Shown here: positions 1-39,075 of the stretch, piece by piece | Layout of the letters: each line of letters opens with the position of its first letter | Position numbering within the stretch: the first letter of the stretch is position 1 | Origin: a virus | DNA length: 39,075 nucleotides | Reading direction: 5' to 3' (one strand) | Virus record (IMG/VR): IMGVR_UViG_3300037258_000113 | Coordinates: 1-39,075 of that record | The notes under the pieces: generated by a model | The model's input: the letters and a program-made list of their open reading frames with translations, nothing else | Told to the model about the DNA's origin: nothing | Database searches by the model: none | Program-made: the position numbers and the translations under genes

Positions 1-60
1 ATCGCGCGGCTGGTGCTGCACGACTCAGCGTTCTCCGGGGGCGTCACCGTCCGCATCTGA
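1..60 (+). CDS. 3' end of an unidentified rightward gene (partial)
   Basis: Frame 1 is open from the window edge to a TGA at 58-60 and encodes 19 residues ending GGVTVRI. It is the only rightward reading at this end and converges on the endolysin operon, with a strong hairpin between the two. It may be a chromosomal gene just outside the prophage or the last gene of a rightward phage unit. Too little is present to recognise a family. Confidence 0.45.
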   Translation: MARLVLHDSAFSGGVTVRI

Positions 61-69
61 ACCAAAAAG

Positions 70-105
70 AAACGCCCCGCTCCCGGATTCGGGAGCGGGG
101 CGTTT
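70..105. terminator. Bidirectional intrinsic terminator at the end of the lysis operon
   Basis: A perfect 16-bp inverted repeat (AAACGCCCCGCTCCCG at 70-85 against its complement at 90-105) encloses a GATT loop. Read leftwards, the stem is followed by TTTCTTTTT, a textbook U-tract, so it should end transcripts coming through the endolysin gene. Read rightwards it is followed only by TTT then CC, but it may also stop the convergent gene ending at 60. Confidence 0.9.
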
Positions 106-119
106 CCGCGTCTTGCGCG

Positions 120-1037
120 TCAGAACAGCACGTAGCTCACAGCCGCAGACGGCCGCGACACCGACACCGCCTTGACCTTGTCCGCGTGCCGGAACTTCAC
201 GACGCCGGGATCCTGCCAGGTGACATCCACGCCCTGGGTGTAGGACCCGCCGTCATCGCGGACGGAGACAGTGAGCTTCTGCGCGGGCGCCCCGTCGGCG
301 ACGGACAGCAGGAGCTGCGCGGCGCCCCGTCCCTCGCCGACGCGGATGGGGGTGGCCTGGTCGGCGAGGAGGGTGCCGGACAGCATGTCGTCGTCCTTCC
401 CGTCGCGGCCGGTGGTGGCCGCGAGCTGGCTGATGGTGCCGTGGTAGAGGCTCGTGTCGCAGTACCCGGTGCCGGGCCACGATGTCAGGTGCGAGCCGCG
501 CTTGCCGTTGGTGCACTGCCACAGCGTGTGGCCGATGACCGGCTCGGTGGCGGAGTACGCGGCGATCCACGTGCGGCGCCGGGAGCCGAAGAGGGGCGCG
601 AGCCCGTGCGCCTGGAGGAACGCGAGACCGGAGTACAGCCATGACCGCTCGCTGAGCGGCCGCTCGCCGAGCCCCAGGCCTGCGTCGACCGTGGCTAGCC
701 ATGTGCCGGCACGCTCGGCCTGGTCGCCGTCGCCTTCCTCCAGATCCAGGATCGGCACCTCATGCGCAGCGAGCTGGCCGACGATCGCCACGAAGGCACG
801 CGCCTGTGCGGAGACGTCCTGGCCGCTGCGGAGGTACTGGTAGAGGCCGAGCCACCGGTACCCGCTGGCCGCGGCGCGGAACGCGGGGAACGCCGCGTCG
901 GGGTGGGCGTCGCCGTAGGCGCCCCGGATGATGGCCGCGCCGCCGTTGGCTGACCTGATCGCTGCCATGTCCGCGTGCGGCTGCCATTCGGACAGGTCGG
1001 GTAGCAGGAGCTGCGGGGATCCGGCCTGGAGGGGCAT
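120..1037 (-). CDS. Endolysin, GH25-type muramidase
   Basis: 305 residues. The N-terminal ~210 residues look like a glycoside hydrolase 25 (Chalaropsis-type lysozyme) barrel: PDLSEWQ at 13-19, an internal IIRGAYG strand, the DLE pair at 98-100 that fits the catalytic D-x-E, TWIAAYS and LWQCTNG strands, and a late YCDTSLYHG. The family cleaves the beta-1,4 bond between N-acetylmuramic acid and N-acetylglucosamine in peptidoglycan. Residues ~218-305 form a separate beta-rich region, probably for wall binding. There is no signal peptide, so export would need a holin. The start overlaps the upstream stop as TGATG, so translation is coupled, and there is no good Shine-Dalgarno (SD) of its own. It is the last gene before the terminator. 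Confidence 0.88.
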   Translation of the reverse strand: MPLQAGSPQLLLPDLSEWQPHADMAAIRSANGGAAIIRGAYGDAHPDAAFPAFRAAASGYRWLGLYQYLRSGQDVSAQARAFVAIVGQLAAHEVPILDLEEGDGDQAERAGTWLATVDAGLGLGERPLSERSWLYSGLAFLQAHGLAPLFGSRRRTWIAAYSATEPVIGHTLWQCTNGKRGSHLTSWPGTGYCDTSLYHGTISQLAATTGRDGKDDDMLSGTLLADQATPIRVGEGRGAAQLLLSVADGAPAQKLTVSVRDDGGSYTQGVDVTWQDPGVVKFRHADKVKAVSVSRPSAAVSYVLF

Positions 1038-1372
1038 CAGCCTGCGGCGGCGACGCCGGCCGGCTGCGCGCCGACAGCGGCTTGCGCGGCGTCGCCGATC
1101 GGCGTGGGGCTCGCCGTGTCCGCAGGAGCTCCTGGCGGGGGCACCGGAGCCGGCGCGGCGCCGGTGAACGTCTCGATGGCCTTCGTCACGAGCTGGGCAA
1201 GCAGGTTCCGGACACCCGGGGGGACGCCGGCCGCGGTCGCTGCCTCAACGGCCGCGGCGAGGGCATCGTCGGCGATCTCGGCCTTGTGGGACTCGATCTC
1301 GTTCCTGATCTCGTCGCCGAAGACCTTGGCCTTGGCTTCGAGGGCGTGCAGCCGGTCAGTCCAGTTCATCAT
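1037..1372 (-). CDS. Small lysis-cassette protein of unknown function
   Basis: 111 residues. The start is set by an AAGGAAG SD six bases before the first of two ATGs (1372 and 1369); this start overlaps the stop of the upstream membrane protein. Residues 1-50 form a charged, heptad-like helix (LHALEAKAKVFGDEI), then a helical stretch near VRNLLAQLVTKAIETF, then a Pro/Ala-rich tail (~75-111). There is no membrane segment. It lies between the holin candidate and the endolysin, so a lysis accessory role is possible from context only. I do not recognise the family. Confidence 0.72.
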   Translation of the reverse strand: MMNWTDRLHALEAKAKVFGDEIRNEIESHKAEIADDALAAAVEAATAAGVPPGVRNLLAQLVTKAIETFTGAAPAPVPPPGAPADTASPTPIGDAAQAAVGAQPAGVAAAG

Positions 1373-1710
1373 CGGGTGCTTCCTTTCCGGATGGCAGCGC
1401 GGCTTCCCCCGCGCTGAATGAGGTAAATGGCGATGGCACGCCAGATGAGGATGCCGGGTACGAGCGCCAGGCATACGACGCGAGACCAGGCGAAAGCGAT
1501 GCTCGTCACCGTCAGGACATCCCATTCATGCAGGACCCCCGGTGCGAGAACGAGGGCGATGGCGGCCGCTTCGGCGGTGACGGTGCGGCCGATCGAGTGC
1601 TGCCACCACGGCCAGAACATGCTGACGACCGGGGTGAACAGGAGCGCTGTCAGAAAGGTGAGCTGTACGACAGCGTTGCCGGCGTCGAGGACGACAAGCG
1701 TCTGGCTCAT
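1369..1710 (-). CDS. Multi-pass membrane protein, holin candidate
   Basis: 113 residues with hydrophobic segments at about 12-34, 45-60 and 66-96 and a basic C-terminus (GGSRAAIRKGSTR). Size, number of membrane spans and position two genes before the GH25 endolysin fit a phage holin, which would permeabilise the membrane and release the endolysin. The start overlaps the upstream stop (ATGA) and the end overlaps the downstream start. Holin function is inferred from topology and context; the 84-residue protein at 1888-2142 is the rival candidate. Confidence 0.75.
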   Translation of the reverse strand: MSQTLVVLDAGNAVVQLTFLTALLFTPVVSMFWPWWQHSIGRTVTAEAAAIALVLAPGVLHEWDVLTVTSIAFAWSRVVCLALVPGILIWRAIAIYLIQRGGSRAAIRKGSTR

Positions 1711-1910
1711 GCGGGTGCCCCCCTGGTGCGGATCAGCCGGGCGATGTCCTCGGCTACGTGATTGGTGCGCCGCAGTTCGGCCATGGGCGCGCGGACGTGC
1801 TCGTCGGCGAGACGCTCGGCGTGCTCGGCTGCGGCACGCAGCTCGCGTGCCTCGATGAGGCCGGCGCTGGGTGCGCGGCCCCAGCGCCTAGGTATCCAGC
1901 GGTGTCGCAA
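1707..1910 (-). CDS. Small helical actinophage protein (DUF7620-like)
   Basis: 67 residues starting at TTG (1910-1908). The choice is well supported: GGCAGGAGG sits six bases upstream and there is no in-frame ATG or GTG nearby. The sequence is an Arg-rich N-terminus followed by one long amphipathic helix ending RRTNHVAEDIARLIR, like short proteins next to holins in many actinophages. It overlaps the upstream gene by 23 bases and the downstream holin candidate by ATGA. Family assignment is from memory of the pattern, and function is unknown. Confidence 0.7.
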   Translation of the reverse strand: MRHRWIPRRWGRAPSAGLIEARELRAAAEHAERLADEHVRAPMAELRRTNHVAEDIARLIRTRGAPA

Positions 1911-2142
1911 CGCGCGCCTCCTGCCGTAGGCCGGCCAGGATCAGGTTCGCCTGATGGGCTGTTTCCTGCGCGACATCAGCGCGCCGTGTCTGAGAGTCGA
2001 TCGCGGCCTTAAGCTCGGTGATCTGGTCGTCCTTGTCCTTGACCACCCAGTAAGGCGCGACCAGGCGCAGCATGAAGCACGCCACCCACACTCCGGCGAC
2101 GCCGCCACCGCCGATCAGCGCGTGCAAAACCGACTGAGACAT
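1888..2142 (-). CDS. Single-pass membrane protein with coiled coil
   Basis: 84 residues: a glycine-rich start, one membrane segment at about 12-33 (GVWVACFMLRLVAPYWVV), then a charged helix with heptad character (DKDDQITELKAAID) to the end. An AGGAG SD lies six bases before the ATG. It heads the lysis cassette straight after the tail-fibre genes. It could be a small holin/antiholin or a spanin-like partner; topology alone does not decide. Confidence 0.72.
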   Translation of the reverse strand: MSQSVLHALIGGGGVAGVWVACFMLRLVAPYWVVKDKDDQITELKAAIDSQTRRADVAQETAHQANLILAGLRQEARVATPLDT

Positions 2143-2160
2143 GCGGCTCCTGGTGTGTGG

Positions 2161-2433
2161 TCAGTTCCATGCGCCCGTGCCGGCGCTGCTGCTGATGGCC
2201 AGCGGCGTCCACTGCCGGGCGCCGGACGCCTTGTATGCGGGGGCCTGGACGGCGCTGGCACCGGTGACGGTGAGGTCGGCCACCTGGATGCGGCCCGTGG
2301 TGCCGCCGCCGATGTCGGCACGCAGGTCGGCGATCATGACGTCGGGTGCCCGCGCGGCTGCCAGGTCAGCGACGATGACGAGGGCTGCCCGCGCGGCGAC
2401 GAGGTCCGCGACGTGGACGGTGACCATGGTCAT
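2161..2433 (-). CDS. Small tail-tip-associated protein with VADL repeats
   Basis: 90 residues, starting at the ATG that overlaps the upstream stop (ATGA at 2430-2433); a second ATG lies two codons in. The N-terminal half repeats a short motif: HVADL, IVADL, MIADL and, after a Gly stretch, QVADL, at 13-30-residue spacing. The C-terminus is QWTPLAISSSAGTGAW. It follows a large beta-structured tail protein and precedes the lysis genes, so it is probably a small fibre or tip component. I do not recognise a named family. Confidence 0.68.
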   Translation of the reverse strand: MTMVTVHVADLVAARAALVIVADLAAARAPDVMIADLRADIGGGTTGRIQVADLTVTGASAVQAPAYKASGARQWTPLAISSSAGTGAWN

Positions 2434-3548
2434 GCCGCGGTGACCGTGACCCGGATCCGCAGGTTCGTCAGGTCGCTGATCGCGGCCTGCTGCGTGCCCG
2501 TCAGGGTGAGCACGAGGTTCACGAAGCTCGTGGGCGGCGCGCTGGCGTAGGTGTCTGTCCGGGTGGCGATCACCGTGGTGCCCTGGATGAGCTGCGTCAC
2601 GATCGTCGCCGACGACGCGCCGGAGCTGCACCTGATCCGGGCCGTGACGGTGTCGGGTGGCCCTGACATGGTCGGCAGCAGCTCTTCGAGGACCTGGCTG
2701 ACGGGGCCTGCCTGCGATGTCAGGTAGGTCGTGTCGTCGCTGTCGGCGACGAGGGTGGCCATCTGGACGCCGCCGCCGAGCGTCGCAGACGGCGTCCAGC
2801 TCGCGGTCGTGACATCGGTGACAGGCCGCGCGGTCGCGGTCGGCGGCACGGGTGCCAGGGCGATCGTGTACATGCAGTTGTAGGTGGCGGACTGGGTGCC
2901 GGTGATCGTCGCGCCGCCCTGCCCGGTCCCGGCCGCGACGGGAGACGTCGAGTCGATCACGCAGATCTCGGCATGAGCGAATGAGCCAGCCGAGTCGAGG
3001 TTCGCTGCCCGCGCCGTCCAGCCGGTGAGCGGGGTGAGCGCCGTGTCGGGCGACGCGGCGGGGGTGCGGCCGAGCCACACGGAGATGATCAGGGTGGTGC
3101 CATCGGCGCTGGTATCGACGATGGGCATGACGTGCGAGGCGCTCGCTGCGGCGCTCACCGCCGTGGCGCTGACCGCGATGGGAGCGGCCGGGTTGGGGTT
3201 TTCCCACGCGACGACGGCCGCTGCCTGCGGAACCTGGAAAGTGTCGGTGGTGTAAGAGAAAACCACGGTGGACCCGGCGTCACCGGACCCGGCGATCTTG
3301 GACCACAGCTGGGTGATCTGGCCGGCGACGGCGAGCTGCGGAGTGTGCACCGGCGTCCAGCCCGTCACGCCGGTGGGCGCCGCGATGACGCCCTGGCCGC
3401 CGGTGTCGGTGGTCTGGGAGTTGGCCAGGTAGCCGGCGAGCAGGAAGTCGCCGGGCTGGACGGTCGACGGGATGACAACCGAGCACGAGAAGCCGCCGCC
3501 GTTGGCGGTACGGCCCGTGGCGGACGCGCGGAACGGGAGTGTCGGCAT
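2430..3548 (-). CDS. Tail fibre / minor tail protein, beta-rich
   Basis: 372 residues, ATG preceded by AGAGGA. Low in Lys and Cys and rich in Ala, Thr, Ser, Val and Gly. It reads as two beta-sandwich halves: ~1-215 (SCSVVIPSTVQPGDFLLAGY, WSKIAGSGDAGSTVVFSY, MYTIALAPV) and ~225-372 (ATARIRC-like strands ending LRIRVTVTAA). The first half matches the surface beta-sandwich pattern common in actinophage and actinobacterial tail or adhesion proteins. It probably forms part of the host-recognition apparatus. The exact role is inferred from position after the baseplate genes. Confidence 0.75.
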   Translation of the reverse strand: MPTLPFRASATGRTANGGGFSCSVVIPSTVQPGDFLLAGYLANSQTTDTGGQGVIAAPTGVTGWTPVHTPQLAVAGQITQLWSKIAGSGDAGSTVVFSYTTDTFQVPQAAAVVAWENPNPAAPIAVSATAVSAAASASHVMPIVDTSADGTTLIISVWLGRTPAASPDTALTPLTGWTARAANLDSAGSFAHAEICVIDSTSPVAAGTGQGGATITGTQSATYNCMYTIALAPVPPTATARPVTDVTTASWTPSATLGGGVQMATLVADSDDTTYLTSQAGPVSQVLEELLPTMSGPPDTVTARIRCSSGASSATIVTQLIQGTTVIATRTDTYASAPPTSFVNLVLTLTGTQQAAISDLTNLRIRVTVTAA

Positions 3549-3557
3549 CGTGGTCCT

Positions 3558-4496
3558 CTACGCTTTGCTGTCCGAGTTGATGAGAGACATCTCAGTGATG
3601 ACGTCCGCCGTGGCGGTGCCCCATCCGTAAGGCGGATTCGGGCTGCCCCAGTAAAAGCACACGAACGGTGCCGGGGGTGTTATGGCTTTCGCCCATTCCC
3701 ATGCCTGGGCGAAAAACGCCGGGCGTGCGGACGCGATGGACGCATTCAGCTCGGCAATACCCACGACGGCACCGGGCTGCGCGGCAAGGATCTGGTTGCG
3801 GCACCCGTCGAGCACGCTGGCCACGGAGTTCATGACGGCGTCGTAGTAGCCGTCGATGCCGTACCAGTCCAGCGGCTCCCCGCTCGAGCGCTGCCCGACC
3901 CACTGGGTGATCGGGTAATGGTCAAGCCCGGCGACAACGTTGGATGAGGAGTTAAGCCCTGTCCACGAGCTGAAAACCTGGCCGTAGGAAACACCGTCGG
4001 GTGCGTGCGCGTCGAATAGCGCGGCAACATGCTGATGCATTGCCCGGAGCTGCGACGGGGTGGTGAACGTGTTGTAGTTCGCCTCGTACTCATGGCCCAT
4101 CGTGATAAATACATTTCCGCCCGATGGCACTGTGATGGAGGCGAAGTAAGCGGCGATCTGCGTGTCGTAAGTCCCCGCGATAACGCCCCCGACATCCGGC
4201 GTGGTGGTCCCTGGCGAGTAGGGGGCCGCGATGGAGATGACCGGGCACCGGACAGCCGGCGGGATCGGCCCGGCGTCAGGACCTGGATAGGTGGGGGGCA
4301 GCGCCGACGCCGGGTACATGTAGGCGCGGAGGCTGGCGAGCGGCCCGCACGCGGCGGCCATGGACGTATAGGCGCCCTTGTTCGCCCCGACCGCCGGCAG
4401 CGCAGGAGCGCTCCCGGTGGGTCCTGGCGCGATGGCAGGCGTCCCGGCGGTCACCCACTGGCCGCTGCCGTTGCTGCCGTACACCTGCAGGGTCAC
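3558..4496 (-). CDS. Tail-associated glycoside hydrolase, GH26-like
   Basis: 312 residues from the GTG that overlaps the upstream stop (GTGA). After a ~30-residue collagen-like linker (GPTGSAPALPA), residues 35-300 look like a clan-A TIM barrel: FITMGHEYEANYN at 130-142 with H135-E136 as candidate acid/base pair, DWYGIDGYYD at 210-219, VVGIAELNAS at 244-253 with E249 as candidate nucleophile, and FVCFYWGS near 278. This order resembles GH26 (mannanases and related endo-glycanases). Set among baseplate genes, it probably degrades a surface polysaccharide during adsorption. Substrate cannot be read from the sequence. A related clan-A family is the main alternative. Confidence 0.72.
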   Translation of the reverse strand: MTLQVYGSNGSGQWVTAGTPAIAPGPTGSAPALPAVGANKGAYTSMAAACGPLASLRAYMYPASALPPTYPGPDAGPIPPAVRCPVISIAAPYSPGTTTPDVGGVIAGTYDTQIAAYFASITVPSGGNVFITMGHEYEANYNTFTTPSQLRAMHQHVAALFDAHAPDGVSYGQVFSSWTGLNSSSNVVAGLDHYPITQWVGQRSSGEPLDWYGIDGYYDAVMNSVASVLDGCRNQILAAQPGAVVGIAELNASIASARPAFFAQAWEWAKAITPPAPFVCFYWGSPNPPYGWGTATADVITEMSLINSDSKA

Positions 4497-5035
4497 TGCG
4501 GCCCGACCCAGTAATCCAGGCCGTCGACGGCGTAGCTGCCGCCGAACTCGGGGGCGACGGGACCCACCCACCACACCGGCTGGCCGAGCCCCGCCGGGCG
4601 TGACGGCCACGACCCGGTCACCGTGTTGTAGTAGATGTACACGGGGCTGCTCGCGGACACCGCCTGCACCTGCGCGGCGTCCGCTGCCTGCTGCGCGGCG
4701 AGGCCGTCAACAAGACTCGCGGTGTCAGTAGGGGCCACGACCCGGCGCGGACCCGAGCCGCCCGCGGCGTCGGCCCACATGCTCGTGACGCCGTCAGGCC
4801 CGGACACCTGCGGGACGGACCCGTCACCGGCGTCGGAGGTGACCCCGGTGACAGGGTCACCTGCCGCGTCGAGGAGGTCGGTGAGCTGGGTGCCGCCGAC
4901 TGGCGAGTCCCAGAACGTGACGGGCTGCCCGGGAATGACGAGGACGTCATAGCCGGTGTTGCCGTCGCTGGCCGTCTCGGAGCCGCCCAGGTCCATGACC
5001 CAGGACGCGAGGTCGCCGCAGAACGTGTGCCGCAT
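4493..5035 (-). CDS. Minor tail / baseplate protein
   Basis: 180 residues. The N-terminus (DVLVIPGQPVTFWDSPVGGTQLTDLLDAAG) matches a beta-strand pattern seen in phage fibre and capsule-binding modules. The middle (TDTASLVDGLAAQQAADAA) is a short helix, and the C-terminus is aromatic and Gly-rich (QPVWWVGP, GLDYWVGPQ). It lies between the receptor-type baseplate protein and the GH26-like enzyme and overlaps the latter by four bases, so the two are probably made together. The specific function is not recognised. Confidence 0.72.
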   Translation of the reverse strand: MRHTFCGDLASWVMDLGGSETASDGNTGYDVLVIPGQPVTFWDSPVGGTQLTDLLDAAGDPVTGVTSDAGDGSVPQVSGPDGVTSMWADAAGGSGPRRVVAPTDTASLVDGLAAQQAADAAQVQAVSASSPVYIYYNTVTGSWPSRPAGLGQPVWWVGPVAPEFGGSYAVDGLDYWVGPQ

Positions 5036-5043
5036 CTGAGCCC

Positions 5044-5985
5044 CTACGTGTTGATCGGGATGAACAGGCCGTCAAGGAACGCCAGCCAGCCGCCCGTCCC
5101 CGCCGTGGTGATCGCCAGGTGCCCGCTGACGTCCAGGCCGACCCACGACCCGGTGAACGCGGAACCGCCGGTCGACTCGACGGTGATGCCCGTGGCGCGC
5201 TGGACCGTGTCGAAGTAGCCAGCGGGCAGAGTGGCGATGGTGGCCAGCTGCTGCGCGCCGCTGCCCTTGAGGGTCCCGGCGAACTGCACCGCGGACCGGT
5301 CGGGGGCGAGCCGGTAGCGGGGAACGCCCCATCCGCTCAGGCTGCTGAACGGGGAGCCGCCCGGCAGCAGCGGATGCCACGCGTCGGGCGGCTGCCATAC
5401 CGTCGACCAGGCGACGCCGTCCGGCGAGATGAGGAGACTCCCCGCGCCCTGGTCGATCAGCAGCCCGGGCCTGGACTGGGGCGGCCGTGCGCCCTGCGTG
5501 GCCATCATCATCACCGGGCCGCCGAGCAGCACGCGCTCATCGACGAGGCCGGTGAGGGCACCCGACGCGGCGGACGTCCACCGGGCGACCGGGAGATCCC
5601 ACTGCGCGGACGCCGACGCCTGCAGAGCGGGGGGCTGCGGGTTGCTGCCGGGAGTGCCGGGAATGACGGTGGGCACGATCCACTGGGTCTTGCTGGTCTG
5701 CGTCCGGTCGAGGCGCAGCACGAGCCGGTCAACACGGCTCGCGCCTGACGGCGCCGCGATGGGCGTCGCATTGGAGGTCTCCGCCACGGCGATGTAGGCG
5801 CGGACGAACGCAGAGCCGGCCGCGAGGACGGCATTGCGGCCCGCTGCGTCGAGGCTCGGCTTCATCCCCTCGATGACGCCGTCGAGCAGCCCGGCCCGGA
5901 AGAACGACTCCCAGTCCGCCGCCGTGGCGATGACCTCGGGGTCGGTGAGGCCTGGCGTGGGGGCGACCAGGTCAAGGGTGGCCAT
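5044..5985 (-). CDS. Baseplate / receptor-binding minor tail protein
   Basis: 313 residues, ATG with GGAGG seven bases upstream. The N-terminal ~130 residues carry a pattern typical of siphovirus baseplate adaptor proteins: VRAYIAVAETSN, then DRLVLRLDRT, then VPTVIPGTPGSNPQPP. The rest is beta-rich (LLISPDGVAWSTVW, PRYRLAPDRSAVQFAGTL), fitting a C-terminal carbohydrate- or receptor-binding domain ending FIPINT. It follows the Gp37-like hub and precedes the GH26-like enzyme. Receptor binding is inferred from order and fold pattern. Confidence 0.76.
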   Translation of the reverse strand: MATLDLVAPTPGLTDPEVIATAADWESFFRAGLLDGVIEGMKPSLDAAGRNAVLAAGSAFVRAYIAVAETSNATPIAAPSGASRVDRLVLRLDRTQTSKTQWIVPTVIPGTPGSNPQPPALQASASAQWDLPVARWTSAASGALTGLVDERVLLGGPVMMMATQGARPPQSRPGLLIDQGAGSLLISPDGVAWSTVWQPPDAWHPLLPGGSPFSSLSGWGVPRYRLAPDRSAVQFAGTLKGSGAQQLATIATLPAGYFDTVQRATGITVESTGGSAFTGSWVGLDVSGHLAITTAGTGGWLAFLDGLFIPINT

Positions 5986-7212
5986 TCAGGACCTCCGGAT
6001 CTGCCGCTCGATGGCGGTGAGCTGCTGGGCGAGCGCAGCCGAGATGCTGGTGTCACCGTCGGGGGTGGTGCCGATCGACGGGACGACGGTCTCGCTGTAC
6101 GGCTGCTGGGTGGCGTCGGCTGTGAGGGTGACGGCCGAGATGATGTCGGTGTAGGTCAGGTCGTCGTACAGGTCGACGGCGACTCGGTCGCCGAGCCGGT
6201 ACCCGGTGATCCCCACTCCGTCGGAGCCGAAGCGGAGGCGCGGCAGGTCGACGGCGGTGGCCGACAGGGTGGTCTGGGTGTCGCCGTCGGAGAGGGCCTG
6301 GGCTTGCGCGGCGGTCACGTCGGCCGCGGCCGTGGACGACGATTCGTCGTCGAACTGCTCGATGCGCCGCCACGGCCCGCTGCCGCTGCCGGCGGTCTCG
6401 GTGAACGGCGCGCCGTCGACAGCGGACTGGGTGAGGATCGCGTTGGCCGCGGGGTTGATCACGTTCAGCGACGCGTCGCTGAGGTTCCCGAGCTCGGCGG
6501 AGAACACGGCGTGCCCGGACAGGTCCCGCGGCACGTAGCAGTCGGCGACGAGCTGCGTGCCGACGAGGTCGACGGTGATGCCGATCGGCGTGGCGAGCTG
6601 CGCGGTGATGGCACGCCAGATGTCCATCAGCGAGTCGCTGACCGTGACGGCTGGCGCGGTGTCGTCGGAGGGATCCGGGGTGGCAGTTGTCCACGTGCAC
6701 GTGCCGCCGCGCCCCAGGTCGGGGGCGACGGTGAGGAGCGGGTAATTCCTGGCGGAGTCCCCGGCGGTCACGCAGTTCGCTGCGATGAGGCCCTTGATGA
6801 CGGTCTCGGCCGCGCCGGCAGCCGTGACCGAGGCGATCGTCTGCTCGGACCAGGCCAGCGCCGGATCCGGGTAGGCGATCCGCTCGGCCAGGACGCTGGT
6901 CATGTCCGGGCCTGAAAAGGTGATGGTCTCGATGAGCGCGCCGCTGTCCTGGTCGATGGTCCGGTCGACGGTGGCCGCCTCGGCTTTGCCGGTGAAGGAC
7001 CAGACGCCGTTCCAGTCGATCCAGACGCCGAACGGCACGAGGGTGCCGTCGGTGTCGAACACGGCGAGAGCCTGGACAGCGGGGACTGCCGGGCATGTCA
7101 CCGACCAGGAGCCCACCGTGTTGAACGCGGGAACCGGGTTAACGACTGACCACGGGACGGGCGCGGACCGCAGGCCCGTGGTGAGCGAGAACGGCTCGAC
7201 GGTGACGGCCAT
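5986..7212 (-). CDS. Siphovirus Gp37-like minor tail protein (baseplate hub)
   Basis: 408 residues from the ATG that overlaps the upstream stop (TGATG at 7210-7214). It resembles the Siphovirus ReqiPepy6 Gp37-like family: an early beta domain (GVWIDWNGVWSFTGKAE), a middle region with ITFSGPDMTSVLAERI, and the C-terminal YRLGDRVAVDLYDDL and DIISAVTLTAD strands typical of the family. Such proteins follow the distal tail protein in actinophages and probably form the tail-tip hub. It ends in a short basic helix (LAQQLTAIERQIRRS). Confidence 0.82.
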   Translation of the reverse strand: MAVTVEPFSLTTGLRSAPVPWSVVNPVPAFNTVGSWSVTCPAVPAVQALAVFDTDGTLVPFGVWIDWNGVWSFTGKAEAATVDRTIDQDSGALIETITFSGPDMTSVLAERIAYPDPALAWSEQTIASVTAAGAAETVIKGLIAANCVTAGDSARNYPLLTVAPDLGRGGTCTWTTATPDPSDDTAPAVTVSDSLMDIWRAITAQLATPIGITVDLVGTQLVADCYVPRDLSGHAVFSAELGNLSDASLNVINPAANAILTQSAVDGAPFTETAGSGSGPWRRIEQFDDESSSTAAADVTAAQAQALSDGDTQTTLSATAVDLPRLRFGSDGVGITGYRLGDRVAVDLYDDLTYTDIISAVTLTADATQQPYSETVVPSIGTTPDGDTSISAALAQQLTAIERQIRRS

Positions 7213-8165
7213 CAGGCACGCCGCCAGCGCCGGGCATACGACAGCTTGATCTGCGATCCGGTGCCCGCGCCGGCGAGCACGAGGCTCAGCTCGTTGACGC
7301 CGGGAACGAGCTGCCACAGGTCGCGCGGCGAGGATTTGACGAGGTCGGCCCACCAGTCGGTGCCGCTGCCGTCGATAGCTGACTGCAGTCCGGGCTGCGT
7401 GGTGACGATCCGTTGCTGCCCGGTGGTGAGCGCGGTCGCGAATGCGAAGCTGCGCCCCGTTGTCAGGTTGGCCAGGGTCGGCGTGCCGGGGCCGCTGATG
7501 GTCCAGGCGGGCCACGCGTCGGCGTCGCCGCTGTTGGTGATGGTGGTGTCCCCGAGAGCGGTTTCGGGGGTGAGGATGATCGGCGGCATCGGCGGCACGC
7601 CAGCACCGGAAGGCGGCGGCGTAATCACGGTCGGGGGGGGCGCCTGCTCGGGGGGGTCCTGGAAGTAGGGGGCCAGCGCCTGGAAGGTCAGCCCGAGCGT
7701 GAGGGACCGCTGCAGCGCGCCACCGTCGTCGTCGGGGACGTCGGCGCCGCTGGTGCAGGCGACCGCGATCTGCCGCGCCGACCCGTCGGGCCGCTGGAAG
7801 ATCAGCGTGCCTGCCGCGAAGAGGCCAGCGCGGTCGTGGGTCAGCGCGCGGGCGAGCGCGTCGGCGCGGGCGAGCAGCGCACCCTGATCATCGTCCCAGG
7901 CGTACAGGCCGATCACGATGGACCGGGCGCCGGGCGTGACGCCCTGGACGACGACGTCGCCGGTGGGGAGCTGGAGTGCGGCCAGCGCCGACGGCGCCGC
8001 GCCGATCCCCGCCACCGACGTGACGAATGCGCCTGAGCTGCGGTCCGACCATTCCCACGTGTTGCCGTCCGGGTCGATGTAGGTGACGCGGATCGCGGAC
8101 GGCGGCGGCGCGCCCGGCGGCGGCGGTGCCGACGGCGGCGTGATCGCGGATGCGAGGACCGGCAT
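7212..8165 (-). CDS. Distal tail protein (Dit-like)
   Basis: 317 residues. A Pro-rich N-terminus precedes a Dit-like domain (~25-180: VTYIDPDGNTWEW, IGLYAWDDDQGALLARADALARAL, LTFQALAPYFQDPP). A Pro-rich linker (~175-200) joins a second beta domain that starts GDADAWPAWTISGPGTP, the galectin-like half seen in siphovirus tail components. It sits directly after the tape measure gene, the usual place for Dit, which links tail tube and baseplate. The ATG lies just before the tape-measure stop, with GGAAG upstream. Confidence 0.83.
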   Translation of the reverse strand: MPVLASAITPPSAPPPPGAPPPSAIRVTYIDPDGNTWEWSDRSSGAFVTSVAGIGAAPSALAALQLPTGDVVVQGVTPGARSIVIGLYAWDDDQGALLARADALARALTHDRAGLFAAGTLIFQRPDGSARQIAVACTSGADVPDDDGGALQRSLTLGLTFQALAPYFQDPPEQAPPPTVITPPPSGAGVPPMPPIILTPETALGDTTITNSGDADAWPAWTISGPGTPTLANLTTGRSFAFATALTTGQQRIVTTQPGLQSAIDGSGTDWWADLVKSSPRDLWQLVPGVNELSLVLAGAGTGSQIKLSYARRWRRA

Positions 8166-11100
8166 CTACTTCCGCCTTCCCGGCCGCAGTCGGCGCCGCT
8201 GCGCGATCTGCGATGCGGACAGCGCGGCCCGGACCTTCGACTCGACGGTCGCGCCGACGAGCTCGCCGATGTGGTAATGGTCGTGGTACTGGGCGCCGTC
8301 GCCACCGACCACAGCGCGGCTGACCATCGCCCACTGCGCGTCGGTGAGGACCGCTTCGGGCTTGCGGGTGGCGTTCAGGTAGGTGCCGTAGCCAGGTGCC
8401 ATCCAGCCGCCGTCGTCGTAGCCGCCGGGCTGCATCATCACGCTGGCCAGCGAACGCCCCGGATACGCGGTGAGGGCGTGGTGCAGCCCGGCGTAGATGT
8501 TGGCCAGCGGGTTAACCGATGTGCCGTACTCGAATGGCCCGGTGTCGCGGAACGGTCCCGCGTTGTCGGCGAACGTCGGGCCGATCACCTGCATCAGCCC
8601 GACCGACGGTGTCCCGGCGGCCCAGTTGGAGTCCCACTTATTGACGATCGTGGGGTTGCCGCCGGATTCCTGTGCCATGCGGTGCTCGACGGCCGCGAGA
8701 TCACTGGCCGGCTGGCCGAGCATGGACAGCGCCTGGAGGATGTACTTCGCCCATCGCGCCACGCCGCTGCCGGCGGCACCAGGGGACGGGACGGGGATGG
8801 CCTTGGCGTCCTGGCCAGTCAGGAACTTCGCCAGCCCGGTCACGAGGGTGCCGGGAAGAGCGGCGACGATCTGCCCCCAGCTCCCGGCCCGCGCGCCGCC
8901 CGCGATCCGGCTCGTGATCCGGTCAGTGAGCCTGGCGCCCAGCGCGCCGAAGGCGTGGCCAAGGTTGCCGTCTACCCAGCCGCCGACCTTGCGCACCGCG
9001 CTGGACAGGAAGCCGCCGACGGCTCCGAAGATGCCGCCGTCAGCGAGCATGGGGATGCCGACCGACCCGAGGAGCTGCGCCATCCGCGCTGGCCGGGACA
9101 GCGGGAGCACCATCTCAGGGCCCGCCTCGCCCACGACGGCCATCGTCGGCCGCCTGATGACAGCACCCTGGGCGAGCAGGGGGACAGGCGGCAGCTTGGG
9201 AAGGTGCACGATATCGGCGGCCTTATTCCACAATGCGGCAATGCCGTTGTCGTACACATTCTTGATAACCCAGTTGACCGGGATTTTCGTAACGTTTTCC
9301 AGGCCACTCCAGATTCGCTTGACATCCGCGATGCCGCCCGTGAAGGCTGTGTGAATGCCACTCCACAGGCTCTGCACGCCGGTCAGCAGGACATTCTTGC
9401 TGCGCTCATTGAGCGATTTAATCCAGGCCCAGAATTCAGTCCAGTGCGTCTCAATCCATGCGATGCCCGTGTCGAAAGTCCGGCGGATAGTGCCCCAGTT
9501 GTTCACGACGGTCGCGGCGAGCCCGACGACGGTCGCGATGATCGCCAGGATGCTGCCGGTGAACACGGCAGCGAGCGCGGAGATGCCGGTGGCGACCACG
9601 AGCAGCCGGTTCGGTGACAGGCTCGCCATCATCGCGGCAAGCGGCACCAGCAGGCGCAGCATCAGCTGGCCGAGAGGCGCGAGGCCGACCCCGAGCTTCA
9701 CGGCGATAGTGAAAAGGCTGCCGAGCAGCGAGATCAGCAGCGGCCCGTTACGGGTCACGTAGGCCATGAACTGCTGAAAGCCCGATGAGGAAGCAAGCTG
9801 CTTTCCCCATGTGGCAAATTTCCCGGTGAGCTTATCGAGGCCCGTGAGCACCTTCGCGGAGAAAGGCGCGAAGGCCTGCATGAGTCCCGCGAAGCCGGTG
9901 CCGATATTCAGGAGCGCCGTGCCGAATCCGGTCAGGGCTTTCGGGGTGAGCTTCGCCATCGTGGCATCGAACGATTTCCACCACGGGCCGCCGAGCGCCC
10001 TGCTCGCGGACGTTTCCAGGCCGTCCAGCGCCTTCGCCGAACCCGTGACGAACGGGGTCAGCTGCGGGAGGAGCCGCTCGGCGAGCTGGAGTCCCTTGTT
10101 GAGGACGCCGAGGACCGGCTTCTGCAGCGGCGTAGCCCACTTGTCATACGCGGTCGTCAGGGACTGCCAGGTGCGCAGGAGCGCCCGTTCAGGGGCGGAC
10201 AGCGCGGCCATCGCCGACGCTGCCTTCGCCGCGTCGCTGACCCCTTCCGACGCCTGCGTGCGTCCCGCTGCCGCCGCGGCGTACCGGGCCTGCGCCAGGG
10301 CCAGCTCCGCGCTGCGGACCTGATCATCAGCGGATGTCAGCTCGCGGCGTGCCGCGATGACGTTCTTGTCCCCCGCGATGCCGGCCGCGTCGGACGCGGC
10401 CTGCTGCTGCTGGAGCCGCTGGTAGGCGATGCGCTGCTCGTCGAGCTGCTGGATAGCCTGCTTGACGGCCAGCGCGGCCTGCTTCTGCGCCAGCTGCTGC
10501 TCACGCGCGGCGAGCTGCGCCGCCGTTACCTGCTGCTGCGCCGCTGCCACCGCGGCCGCTGCGGCTGATTTCTGCGCGGCAGTCGAGCCGGGATCCGAGT
10601 CGACGGTGACCTGGCTCCCCTGGGCGCTCGTCAGGGAACCCCGGGCTTGCGTCAGGGCCTGCTGTGCCTGGGCGGTCTGCTCGGCCTGCTGCTGGAGGGC
10701 TAGCCGCGCGGCCTGGATGCCCAGCACGTCGGCCTGCTCGGTGAGGGCCGCGTCCTTGACGCTGTTGGCCAGGTCGACGGCGTCCTGGCGTGCCTGGACG
10801 CGGGCGGCTGACAGGTCTTTCTGCGCCGTCTTGGCCTGCTGCTGCGCCTGCGTGAGGTTCCGCTCGGCTGCGGCGACCTGGCCGAGTGCCAGCTTCTGCT
10901 GCTGCGCGGAACTCGCGCCGGCAGTTGTCGCCGTAGTAGCTGCCTGCTGAGCGGTCTTCTGCGCGGACAGCGCGGCCGTGACCTTGCTGATGGCAGGGAT
11001 GGCGACGAGCGCCATGCCGCCGAGCCCGATCCCCCCGGCCGCTGCCGCCGCGGCGAGCGCCCCGGCAAGTCCTGCCGCGGCAGCCGCAGCCGTCGTCAGC

Positions 11101-11717
11101 AGCGGGGAGAGGCCCGCAAGGACGGAGACAAGGACTCCGCTGGACTCGACACCGGACAGCAGGCCGTCGCTGACATCGTCGCCAGCGTTGTTCCCGGCGG
11201 TGCCTGCTGCCTTGACCTCGGCGCTGAACGCGAGCAGCTCCGCGGATGCCGCAGCGGTGTCGACCTTGATGCGGACTGAGGGAGACTCGGCGCCGATCCG
11301 GCCCAGTTCCGCGCGGAACGCGGTGAGCTTCGCCAGCGCCTCGTCGTCGGAGAGGTCCACGCCGATGCGCTTGGTGGACAGCTCTTCGAGCTCGGCGCGG
11401 ATTTCCTGGATGCGCCGTTGAGCAGGCGTTGAGTCCGCGTCGATTTTCGCGTCAGGGAGTGCCTTGAGTGCGCCTTCAATCGCCTTTCGGAAGCTCTCGG
11501 CGAACTGCCCTCCGGCTTTCGCCCCGGCGCGTGCCTGGTCGGGAGGCTGCAGGGTGTCGAAGGGGTCGCCGAGCGCCTTGCGGAACGCCCGCGTGAACAG
11601 CTGCCCAGCCTGCGCGCCGAGCGACGGCATCTGCGCCTTGATCGACTTCTGGAAACCGGAGAAGTCCGGCGTGATGGGGATGTACGCGGAGCCGGCCTGC
11701 CCGTCGAAGTCGGCCAC
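8166..11717 (-). CDS. Tape measure protein with transglycosylase-like domain
   Basis: 1183 residues, GTG start. The N-terminus (GQAGSAYIPITPDFSGF) is the standard actinophage tape-measure opening. Residues ~250-500 are a long Gln/Ala-rich coiled coil. Hydrophobic segments lie at about 200-235 and 650-740 (MLRLLVPLAAMMASL, GSILAIIATVVGLAATVV). Near the C-terminus, MAQESGGNP (E1017) and GTPSVGLMQVIGPTF match a lytic transglycosylase (SLT) domain, which would cut peptidoglycan during DNA entry. The protein sets tail length; at the usual ~1.5 angstrom per residue it implies a tail of about 175 nm (inference). Confidence 0.93.
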   Translation of the reverse strand: MADFDGQAGSAYIPITPDFSGFQKSIKAQMPSLGAQAGQLFTRAFRKALGDPFDTLQPPDQARAGAKAGGQFAESFRKAIEGALKALPDAKIDADSTPAQRRIQEIRAELEELSTKRIGVDLSDDEALAKLTAFRAELGRIGAESPSVRIKVDTAAASAELLAFSAEVKAAGTAGNNAGDDVSDGLLSGVESSGVLVSVLAGLSPLLTTAAAAAAGLAGALAAAAAAGGIGLGGMALVAIPAISKVTAALSAQKTAQQAATTATTAGASSAQQQKLALGQVAAAERNLTQAQQQAKTAQKDLSAARVQARQDAVDLANSVKDAALTEQADVLGIQAARLALQQQAEQTAQAQQALTQARGSLTSAQGSQVTVDSDPGSTAAQKSAAAAAVAAAQQQVTAAQLAAREQQLAQKQAALAVKQAIQQLDEQRIAYQRLQQQQAASDAAGIAGDKNVIAARRELTSADDQVRSAELALAQARYAAAAAGRTQASEGVSDAAKAASAMAALSAPERALLRTWQSLTTAYDKWATPLQKPVLGVLNKGLQLAERLLPQLTPFVTGSAKALDGLETSASRALGGPWWKSFDATMAKLTPKALTGFGTALLNIGTGFAGLMQAFAPFSAKVLTGLDKLTGKFATWGKQLASSSGFQQFMAYVTRNGPLLISLLGSLFTIAVKLGVGLAPLGQLMLRLLVPLAAMMASLSPNRLLVVATGISALAAVFTGSILAIIATVVGLAATVVNNWGTIRRTFDTGIAWIETHWTEFWAWIKSLNERSKNVLLTGVQSLWSGIHTAFTGGIADVKRIWSGLENVTKIPVNWVIKNVYDNGIAALWNKAADIVHLPKLPPVPLLAQGAVIRRPTMAVVGEAGPEMVLPLSRPARMAQLLGSVGIPMLADGGIFGAVGGFLSSAVRKVGGWVDGNLGHAFGALGARLTDRITSRIAGGARAGSWGQIVAALPGTLVTGLAKFLTGQDAKAIPVPSPGAAGSGVARWAKYILQALSMLGQPASDLAAVEHRMAQESGGNPTIVNKWDSNWAAGTPSVGLMQVIGPTFADNAGPFRDTGPFEYGTSVNPLANIYAGLHHALTAYPGRSLASVMMQPGGYDDGGWMAPGYGTYLNATRKPEAVLTDAQWAMVSRAVVGGDGAQYHDHYHIGELVGATVESKVRAALSASQIAQRRRLRPGRRK

Positions 11718-11737
11718 CGCGTGTCACCCCGCTCCGG

Positions 11738-12166
11738 TCAGGTTGGGAATAGGCGCCCGGCAAGCCACTGCCGGTCAGCTTCCGCGGCTGTCTCCCGCAG
11801 CCGGTCAGCTGCGGTGACGGGACGCGGCAGCGGCGACGGCAGCCGCGGCTTGCGGCCGGGCGCCGTGGTCTGGACGGCGAGGAGCATGCCGAGGAGGTCC
11901 ACGACTGCTGTCAGGCGCTCGACGACGGGGCCGAACTCGGTGAGCGGGGGTGCCGTGCGCCCTGGCGGCGTGTCGAGGGTGGCGATGTCGTCGTCGTCGG
12001 CCAGCTCGGCGACGTAATGGGAGTCCCGGGGGAGCCGGTCGAGGATGGCGGCGATGTACCGGTACCGGCCCGCGTGCCATAGCTGCGGGAGGTCCTGGCC
12101 GCGGTCCGCGAAGTCAGCGGCAAGCGCCCCGCCGTACCTGTCGATCAGGACGGCGAGGCGTCTCAT
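11738..12166 (-). CDS. Tail assembly chaperone, second (T-type) frame
   Basis: 142 residues if started at the ATG that overlaps the upstream stop (ATGA at 12163-12166). In tailed phages the two genes between major tail protein and tape measure are usually read together by a -1 frameshift to give a G-T fusion. Here this frame is -1 relative to the upstream gene and is open through the overlap, so it may be translated as an extension. It is helical with an acidic patch (ELADDDDIATLD). The fusion product probably keeps the tape measure soluble during tail assembly. Confidence 0.8.
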   Translation of the reverse strand: MRRLAVLIDRYGGALAADFADRGQDLPQLWHAGRYRYIAAILDRLPRDSHYVAELADDDDIATLDTPPGRTAPPLTEFGPVVERLTAVVDLLGMLLAVQTTAPGRKPRLPSPLPRPVTAADRLRETAAEADRQWLAGRLFPT

Positions 12167-12177
12167 TCCCCCCGGGC
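12163..12177 (-). promoter_or_regulatory. Candidate -1 ribosomal frameshift site in the tail chaperone overlap
   Basis: On the coding strand the overlap reads GCC CGG GGG GAA TGA, with six Gs in a row. A -1 slip gives GCC CCG-type re-reading into CCG GGG GGA ATG and enters the second chaperone frame, bypassing the TGA. The P-site GGG re-pairs perfectly, but the A-site GAA to GGA pairing is imperfect, so efficiency is uncertain. Gene order strongly predicts a shift here. Confidence 0.55.
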
Positions 12178-12504
12178 GAAGTGCTCCTCGACGGCCTTCA
12201 TGAGCCGGTCGAGCTTCCACTGCGGCATGCGGATGGCCCGGAACGCCTGGTACTGCTCGTCGCCGAGCATCGCCAGGGCGGCCTGCTCGCCGGACATGAT
12301 GGTGTCGGCGTCCTGCCAGTCCCACTCTTTCGGGTCCGAGAAGACAAACTCGCGGCCCCCGAGCTGCGCCGAGAAGGGTCCCGGTGTGCAGTCGCGGGTG
12401 AGGGCGTCGAGGTTGAAGACAGCGCCGTGCCGCTGCGCCTGCGGGCGCGGAGGCTGCGGGGGACGCTGCTGATGGGGGGGACGGGGACGGCGCGTGTTGG
12501 ACAT
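12163..12504 (-). CDS. Tail assembly chaperone, first (G-type) frame
   Basis: 113 residues. An Arg/Pro/Gln-rich leader (~1-24) precedes the chaperone domain, with FNLDALTRD, FVFSDPKEWDWQDAD and RAIRMPQWKLDRLMKAVEEHF, the pattern of actinophage tail chaperones. The ATG at 12504 has GGAG nine bases upstream. The last codons (CGG GGG GAA TGA) contain six consecutive Gs at the overlap with the next gene, the expected place for a frameshift. It is separated from the major tail protein gene by a hairpin. Confidence 0.84.
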   Translation of the reverse strand: MSNTRRPRPPHQQRPPQPPRPQAQRHGAVFNLDALTRDCTPGPFSAQLGGREFVFSDPKEWDWQDADTIMSGEQAALAMLGDEQYQAFRAIRMPQWKLDRLMKAVEEHFARGE

Positions 12505-12536
12505 GCGGGACTCCGATCGGCCGGCGGGGCGGATGG

Positions 12537-12573
12537 TCGCGGGGTCCTGGTCCGCCCGGCCAGGACCCCGCGA
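12537..12573 (-). terminator. Perfect 14-bp hairpin between major tail and tail chaperone genes
   Basis: TCGCGGGGTCCTGG at 12537-12550 is perfectly complementary to 12560-12573, with a 9-base loop. No U-tract follows in either direction, so it is better viewed as an attenuator, processing site or mRNA 3'-end stabiliser that keeps major tail protein mRNA above that of the chaperones and tape measure. A stem-loop at this place is common in siphoviruses. Confidence 0.7.
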
Positions 12574-12584
12574 GTACAGAGGGA

Positions 12585-13259
12585 TCAGGTGGCCTGCGAG
12601 ATGCCCATGTCGCTGAGCAGCGCGAGCCAGCCTGCGCCGCCGAACAGCCACCGCTCCGAGGTCCCCAGGTCGTCGTCAACGAACGACGTGAACGTGACGC
12701 CCCAGGTCAGGGCGTCGTCGCTGGAGGACTGCATGGCCGTGGCCGCGTAGTCGGTGATCTTCGCGTTCGGCAGGAACCGGCAGATATAGATCTCGCCGTC
12801 GTCGGTCCTGTCGAGGCCGATGGCGGCGACCCGGTAGTTGGGCTGCTGCGGCAGCGACGGCTTGTCGAGCATGAGGACGCCGGTGCTGGCGGCCGCCTCG
12901 ACACCCGACATGTCGATGCCCGTGTAGAGGCCGAGGGTGGCCGCGTTGGTCTCGTTGCAGGCGATCTGCAGCGTGGTGGTGTCGGTCTTGACGTCCTCGC
13001 GGGACGGCTCGACGTCACCCCAGCTCGTCACGGTGCTGGTGTCGACGGAGCGGGCGAACTGGGCGCCGTCGTCGGTGCACTTCCCGACCTGCACCCAGCT
13101 GGCGGGGAGCGGGAGGATGCCGGTGGCGTCGGCGAACGTGGATGCGGTGAGCGCGTCGGCGCTCATGGGCGCGTAGGTGACGATGCCGTCGAGGGTCTTG
13201 CGGATGAGGTTGTTCTTCTTGACGGCGAGCGCCGCGAACTGGGTGCTGCTGGTGGTCAC
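12585..13259 (-). CDS. Major tail protein
   Basis: 224 residues from GTG (13259-13257) with GGGAAGGA eight bases upstream. It has the actinophage tail tube pattern: an N-terminal VKKNNLIRKTLDGIVTYAP, a middle QVGKCTDDGAQFARSVDTS and DVEPSREDVKTDTTTLQIACNE split into strands, and a C-terminal WLFGGAGWLALLSDMG. It lies between the tail terminator and the chaperones, exactly where the tube subunit is expected. A small hairpin (GCCCC/GGGGC at 13291-13304) lies in the leader. Confidence 0.87.
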   Translation of the reverse strand: MTTSSTQFAALAVKKNNLIRKTLDGIVTYAPMSADALTASTFADATGILPLPASWVQVGKCTDDGAQFARSVDTSTVTSWGDVEPSREDVKTDTTTLQIACNETNAATLGLYTGIDMSGVEAAASTGVLMLDKPSLPQQPNYRVAAIGLDRTDDGEIYICRFLPNAKITDYAATAMQSSSDDALTWGVTFTSFVDDDLGTSERWLFGGAGWLALLSDMGISQAT

Positions 13260-13326
13260 GGGCGTGTCCTTCCCTGCTGGGACTGCGGGAGCCCCGTGCG
13301 GGGCGAGAGCGGGCGGAAGCGGGTGA

Positions 13327-14196
13327 CTAAGCGGCGGCTGTGCGCCGGCGCAGGGACACACGGTAGATCGCCGACATGGCCCGGACCTGCGCAGGATCGG
13401 GGGTCGGCAGCTCAGACGGCGCGGTCTCGGTGCGCGCCCGGTCGATGACGCCGTCGGCCGTGGCGGCTGGCGTGGCGAGGATCCGCTGCTGCGCCCGCCC
13501 GGCGAGCTGCTTTGCCTGCGCGATCGTCGCGGCGTACATGATCACGGAGACGCGCGCGACGTCGGTGATCCGGTCTGTGTCGGCGCCGCCGACCCTGTTG
13601 ACGCGGATCACCGGGAGCTGGGTGCCGGGCTGCGTCTGCGTGGTGACGGTCCCCATGTCGGCCAGGAGCGCGACCAGGATGGCCTCCGCGTCGGGCCACG
13701 GCGGCACTTCGGCGACGGCGCTGACGGTGGCGGCAGCTGCGATCACCGGTGCCGGAACGGCAGCTGAGCCCACCGCGCCGAGCATCGCCGTCGCGGTGCC
13801 GCCTATCGCCGGCGTAGCTGCCGCGACGGCTCCGGTGCCGGGGATGGTCTCGCTGCCGGTGGCTCCCGGTGTCGGCGCCGCTATGGTCACGTCGGCGTCG
13901 CCGGGGATGGTCTCGCTGCCCGTCGCGGCCGCGGCAGGTGCTGCTACCGCTGGAGCGCCGTCGCCGCTGATGACCGCCGCTGCCTCAGCGTCCGCTCCTG
14001 GAGAGGGGACTGCTGCCGCGTCCGTGCCGCTGATCGTTTCCGTAGCGGCTGCGGCGATGCCGGGCGCGGGGACTGCTGCCGCGTCCGTGCCGCTGATCGT
14101 TTCCGTAGCGGCTGCGCCGATGCCGGGCGCGGGGACGGTGACAGCGGCCACACCGAGGATGGCGACCAGGTCGGCGATGTCAACGGTGGCTGCCAT
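13327..14196 (-). CDS. Tail terminator protein with N-terminal tandem-repeat extension
   Basis: 289 residues (ATG 14196; a GTG one codon upstream is possible). Residues ~165-289 resemble actinophage tail terminators: PWPDAEAILVALLADMG, LPVIRVNRVGGADTDR, ARVSVIMYAATIAQAKQLAG and a final IYRVSLRRR strand. Such proteins cap the tail tube and normally stand alone at ~130 residues. Here they follow about seven Ala-rich 20-21-residue repeats of the form AAAVPAPGIAAAATETISGT. The first residues (VDIADLVA) resemble the VADL protein at 2161-2433. Position just before the major tail protein supports the C-terminal call; the extension is unexplained. Confidence 0.78.
   Translation of the reverse strand: MAATVDIADLVAILGVAAVTVPAPGIGAAATETISGTDAAAVPAPGIAAAATETISGTDAAAVPSPGADAEAAAVISGDGAPAVAAPAAAATGSETIPGDADVTIAAPTPGATGSETIPGTGAVAAATPAIGGTATAMLGAVGSAAVPAPVIAAAATVSAVAEVPPWPDAEAILVALLADMGTVTTQTQPGTQLPVIRVNRVGGADTDRITDVARVSVIMYAATIAQAKQLAGRAQQRILATPAATADGVIDRARTETAPSELPTPDPAQVRAMSAIYRVSLRRRTAAA
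14005..14130 (-). repeat. Two near-identical 63-bp tandem repeats in the tail terminator gene
   Basis: Copies at 14005-14067 and 14068-14130 differ by one base that I can see. Each encodes one 21-residue unit. Five more diverged units of the same period make up the rest of the extension, so these two copies are probably a recent duplication. Confidence 0.85.
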
Positions 14197-14229
14197 CACT
14201 CACCCCGCGCCTGGTAGCCGGACGGCCTT

Positions 14230-14661
14230 CTAGTTCTCGGATTCGGTGAGGGTGAAGCTGTTGATCGCCACGGTGGCCGCGGCGACGATCGCCGTGGTGG
14301 CGATGTTCAGGTCGCATCCGCTCGTGCCGACGGTGCCGTCCATGACGACGGTCACGCCGTCCGATTCGTAGGCCCGGAACCACGCCGCCGTCCCCGTGGC
14401 CACCGCCGCGCCGGAGGTCAGCGCATTGGCCGTCGCGGTGACGGTGCGGCTCCCGGCCGAGCCGCTCGCTACCGGCGTGCCGAACGCCGTGGAGCCGAAA
14501 GTGACGGTGGCCAGGAGCACCTGGGAGGTGATGGCCGTGTTCGCGTCGGCTGGCTGTGCGCCGGAGTAGAGCTCGATCTTGCCGCCGGAGTTGAGCAGCG
14601 CGTCGAGGGCTTCGAGCATGTCGATGACGGCGAGATCGCTGAAATGCGGGTTGTTGGTCAT
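14230..14661 (-). CDS. Small neck/tail structural protein, beta-rich
   Basis: 143 residues. There are two adjacent ATGs (14664 and 14661); a GAAGGA SD lies only two bases from the first and five from the second, so 14661 is chosen, giving a TGATG overlap with the upstream stop. The N-terminus is helical (FSDLAVIDMLEALDALLNSGGKIELYSG in pieces) and the rest beta (LLATVTFGSTAFG, AAWFRAYESDGVTVVMDGTVG). Similar proteins occur between neck and tail genes in actinophages. The function is unknown; it could be a decoration or tail-head joining subunit. Confidence 0.75.
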   Translation of the reverse strand: MTNNPHFSDLAVIDMLEALDALLNSGGKIELYSGAQPADANTAITSQVLLATVTFGSTAFGTPVASGSAGSRTVTATANALTSGAAVATGTAAWFRAYESDGVTVVMDGTVGTSGCDLNIATTAIVAAATVAINSFTLTESEN

Positions 14662-14966
14662 CATGATCCTTCGATGTAGTCGACGGTCTTGCCGAGCACG
14701 CGCGTGTTGTTGTGGTATTCGACGTCGATCGCGTACGCCGCGGTGTTCCGCAGGATCGCCTCGCCGCGGTTGCCGCGTGCGCCACCGTTCGGCGCCACCG
14801 ATGTCTCGAAGGATTCCGAGTAGTGGCCTGTCTTGCGCGGGCTGATCGATACCGCGAAGGCCTTCCCGCGGTCGGCGGCGCGTAGCAGCATGGCGAGCAT
14901 CGAGGGGCTGTTCATCAGTGCCCGCACCCCCTCGTAAGACGGCGAGTAGCGGGTCTTCGCGGCCAT
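14661..14966 (-). CDS. Head-tail joining protein (HK97 gp10-like)
   Basis: 101 residues. It starts YSPSYEGVRALMNSPSMLAMLLRAADRG and ends ILRNTAAYAIDVEYHNN; the repeated neck-protein features are an N-terminal helix, then strands around SISPRKTGHYSESFE, then an aromatic AAYAIDVEY strand. This fits the HK97 gp10-type neck protein linking stopper and tail terminator. No clear SD is visible and the upstream stop is only two bases away, so translation is probably coupled. Confidence 0.74.
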   Translation of the reverse strand: MAAKTRYSPSYEGVRALMNSPSMLAMLLRAADRGKAFAVSISPRKTGHYSESFETSVAPNGGARGNRGEAILRNTAAYAIDVEYHNNTRVLGKTVDYIEGS

Positions 14967-14968
14967 GG

Positions 14969-15295
14969 CTACACGCCGTCGAGAGCGGTGAGCTGGACCT
15001 GGACGTGGTCCTCGGTGCCGTCTTCGCCGGCCCAGCGTGCGGGACGGCCGGTGACGGCGCAGATGGTGCCGTCGGGGAGCTGCACGCGGTCGGTGGCGAC
15101 GATGTCAGCACCAGCTGGCGCACGCAGGATGTAGTCGCTGACTACCGTGTCGCCGTTAGTCACCGTTTCCTGGCTCGGCCCGGGTTCGATCGCGCATCCG
15201 TCCACGGGGAACTGGGTGCCTGCGCTGGGGTCGCCCTGCCAGTCGGGTGCCCCTGGCCGGATGACGGTGACGGTGGCCGTTCCCAGGTCCGTCAC
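14969..15295 (-). CDS. Head-tail stopper (head closure) protein
   Basis: 108 residues from the GTG that overlaps the upstream stop (GTGA at 15292-15295); an ATG seven codons upstream has no SD. It is a compact beta-barrel pattern: TATVTVIRPGAPDWQGDP, VDGCAIEPGPSQE, GDTVVSDYILRAPAGAD and DRVQLPDGTICAVTGRPARW. This is the head-closure signature common in actinophages, placed as expected between connector and gp10-like protein. Confidence 0.8.
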   Translation of the reverse strand: MTDLGTATVTVIRPGAPDWQGDPSAGTQFPVDGCAIEPGPSQETVTNGDTVVSDYILRAPAGADIVATDRVQLPDGTICAVTGRPARWAGEDGTEDHVQVQLTALDGV

Positions 15296-15714
15296 AGGTC
15301 GCCGCCGTCTTCGCATGGCTGCACGTAGTCAGCGCCGCAAGGCGGCGCATGACGGTGCGGGGGCACCCATGGCCGGATGCTGAATGCGCCGCCGCCAGTT
15401 CCGGCGCGCTGCAGGGTAGCGATCTCGTCGGCGGTCAGTGAGACGCCTACGCCGTCGGCGCCGGCGTAGGTGACGGCGACGCCGCCGACGGTGCGGGAGC
15501 GGACCCCGATGGCGGCGGGAAGAGCACGCAGCACCGCCTGGCACGAGATGGAGCACGCGACCGGATTCCCGGCCTGCATGCCGGGCGCGTAGACGAGGAT
15601 CTCAGCGGCGACGTCGGCGAGGAACGCGGCGGCTTGTGCCTGCTGGCTGTCGGTGAGGGGGGCGCGGGTCCGCGCCTGGACGTCGGCGACCGTGGCGAAC
15701 ATGACGGCGGTCAT
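15292..15714 (-). CDS. Head-tail connector (adaptor) protein
   Basis: 140 residues. The helical N-terminus (FATVADVQARTRAPLTDSQQ) and the LADVAAEILVYAPGM helix fit the gp6/gp15-type adaptor that binds the portal. An ATG at 15714 with GGAGAGGAGG nine bases upstream sets the start; a second ATG four codons in lacks an SD. The Cys pair (CSISCQ) and a His/Pro/Cys-rich tail (PPHRHAPPCGADYVQPC) are extra features. Confidence 0.8.
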   Translation of the reverse strand: MTAVMFATVADVQARTRAPLTDSQQAQAAAFLADVAAEILVYAPGMQAGNPVACSISCQAVLRALPAAIGVRSRTVGGVAVTYAGADGVGVSLTADEIATLQRAGTGGGAFSIRPWVPPHRHAPPCGADYVQPCEDGGDL

Positions 15715-15738
15715 CGGGCCGCGCCTCCTCTCCGTGGG

Positions 15739-15933
15739 CTACTGCTTGGGCGGCCGGCCGCCGACCGCGCGGACCGCAGGGTGAGCGGTCAGCGCGGCGA
15801 CGGCCTGCTTGTCGCCGTCGGCGACTTCGGCGCGGCCGTCCTCGAAGCAGACGTACCGGTAGTTCCGGGTGTCCTTGTCGAAGATGGCGATGCGCAGCCG
15901 GGGGTGCTCGTCGCAGGCGTACCGAGCGCCCAT
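15739..15933 (-). CDS. Small hypothetical protein next to the capsid gene
   Basis: 64 residues. The start overlaps the capsid stop (TAATG). It has a strand-rich first half (LRIAIFDKDTRNYRYVCFEDG) and a helix near AVAALTAHPAVRAVG. Small proteins here are often head-decoration or connector accessory subunits, but I do not recognise this one. Confidence 0.7.
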   Translation of the reverse strand: MGARYACDEHPRLRIAIFDKDTRNYRYVCFEDGRAEVADGDKQAVAALTAHPAVRAVGGRPPKQ

Positions 15934-16904
15934 TAGGACGGGGCCGGCAGCGCGCCGGAGGTCTGCAGGCCGGTGATCTTGCCGTGCGCGGTCTGGATGC
16001 CGTACTCCAGGCCGATCTCCCCGTAGATCTGCGTCTTGTCACTGGACCCGGTCTTGGCCAGGGGCTCCTGGAACAGGAAGCCCTTGCCGGGAATCGACAG
16101 GAACCGCGGCGCCAGCTGCTCAGCCGAGCAGACCACGATGGTGTCGGTCGGCATGTACCGGTCGAGCATCACGTTCAGGGTGCCGAAGTCGGTGTCGATG
16201 GTGGTCAGGCTGACACCGCCGACGTTCCTGGTCTGCTCGTGGTACCGCATCTGGGTGACGAACAGGTAAGTCAGCCACCGCTTCTGGTAGCTGTTGGAGA
16301 TCAGGGTGGCCGTCTCCGACTCGGTGATGCCGCCGTTGTCGTACACCTGCTGCATGAGCGACAGCAGGAGGTCCTGGGTCGGCGGCGCCGAGTCCGCGAC
16401 CGCCGTCACGTTGGTGGTGATGGCGGCGAGGAGGCCGCGGGTCTTGCGTGCGGTCGTGTTGTCCGTCGGCTTGACGTAGGCGCCGTTGATGAAGGAGTAC
16501 TCGACGTCGCGGGCGATTTCCTTCAGCTTCTGGGCAACCTGCCAGTCCATCTCATCGGTCACCGGGTTGGGCTGGTCGTTATTCGTGCCGCTCTTGAGCC
16601 CGATGGCGGCCTGCTTCGTGTAGGAGACCTCCACGACTTCCTGGTGGATTTCCACCACGTTGGTGATGTTGGCGCGCACCCGGGCGTCCCCTGCGGGAGC
16701 CGCCGCGCCTTCCAGAGCCACATTCTGGCCAGGGTTGCGGAGGTCGTAAGACTCCCACTCGAATTCGGTGGAAGTCGCCTCACGGCCGCCGGTGAGGCCG
16801 CCGATCATGCTCAGCAGCGGCGTGTCAGACGGCGTGATCTGGAACAGCTCGCCGGTGTAGTTCGGCAGGTTGAAAGTGGTGCCCTGCCCGGTGATACCCG
16901 CCAT
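15933..16904 (-). CDS. Major capsid protein, SU10-type (DUF5309-like)
   Basis: 323 residues, ATG with GGAAGGAAG eight bases upstream. It carries the SU10 MCP pattern: LFQITPSDTPLLSMIGG near the start, then STEFEWESYDLRNPGQ, EEVVEVSYTK-like strands (HQEVVEVSYTKQ), an EYSFINGAY helix-strand, TTIDTDFGTLNVMLDRYMP and QEPLAKTGSSDK near the end. These are HK97-fold capsid proteins without a long delta domain; a separate scaffold gene precedes it. It forms the icosahedral shell. Confidence 0.88.
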   Translation of the reverse strand: MAGITGQGTTFNLPNYTGELFQITPSDTPLLSMIGGLTGGREATSTEFEWESYDLRNPGQNVALEGAAAPAGDARVRANITNVVEIHQEVVEVSYTKQAAIGLKSGTNNDQPNPVTDEMDWQVAQKLKEIARDVEYSFINGAYVKPTDNTTARKTRGLLAAITTNVTAVADSAPPTQDLLLSLMQQVYDNGGITESETATLISNSYQKRWLTYLFVTQMRYHEQTRNVGGVSLTTIDTDFGTLNVMLDRYMPTDTIVVCSAEQLAPRFLSIPGKGFLFQEPLAKTGSSDKTQIYGEIGLEYGIQTAHGKITGLQTSGALPAPS

Positions 16905-16943
16905 GGGGATCTTCCTTCCTGGTTACCGGGCAGATGCCCGTGA

Positions 16944-17636
16944 CTAGCTGGCAGCCGCCCGCGCTTCGGTTAGCTGCCGGTTCTTGAGCCGGATCGCGGC
17001 CTGCAGGTCGCCCTTCTTCTCCGCTTCGGCGATCTGCTGAGCGAGCGTCGGCTCAGAGTCGCTGCGTCCGCCCCCCTGAGACAGGTCGGGCTTGAGACCG
17101 CGGCGCTTGAGGTGAGGCTTGCGCTTCAGCAGGTCCGCCAGGTCCGCCTTGATGGTGTCGATGTCGATGTCCCCGTCACCGTCCGCGTACTTCCCGAGGT
17201 CGAGGAACGCCGCGGCGTCCTCGGGATCGGCGAACTCCCCGGCGAGCGCGCGGACTTCCGCAGCGGTAGCGCGCTTGGTCAGCGCCGTGATCCGGTCGGC
17301 CGAGTCGCGCTGCTGCTGCGCTAGCTTCTCCTCAGCGCTGGCGTCCTTGTCGGTGTACTCCTTGAGCTTCGCCGCGGTCTCGCGGTGCTTGCGCTCCGCT
17401 TCCTTCCGCGCCGCGCGCTCCTTGTCGAGGGCACGCTTCCCCGCATCGCCAAGATCGGCCTGGGCACCGTCCCCGCTGCCTGTTCCGTCACCCTCTCCGC
17501 CTTCGGCGTCCTCGTTCTCGCCTTCGCTGTCCGGAGCGCCCCCGAGGACAGGCCAGACGGGCCGGCCGGACGGCAGCACGCCGATCGCGGTGAGCCCGGT
17601 ATAGGGGTGGACGGGGAGGTCGTTCTGATCGAGCAT
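16944..17636 (-). CDS. Capsid scaffolding protein
   Basis: 230 residues, ATG with GGAAGGAAG upstream. A folded N-terminus (LPVHPYTGLTAIGVLPSGRPVWPVLGG) precedes an acidic Gly/Glu/Asp run (~37-65), then a long charged coiled coil (ALDKERAARKEAERKHRET), then a basic C-terminus (DLLKRKPHLKRRGLKPDL). This is the usual arrangement of siphovirus scaffolds, with a C-terminal helix that binds the capsid protein. A small CGGGC/GCCCG hairpin at 16927-16940 separates it from the capsid gene. Confidence 0.85.
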   Translation of the reverse strand: MLDQNDLPVHPYTGLTAIGVLPSGRPVWPVLGGAPDSEGENEDAEGGEGDGTGSGDGAQADLGDAGKRALDKERAARKEAERKHRETAAKLKEYTDKDASAEEKLAQQQRDSADRITALTKRATAAEVRALAGEFADPEDAAAFLDLGKYADGDGDIDIDTIKADLADLLKRKPHLKRRGLKPDLSQGGGRSDSEPTLAQQIAEAEKKGDLQAAIRLKNRQLTEARAAAS

Positions 17637-17674
17637 CGCGCTCTTCCTTCCGTTGAGCCAGCCATCGCGGCTGG

Positions 17675-18667
17675 TCAGATCACGTATCCGAAGCGCCTCA
17701 GCTGCCTCAGGATTTCCTCGCGGGACCAGTCCCCACGCGCGGCCTCATCGAAGATCTGCGCAGGAGTCAGCCGCGGCACGCGCGCACGGCCGTACCGGGC
17801 GCCGGGTGCACGCTGGTAGCCGGCAGCGCCGAGCCGCTTGCCTGCCAGCCCGCGGCGCGTCGTGCCCTCCGTCGTGACCTGGATATCGCGGCCCGGGCCC
17901 GCAGCGGTGGTCATGCTGCGGTGGGCGTTGATGACCTGGTTGATGTCAGCGCCGTGCTCGATGGCCTGGAGGTCACCGGCGGTGAGGCTCTTCGCCAGGG
18001 TGCCGGGGTCGCTGGCCTGCATCTGGGCGATGAGCTTCGCCGGGTCCTGCGGTGCCGCCGTGCCGACATCCGGCACCATCGTGCAGTCGCACTTCGGGTG
18101 CCTCTTGAAACCCGTCGAGTACCGGTAGACGCGTCCGGCGAGGATGATGCACCGGGCACACGACGGCAGGTTGACCCGGCGGATGTAGCCGTCGATCTCC
18201 GGCTGCGCGGTCATCGCCGCCTGGTCGGCGAGGCGCCCGGCGTCCTGCACCTGCGTGGCGACGATCGGCACGAGCCGGTTCATCCCGCGGATGAGCGCCG
18301 TGTCAGCCGTCATGCCGTCCGACAAGTCCCCGAACACGTCGATCAGCGGCGTCGTCAGCAGCGACCCCAGGTCCCGGCCATCGGACGCGACGCCGGCGAA
18401 CGCCGACGGGCTGACCCGCGCCACGGCGGCACTCCCCGCCTGGGCGCCCTCAAGGACACTGGCCACGTACCGGTCCGACATGGCCGCAGCCGCCCGCTGG
18501 TAGCCGGTCAGCGCCCTCAGCAGCCCGATGACGAGCTGCGTCCACGACTCGGAGATGTACGCCGGGTCGATCTGCCGCCACGACCGCTGCGCCGCGCTGG
18601 CCGCGGCTCCCGCGAGCAGGACTCGCTGCCGGTAGTGCGCGGCGGCCAGCGTGTCAGCGCCGGCCAT
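17675..18667 (-). CDS. MuF-like minor head protein
   Basis: 330 residues. It is helical to ~160, then a Cys/His cluster SCARCIILAGRVYRYS (C170, C173) and FKRHPKCDCTMVP (H190, C193, C195) that is characteristic of actinophage MuF / minor capsid proteins. The C-terminus includes GRDIQVTTEGTTRRG and a basic helix. It sits between portal and scaffold, and such proteins bind the portal and may be ejected with the DNA. The C-terminal region is not recognisable as a fused toxin or protease. Confidence 0.83.
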   Translation of the reverse strand: MAGADTLAAAHYRQRVLLAGAAASAAQRSWRQIDPAYISESWTQLVIGLLRALTGYQRAAAAMSDRYVASVLEGAQAGSAAVARVSPSAFAGVASDGRDLGSLLTTPLIDVFGDLSDGMTADTALIRGMNRLVPIVATQVQDAGRLADQAAMTAQPEIDGYIRRVNLPSCARCIILAGRVYRYSTGFKRHPKCDCTMVPDVGTAAPQDPAKLIAQMQASDPGTLAKSLTAGDLQAIEHGADINQVINAHRSMTTAAGPGRDIQVTTEGTTRRGLAGKRLGAAGYQRAPGARYGRARVPRLTPAQIFDEAARGDWSREEILRQLRRFGYVI

Positions 18668-20131
18668 CTAGACCTGCGTGGCGAGAGGGCGCGGCGCGAC
18701 AGCCGGGTCAGGCTGCGGCAGCGGCTTGCCGTCGTCGAGCCCTCCGGGCTTCGCGACGATCGCGGCGGCCGGGTCGAGCGCGGACAGCCGCATCGCCGGG
18801 TCCGCGAGCACGTCCTGCTTCTCCATGCGCTCGATCTGCACCGCGGTGTACCCGAGGTCCTCGCGGGTCTGCCGCAGCGGCGTGATCCCCGACTGGTACA
18901 GCTTCATCGACGCGTCAGCCTGCTCGGCCTTCGTCGGCGTGGCCGGGTTACGCCAGATCGTCTCCAGCTGCCGGCTCGCCGGGTTCCAGGCACCGGTCAT
19001 GACGAGCTCGGCGATGCGCATCGCCTGTTCCCAGGTGCCCCCGAATGACCGGGCCTTGCGCTCGCTGCGCTTGATCAGCCGGTTCAGGGACGCGACGATT
19101 GCCTGCGCGCTGGCGGGCTGGTCGGCTGCCTGCCCGAAGTAGTACGGCGGCAGCCCGGCCATCGACGCCACGAGCTGCGCCAGGCAGTTGATCGTGTTGT
19201 GGAAATTGGTCAGCTGGCTTTCGGGGAACTGGCCGACCGAAGCACCATCCTGCGCGCTCGCCGAGGTCGCCCAGACTTCGCCGGCGACCTGCTGCCACGT
19301 CTTCAGGGGACTGCCGTCGGGAGCGGCGAAGTCTGCCTTGTCGAAGCCCAAGGCATATCGCCGGGGCATCGCGTGAAACTCGGCGCTGACCATCATGTCC
19401 GTGGCGATCTTGTTCGCCGCGTCCGACAGCGGGAACACGTCGGCCAGCTCGGACACGCCGAGCGGGATCTTCAGACGCGGCCGGTTTACCAGCGGCACCA
19501 CCGGCACGACGCCGAGCATGTGATCGTCCTGGTCGATGACCGTCCAGCCGTCACCCTCGACCTGGTACCACGTCGTGCTGTTCGGCAGGTACAGCGTCGC
19601 GAACAGGCGCCGTTCCTCGCCGGGGATGGCGCCCTCAAAGTCGTACCAGCGGCGCAGAGCAGCACGCACCTGGCGTGTCCGCGGGTCGATGTCCGCCCAC
19701 ATCTCCAGAGGCGACTCCACCGTGATCCGCGGGAAATCCGTGCCAGGATCAGGCGCGCCGATGCAGACGAACGACCGGCGCATCGTCAGCGCGTCGATAT
19801 GACCCTGCTGCGACAGCTCGTCGAGCCGGTTGGCCTGCCACCAGTACCACAGCGTGTCATCGGCGTCCGGGTCATCTTTCCGCCGGAACCCCTCGACATC
19901 CAGGCGCTCCTCAACCGCGTCCACGACCATCCGCGGCCAGTTGATGACCACCTCGCGCATGCGGCCCTCGAACTGCGCGAGCAGCTCAGGGTGCATGTAC
20001 GTGAGTTTCTGCGTCCCCTCGTAATAGTCGTTGAGCATGCGCAGCCCGACACGCTCAGCTTCGAGCTCCGTCATCAGCCGGAGGGCCCACTGCTCCGGGG
20101 ACAGCCCGAGGCCGACCGCGGGGAACGCCAC
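18668..20131 (-). CDS. Portal protein (SPP1 gp6-like)
   Basis: 487 residues. The best start is GTG 20131-20129: GGAGGTGA lies five bases before it and contains the terminase stop; the GTG at 20140 is inside that SD and is unlikely. Family features are the N-terminal LNDYYEGTQKLTYM, the INWPRMVVDAVEERL segment, GVVPVVPLVNRP, and GLPPYYFGQ followed by the long helix with AQAIVASLNRLIKRSE. Twelve copies form the ring at the capsid vertex through which DNA enters. Confidence 0.93.
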   Translation of the reverse strand: MAFPAVGLGLSPEQWALRLMTELEAERVGLRMLNDYYEGTQKLTYMHPELLAQFEGRMREVVINWPRMVVDAVEERLDVEGFRRKDDPDADDTLWYWWQANRLDELSQQGHIDALTMRRSFVCIGAPDPGTDFPRITVESPLEMWADIDPRTRQVRAALRRWYDFEGAIPGEERRLFATLYLPNSTTWYQVEGDGWTVIDQDDHMLGVVPVVPLVNRPRLKIPLGVSELADVFPLSDAANKIATDMMVSAEFHAMPRRYALGFDKADFAAPDGSPLKTWQQVAGEVWATSASAQDGASVGQFPESQLTNFHNTINCLAQLVASMAGLPPYYFGQAADQPASAQAIVASLNRLIKRSERKARSFGGTWEQAMRIAELVMTGAWNPASRQLETIWRNPATPTKAEQADASMKLYQSGITPLRQTREDLGYTAVQIERMEKQDVLADPAMRLSALDPAAAIVAKPGGLDDGKPLPQPDPAVAPRPLATQV

Positions 20132-20136
20132 GCAGC

Positions 20137-21780
20137 TCACCTCCGGTAGATGGTCATCCTGGCTGGCTGCTGTTCTCTCATCTCGCCGGCGGCGAGAGCA
20201 TCCCCGGCAGCCTCATGGCAGAGGATCGACGACATGGCCATGTCGATTTTCTGGGCGTCCGACGGTTTGACCAGCACGTAAGGCGGGTTCTTCGGGTCGC
20301 CGCCGCCGCGCGCTGACTTCCTGGCGTTCCCGATGTGCTGCGCCGTGATCCGGCAGCCGTCGTGAGCGAACGTGCTGCCGGCCTTGGTGACATCGGTCGC
20401 CAGGCGCTGCGCCGCGGGATGCATGCGGCTGACCGAGCGGGTGTACCAGCGCAGGAAACGCCGGTCGCCGTACCGTTCCGCCCACTGGTCGATGGGGGTC
20501 TCCCAGAACGGCGGGTCGCAGTACGCGCGGGCCACGACGTAGCGGCTGACAATCTCCTCCATCGCCGCGTCGACCTCGAGCCGGGGGACCTGGCCGCCGA
20601 ACTGCGCCGGATCCCAGATGCACGCCAGCCGGTCCGGGCCGTAGACCGGCGTGAACTGGTATCCCTCGCGTGTCTCAGCCCGGATGCCCGTCCAGTCGTC
20701 AACGTCGGACCCGTCCATGCCAAGCACGATGACGGTGCCGTCAGGGACATCGCGAGGCGCGGCCCGCAGGTCCCACTTCGCCTGATCGAGGTAGGACCCG
20801 GTGCCGGGGACGATCTTGTTACCGAAGAACCGCTCGGCCTGGGCGCGGTCGCGCTCCATCAGCTCGGCCGCCTCAGCCTCGATCGCCGCCAGGTCAACAT
20901 GCACAGAGCCCCGGTACACGTACCGGTGTATCTGGTGGCGCTCACGGCGATCGCCATACGACAAATGTGCAGGCGGGGGCCGGTAAAACTTGAAAATGTC
21001 GGGCCGCTCCGACTGGAACGTCGACTGCGCGACCGAGTCCTCCGACGGATCCCAGCAGTTCGTCGTCTCCATCGAGCGGCCGCCCATGCCGGCCAGCCCG
21101 CGGCGCTGAGTCTCCGCCACCCGGCGCATCTTGTTCTGCTTCGTGTACAGGCCCGTCTCATCCTGCAGCGCGAACGTGATCGGGTTGCCGAGCCTGGCCA
21201 GGGCGCTGCTCGTCACGACATCGATCCGGCCGTCGTCACCGGGGAGGCGGATGAATTCCTCGCCGACGCGCATCTGGTCGGCCAGCGGGCCGCCCTTGAT
21301 CATCGCCTTCAGCGGCGCGTACACGTTGTCGACCTGGTCGACGGACGTGGCCAGAAGCTGGATCCGCGGTGTCGGCCACGGAACGGCCATCGGCTCGCCC
21401 GGCTCGTACTCGTACTCCCACCCGCAGCTGCACCCGTGGTCAGCGCACCGGTAAATCTCGCCGCCGCCGGCCCACCCGTCGAACACGGCGGGCCCGACAG
21501 CCTCGTTGGCGACGATCGTCGCCGACCAGGGACCTTTCCCCGTCTTCTGCGGGGCCACGATCTGCGATCGCCGGTGCCAGAACGCCGTCGCAAGCAGCCC
21601 GCGTGCCGCGTCAGGACGGATCCGGTAATGATTGACGGTCGACCAGAGCTGCCAGTCGTACATCTCCAGCGGGTCACCCTTGCGGAAGCCGTCAGGGATG
21701 ACGCAATGCGCCTCAATCCAGTCCGGGACGATCCACAGCGTCGGCCACGCGACGACGTACTCAGGCTCCCGCGTCGCCAT
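20137..21780 (-). CDS. Terminase large subunit
   Basis: 547 residues from ATG 21780; a TTG three codons upstream is in frame. The ATPase has a Walker A-like IVAPQKTGKGPWS (76-84) and Walker B ITFALQDETG (D207-E208). An inserted Cys cluster, RCADHGCSCGW (~111-121), is unusual and might bind metal. The nuclease half has VLGMDGSDVDDW (D356), AYCDPPFWETP (D422) and KIDMAMSSILCHEA. It drives DNA into the head and cuts concatemers. It overlaps the small subunit gene by 20 bases and the portal SD by its stop. Confidence 0.95.
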   Translation of the reverse strand: MATREPEYVVAWPTLWIVPDWIEAHCVIPDGFRKGDPLEMYDWQLWSTVNHYRIRPDAARGLLATAFWHRRSQIVAPQKTGKGPWSATIVANEAVGPAVFDGWAGGGEIYRCADHGCSCGWEYEYEPGEPMAVPWPTPRIQLLATSVDQVDNVYAPLKAMIKGGPLADQMRVGEEFIRLPGDDGRIDVVTSSALARLGNPITFALQDETGLYTKQNKMRRVAETQRRGLAGMGGRSMETTNCWDPSEDSVAQSTFQSERPDIFKFYRPPPAHLSYGDRRERHQIHRYVYRGSVHVDLAAIEAEAAELMERDRAQAERFFGNKIVPGTGSYLDQAKWDLRAAPRDVPDGTVIVLGMDGSDVDDWTGIRAETREGYQFTPVYGPDRLACIWDPAQFGGQVPRLEVDAAMEEIVSRYVVARAYCDPPFWETPIDQWAERYGDRRFLRWYTRSVSRMHPAAQRLATDVTKAGSTFAHDGCRITAQHIGNARKSARGGGDPKNPPYVLVKPSDAQKIDMAMSSILCHEAAGDALAAGEMREQQPARMTIYRR

Positions 21781-22246
21781 CAGGCGCAACCACGGTCAGG
21801 CGCGACCTCGCCGACGCGCGCCGCGCAGCTGCCGGCCGTGACGCGGCCGCCCGGGGTGCCGCTGGCCGCGCAGGCTCCAGGCGCCACCGGTTCCGCAGCA
21901 TCCCCTGCACGCTGAGGCCAAGGCTGTCGAGGTACTGGCGAACCACCTTCTGCAGCTCGATGCTCGCATCGGCTTTCTCGGCCCTGGCCAGATTGCGGGC
22001 GAACATCGCCACCTCGTACCGCTGGTCGAGCTGCTCCCACATCACACTCTGGGGACGGCGCCACAGCTCGAGCCACAGCTTGTGCTCTCGCTCCGTCTGC
22101 TCACTCAGCGGCCACGTCGGAGCGCGCCGCGCCCGGCCGTCAGCCGCCAGCATCGTCCAGCCGGCCACGTCGCCGCGGCGCCCGCGGCTGAGCGCCCCCG
22201 GATCTGGCGGAGGGCCTGAAACTGTGCGTGCACCACCACTCGGCAT
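21761..22246 (-). CDS. Terminase small subunit
   Basis: 161 residues, ATG with GGAGGTCAGC upstream. It has the actinophage small terminase pattern: PPPDPGALSRGRRG, a W..L.A.G.RRAPTWPL stretch, REHKLWLELWRRPQSVMWEQL, then RQYLDSLGLSVQGMLRNRW. The C-terminus (~125-161) is Ala/Arg-rich and basic, likely DNA-contacting. It recognises the packaging site and activates the large subunit. Confidence 0.88.
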   Translation of the reverse strand: MPSGGARTVSGPPPDPGALSRGRRGDVAGWTMLAADGRARRAPTWPLSEQTEREHKLWLELWRRPQSVMWEQLDQRYEVAMFARNLARAEKADASIELQKVVRQYLDSLGLSVQGMLRNRWRLEPARPAAPRAAASRPAAARRASARSRLTVVAPDGDAGA

Positions 22247-22430
22247 GACTGCTGACCTCCGGTAGCCGCATCGCGCGGCCGACAGTGATTACATCGCGTA
22301 ACCACGAAATGATCTTGAGCGGCTTTTGAACCTCGCGGACCGGCGCCAGCCCTCATGGGCGGTGTCGCGTGGGTCCGCGAGGGGGTTCCCTACCCACCCG
22401 CTAGGGAGTTTTGGTGACTGAGCGTGACGG
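22247..22430. other. 184-bp non-coding gap before the terminase genes; possible packaging site
   Basis: No plausible gene on either strand. It holds an inverted repeat CCTCGCGGAC (22331-22340) and GTCCGCGAGG (22373-22382) separated by 32 bases, plus a less GC-rich stretch at ~22285-22330. cos sites of HK97-like phages lie between the HNH nuclease and small terminase genes, which is this position. The cos role is inference; no cut site can be read. Confidence 0.4.
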
Positions 22431-22787
22431 TCACCTGCTTGCGTTCCATCCGCCGGGCTGAGCAGCGGCTGTCGACTGGTTGTGGCACTGCTCGCAGGTT
22501 CCGCGGCCGTAGCGCGGGTCGTCGGGGTCTGCGCCTGCTGCGACGAGCTCGCGGCGTGATCGAGGCCAGTGGTCTGCGACGGTTGACGGAGCCATCTTGC
22601 AGAGCACGCAAACTGGATCATGGCTGAGCACACCACGACGGAATCTGTGCTTGTGGGCCGCGCCGTATCCGCGTGCTGCGGGCGTGCCGCGCTGATGGTC
22701 GGCTTCGCGCCGGCACTCGTCGCAGCGTCCGCTGGTGGTGAGGTGCGGGCAGCCATCGCGGCTGCACACCGTGAGTGCGCGCGCCAT
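22431..22787 (-). CDS. HNH endonuclease
   Basis: 118 residues. Two Cys pairs (CSRDGC ... RCDEC) open the protein. The HNH core follows: DPVCVLCKMAP, the histidine in VADHWPRSRRELVAAG, and the closing CEQCHNQSTA. Nucleases of this type next to terminase genes act with the terminase in cos cleavage, as for HK97 gp74. The ATG at 22787 lies four bases after the stop of a 19-codon ORF; its own SD is weak. Confidence 0.88.
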   Translation of the reverse strand: MARALTVCSRDGCPHLTTSGRCDECRREADHQRGTPAARGYGAAHKHRFRRGVLSHDPVCVLCKMAPSTVADHWPRSRRELVAAGADPDDPRYGRGTCEQCHNQSTAAAQPGGWNASR

Positions 22788-22791
22788 TCGG

Positions 22792-22851
22792 TCAGTCGTC
22801 CTGTTGCAGGATGTCGTGAATGCGCTCGGCGGCTTCGCGGTCGCGTGACAT
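22792..22851 (-). CDS. Possible 19-residue miniprotein before the HNH gene
   Basis: ATG at 22851 to TGA at 22792 encodes MSRDREAAERIHDILQQDD, a charged amphipathic helix. It fits exactly into the 68-base gap between two genes and its stop lies four bases from the HNH start, as in a coupling leader. No good SD is visible. It may be a chance ORF. Confidence 0.35.
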   Translation of the reverse strand: MSRDREAAERIHDILQQDD

Positions 22852-22855
22852 CTGG

Positions 22856-23146
22856 CTATTTGCTGCGGCTCTTGCCGGTTCGCTTCGCGCGTCCGGACTT
22901 CGGCGTGGCGAGCTGGATGGACGGGTACTTGCGCTTGACGGCTGCACGGATCGTTGCCTGCTGTGCCGGCGTGGCGTTCTGGGCGGCTCGGCCGAGTGCG
23001 TCGCGTGCGTGCGCGGCGTCGTCGATCCGGTACTTCTTGCCGGGGAGGGCGAAGTCGGATGCTGGCATCGCGGCTCGCCCGCGCTTGGTGTTGCGCGTGG
23101 CGTTGGTCTTGGCGCTGAGCGGGGATCGGCGGCGTGGCGTGGCCAT
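22856..23146 (-). CDS. Small basic conserved phage protein (DUF6582-like)
   Basis: 96 residues. A basic N-terminus (RRRSPLSAKTNATRNTKRGR) precedes the conserved core DFALPGKKYRIDDAAHARDAL and a helix ending AAVKRKYPSI, then a Lys/Arg-rich tail. The LPG-x-Y-x-I-x-D-x-x-HAR pattern recurs in actinophage genes near HNH and capsid modules. The basic termini suggest nucleic-acid contact. The start overlaps the upstream stop (TGATG). Confidence 0.75.
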   Translation of the reverse strand: MATPRRRSPLSAKTNATRNTKRGRAAMPASDFALPGKKYRIDDAAHARDALGRAAQNATPAQQATIRAAVKRKYPSIQLATPKSGRAKRTGKSRSK

Positions 23147-23349
23147 CAGGAGCTGGTCTTCTTGCTGGCGCCGCGCTTCTTGCCGGTGCGCTTCTTGCCG
23201 ATGCCGTACTTGGCGTTCCAGGCGGGTGAGCCGAACTTGGGTGCGGTGCTCGCGCTGCCGGTGCTGCTCTTGGGGGTGCTGGTGGCGCTGCCGCTGCTCT
23301 TGGGGGTGCCGGGCTTGCGGGCTGCGGGCTTGCGCTTGGACATGGCCAT
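23146..23349 (-). CDS. Small Lys/Ser-rich basic protein
   Basis: 67 residues, ATG 23349 with GGGAGGTGA six bases upstream, one of the best SDs in the window; another ATG lies two codons in. The composition is mainly Lys, Ser, Thr, Pro, Gly and Ala, with repeats of TPKSSGSA and STPKSSTGSA and a C-terminal KYGIGKKRTGKKRG. It is disordered-like and histone-tail-like, so DNA binding or condensation is plausible. The strong SD and upstream hairpin suggest separately controlled, abundant expression. No family is recognised. Confidence 0.7.
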   Translation of the reverse strand: MAMSKRKPAARKPGTPKSSGSATSTPKSSTGSASTAPKFGSPAWNAKYGIGKKRTGKKRGASKKTSS

Positions 23350-23376
23350 CGTCTTGTCACCTCCCGGAAATGCGAA

Positions 23377-23412
23377 ATGCCCGCAGGGTGCCAGGGGGCT
23401 GCCTGCGGGCAT
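23377..23412 (-). terminator. 11-bp hairpin, candidate terminator or processing site
   Basis: ATGCCCGCAGG (23377-23387) pairs perfectly with CCTGCGGGCAT (23402-23412) across a 14-base loop. Leftward, the stem is followed by TTTCGCATTT, a weak U-rich tract. It sits between the early genes and the basic-protein/HNH/terminase block, so it could separate early from late transcription. Confidence 0.6.
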
Positions 23413-23427
23413 ACGGGGTCAAAGAGA

Positions 23428-23436
23428 TTATCCACA
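23428..23436 (+). promoter_or_regulatory. Perfect DnaA-box sequence
   Basis: TTATCCACA matches the classical DnaA box exactly (the common actinobacterial form is TTGTCCACA). It is in one of the few gene-free stretches (23350-23471). A single box is not an origin, and chance cannot be excluded. Confidence 0.35.
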
Positions 23437-23471
23437 GGCAGCCTGACGTGTGCAACTCCCGGTGAGCGGTT

Positions 23472-23625
23472 TCATGGTCTCGGCTTGCGGAGGCCGCGGA
23501 ATGGGCGCACGGCGAGGGTGCCGTCGGCGCGGCGGATGAGGACGTTGCGCGGGCCGCGTCCAGTCCACCAGCAGAAGGGTGACGGGTCGGCCGCGCTCGA
23601 TGTAGGTGCTTCCCTGCTGCATCAT
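23472..23625 (-). pseudogene. Small conserved phage gene split by a one-base frame change
   Basis: From ATG 23625 (AGGAAG eight bases upstream) frame one reads MMQQGSTYIERGRPVTLLL. It then continues as an implausible Arg/Pro/His-rich tail. The +1 frame from about 23568 reads WTGRGPRNVLIRRADGTL and then AVRPFRGLRKPRP to a TGA at 23472, which matches the GPRNVL...VRPFRGLR ending of short actinophage proteins. That second frame has no start codon of its own. So the natural ~52-residue product needs one base skipped near CTGCTGGTGGACTGG (23561-23575). It may be a real indel, a sequencing error or programmed shifting. Confidence 0.7.
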
Positions 23626-23637
23626 CTCCACCGCTTC

Positions 23638-23844
23638 CTAGCGTTCGATCTCGTGAGGTGCGATGCCATAGACGCCAGCGACGCTGATCACGTCCGGACA
23701 CGGCCAGTGTGAGAAGCATGTCCCGCATTGGCCGTTGAGGTTCCGCTGATGCCGGGCGATGATCTGGATGAAGGCGGTCAAAGCTCGACGAGAGCGTTCC
23801 GGGTCGCGGAGCACGGCATGCGCTCGAATGATCTGCGCACTCAA
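23638..23844 (-). CDS. Small Cys-containing phage protein
   Basis: 68 residues from TTG (23844-23842), which overlaps the upstream stop (TTGA); an AGG lies six bases before it. It is a long helix (AVLRDPERSRRALTAFIQIIARH) followed by CGTCFSHWPCP, a candidate Zn-binding CxxC...C, and VYGIAPHEIER. This layout recurs in short proteins of actinophage early regions. Function unknown. Confidence 0.72.
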   Translation of the reverse strand: MSAQIIRAHAVLRDPERSRRALTAFIQIIARHQRNLNGQCGTCFSHWPCPDVISVAGVYGIAPHEIER

Positions 23845-24548
23845 GCGGTGCCTGCTTTTCGTTCGGCTGCCTCGACTCGCTGCGCCAGCCACTCCCATTC
23901 CCAGAGCGGCCACGCGGGGTTGCCGCGCCACCATGTGCCTGCGTCCTGCTCCGGTGGCGTGCAGATGCCGGATTCGCAGACGATCGCGGGCATCTGGCCG
24001 GGCAGCAGCCGGACGCGCCAGCTTGGCTTGCGCTGGATACCGCCGTGGCACCACGGGCAGTCGGCTGCCAGGTGCTGCCGGTCGTAGATGATGCTGAGCG
24101 CGGTCTCGATGCTGTGCAGGATGTCCCACGCGGCGTGGTCGAGGGGGATGCCGTCGGGCATCGAGCGCGCCGCGCTGCGGCACCAGTCGATGAGGGGGGA
24201 TGGGTCGCGCACCGCTGACGGCCAGCATGGACGGGGCGCGACCATCCGCGCTGGGGGGTTCACTCCATCCCCGGCTTCGAGGTCACACGATGCGCCGAGC
24301 AGCGCTGCGTGCAGGGTGCTGAGGGTGTCGAGCACATCAAGGTGCAGGGGTGCTGGCTGCGCTTCAAGGAAGATCTCGGCCATGTGACGGTCGACCCGGA
24401 GCTGCGCATCGCGATCCTCGCGCTGCTCGCTTGTCAGTTCGGCGGGGCGCCATGGTCGCGGGGTGCCGGGGATGCGCGTAGTGGCGAGGAGTGGCCAGAG
24501 CTGGGCGATGCGCGTCCACGGATCGGTGCGCGTCGGAGCGGCGGTCAC
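23841..24548 (-). CDS. Zn-binding early phage protein (DUF7341-like)
   Basis: 235 residues from GTG 24548, overlapping the clamp-like gene stop (GTGA). The first ~160 residues are helical. The C-terminal part has CPWCHGG, CESGICTPPEQD and WWRGNPAWPLWEWEWLAQRV, an aromatic and Cys-rich pattern shared by early proteins of Streptomyces prophages. The two Cys pairs suggest a Zn ribbon. The molecular role is unknown; it travels with the DnaN-like gene. Confidence 0.75.
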   Translation of the reverse strand: MTAAPTRTDPWTRIAQLWPLLATTRIPGTPRPWRPAELTSEQREDRDAQLRVDRHMAEIFLEAQPAPLHLDVLDTLSTLHAALLGASCDLEAGDGVNPPARMVAPRPCWPSAVRDPSPLIDWCRSAARSMPDGIPLDHAAWDILHSIETALSIIYDRQHLAADCPWCHGGIQRKPSWRVRLLPGQMPAIVCESGICTPPEQDAGTWWRGNPAWPLWEWEWLAQRVEAAERKAGTA

Positions 24549-25435
24549 TTTGCGGCGCCCTCGATCTCGGTGGCGGCCGTTGTTGCTGGCTGCTGGAAGA
24601 GCGCGGGATTCACGTCCGGGGTGGGCGGGGCGCCGTCGGCGTGCAGCTCCGCATGGGGATCGCCGGACTGCATCGCGTCGGCCAGCTCCGTGCCGGTGAG
24701 AAGGCCGGCGCCATCGCGCAGCAGGTCACGCTGCGGGCACAGGTCAGCGCGCCATGCTGAATCGGCGAGCATCACCTCGGGTGATTCGAGGTACCGCTTG
24801 GGTGCCCAGACGCCGAGGAAGTGATCCTCGACGGCCATGAGCACGAGGTCGTCGCCTGTGGTGCCGGTGAAGACGGCGAGGCGCTCGGCACCGCGGCACG
24901 CGGCCGCCCAGCGGCTGAGCTCGGCGGCTTCAAGGTGCAGGGCTGGTGCCATCTGCGTCATGGGGCGCTCCAGGGCGCCGCGCAGCTTGCCGCGCCACCC
25001 GGCGAGCGGATCGGAAGACGGGTCGCGCTGGTCGTGCAGCACGAGCCGCGTGCCGGTCTCTGACTCGACGGTGATGGCGAGCCTGCGGACGCTGGTGCGG
25101 CGTCCGGCTGTGGTGACGGGGACGAAGACGTTGTCGATGGTGATGCGGAGCTGGGGGTCGTCTTCCTTGGCGTAGGGGAAGAGCTTGAGGGCGGCTTTGA
25201 CGTCGGCGAGCCTGACGTGGACGGGCTGTGGCTGGAGGTTGAGCCAGTCGAGGTCGGGGGTGAAGCGGCGCTCGGCGGCGAGGGATGCACGGTCGGTGGC
25301 GATGGCGAAGAGGGCGCGGCCGATGGTGTCGATGCGGATGACGGACAGCGCGGATTTGGGGTCGGTGCTGGCGTGGGGGATGACGGGCTTAAGCAGCCCG
25401 GTGAGTTCGCGGCTTGTCATGTCGATGCGCGGCAT
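24545..25435 (-). CDS. DnaN-like sliding-clamp protein (first of two)
   Basis: 296 residues, ATG with AAAGGAG eight bases upstream. It resembles divergent phage clamps: LTGLLKPVIPHASTDPKSALSVIRIDT in pieces at the start, GRALFAIATDRASLAAERR, and the DDLVLMAVEDHFLGVWAP end strand that corresponds to the clamp C-terminal sheet. At ~300 residues it is shorter than bacterial DnaN (~370), and the last ~50 residues are a Pro/Ala-rich tail. A clamp tethers polymerase to DNA. Whether it forms a ring, or competes with the host clamp, cannot be read. Confidence 0.72.
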   Translation of the reverse strand: MPRIDMTSRELTGLLKPVIPHASTDPKSALSVIRIDTIGRALFAIATDRASLAAERRFTPDLDWLNLQPQPVHVRLADVKAALKLFPYAKEDDPQLRITIDNVFVPVTTAGRRTSVRRLAITVESETGTRLVLHDQRDPSSDPLAGWRGKLRGALERPMTQMAPALHLEAAELSRWAAACRGAERLAVFTGTTGDDLVLMAVEDHFLGVWAPKRYLESPEVMLADSAWRADLCPQRDLLRDGAGLLTGTELADAMQSGDPHAELHADGAPPTPDVNPALFQQPATTAATEIEGAAK

Positions 25436-25453
25436 GGGTTTTTCTCCTTTTTT

Positions 25454-25813
25454 TCAGAAAGGCGGTTCGGGCGGCAATTGGATCGGGGATACGTACGGGA
25501 TTTTCGGAGGGGGCTTGTATGGCATGACGGGGTTGCGTCCGTCGGGGCAGCGGTGGCTGAGCATGACGGGATGGTCGCGGTGCTTGATGCGGAATATGTC
25601 GCGGTGAATGAGGTAGAGGCCTTTTGGCTCGGTGAGCATGTCGTAGGAGTAGCGGGGTGGCGTGGCGATTAGTGCGGTTATCTCGGCGTGGATGTCTGCG
25701 GGGGTGATGTCGACGGTGGTGGTGGCTCCCCCTTCGATGCCGGTGAGGACCAGGGCGCAGCAGTGGGGGCATGGACGGGCGGCGGCTGGCCGGCTGATGA
25801 GGTGCTCGGTCAT
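25454..25813 (-). CDS. Small Zn-finger-like early protein
   Basis: 119 residues. The start overlaps the replication-gene stop (ATGA). CPHCCALVL at ~15-23 gives a CxxC, with HRDIFRIKHRDHPVMLSHRCPDG later as a possible second half; the tail is Pro-rich. It is immediately downstream of the replication protein and just after the repeat cluster, so it should be co-transcribed with replication. Unknown function. Confidence 0.7.
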   Translation of the reverse strand: MTEHLISRPAAARPCPHCCALVLTGIEGGATTTVDITPADIHAEITALIATPPRYSYDMLTEPKGLYLIHRDIFRIKHRDHPVMLSHRCPDGRNPVMPYKPPPKIPYVSPIQLPPEPPF

Positions 25814-28098
25814 GACGTGCCGCCGGTGCTGGCGAGGATGGGGCAGCTGCGCCGGTCGTGGGCGCGCTCGCCGCAGCTCGTGCAGACGGTTTCATGATCG
25901 GGAACCACTGGGGTGGTCTGTGAGTGGTTCTGGGGGTGCCCGTGACCGCGAGTGGTTCCCGGTTCCGAGGGGTACTTCGTACCCCCCTCGGGAACCGGTG
26001 GGAACCACTCGCCATGATGGTCACTCGACTGGTTCCGGGAACCACTGGGAACCAGTCGGGAACCACTGGGAACCACTGAATTCTGAGTGTCGTTCTCGCC
26101 TGGTTTGTAGGGGAGCGCGGAGCGGTGGAGCTGGCCGTTACGGGGGCCGTCCTCGGTGGTGAGCCATCCGCCGGCGACGAGCTGTCCGATGGCGATGGTG
26201 ATCCACTGGGTCTTCCCGCGCACGGCGCTGCGGATGGTGCGCGCCGTCACTGGCTCGGCTTGCGATTCCACGAATCTGGATACGGCTTCCATGAGGTAGG
26301 TGGGCTGGAATTCTGGTTTTTCGGTGCCGGGCCGCATATCAGGTGCGGTGATTTCGGCGGTGATAGCACCGTCTTCGCCGGGGGTGAGGATGACCATTCC
26401 GGCGTAGGTCGCCCCGTTGCTGATAGCGCGGACATGGCCGGGCCGGTCTTTTGAGACGGTGAGGCGCAGTTTGCCTTCCTGTCCGCGCCCGAATTTCTGC
26501 ACGGGCTCGATCAGGTAGGCGGCGCCGTCGATGTCGGCGCGCTTGGCCTGGGCGCCGATGGCGTAAGGGCCGCGGTGCTCCTTGTCTTTCGTGGTGTGGT
26601 CAATGGTGAGGACGGCCGCTCCGGTTTTTTTCAATGGCCGGAGCAGGCGCTGGCTGAATGCTGTGGCGTCGGTGTTGTCTGTGAGCTTGAGGCCGAGCAG
26701 CGTCATCGCGGCGTTCACCCCGTCGAGCACCGCGAGATCTGGTGCAGGGTCGGCGAGGACGGCGCCGAGGTCGGCGACGGCCAGGGCGGTCAGCGGCTCA
26801 TCCGGGGAGATGTACCGGAATTGCCTGAGGATCTGGTCGCGGGTGGCGCCGAGGGCGAGGAGTCGCCCGGTGATCCCGGCTGGCGCGTCCTCGAAGTCGA
26901 GGAACAGGACATGCTGGCCGGCGTGGAGGGCCTGGGTGATGGCGAGCAGCGCGACCCATGTCTTGCCGGACTCGCTCTCGCCGATGAAGGCGTTGACCTT
27001 GCCGGCGTACAGGAGCTGCCTCCCGTCGGTGCGGGCGAGGAACGCGGGGAGGGGGTCGCCGCTGGCGTCTCCGTCGAGGATGGGGGTGAGGTCGCGCGGG
27101 TGCCACGAGCTGTGCACCGGCTCGGTTGTGTCGTCACTCTGCGTGTTTTCGTTAGTTGCCTGGTCAGGATGCGACGCTCCGATTGTTATGGGCGTTATGT
27201 TCTCGGGAAGTGGCGTTCCGTAACCGGCTTGGCGGAGGGCCGCGGCTGCGGCTGCGTGGTCGCCACCGTGCTCCAGCACGGCCATGGCGCCGAACTTCGA
27301 GTACGGCACCTCGGTCTCGAAGCCGGTTGAGCTGGAGAAGACGTAGAGTCCGCCGTTCTCCCGCGTGGTTGCGCTGGTGCCGCGTTCCTTGCCGGGACGT
27401 GTCCAGAGCTGCCGGCCGTTCCCGAGGTCGCGTGCCAGCTTCCAGCCATGGGGCCGGAGGATTTCCGGCCACGCCGTCTGAGCTGCCCAGTCGTCGCCCG
27501 GGCGCAGCTGGCCAGCGGGCGCCTGGCCACGCTGGTCGCGTGCCGGCTGCCGGAAGGGCTGCGGGTCAGGTGGCGGGTCGAGGACGGCGCGGATGGCTGG
27601 CCAGTCCACCGCGGTGGTGAGCGTGTCGGCAACGTTTCGCAGTACGTAGGGCTTGCCGACGATGGACGGGGGTGCGAGTACGTAGCCGCCGGTGCCGCGG
27701 AAGTCGATGCGGGCTTTGCGGATTGAGCCGTTCCGCTGGGCGCTCCCGGCGTAGTAGGCGTGCATGCCGCCAGAAGGCGTGGTGATGTAGCCGTCGGCAC
27801 CGCTGATGACCCCGGTGAGGATGAGATCGGTGAACGCCTCCCATCCGCTGCCGTCCGGCTTGACGTCGACGTCGATGACATCGGGACCGGGCGTGCCGGT
27901 GGCGATGCCGATGTTGGCGTCAGGGGTGGCGGTCCACCAGGCGCGGATCTGGGCGCCGTCGGTGGTGGCGTCGAGGACGCCGCGGCCGCCGCGGATGGCT
28001 GGTGTCTTGCTGCCGGGAGCGCAGGGGAAGACTGGCCAGCCGCGGGCCGCGTAGCCGAGCGCGGCGTCGAGCAGCTCGCTCACGCGACGGCCTCGCAT
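25810..28098 (-). CDS. Bifunctional primase-polymerase / RepA-type AAA ATPase
   Basis: 762 residues from ATG 28098, which overlaps the stop of a mini-ORF; a GTG 14 codons upstream lacks an SD. Residues ~5-175 are a Prim-Pol domain: RGWPVFPCAPGSKTP, VIDVDVKPDG (D76, D78) and TTPSGGMHAYY (108-116). A middle domain (GDDWAAQTAWPEILRPHGWKL) leads to an ATPase with FIGESESGKTW (373-380) and VLFLDFEDAP (401-404). Residues ~610-690 look like winged helices. A hydrophilic linker carries the DNA repeats, and CTSCGERAHDRRSC is a terminal Zn knuckle. It should prime and unwind at the phage origin. Confidence 0.9.
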   Translation of the reverse strand: MRGRRVSELLDAALGYAARGWPVFPCAPGSKTPAIRGGRGVLDATTDGAQIRAWWTATPDANIGIATGTPGPDVIDVDVKPDGSGWEAFTDLILTGVISGADGYITTPSGGMHAYYAGSAQRNGSIRKARIDFRGTGGYVLAPPSIVGKPYVLRNVADTLTTAVDWPAIRAVLDPPPDPQPFRQPARDQRGQAPAGQLRPGDDWAAQTAWPEILRPHGWKLARDLGNGRQLWTRPGKERGTSATTRENGGLYVFSSSTGFETEVPYSKFGAMAVLEHGGDHAAAAAALRQAGYGTPLPENITPITIGASHPDQATNENTQSDDTTEPVHSSWHPRDLTPILDGDASGDPLPAFLARTDGRQLLYAGKVNAFIGESESGKTWVALLAITQALHAGQHVLFLDFEDAPAGITGRLLALGATRDQILRQFRYISPDEPLTALAVADLGAVLADPAPDLAVLDGVNAAMTLLGLKLTDNTDATAFSQRLLRPLKKTGAAVLTIDHTTKDKEHRGPYAIGAQAKRADIDGAAYLIEPVQKFGRGQEGKLRLTVSKDRPGHVRAISNGATYAGMVILTPGEDGAITAEITAPDMRPGTEKPEFQPTYLMEAVSRFVESQAEPVTARTIRSAVRGKTQWITIAIGQLVAGGWLTTEDGPRNGQLHRSALPYKPGENDTQNSVVPSGSRLVPSGSRNQSSDHHGEWFPPVPEGGTKYPSEPGTTRGHGHPQNHSQTTPVVPDHETVCTSCGERAHDRRSCPILASTGGTS
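25901..26077. repeat. Iteron cluster with central dyad, candidate phage replication origin
   Basis: The 9-mer GGAACCACT or its complement occurs at 25901-25909, 25923-25930 (partial), 25951-25959, 26001-26009, 26038-26046, 26059-26067 and 26069-26077. One-mismatch forms are at 26028-26036, 26048-26056 and 25991-25999. The last four direct copies start 10, 11 and 10 bases apart, one helical turn. 25951-26009 is a large imperfect dyad: AGTGGTTCCC and GGGAACCACT flank a GGTTCCGAGGGGTAC hairpin with a TTC loop. Copies fall in all three frames, so they are not a protein repeat. Origins inside replication genes are known (lambda O). Confidence 0.72.
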
Positions 28099-28133
28099 GA
28101 CCGGCACGTCCCGGCGAAGATGCCGAGGATCAT
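28095..28133 (-). CDS. Possible 12-residue coupling ORF before the replication gene
   Basis: ATG 28133 overlaps the stop of the upstream gene (ATGA) and its TGA overlaps the ATG chosen for the primase (ATGA again); it encodes MILGIFAGTCRS. It fills the only gap in this part of the operon, so ribosomes could pass straight through. It may also be the remnant of a longer Cys-rich protein. Chance is possible. Confidence 0.35.
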
Positions 28134-28447
28134 GCGGCACCTCGGGTGAGCAGCGGGTGCAGCAGTGCTGCGTCCTCAGGCGTGGCCAGGTAGATGCCGG
28201 GCGCCGGGTAGTCGCCGGTCAGCTCGGCTGGCTGCGCGGGGTGTGGCTGCCGGAATGGGTGGTGGCGGGGTCGTCCGCCGGGTTCGCGGCTCGTGGTGGC
28301 CACCCCGCAGAGGACGCAGAGGCCAGTGAAGTAGATGCCGGTGCCGCGTGGCTCGTCGGCGATTGACGCGCACGTGAGCACGCTGCTGGTGGGCTTGCCG
28401 GTGTTGCAGAAGCCGAGTCCGGGTGAGGTGTAAGAGCCGCTGCTCAT
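28130..28447 (-). CDS. Small early protein with Cys motifs
   Basis: 105 residues from the ATG overlapping the upstream stop (ATGA at 28444-28447). The N-terminal half has GFCNTGKPTSSVLTC and YFTGLCVLCG, giving four Cys that could bind Zn. The rest is Pro/His-rich (HHPFRQPHPAQP), then PAPGIYLATPEDAALL. It belongs to a run of small Cys-rich genes just upstream of the primase. Family not recognised. Confidence 0.68.
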   Translation of the reverse strand: MSSGSYTSPGLGFCNTGKPTSSVLTCASIADEPRGTGIYFTGLCVLCGVATTSREPGGRPRHHPFRQPHPAQPAELTGDYPAPGIYLATPEDAALLHPLLTRGAA

Positions 28448-28626
28448 GACCGGGCCTCCGCATGGACCGGGCACGTCGAGACAGCGACGGAGCGGAAGTA
28501 GCCGGCGCTCAGCTTCCCCCATAGGCACGCGCATCGATCAGGGATGTCATCGAGGTGGGGCAGTCCGAGCGGCACTTCCCGGATATCAGGCGGACCGAAT
28601 CCCCACGCGCGCGAATAGTCGCTCAC
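28444..28626 (-). CDS. Small early protein, unknown
   Basis: 60 residues from GTG 28626, overlapping the upstream stop (GTGA). It has an aromatic start (SDYSRAWGFGPPDIR), a middle DIPDRCACLWGKLSAGYF, and CPVHAEA near the end; three Cys and one His suggest a small metal-binding or disulphide-free fold. Nothing else can be said. Confidence 0.62.
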   Translation of the reverse strand: MSDYSRAWGFGPPDIREVPLGLPHLDDIPDRCACLWGKLSAGYFRSVAVSTCPVHAEARS

Positions 28627-28913
28627 GCTGCCGGCTCCAGGGAAATCAGGTAGGGCTTCCGGCAGCATGGTGCGACGCGCCACCAGGGTCCTGGCTCGGT
28701 CATGTAGTGGACGTGGGCGTGGGGTCTGGGGATCTCCCACGGCTGGCAGTCGGCGGAGAAGGGGCACGGGTCGGTGATGAGCATCGGCCACGCGATGGGG
28801 TGACCGGGGGTGGTCCGCCGGATGACGACGCGGGCGGTGGTGCGGGTGATCGCGATGCACACGTGCTCGGGCTTGCGCGGCACGGCCGGGGCTTGGGGCA
28901 TTCGCAGAGCCAT
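28623..28913 (-). CDS. Small early protein with Cys pairs
   Basis: 96 residues from ATG 28913 (GGATGA just upstream). A GTG at 28979 would add 22 codons but lies inside a hairpin and follows a pyrimidine run, so it is rejected. Strand-like EHVCIAITRTTARVVIRRT, then CPFSADCQPWEIPRP and GPWWRVAPCCRKPYLI. Possible Zn site. Unknown function. Confidence 0.66.
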   Translation of the reverse strand: MALRMPQAPAVPRKPEHVCIAITRTTARVVIRRTTPGHPIAWPMLITDPCPFSADCQPWEIPRPHAHVHYMTEPGPWWRVAPCCRKPYLISLEPAA

Positions 28914-28939
28914 TTCATCCGGGTGCGTGTGAGGGGATG

Positions 28940-28979
28940 GTGACGGCCGCCCGCGGTGAGGGGCACGGGCGGCCGTCAC
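28940..28979 (-). terminator. Perfect 14-bp hairpin within the early operon
   Basis: GTGACGGCCGCCCG (28940-28953) pairs with CGGGCGGCCGTCAC (28966-28979) across 12 bases. There is no U-tract on either side. It lies in the 81-base gap after the gene at 28995-29627, so it may be an attenuator or mRNA-stability element that raises the upstream genes over the downstream ones. Confidence 0.65.
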
Positions 28980-28994
28980 GAAGGGGGAGGCGGG

Positions 28995-29627
28995 CTAGAC
29001 GCCGGCGGGCGCTAGTCCCTGAGCGCGCAGCAGGGCCTGCACCTCAGGCGGGTAGGTGATGAACACGTCGGCCGTCACGACGCCGCCAGGCGCAGGCGCT
29101 GCAGGTGCCGATGCTGGCGCGGGGGGCGCGACTGGGGCGCTAGCGGCAGCAGGCGATGCCGCCGCCGGGTAGGTCGGCGCAGCCGCGACGGGCGCGGGTG
29201 TCTGGTACTGCTGCTGAACCGGTGCCTGCGGTGCTGCTGGCGCGGCTGGCTGCTGCATCTTCCTGGCCGTGTGCGCCTGCCAGTAGGGGCCGGCGACAGC
29301 GGCGTCCTGGCCGGTGAACGGCAGCAGGACGTACGGCGGATTCTGCTTCGGCTTTGCCTGTCCCTGGCCGAGGCGGCCGAGCACCGGGTCACCCCCGGCC
29401 GCGCCCTTAAGCGCGCCGATCAGGGCGCCCTGGAAGAGGAGCGCACCGGGGAACACTTCCCCGCCGTGGCGGCCGTCGAGGCAGTGCAGGTCGACCTCGA
29501 CGGCGTCCTTGTCATCGCCGAAGCTGGTGTTGATGCCGGTCTTGTAGGCGTGGACGACGAACAGGCACAGTGCCCCGATCATCTCGTCTAGCGGAGCCGC
29601 GGAGTTCTCGCGTGGCTGCTGAAACAT
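28995..29627 (-). CDS. Conserved actinophage replication/recombination-cassette protein
   Basis: 210 residues, ATG 29627 with GAGGAA just upstream. Residues ~1-110 are a conserved beta-rich domain: PLDEMIGALCLFVVHAYKTG, AVEVDLHCLDGRHGGEVFPG, and PPYVLLPFTGQDAAVA. The rest is a ~90-residue Pro/Ala/Gln-rich disordered arm, then a short helix (PPEVQALLRAQGL). The layout, folded domain plus disordered tail and short acidic/hydrophobic tip next to a RecB-type nuclease, resembles an ssDNA-binding protein, but the core is not a clear OB fold to my eye. Confidence 0.72.
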   Translation of the reverse strand: MFQQPRENSAAPLDEMIGALCLFVVHAYKTGINTSFGDDKDAVEVDLHCLDGRHGGEVFPGALLFQGALIGALKGAAGGDPVLGRLGQGQAKPKQNPPYVLLPFTGQDAAVAGPYWQAHTARKMQQPAAPAAPQAPVQQQYQTPAPVAAAPTYPAAASPAAASAPVAPPAPASAPAAPAPGGVVTADVFITYPPEVQALLRAQGLAPAGV

Positions 29628-29635
29628 GGTTTCCT

Positions 29636-30442
29636 CTACTGGTTGGCGGTGGGCGGATTGGTGCGGTGACCTGGGCATCCGGTGCCCAGGTCAGTGGAAT
29701 GCGGCAGGTAGAACGGGCAGTACGTGCAGTACGAGTCAGCGGTCGCGAACAGCGCCCACCGCTCCGGGTACCGCTCCGGGTCGACAGTGATCAGCGACGT
29801 GCGGATGCTTTCCAGCCGCGTCAGGTACTCAGCGGCCAGCGCCGGGTTGAACGGCTCCGACCACACGTACAGATCGTCGATCCGGCCGCCGCGCGGGAGG
29901 AACACGACAGCGACGTTGCGAGGCTGGTAGCCGGCGAGCAGCCACCCCAGCCCGTAGGTATGGGACTGCACCTGGTACTGCTGGCCCGGGCCGCTGCGCC
30001 GGTACTTCCTGATCCGGTCAAGCGACGTGACTTTCCAGTCGATGACATCGCCCTGCTCGGTGTCGTAGAGGTCGCAGGATCCGCCGCGGGGCAGCCCGGG
30101 AATCTGGACGCGCTGCTCGATCAGGTACCGCGTGCGGCTGAGCTGCCGGTTGAGGGTGTCGTAGGTGTCAGCCATCCAGGCGTGGACGGCGGTGCCGATG
30201 GTGGAGGGCCACTGGTCGCGGTTGATGTTGGCCTGCGGCCAGTCGAGCAGCTTGTAGGCGAGCCTGCGCCTGCACTCGATGCCGATCTCGCTGGGCCCGA
30301 TCGCGGACTGGAGGGAGCGCGGTGCGTGCGCGGCGGCCTGGTGGACGGTGTCGATGACGGACGTGGAGATGCGCCCGGCGACGCCGGTGGTGGCTGGGCG
30401 GTGTACGGCGGCGGCTGGCTGGGCGAACGTCGGCGCGGTCAT
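29636..30442 (-). CDS. Cas4/RecB-like PD-(D/E)XK nuclease
   Basis: 268 residues, ATG 30442 overlapping the upstream stop. GPSEIGIECRRRLAYKLL holds C57; GTAVHAWM has the RecB-type H87; GSCDLYD (D124) and DVIDWKV (D135, K137) form the nuclease motif; QVQSHTYGLGW follows as motif IV. The C-terminus has YCTYCPFY and TGCPGH. C57 plus these three Cys match the 4Fe-4S layout of Cas4/AddB-type nucleases. In phages such enzymes process ends for recombination or replication. No CRISPR array is present, so the role is phage recombination. Confidence 0.85.
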   Translation of the reverse strand: MTAPTFAQPAAAVHRPATTGVAGRISTSVIDTVHQAAAHAPRSLQSAIGPSEIGIECRRRLAYKLLDWPQANINRDQWPSTIGTAVHAWMADTYDTLNRQLSRTRYLIEQRVQIPGLPRGGSCDLYDTEQGDVIDWKVTSLDRIRKYRRSGPGQQYQVQSHTYGLGWLLAGYQPRNVAVVFLPRGGRIDDLYVWSEPFNPALAAEYLTRLESIRTSLITVDPERYPERWALFATADSYCTYCPFYLPHSTDLGTGCPGHRTNPPTANQ

Positions 30443-30687
30443 GTTTCCCCGCAGCATTCGCCGACCCAGCCGCCAGCGCCGTCGGCGCGGATCTCTTCAC
30501 CGTGCTCGATGACAGCGCCGCACCCGGCGCAGCCGCTGTCGTAGCGGGCCGTGATCCACGGACCCATCTCGGGCTGCGCGGCCGAGCCGGATGGCTGGAG
30601 GAACAGCGCCGGGAGTTCCTGCGCGGGCCGCGCAGTGCAGTCAGCGCAGAAGCCGACAGGAAGCTCGTGCTTGCAATAGGTGGCCAT
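30439..30687 (-). CDS. Small Zn-ribbon protein
   Basis: 82 residues, ATG 30687 with GGAG six bases upstream and a TGATG overlap. Two Cys clusters: YCKHELPVGFCADC at the N-terminus and SGCAGCGAVIEHGEEI ... GECC at the C-terminus. The second is a common actinophage Zn ribbon in which the linker senses or binds DNA ends or RNA; function is unknown. It precedes the nuclease gene and overlaps it. Confidence 0.75.
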   Translation of the reverse strand: MATYCKHELPVGFCADCTARPAQELPALFLQPSGSAAQPEMGPWITARYDSGCAGCGAVIEHGEEIRADGAGGWVGECCGET

Positions 30688-31403
30688 CAGCACTCCGGGC
30701 ACCCGGTCGTGTGACGGCACGTCCATGGCACCCCATCGCGAGCGCTATGGCATGAGAAACAGTGAGTGGTCAGACCAGTCGCGTCGGGCAGATGGTTGCG
30801 GTTCTGGGCAACGATGAACCGGAGATACTGCGCCGCGAGCTGAAAAGCATGTGATGCGTTCGCGGACTCGCCGAGCATGACCGGCACGCCGGCGATTCCG
30901 TGCTCATGAGCACGGACGGACTCGCGAACTTCAAGGGCGATTTCCTCCAGGACACCCGCGAACTTGCCGACGTCGGTCCTCATCAGCAGGGGGGCGGAGA
31001 GTACTTCCGACTTCTGGAAGATCATGTCGAAGCACGCCGCGCAGCCGCGCCATGGCTTTTCCCGGTGCAGGTTGCAGCCACACGTACCGAAGGGGTCGAG
31101 CGCGTCTGAGAACTTCTCGATGCGCGCACGGAGATCTTTGTTGTCGGCCTGGAGCGCGGTGGCGCACTCGTCGAGACGCGCAACGTTGTCTTGGAGGCGA
31201 CGGACTTTGCGCCGTAGCTTGCGGCGCTGCTGCCACAGCTTGTCGCGCTCGGCATCGAGTGCCCGCGCATACTCACGCAGCGCCTCAACAGCCGCCGCCT
31301 GCGTAATCAGCCAATGGGCCATCTGCTCACGGGTAGTCGCGCTGGCGAGCAGGCACTCGGTGCAGTCGATCTTGCCGTCGGGCTCGTGTTCGGCGCACGC
31401 CAT
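30687..31403 (-). CDS. Coiled-coil protein with terminal Cys/His clusters
   Basis: 238 residues from ATG 31403; a GTG one codon upstream also fits the GGGAAGGA SD. CAEHEPDGKIDCTEC opens the protein. Residues ~25-100 are a long charged coiled coil (LDAERDKLWQQRRKLRRKVRR). CGCNLHREKPWRGCAAC follows at ~108-124. After a helical region it closes with HCFSCHSARDGVPWTCRHTTGC. Three Cys/His clusters joined by a coiled coil suggest a dimeric Zn protein. Unrecognised. Confidence 0.7.
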   Translation of the reverse strand: MACAEHEPDGKIDCTECLLASATTREQMAHWLITQAAAVEALREYARALDAERDKLWQQRRKLRRKVRRLQDNVARLDECATALQADNKDLRARIEKFSDALDPFGTCGCNLHREKPWRGCAACFDMIFQKSEVLSAPLLMRTDVGKFAGVLEEIALEVRESVRAHEHGIAGVPVMLGESANASHAFQLAAQYLRFIVAQNRNHLPDATGLTTHCFSCHSARDGVPWTCRHTTGCPEC

Positions 31404-31786
31404 CACTTGCCGTCCTTCCCGGTGAGGCGGAACGGCCGCGCGGGCTTCGACTCCCGCAGGTAGCCCTCGATCACCTGCACGCCGAAGTCACGTTCCAGCG
31501 CCTTGCGGTCCAGGGTTCGTGACGGCTTCGACGGCCGCCACGTGACGACGGTGATGCCGTCAATCCGGGCTTCGGTGGCGTCGCCCATCGCGGCCTGGAT
31601 GTGCTTGACGGCCTGCTCGCGCTTGGCCTTGATGTCGTCGATCTGGGCGTCCCACCCGGCGATGGCGTGGTGCCAGGCGGCGGTGACGGGGTCGAGGTCG
31701 ACGGTGAGGGGCTCGGGCTCGGCGAGCGGCGACGTCATCGCCACGGGCGCGGGGACTGTGGCAGGCGTCGTGTCGGGCTTGGTCAT
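31403..31786 (-). CDS. Conserved early phage protein, C-terminal YqaJ-like extension
   Basis: 127 residues. After a Pro-rich leader (~1-30), a helix (DAQIDDIKAKREQAVKHIQAAMG) leads to DATEARIDGITVVTWRPSKPSRTLDRKAL. This Gly-Asp-x-x-x-A-x-x-D-G-x-x-V-x-T-W pattern is found C-terminal to YqaJ/RecE-type exonucleases and as separate small phage proteins. It may assist the neighbouring nuclease. The start shows little SD. Confidence 0.7.
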   Translation of the reverse strand: MTKPDTTPATVPAPVAMTSPLAEPEPLTVDLDPVTAAWHHAIAGWDAQIDDIKAKREQAVKHIQAAMGDATEARIDGITVVTWRPSKPSRTLDRKALERDFGVQVIEGYLRESKPARPFRLTGKDGK

Positions 31787-31798
31787 CGCGGAGGCCGT

Positions 31799-32575
31799 CT
31801 ACTTCGAGGCCGTCGTGGCGGCGTCGATGCGCTTTCCGGCGATGTCCACCTCGTGCAGCACCACGCACGCGGGTGCCTTGATCTTGTCGCCGAGCGCGAT
31901 CATCGACTCGACAGCGACCTCGCACGCGAGGAACCGTCCGGCGCTGTCGTGCCCGTGGTAGCTCCGGGCGAGCCGCGGAGTGGCAGAGAAATGCAATCCG
32001 TTGCCGCAGTCGCGGGTGGGCTTCCAGTCCGGCGCGGTGACGGTCTCGCCGAGCGGGTACTTCATCCCGTGGTTGGACACGAGGTCGGCGTTGACGGCCT
32101 TATAGACGATGACGGTCCATCCCCGGTTTCCGGGCTTGAGTCCGTAGAACGCGGCCCACTCAGCGCCGCTGGCCTCGTTCAGGTCAGGAATGACGATGGG
32201 CACCCCGCCGGTGGTGGTGCCGTGATAACCGGGGTACTGCTGGACAGGGACCGCCGGCGTGGCCTCGACGCTGGCGGAGTCGTACGCCCTGACGCTGGCG
32301 GAGCCGTACGCCCTGACGCTGGCGGAGCCGTACGCCTCGACGCTGGCGGAGCCGTACGCCTCGACGCTGGCGGAGTCGTACGCCTCGACGCTGGCGGAGC
32401 CGGACGCCCTGACGCTGGCGGAGCCGGACGCCTCGACGCTGGCGGAGCCGGACGCCCTGACGCTGGCGGAGCCGGACGCCACGACGATGCGCCCGGCGTT
32501 GATGCAGAGATAGGTGTCGGCTTCGTCCTTGTGCGCGTCGTACTCGGCCTGGTTGCTGATGTCGATGTATTTCAC
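31799..32575 (-). CDS. Octapeptide-repeat protein with DUF7666-like domain
   Basis: 258 residues from GTG 32575 (AGGAG ten bases upstream). A ~34-residue N-terminal cap (YIDISNQAEYDAHKDEAD) precedes nine exact 8-residue repeats at 35-106 of the form GSASV(R/E)A(S/Y). The regular small-hydrophobic spacing predicts a beta-solenoid. Residues ~135-258 carry WTVIVYKAVNADLVSNHG, KPTRDCGNGLHFSATP and ARSYHG, the DUF7666-type domain with a Cys/His that could be catalytic. A binding or anti-host role is possible but not shown. Confidence 0.76.
   Translation of the reverse strand: MKYIDISNQAEYDAHKDEADTYLCINAGRIVVASGSASVRASGSASVEASGSASVRASGSASVEAYDSASVEAYGSASVEAYGSASVRAYGSASVRAYDSASVEATPAVPVQQYPGYHGTTTGGVPIVIPDLNEASGAEWAAFYGLKPGNRGWTVIVYKAVNADLVSNHGMKYPLGETVTAPDWKPTRDCGNGLHFSATPRLARSYHGHDSAGRFLACEVAVESMIALGDKIKAPACVVLHEVDIAGKRIDAATTASK
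32258..32473 (-). repeat. Nine tandem 24-bp repeats encoding the octapeptide solenoid
   Basis: 216 bp; each unit encodes one GSASVxAx octapeptide. Units alternate between RA and EA and between Ser and Tyr at the last residue. The DNA copies are nearly identical, so copy number is likely to vary by slippage. Confidence 0.9.
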
Positions 32576-32599
32576 GGCGGAATTACTCCTAGGAGATCG

Positions 32600-33220
32600 T
32601 TAAGAAGGAAAGTGCTCGGCACCGTGGAGCAGCTCGGCTTCGGCGCAGGCAAGCTGCACGTACTCGTGGTCGGCGAGCGGGACGACCGGCCACGCGACCT
32701 TGTCCAGTGCGCGCCGGTGCGGTTTCGGCATCGGGCACAGGGGATGGCCGAGCCAGTCGAGGCCCATGGCCATGAGCACGACAGCGTCGGCCTTGTTGTC
32801 GTTGCCCTCGGTGGCGTACAGCGGCCAGCGGCGCGCGACAGCGTCCACCACTGCGCCCTTCCCGGCGTTGCCCCGTCCGGTGGCGTACATCGCCCGCGAT
32901 GTCGGAGCGACGACGGCAACGGGAATGTGGCGCCCAGCGAGGCGGCTGTACAGGTCCCACCACAGCGCCGCCCGGTCAAACGCAGAAGGGCTGCTCCGCG
33001 AATACGCCGGTCCCTCCATGACCACCAGGTCAATGACCGCAGGAACCTGGGGAAGAAGCTGGATCACCTTGGCGCGGACGGCGCGCAGTCGCTGATGCCG
33101 TTCCGGATAGCCGTCCGTGCGGACACCGACGCTGCCGACCACCTCTGTCCAGCCAGCCGAGCTGGCGATGCCCGTCGCGGTGAGGCTCGGGTCAATACCC
33201 AGCACACGAGGCCCGGTCAT
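32600..33220 (-). CDS. RuvC-like Holliday junction resolvase
   Basis: 206 residues from ATG 33220, overlapping the upstream stop (ATGA). RNase H fold motifs: VLGIDPSLTATGIA with D10, DLVVMEGPAYS with E69, a basic GRGNAGKGAVVDAV helix, and GNDNKADAVVLMAMG with D141/D145. These match the acidic quartet of RuvC-type resolvases in actinophages. It cuts branched replication and recombination intermediates before packaging. Earlier in-frame codons (to 33310) overlap the previous gene and are not used. Confidence 0.88.
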   Translation of the reverse strand: MTGPRVLGIDPSLTATGIASSAGWTEVVGSVGVRTDGYPERHQRLRAVRAKVIQLLPQVPAVIDLVVMEGPAYSRSSPSAFDRAALWWDLYSRLAGRHIPVAVVAPTSRAMYATGRGNAGKGAVVDAVARRWPLYATEGNDNKADAVVLMAMGLDWLGHPLCPMPKPHRRALDKVAWPVVPLADHEYVQLACAEAELLHGAEHFPS

Positions 33221-33465
33221 GCCAACGCCTCGACAAGCCGGTTGAGATGCTTCTGACATGGCTGCCAGCACTCCCGGTCCGCTTCGCTGTTCCAGAACAC
33301 GCAGCCACATACAGCGCGCTCCCTCGTCGCGTCGGCCAGGACCATCAGGTCATCGGAGGGGAGCCGCGCGGGGTGGCTGGCGGTCCAGGCAGTGGCCATG
33401 TACGCGATCAGCGGCGTGCATCCGAGCCACGCGGTGAGCACGACGAGGACGATGAGGCGGATCAT
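33217..33465 (-). CDS. Small single-pass membrane protein
   Basis: 82 residues, ATG 33465 with GAGGAGGGG eight bases upstream. One N-terminal membrane segment (~3-25, LIVLVVLTAWLGCTPLIAYM), then a soluble part with CGCVFWNSEADRECWQPCQKH. Four Cys outside the membrane could bind metal. The LGC could mimic a lipobox, but the segment continues hydrophobic, so a transmembrane anchor is more likely. Unknown role. Confidence 0.68.
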   Translation of the reverse strand: MIRLIVLVVLTAWLGCTPLIAYMATAWTASHPARLPSDDLMVLADATRERAVCGCVFWNSEADRECWQPCQKHLNRLVEALA

Positions 33466-33527
33466 CACGCGCCCCTCCTCTCTGCCGTGGCGACGTCCCG
33501 GGCGCCCAGCGCCGCGGTGAAGCTCAC
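33465..33527 (-). CDS. Possible 20-residue coupling ORF
   Basis: GTG 33527 overlaps the upstream stop (GTGA) and its TGA overlaps the next ATG (TGATG); it encodes VSFTAALGARDVATAERRGA. It exactly bridges the 58-base gap between two genes and contains the SD of the next one. Either a miniprotein or a translational relay; chance is possible. Confidence 0.38.
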   Translation of the reverse strand: MSFTAALGARDVATAERRGA

Positions 33528-33964
33528 GCGGCTCGCCTCCCCGTCGTCCAGGTGAGCGCCACCCGGCCGGCGAACAGCTCATCCACCCAGGCATCGGGCG
33601 TCATGCCATCGAGCACCGCGTACACCGCCACCGGGAACCGCCGCTCGGCCGCCTGCGCGGTGCTCGACGCCCAGGGCTCGGCGAGTTTCGGTGCGGGAAG
33701 CTTGGGCGCTGCGCTCTCAGGTGCCGGGAGCCTGGCCGTGCCGGTGACCATGGCCAGTGCGGCGACAGCCACGCGTGCCTGCACATGCGCCGGCACCGTG
33801 CGGTGCCGCAAGCTGGACGGGATCGCGGCGAGCCAGTCAGCGACACTGTCTTCCTCGCCGCCATGCCGCGCATGACGCGGTGCAGGGCGGTCGATGAGGT
33901 AGGCCGCCGCGGCGAGGATGCCGCTGGTGACGACCAGAGCCCCGGTGATCGCGAGCCATGCCAT
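33524..33964 (-). CDS. Membrane-anchored small protein
   Basis: 146 residues, ATG 33964 with AAAGGGAT upstream. One membrane segment at 2-24 (AWLAITGALVVTSGILAAAAYL), a basic His-rich turn, then a soluble part with WLAAIPSSLRHRTVPAHVQARVAVAALAMV and a short PAPESAAPKLPAPKLAEP linker repeat. The C-terminus is AVLDGMTPDAWVDELFAGRVALTW. Context is DNA metabolism, but membrane anchoring suggests another role. Not recognised. Confidence 0.68.
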   Translation of the reverse strand: MAWLAITGALVVTSGILAAAAYLIDRPAPRHARHGGEEDSVADWLAAIPSSLRHRTVPAHVQARVAVAALAMVTGTARLPAPESAAPKLPAPKLAEPWASSTAQAAERRFPVAVYAVLDGMTPDAWVDELFAGRVALTWTTGRRAA

Positions 33965-33966
33965 GG

Positions 33967-34620
33967 TCACATCCCTTTCGCGAGCGGAAGCCGGGCACGC
34001 CACTGGGCTAGCTGCGCAGCCGGGTCGTAGTCGGAGTAGTAGAGCCGGGCGACCATGACGGCACCGGCGAACCGGTCACCGATCACGACGACAGCGCCGT
34101 GAGCAGGGCGCGTGTCGTCATGGACCGGCATGACCGTCAGGGCGCCCTGGCCCCCCGGCAGCGCCGCGTCCCGGAACCGGGCGAGGTAGTCAGGGAGGAT
34201 CCCGTGCTCGCGCTGCAAGGTCCGCGCCGGGTAGCGGAGCAGCTCACCGAGCGCGGGACGCCACGCCGGGTACTCCCCCGGCACCAGCGGGTACCGGTGC
34301 GTCCAGCCGACGACAACCTCGCCGTCCGCGTAGAACGCCAGGTCAGCGGACACCTGGCCGCGCAGGCGCCGGATGATCTCCCGGACGTCATCAGCGGCCA
34401 CCAGCGCGCATGCCGTGTCACCAGGGTCACGGTCACACGGCACCATCGCGCAGCCGATCGTGTGGGTGTCGGTCGCGACGGCGAGCAGCGCCCCGGCGGC
34501 GTCCAGCTCCAGGCGGACGGCACCGAGCTGCGGCAGCACCTTGTTGGCCGCGGCATGCGGGAGGACGGCGCGCAGCGCCCACGCCAGGTCACGGGCATCA
34601 CACGACACATGCACGGTCAC
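33967..34620 (-). CDS. DnaN-like clamp-domain protein (second of two)
   Basis: 217 residues from GTG 34620, overlapping the upstream stop (GTGA), with GAGGTGG five bases before it. The N-terminal half matches a clamp domain: DLAWALRAVLPHAAANKVLPQLGAVRLELD in pieces, LLAVATDTHTIGCAMV, then DDVREIIRRLRGQVSADLAFY. The end, AVVVIGDRFAGAVMVARL, parallels the last clamp strands. At ~217 residues it has room for about two of the three clamp domains. It differs strongly from the protein at 24545-25435. Confidence 0.66.
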   Translation of the reverse strand: MTVHVSCDARDLAWALRAVLPHAAANKVLPQLGAVRLELDAAGALLAVATDTHTIGCAMVPCDRDPGDTACALVAADDVREIIRRLRGQVSADLAFYADGEVVVGWTHRYPLVPGEYPAWRPALGELLRYPARTLQREHGILPDYLARFRDAALPGGQGALTVMPVHDDTRPAHGAVVVIGDRFAGAVMVARLYYSDYDPAAQLAQWRARLPLAKGM

Positions 34621-35003
34621 CGGGACCACCTCGCGACAACCTCGTCAGCGGCACGGGCGACATGGGCGGGGAACTCGTGGCCGATGATCAGCGAGCAGGC
34701 GAAAGCAGTGCCGCGGTGAAGTGCCCAGCAGGACGGCTCACCGTCCGGCGGTGGCTCGGGCACCTTCCACGTCCACGCCCTGCCGCCGCTGCGGTGCCGC
34801 GAGCACGCCCCACGCGACGCGGCACCGTCGAGGACGCGGAAGACCTCGCGGTCGTAGGTGCCGGTGGCGCGGGCGATGGCCCGCGCGGTCGCGCCACCCG
34901 GATGCTGCCGCAGGTAATCCAGCGCAGCCTCAAGAACCGATGCGACGGTGGCCAGCGCGGTCGCGGTCGTCGCAGTGGTCTCGATGCGGCCGCCCTCAGC
35001 CAC
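34617..35003 (-). CDS. Winged-helix DNA-binding-like protein
   Basis: 128 residues from GTG 35003; GGTGA five bases upstream decides this over the GTG at 35012. Residues ~22-75 look like a winged helix: ALDYLRQHPGGATARAIARATG, then DREVFRVLDGAASRG and a short wing (GRAWTWKV). The C-terminal half has CWALHRGTAFACSLI and GHEFPAHVARAADEVV, a pattern of its own. Regulation of early genes is possible. Confidence 0.7.
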   Translation of the reverse strand: MAEGGRIETTATTATALATVASVLEAALDYLRQHPGGATARAIARATGTYDREVFRVLDGAASRGACSRHRSGGRAWTWKVPEPPPDGEPSCWALHRGTAFACSLIIGHEFPAHVARAADEVVARWSR

Positions 35004-35973
35004 GGGGCTCACCGGCCCGCGCGTCGATCTCCGCCAGCACGCGGGCGCTGCTGGCGGAGATCGACGCCGCAGCCCTCTCCACGCGCTCGACGGCCTGCTG
35101 AAGCTCATCCAGGTGGATGGCATCACCGGGACGTGCCCGCAGCTCGGCCAGCTCGCTCGCGACCTGGTCATAGTCGGCCAGGTCGGCGCGTGCCGACGAG
35201 TAGGCGACGCTTCCGGCCACGGCCGCCAGGCCGTCACGGAGCGGCAGGCGGTCACGGAGCGGCGCCAGGCGGCGGCGGTCGCACGCAGCCACGTCCTGGC
35301 AGTAGTACTCGGCCACCACAGGGCCGCCGGCCACCGCCGGCCGGAACAGGATCTTCTCGCCGGGCTCGCCCGTGACGTGGCACACCTGGCACTCCGGGCC
35401 GGTCACTGTGCGCGGCGCCATGGTGGTGGCCTGGATCAGGGCGTCCAGCGCGTCCGGCACCGGGACCGGCCGCGCGACGGCCGCCAGGCCGCCGATCCGG
35501 TTCGCCGGGATCGCCAGCGGATCGACACCGGCAGCCACGTCCGCGAAGTCCGCGAACGGCGGCAACGCGGCGTCGATGTTCTCGATCGCGTCGAGGACAC
35601 CCAGGTCCTCCGGCTGTACCTCGCCGGCGGCCGGCTCCGGCGAGGCGCCGGCCACCCCCGCGCACTGCCCGCACACGTCGCCAGCCGTCCGGGGACCGGC
35701 GTGCAGCGTGCCGCACAGCTCGCACACCCACGCCTCCGGGACCCCGGCCTGCTGAGCGACCCCGGCGTCCATCGCCGCCGCCACCACGCGCCGCCGCTCG
35801 GCCGCGGCCGCCCGGAAGTGCACGCGGACCGCCCGCAGCACCCTCATCGCCTCGCGGGCCATGTCGTCCGTCCCGATCTCGATCACGCCCGCGTCGATGT
35901 GGACGTAGGCGTGGCCGTAGCCGTCGTACGTCAGCTCCACGCCAGGCGGCGTGCTGGCCTTCGCGGCGGTCAC
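34996..35973 (-). CDS. Early protein with two Zn ribbons
   Basis: 325 residues from GTG 35973, overlapping the upstream stop (GTGA). An N-terminal domain (VELTYDGYGHAYVHIDAGVIEIG, DDMAREAMRVLRAVRVHF) precedes CELCGTLHAG ... DVCGQCAG (~82-106), an acidic Pro/Ala stretch, a second Cys set (CQVCHVTGEPGEKI ... YYCQDVAACDRR at ~195-240) and a C-terminal coiled coil (AVERVERAAASISASSARV). It is a modular scaffold-like protein. Not recognised as a named family. Confidence 0.7.
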   Translation of the reverse strand: MTAAKASTPPGVELTYDGYGHAYVHIDAGVIEIGTDDMAREAMRVLRAVRVHFRAAAAERRRVVAAAMDAGVAQQAGVPEAWVCELCGTLHAGPRTAGDVCGQCAGVAGASPEPAAGEVQPEDLGVLDAIENIDAALPPFADFADVAAGVDPLAIPANRIGGLAAVARPVPVPDALDALIQATTMAPRTVTGPECQVCHVTGEPGEKILFRPAVAGGPVVAEYYCQDVAACDRRRLAPLRDRLPLRDGLAAVAGSVAYSSARADLADYDQVASELAELRARPGDAIHLDELQQAVERVERAAASISASSARVLAEIDARAGEPRG

Positions 35974-36260
35974 CGGGCACCCGCGCTCTCCGCCACCAGG
36001 GACGGGGCCAGCGGGGCATGGTGCGGCGCGGACGGCAGGAGCCGCACCCGCCGGCACTCCCGCGCGGCGCTCGCCGCGGTTATCTGGTCGCTGGCCATAT
36101 CACGAGCGATGCCGTGCTCGCCGTGCGTCAGGCACCGGGTCCGCTTCCAGCCCTTGACGTGGTAGTCGATGACCTCGATGACGTGCTGCCCGTCGTCCTT
36201 CGGGCCGATGCCCCGGATCGTGACGGTCTGAGTGGTGCCGGTCGGCGGCTGGTCGGGCAT
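35970..36260 (-). CDS. Small early protein, unknown
   Basis: 96 residues, ATG 36260 with GAGGAG seven bases upstream. A strand-rich core (TVTIRGIGPKDDGQHVIEVIDYHVKGW) precedes RCLTHGEHGIARDMASDQITAA, with one Cys and two His. The C-terminal third is Pro/Ala-rich. It follows a hairpin and begins the next run of overlapping genes. Function unknown. Confidence 0.66.
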   Translation of the reverse strand: MPDQPPTGTTQTVTIRGIGPKDDGQHVIEVIDYHVKGWKRTRCLTHGEHGIARDMASDQITAASAARECRRVRLLPSAPHHAPLAPSLVAESAGAR

Positions 36261-36294
36261 GTCATGCTCCTCAGCTATGGTGGGGTTGCTCCTC

Positions 36295-36327
36295 GCCCCG
36301 CCACCCGCTTGCACCGGGAGGCGGGGC
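36295..36327 (-). terminator. Hairpin between early genes
   Basis: GCCCCGCC (36295-36302) pairs with GGCGGGGC (36320-36327); inside it CCCG/CGGG (36304-36307/36314-36317) can extend the helix. No U-tract follows leftward. It is a candidate attenuator between the regulatory genes and the main early operon, where antitermination could act. Confidence 0.55.
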
Positions 36328-36332
36328 AACTT

Positions 36333-36566
36333 TCATGTCAGGGGGGCGTCGCCCGTGGCGACGTCCCGGGCGCGCAGCTCGGCGCGGTACCGCTGGATCG
36401 TCCGCTCGGTGACCCGCAGGCGCGCCGCGGCCTGCGCGACGGTGAGCCCGGGTCCGCTGATGTAGAGGTAGTCCTCGATGCGGCCCTGACGTGCGCTGCG
36501 CTGCATATCGCGCCTGATCGCGGCTCCGCGCTGGCAGTCCGCGCGGCTGAGCACGTGGGGGCTCAC
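36333..36566 (-). CDS. Small helix-turn-helix protein
   Basis: 77 residues from GTG 36566, overlapping the upstream stop (GTGA). Residues ~28-70 form an HTH: RIEDYLYISGPGLTVAQAAARLRVTERTIQRYRAELRARD, read here in two pieces around LTVAQAAARLRVTERT. The recognition helix is ERTIQRYRAEL. It may be an early regulator or an excisionase-like factor; the window has no other excisionase candidate. Confidence 0.75.
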   Translation of the reverse strand: MSPHVLSRADCQRGAAIRRDMQRSARQGRIEDYLYISGPGLTVAQAAARLRVTERTIQRYRAELRARDVATGDAPLT

Positions 36567-36811
36567 TGGAGCTGTCCCCGCCGTGCGGCGACGCTGCGGG
36601 CCGCCATCCGCTGGTAGTGGGCCTTCCGCGCGGACTCGGCCGCGTCGGCGAGCTGCGCCGGCGTGGCACCGGGGCCAAGCCGCTCGACGGCGAGGTTGAG
36701 GAAGCGCTGCTCGGCGGCGGCGCGTGCGGCGTCGGTGCGGGCGCTTCGGTCGGCGGTGCGTGCCCACGATTCGTGGGCCGCGAGGCGTGCCTGTGCCGTG
36801 GTGGTGCTCAT
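36563..36811 (-). CDS. Small helical early protein
   Basis: 82 residues, ATG 36811 overlapping the upstream stop (ATGA). All-helical, Ala/Arg-rich: ARLAAHESWARTADRSART, EQRFLNLAVERLGPGATPAQLADAAESARKA. The GPGATPAQLADAAESARKAHY end recurs in actinophage early genes. Co-transcribed with the Cro-like gene. Function unknown. Confidence 0.72.
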   Translation of the reverse strand: MSTTTAQARLAAHESWARTADRSARTDAARAAAEQRFLNLAVERLGPGATPAQLADAAESARKAHYQRMAARSVAARRGQLQ

Positions 36812-37047
36812 GCCTGCACCGGGTCGAGCGCGGGGGTGGTGTCGGGCGCCGGGTAGGTGACGGCGGCGAGCTTGACGCCGAGTTCGTCGGCGAGCTTGAC
36901 GGTGACCTTGATGTCGGGCTGCCGGGTGCCGTGCTCGATCTGGCTGAGGTAGGCAGCGGAGATGCCCGCACGCGCGGCGAGCGCGTCCTGGCGGATGCCC
37001 CTGCCCGTGCGGAGGGCCTGGAGGGCTGTTCCGTTGGTGCGTAGCAT
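36808..37047 (-). CDS. Cro-like XRE-family HTH regulator
   Basis: 79 residues. XRE HTH at ~8-62: LQALRTGRGIRQDALAARAG, ISAAYLSQIEHGTRQPDIKV and the following helix LADELGV. First gene of the leftward operon, divergent from the repressor. No SD precedes the ATG, and a possible -10 (TAGCGT) is about seven bases before it, so the mRNA may be leaderless. It probably represses the divergent promoter and favours lytic growth (inference from position). Confidence 0.83.
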   Translation of the reverse strand: MLRTNGTALQALRTGRGIRQDALAARAGISAAYLSQIEHGTRQPDIKVTVKLADELGVKLAAVTYPAPDTTPALDPVQA

Positions 37048-37192
37048 GCAGGTAACGCTAGCTAACCCAAGCTAACTATGCAAGTAACTCAAGCTAACTC
37101 GCGAAATATCGGCCCACGAAGTCGCGTTACCTTGAGTAGCCGCATGTCAGCGCGGAGTTGACTTAGCTTGAGTTAGCTGCATGATGTGAGGC
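37048..37192. promoter_or_regulatory. Divergent immunity control region with repeated operator-like sites
   Basis: Four related 15-mers: GCTAACCCAAGCTAAC (37061-37076), GTAACTCAAGCTAAC (37084-37098), GTTACCTTGAGTAGC (37126-37140) and TTAGCTTGAGTTAGC (37163-37177); the last two are inverted relative to the first two. Leftward promoter: TTGCAT (37083-37078), 17 bases, TAGCGT (37060-37055). Rightward promoter: TTGACT (37158-37163), 16 bases, CATGAT (37180-37185). Start points would fall on or next to the ATGs, making both mRNAs leaderless. Sites overlap both promoters, as in a lambda-like switch. A looser copy lies at about 37787-37802. Confidence 0.75.
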
Positions 37193-37540
37193 ATGGCCAC
37201 CGACTCCCTCATCGGGACCAAGATCCGCAAGCGCCGCGAAGCTCTCGGCCTCACGCAGAAGCAGCTCGCTGAGCGCCTGAATGTGCATTGGTCGAGCGTC
37301 CTGAACTGGGAAAAAGGACGCCATCTGCCTGCACGCCATGTCGGCGCCATCGAATCCGTGCTCGGCGTCTCCCTGGACGGGGGAGAGCTACCGCCGCCGA
37401 TCAGCGAGGAAAATCAGGCACTCCTGCGCAAAGACCTTGGTGAGAAGAGGTTCGCGGAGGTCATGGCTTTCCTGGCACAGCGCGCAGATGACGATCGTGC
37501 GCGGGCTCAGGCGCGGGCTGAGTCTGAGGCTGCTGGATAG
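37193..37540 (+). CDS. Phage repressor, XRE-family
   Basis: 115 residues. XRE HTH at ~7-60: IRKRREALGLTQKQLAERLN, WSSVLNWEKGRHLPARH, then the helix AIESVLGVSL. The C-terminal half is a charged helix (KDLGEKRFAEVMAFLAQRADDDRARAQARAE) that could dimerise; there is no LexA-type protease domain. The ATG follows a probable promoter by only seven bases, with no SD, as for leaderless actinobacterial mRNAs. The only rightward phage gene, it probably maintains lysogeny. Confidence 0.83.
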   Translation: MATDSLIGTKIRKRREALGLTQKQLAERLNVHWSSVLNWEKGRHLPARHVGAIESVLGVSLDGGELPPPISEENQALLRKDLGEKRFAEVMAFLAQRADDDRARAQARAESEAAG

Positions 37541-37736
37541 CGTCGGACAGCGCCCGGCCGAGTGTCACCACATCCTGGACGTGCGTGGCCTGGATCGCGC
37601 CGGCGATCGTGCCGCCCACTGCCAGCGCGGCCACGACGACGACCAGGCGCATGGGCAGCAGCCACCATCCGGTGAGCGCCACGATCCAGGCCAGCGGCGC
37701 CGAGCGGCTGAGAATGGCGATCATGACGGCATTCAC
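37461..37736 (-). CDS. Small membrane protein overlapping the repressor gene tail
   Basis: 91 residues from GTG 37736 with AGGAAAGAG upstream. Two membrane segments (~13-28 and ~30-48; PLAWIVALTGWWLLPMRLVVVVAALAVGGTIAG in pieces), then a soluble Gln/Pro-rich tail. The last 27 codons overlap the repressor's 3' end in antisense, so transcription of one may interfere with the other. Between integrase and repressor, a lysogeny-expressed exclusion protein is plausible, but this is position only. Confidence 0.65.
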   Translation of the reverse strand: MNAVMIAILSRSAPLAWIVALTGWWLLPMRLVVVVAALAVGGTIAGAIQATHVQDVVTLGRALSDAIQQPQTQPAPEPAHDRHLRAVPGKP

Positions 37737-37931
37737 TGCGATCTCTTTCCTGCCATAAAGTTACCGACGCGTAAGCGGAACGGAATGCAAGTTACGTCAA
37801 GCACAAAGCGAAACGCAAGGAAATGATCTCGTATCAGCCACAAATGTCCAGGTCAACGCATGCTAAACCGGGTCACCTGCGGACAGCTCGGTCATCACAT
37901 GGCCACGAGTGACCCGCTCCGGCTCAGGCAC
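37737..37931. other. 195-bp gap between membrane protein and integrase
   Basis: No gene seen. The part 37737-37865 is the most AT-rich stretch here and should hold the promoter for the gene ending at 37461. It includes GCAAGTTACGTCAAGC (37787-37802), a loose match to the immunity operators, and an inverted repeat CGGGTCAC/GTGACCCG (37869-37876/37909-37916). No att core or tRNA copy is visible. Confidence 0.45.
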
Positions 37932-38900
37932 CTACAGCCGGTCGCGCGGGCTGAAGGACCGGTGCGCCTTCCGCGCGCGCTCATCGGCCAGGTCCTCCGC
38001 ATACATCGTGATCATGGCCCTGGTCTTCCATCCCGCGACGCGCATCCCATCGGACTCGGAGCCCCCCGCAGACAACCAGTCGTGCGCGAAGCCACGCCGG
38101 AACCAGTGCGGGCCGAGCCGCTCCGGGAGCTTTGCCCACTTGCCGCGGCGGCGCACCATGGCCTGCACGCCGCTCTTGCCGAAGTGATCGGTCTTGCGTC
38201 CCGCGAGCCCGAGCCACAGCCACTCGCTCTCGGCTTCCGGATGCCGGCTGCGGAGGCGCAGGTACCTGTCCATGCTTGCGGCGGAGTGACGGCCGAGCGG
38301 GATCAGGTGCTCGTCACCGCCTTTCAAGATGACCTTGATGTGACGGTTGTACCGGTCGGCGAGCTTCACGTCGACAAGCAGCATGTCGGCGACACCGCTG
38401 ACGCGCACGCCGGTGTCGATGAGGATGTCGAGGATGGCCTGATCACGTTTCTGCTCGAAGACCGTCAGCCTGCGCTCTCCGTACACCGGGGTGCCCTGGC
38501 AGGTGCGCAGGAGCGCCGCCTGGTCCTGCGCCGACAGGATGGGCTTGATCTTGCGGACCACGACCGGCTCTTTGACGCCGGCCATCGGGTCTGGCGTGGT
38601 GCGCTCCCCTTCCTTGATGAGCCATTTGAACAGCACGCGGAGATTGCGCCAGTGCTGGTGCGCGGAAACCGCGCTCGTGCGCTTCACCTCAGAGAGCAGG
38701 AACGCCCGCAGGTCGTCGGAGCCGATCCCGTCGGCGTCCTGCGGCCGTTCCTTCCGGACAAGCCAGTCGGTGAGCTGACGCCCGGTGCGCATGTAGACAG
38801 CAATCGTGTTCTCGGAGAGCTGGTCCTCGACAAGCCTCAGCTCCCAGGAAGGGAGCAGGCTGGCGACGGACCGGGGCTGACGTGCGGACTTGCGAGTCAT
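37932..38900 (-). CDS. Tyrosine site-specific integrase
   Basis: 322 residues from ATG 38900, chosen because GGAAG lies six bases upstream; an ATG 21 codons earlier lacks an SD. N-terminal SAM-like core-binding domain (~10-110: LSENTIAVYMRTGRQLTDWLV). Catalytic domain: Arg in DTGVRVSGVADM, Lys in VILKGGDEHLIPLG, HWFRRGFAHDWL for H-x-x-R, GW as the second His/Trp site, and Tyr in MITMYAEDLADER. It catalyses integration and, with a partner, excision. It is transcribed away from the adjacent tRNA-Ala gene. Confidence 0.93.
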   Translation of the reverse strand: MTRKSARQPRSVASLLPSWELRLVEDQLSENTIAVYMRTGRQLTDWLVRKERPQDADGIGSDDLRAFLLSEVKRTSAVSAHQHWRNLRVLFKWLIKEGERTTPDPMAGVKEPVVVRKIKPILSAQDQAALLRTCQGTPVYGERRLTVFEQKRDQAILDILIDTGVRVSGVADMLLVDVKLADRYNRHIKVILKGGDEHLIPLGRHSAASMDRYLRLRSRHPEAESEWLWLGLAGRKTDHFGKSGVQAMVRRRGKWAKLPERLGPHWFRRGFAHDWLSAGGSESDGMRVAGWKTRAMITMYAEDLADERARKAHRSFSPRDRL

Positions 38901-38930
38901 GATGTCTTCCAACCCTGTGCGATGACTGGC

Positions 38931-38950
38931 ATACCGGAGTGGTCCGGTAT
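38931..38950. promoter_or_regulatory. Perfect 8-bp dyad upstream of the integrase
   Basis: ATACCGGA (38931-38938) and TCCGGTAT (38943-38950) flank GTGG. It lies 31-50 bases upstream of the integrase ATG and 37 before the tRNA, so it may be an operator for the integrase promoter or an integrase/accessory binding site. TATCAT (38948-38953) could serve as a rightward -10 towards the tRNA. Confidence 0.5.
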
Positions 38951-38986
38951 CATCGCTGGTCATGGTGACATCACCCGGAAATCCCT

Positions 38987-39062
38987 GGGGCTATAGCTCA
39001 GTTGGTAGAGCACCTGCTTTGCAAGCAGGGGGTCAGCGGTTCGAGCCCGCTTAGCTCCACCA
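38987..39062 (+). tRNA. tRNA-Ala, anticodon TGC
   Basis: 76 bases with encoded CCA. Acceptor GGGGCTA pairs with TAGCTCC (one G-U). D-arm AGCTCAGTTGGTAGAGC. Anticodon stem CCTGC/GCAGG (39013-39017/39025-39029) with loop TTTGCAA, anticodon TGC at 39020-39022. T-arm GCGGTTCGAGCCCGC. All features of a functional tRNA. It is probably at or next to the integration site, but its 5' end, not its 3' end, faces the integrase. Confidence 0.97.
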
Positions 39063-39075
39063 AAACCCCCTTACT

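What the first reader, a model, noticed from the sequence alone, without database searches (positions are those of the whole stretch)
25901..26077. Embedded replication origin: iterons and a 59-bp dyad inside the replication gene
About ten copies of GGAACCACT or its complement sit within 177 bp. The last four direct copies are spaced 10, 11 and 10 bp, one helical turn, and a large dyad (25951-26009) is flanked by copies in opposite orientation. Copies fall in all three reading frames within a hydrophilic linker of the Prim-Pol/ATPase, so selection appears to be on DNA, not protein. Lambda O is a precedent for an origin within an initiator gene; in this actinophage-type replication gene it seems new to me.
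Basis: partly seen in the sequence, partly recalled or inferred. Interest (0 to 1): 0.85.

Follow-up and report, generated by a model that had tools for sequence, protein, structure and literature searches.

The report
Phage replication origin inside helicase gene
A cluster of short repeats around a DNA hairpin at the end of a phage's replication-helicase gene is very probably the phage's own replication origin, and the same arrangement, with different repeat 'words', sits at the end of this gene in dozens of phages and a few plasmids, mainly of Actinobacteria.

Summary
In detail: nine GGAACCACT copies (at most one mismatch) lie in 177 bp, P about 4e-21 at background density, in all three reading frames and both orientations. 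They surround a 65-nt hairpin (z=-6).

The gene encodes Prim-Pol, a RecA-fold (AAA_25) helicase and a predicted C-terminal winged helix. The array starts just past the winged-helix codons and encodes a disordered linker. In 73 of 80 viral homologues (25/29 non-redundant, p about 3e-23) and 11 of 12 genome homologues, the strongest repeat cluster lies in this same place.

Repeat sequence differs by lineage (GGGAACCAC, GGGACGAGGT, TCGGTCAA...) and tracks the winged helix rather than the helicase (partial r=0.39, p<0.0005). The array is inside the gene in about a third of lineages and just behind the stop codon in most others. In one lineage, iterons and hairpin stay conserved whether translated or not while spacers diverge, so selection is on DNA.

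Best reading: an iteron origin bound by the helicase's own winged helix. It works like SaPI Rep, SCCmec Cch2 or pRN1 ORF904 origins and, where embedded, like lambda ori, but with a RecA-fold helicase. Binding and origin activity are untested.

The parts
25810..28140 (-). replication gene, 776 aa: Prim-Pol, RecA-fold helicase (AAA_25), winged helix, array-encoded linker, CX2CX4HX4C tail
   Evidence: ORF and Pfam/PHROG matches
27631..28062 (-). Prim-Pol domain, aa 27-170
   Evidence: PF09250, E=1e-31
26347..27048 (-). RecA-fold helicase core, about aa 365-598
   Evidence: PF13481; AlphaFold model and Foldseek matches to KaiC, T7 gp4, Twinkle
26119..26301 (-). predicted winged helix, about aa 614-674, likely iteron reader
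   Evidence: helix-helix-helix-strand-strand at high pLDDT; winged-helix similarity predicts iteron similarity
25900..26077 (.). iteron array, about ten GGGAACC(A/G) units in both orientations
26037..26077 (+). four direct iterons at 10, 11 and 10 bp
25948..26012 (.). central dyad/hairpin with core GGGGTACTTCGTACCCCCC and iterons in its arms
   Evidence: fold z=-6.1; same core in L122/L153 with other iterons
25843..25884 (-). C-terminal CX2CX4HX4C (zinc-knuckle-like) tail translated after the array
   Evidence: read directly from the translation

Best explanation
The segment is the replication origin of a temperate phage that probably infects an actinobacterium (host inferred). The replication protein made from the surrounding gene binds the GGGAACCAC iterons through its C-terminal winged helix. 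Several subunits, bound at about one-turn spacing on both sides of the central dyad, assemble the RecA-fold helicase; the G/C-stem hairpin region is opened or extruded, and the fused Prim-Pol primes on the exposed strand. Shown by sequence: the array, its fixed place, its recurrence, DNA-level selection, and tracking between winged helix and iteron. Inferred: binding, helicase loading, hairpin extrusion, priming and origin activity.
For: Cluster far above chance. The strongest repeat cluster of the locus lies just past the winged helix in 73/80 viral homologues, 25/29 non-redundant at <70% identity, p=3e-23, and 11/12 genome loci, nearly all titled as Actinobacteria. A scan by the DNA pattern alone lands on RecA-fold helicase genes at the same spacing. 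Winged-helix similarity predicts iteron similarity with helicase identity held constant (partial r=0.39, 0/2000 permutations). Iterons and dyad are conserved whether translated or not. Core hairpin in 25/35 arrays against 2.4% background. Two small plasmids carry the array at their AAA ATPase gene. Analogous helicases bind iterons directly downstream of their own genes (PMC7581432).
Against: No binding or replication data. No AT-rich unwinding element. GC skew of MinS1 and pKRAD02 does not point clearly to the array. Some AAA_25 or Prim-Pol relatives lack the array (KimJongPhill, Dulem virus 38, Bridgette, Shagrat, Wanda), and 7 of 80 viral loci have a stronger cluster elsewhere. One group with the same iterons (L024-L065 type) has no match to the winged-helix profile.
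Confidence: 0.85

Rival explanations
1. The array is an autoregulatory or incompatibility site: the helicase's winged helix, or a separate repressor, binds it to limit expression or copy number rather than to start replication.
For: Iteron sites often also control copy number (general knowledge of iteron plasmids); the winged-helix/iteron tracking fits any binding role.
Against: The array lies at the 3' end of the gene, not at a promoter; no promoter-like site was found around it (only sigma-70-type sites are covered). The conserved hairpin core is not expected of an operator.
Confidence: 0.07
2. The array is a partition (parS-like) centromere.
For: Clusters of short repeats bound by ParB are typical; a parS of five repeats lies just behind repA in mycobacteriophages Miko and Rachaly (PMC7157519).
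Against: Iteron sequence tracks the winged helix of the helicase. No ParA/ParB was identified among the window proteins scanned, though not all ORFs were scanned. The record encodes an integrase, so partition is not obviously needed.
Confidence: 0.02
3. The hairpin is a transcription terminator and the repeats are incidental.
For: Strong G/C stem with a small loop at the end of a gene.
Against: In about a third of lineages it lies inside the ORF, followed by more codons. It has no T-run and the terminator scan does not report it. Iterons are conserved as much as the stem flanks.
Confidence: 0.03
4. The repeats are a protein feature, a repetitive linker under protein-level selection.
For: They are translated here and the linker is hydrophilic.
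Against: Copies fall in all three frames and both strands; the encoded linker is predicted disordered; most lineages leave the array untranslated; conservation is the same when untranslated. A genuine coding repeat in this window (32262-32486) has a 24-bp in-frame period on one strand.
Confidence: 0.01

Closest known systems
SaPI Rep and SCCmec Cch2 initiator helicases with downstream origins (PMC7581432)
   Same: Helicase reads iterons with a C-terminal domain; iterons lie directly behind its own gene
   Different: Those are AAA+ (SaPI Rep/D5-like) helicases; here a RecA-fold AAA_25 helicase, with a G/C hairpin amid iterons and sometimes an array inside the gene
pRN1 ORF904 replicon (PMC4234260)
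   Same: Prim-Pol + helicase + C-terminal winged helix; essential stem-loop just behind the gene; the authors note similar stem-loops in phages
   Different: SF3 helicase; no iteron structure; about 100-nt stem-loop with a large loop
Lambda ori inside gene O (PMC7466680)
   Same: Iterons inside the initiator gene
   Different: O is not a helicase; an AT-rich region adjoins the iterons; iterons lie mid-gene
Streptomyces plasmid pWTY27 repAB/iteron (PMC3583192)
   Same: GTGGGAAC/TTCCCAC repeats in a long inverted repeat bound by RepA in vitro; RepB is a predicted primase/polymerase
   Different: Iteron in a non-coding stretch; relation of its RepA to this protein not testable, record not held
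pSLA2 Rep1 and N15/PY54 RepA
   Same: From memory: pSLA2 iterons lie in rep1 and bind Rep1, and the N15/PY54 origin lies in repA. [quoted passage not shown]
   Different: Different protein families; the primary papers are not held

Membership tests
SaPI/SCC-type initiator helicase with 3' origin | iterons directly behind or at the 3' end of the helicase gene | tested here: met
SaPI/SCC-type initiator helicase with 3' origin | C-terminal DNA-binding domain reads the iterons | tested here: inconclusive
   winged helix predicted and similarity tracks iterons; no binding assay
SaPI/SCC-type initiator helicase with 3' origin | AAA+ (SF3/MCM-like) helicase | tested here: not met
   RecA-fold: PF13481 and KaiC/T7 gp4/Twinkle matches
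pRN1-type replicon | Prim-Pol, helicase and C-terminal winged helix in one protein | tested here: met
pRN1-type replicon | SF3 helicase domain | tested here: not met
   RecA fold
pRN1-type replicon | stem-loop origin at the 3' end of the gene | tested here: met
   hairpin 25948-26012; core hairpin in 25/35 relatives
lambda O-type embedded origin | iterons inside the initiator gene | tested here: met
   only in about a third of relatives
lambda O-type embedded origin | AT-rich region next to the iterons | tested here: not met
   no A+T peak beyond about 4% in the relatives' profile
lambda O-type embedded origin | initiator that recruits a separate helicase | tested here: not met
   the protein carries its own RecA-fold helicase domain
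pWTY27-type Streptomyces origin | RepA homologous to the protein here | not testable with these tools
   record GU226194 not held

The most novel reading that the evidence does not exclude
This is an undescribed, widespread origin class, mainly of actinobacterial phages and plasmids: a RecA-fold helicase carries its own winged-helix origin reader and loads itself at an iteron-flanked G/C hairpin without an AT-rich element. The hairpin core, of the same type across lineages whose iterons differ, would be the strand-opening or priming site, while winged helix and iterons diverge together as a matched pair.
Probability: 0.45. Interest if true: 0.78.

Novelty: new variant of a known kind. Interest (0 to 1): 0.66.

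Why it matters
It gives a testable origin for a large group of phages and small plasmids and lets the origin be predicted from sequence: look 0-400 bp past the winged helix of an AAA_25 replication gene. The many natural winged-helix/iteron pairs are a data set for DNA-recognition rules and for compatible, independent replicons. If the RecA-fold helicase loads itself, self-loading initiator helicases extend beyond the AAA+ class.

Tried and rejected
GC skew of pKRAD02 and MinS1 does not point clearly to the array. No AT-rich unwinding element found. Rfam gave only matches far below gathering scores. A single-protein scan of viral contigs found only three distant loci; alignment A2 was too diverse for genome contigs and was replaced by A3. 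Several DNA-scan hits look like collagen-type coding repeats (L035, L049, L055, L057, L064) and are not counted as support. Not every relative has the array: KimJongPhill, Dulem virus 38, Bridgette, Shagrat and Wanda show none at the gene end; Microbacterium phages Hendrix and Leaf show only 3-4 copies of other repeats there. The phages collection holds no close DNA relative of the locus, so the window's exact array could not be followed among near-identical phages; the within-lineage test was done on another lineage. Terminator, coding-repeat, parS and operator readings were considered and set aside (see rivals).

Full report
WHAT IS THERE. The window is a 39,075-bp IMG/VR viral record, 69.5% G+C, from a temperate phage: terminase, portal, major head protein, tape measure, endolysin and integrase are present. 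The finding lies in ORF 25810-28140 on the minus strand, 776 aa, with a Prim-Pol domain (aa 27-170) and an AAA_25 ATPase (aa 376-520). Nine GGAACCACT copies with at most one mismatch, six of them exact, fall in 177 bp; five more are scattered over the other 39 kb (P about 4e-21). GGGAACCA occurs seven times, all here. The last four direct copies are 10, 11 and 10 bp apart. The central dyad 25948-26012 folds with z=-6.1. Copies occur in all codon frames and both orientations.

THE PROTEIN. AlphaFold on a 51-sequence alignment gives a confident RecA fold, then a three-helix/two-strand winged helix (about aa 614-674), then a stretch of pLDDT below 50 (about aa 684-751) that is the array-encoded linker, then a short tail with a CX2CX4HX4C motif. 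Foldseek and profile searches place the core with KaiC, T7 gp4, Twinkle, RecA and RAD51: a RecA-fold helicase type, not SF3.

RELATIVES FOUND TWO WAYS. (a) By DNA only: GGGAACCACN{0,3}GGGAACCAC gives 53 viral loci. An AAA-domain profile finds the helicase in 18 of them; in 17 the repeats lie about 270-465 bp past the domain, and in L027 the matched pair lies elsewhere although an array is also present at the gene end. Of ten further multi-copy loci scanned with Pfam, seven have an AAA_25 gene beside the cluster (one with Prim-Pol, one with Toprim), two a DnaB_C-like helicase, and for L014 the ORF scanned was an SNF2-type helicase while the next ORF gives a weak winged-helix match. Several remaining hits look like collagen-type coding repeats. 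(b) By protein only: an alignment of helicase plus winged helix returns 80 viral loci. In 73 of them the strongest 8-mer cluster of the whole locus lies -150 to +600 bp from the end of the match. With redundancy removed at 70% helicase identity the figure is 25/29 in -150 to +400 against 8.5% expected, p=3e-23. Of 12 genome contigs eleven show the same; the named organisms are Actinobacteria (Nocardioides, Streptomonospora, Actinomadura, Serinicoccus, Phycicoccus, Nocardia, Nocardiopsis). The array also occurs in Kineococcus plasmid pKRAD02 (GGGAACCACC, inside the gene), a 7.9-kb Streptomyces plasmid, phage MinS1 and Streptomyces phage Dagobah.

ITERONS DIFFER BUT TRACK THE WINGED HELIX. Consensus iterons include GGGAACCAC, GGGACGAGGT, GGGACACGGT, GGGCGAGGT, GGGCAGGT, GGGAAAGGGT, GGGTCAAT, AGGTTCGG, TCGGTCAA and ACCGGGGT. 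Among 35 loci below 85% helicase identity, winged-helix identity correlates with iteron similarity with helicase identity held constant (partial r=0.39, 0 of 2000 permutations), while helicase identity adds little (partial r=0.11, p=0.08). Loci L036 and L038 keep a recognisable winged helix (E about 1e-5) on a very divergent helicase, still with GGGAACCAC. Caveat: the L024-L065 group has the same iterons but no match to the winged-helix profile.

EMBEDDING IS INCIDENTAL; SELECTION IS ON DNA. In 97 arrays (window copies and duplicates included) 33 lie inside the ORF, 55 just behind the stop and 9 straddle it; among the 35 non-redundant loci 11, 23 and 1. In one lineage L080 (translated) and L094 (untranslated, owing to a small insertion with stop codons) are 94.6% identical in the helicase region; most iterons and the hairpin are identical while spacers differ. 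Over 15 distinct sequences of that lineage the dyad core is 100% conserved, iteron copies 97%, spacers 81%, upstream coding DNA 87%.

HAIRPIN. A core of C-run/small loop/G-run, or GGGGGGTACGAAGTACCCC, or TACGTAGTA, occurs in 25/35 arrays against 2.4% of random windows. The window's core is identical to that of L122/L153 (Phycicoccus), whose iterons differ. So the hairpin looks like a second element, independent of iteron identity; strand opening or priming is my inference. No AT-rich element was found.

MECHANISM. Most likely the winged helix binds iterons on both sides of the dyad, the helicase assembles, the hairpin region opens, and Prim-Pol or another primase starts synthesis. Prim-Pol is fused here and in a few relatives; in most relatives a single-sequence search did not find it nearby, partly because loci are truncated. 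Precedents: SaPI Rep and SCCmec Cch2 (C-terminal domain, iterons directly downstream; PMC7581432), pRN1 ORF904 (essential stem-loop directly downstream; PMC4234260), lambda O (iterons inside the gene; PMC7466680), pWTY27 (GTGGGAAC repeats in a long inverted repeat bound by RepA; PMC3583192). The present system differs from the first two in helicase fold, from pRN1 also in having iterons, and from lambda in being a helicase with no AT-rich region. I found no paper describing this combination in the held library, but most subscription papers are missing.

LIMITS. No binding or replication was measured. Some loci are near-duplicates; non-redundant figures are given where they matter. The permutation test does not fully remove phylogeny. 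pSLA2 Rep1 and N15/PY54 RepA are cited from memory apart from a reference title.

Noticed in passing
window 32262-32486: 24-bp tandem repeat, 9.4 copies at 92% match, coding SGSASVRA/YGSASVEA repeats in ORF 31799-32575(-): a true protein repeat, and a useful contrast to the origin array.
   Followed up: partly
window 14005-14136: 63-bp tandem repeat, 2.1 copies, 98% match.
   Followed up: no
window 25843-25884: CX2CX4HX4C zinc-knuckle-like tail after the array. Other embedded relatives have different short tails, several ending in TGE(V/I)-type or DPLW motifs.
   Followed up: partly
L158 (MZ923504.1, phage MinS1): Phage MinS1 is labelled as infecting the cyanobacterium Microcystis, but has an Lsr2-family protein and an array nearly identical to one in Nocardioides oceani (L152); the host label may deserve checking.
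   Followed up: no
L056 7727-7775: Five perfect 12-bp direct repeats GGGAACCACTTC in an apparently intergenic stretch with no helicase gene found beside them.
   Followed up: no
window 24545-25435(-) and 29636-30457(-): Genes near the replication gene match RusA-like resolvase and phage exonuclease families, consistent with a replication and recombination module.
   Followed up: no
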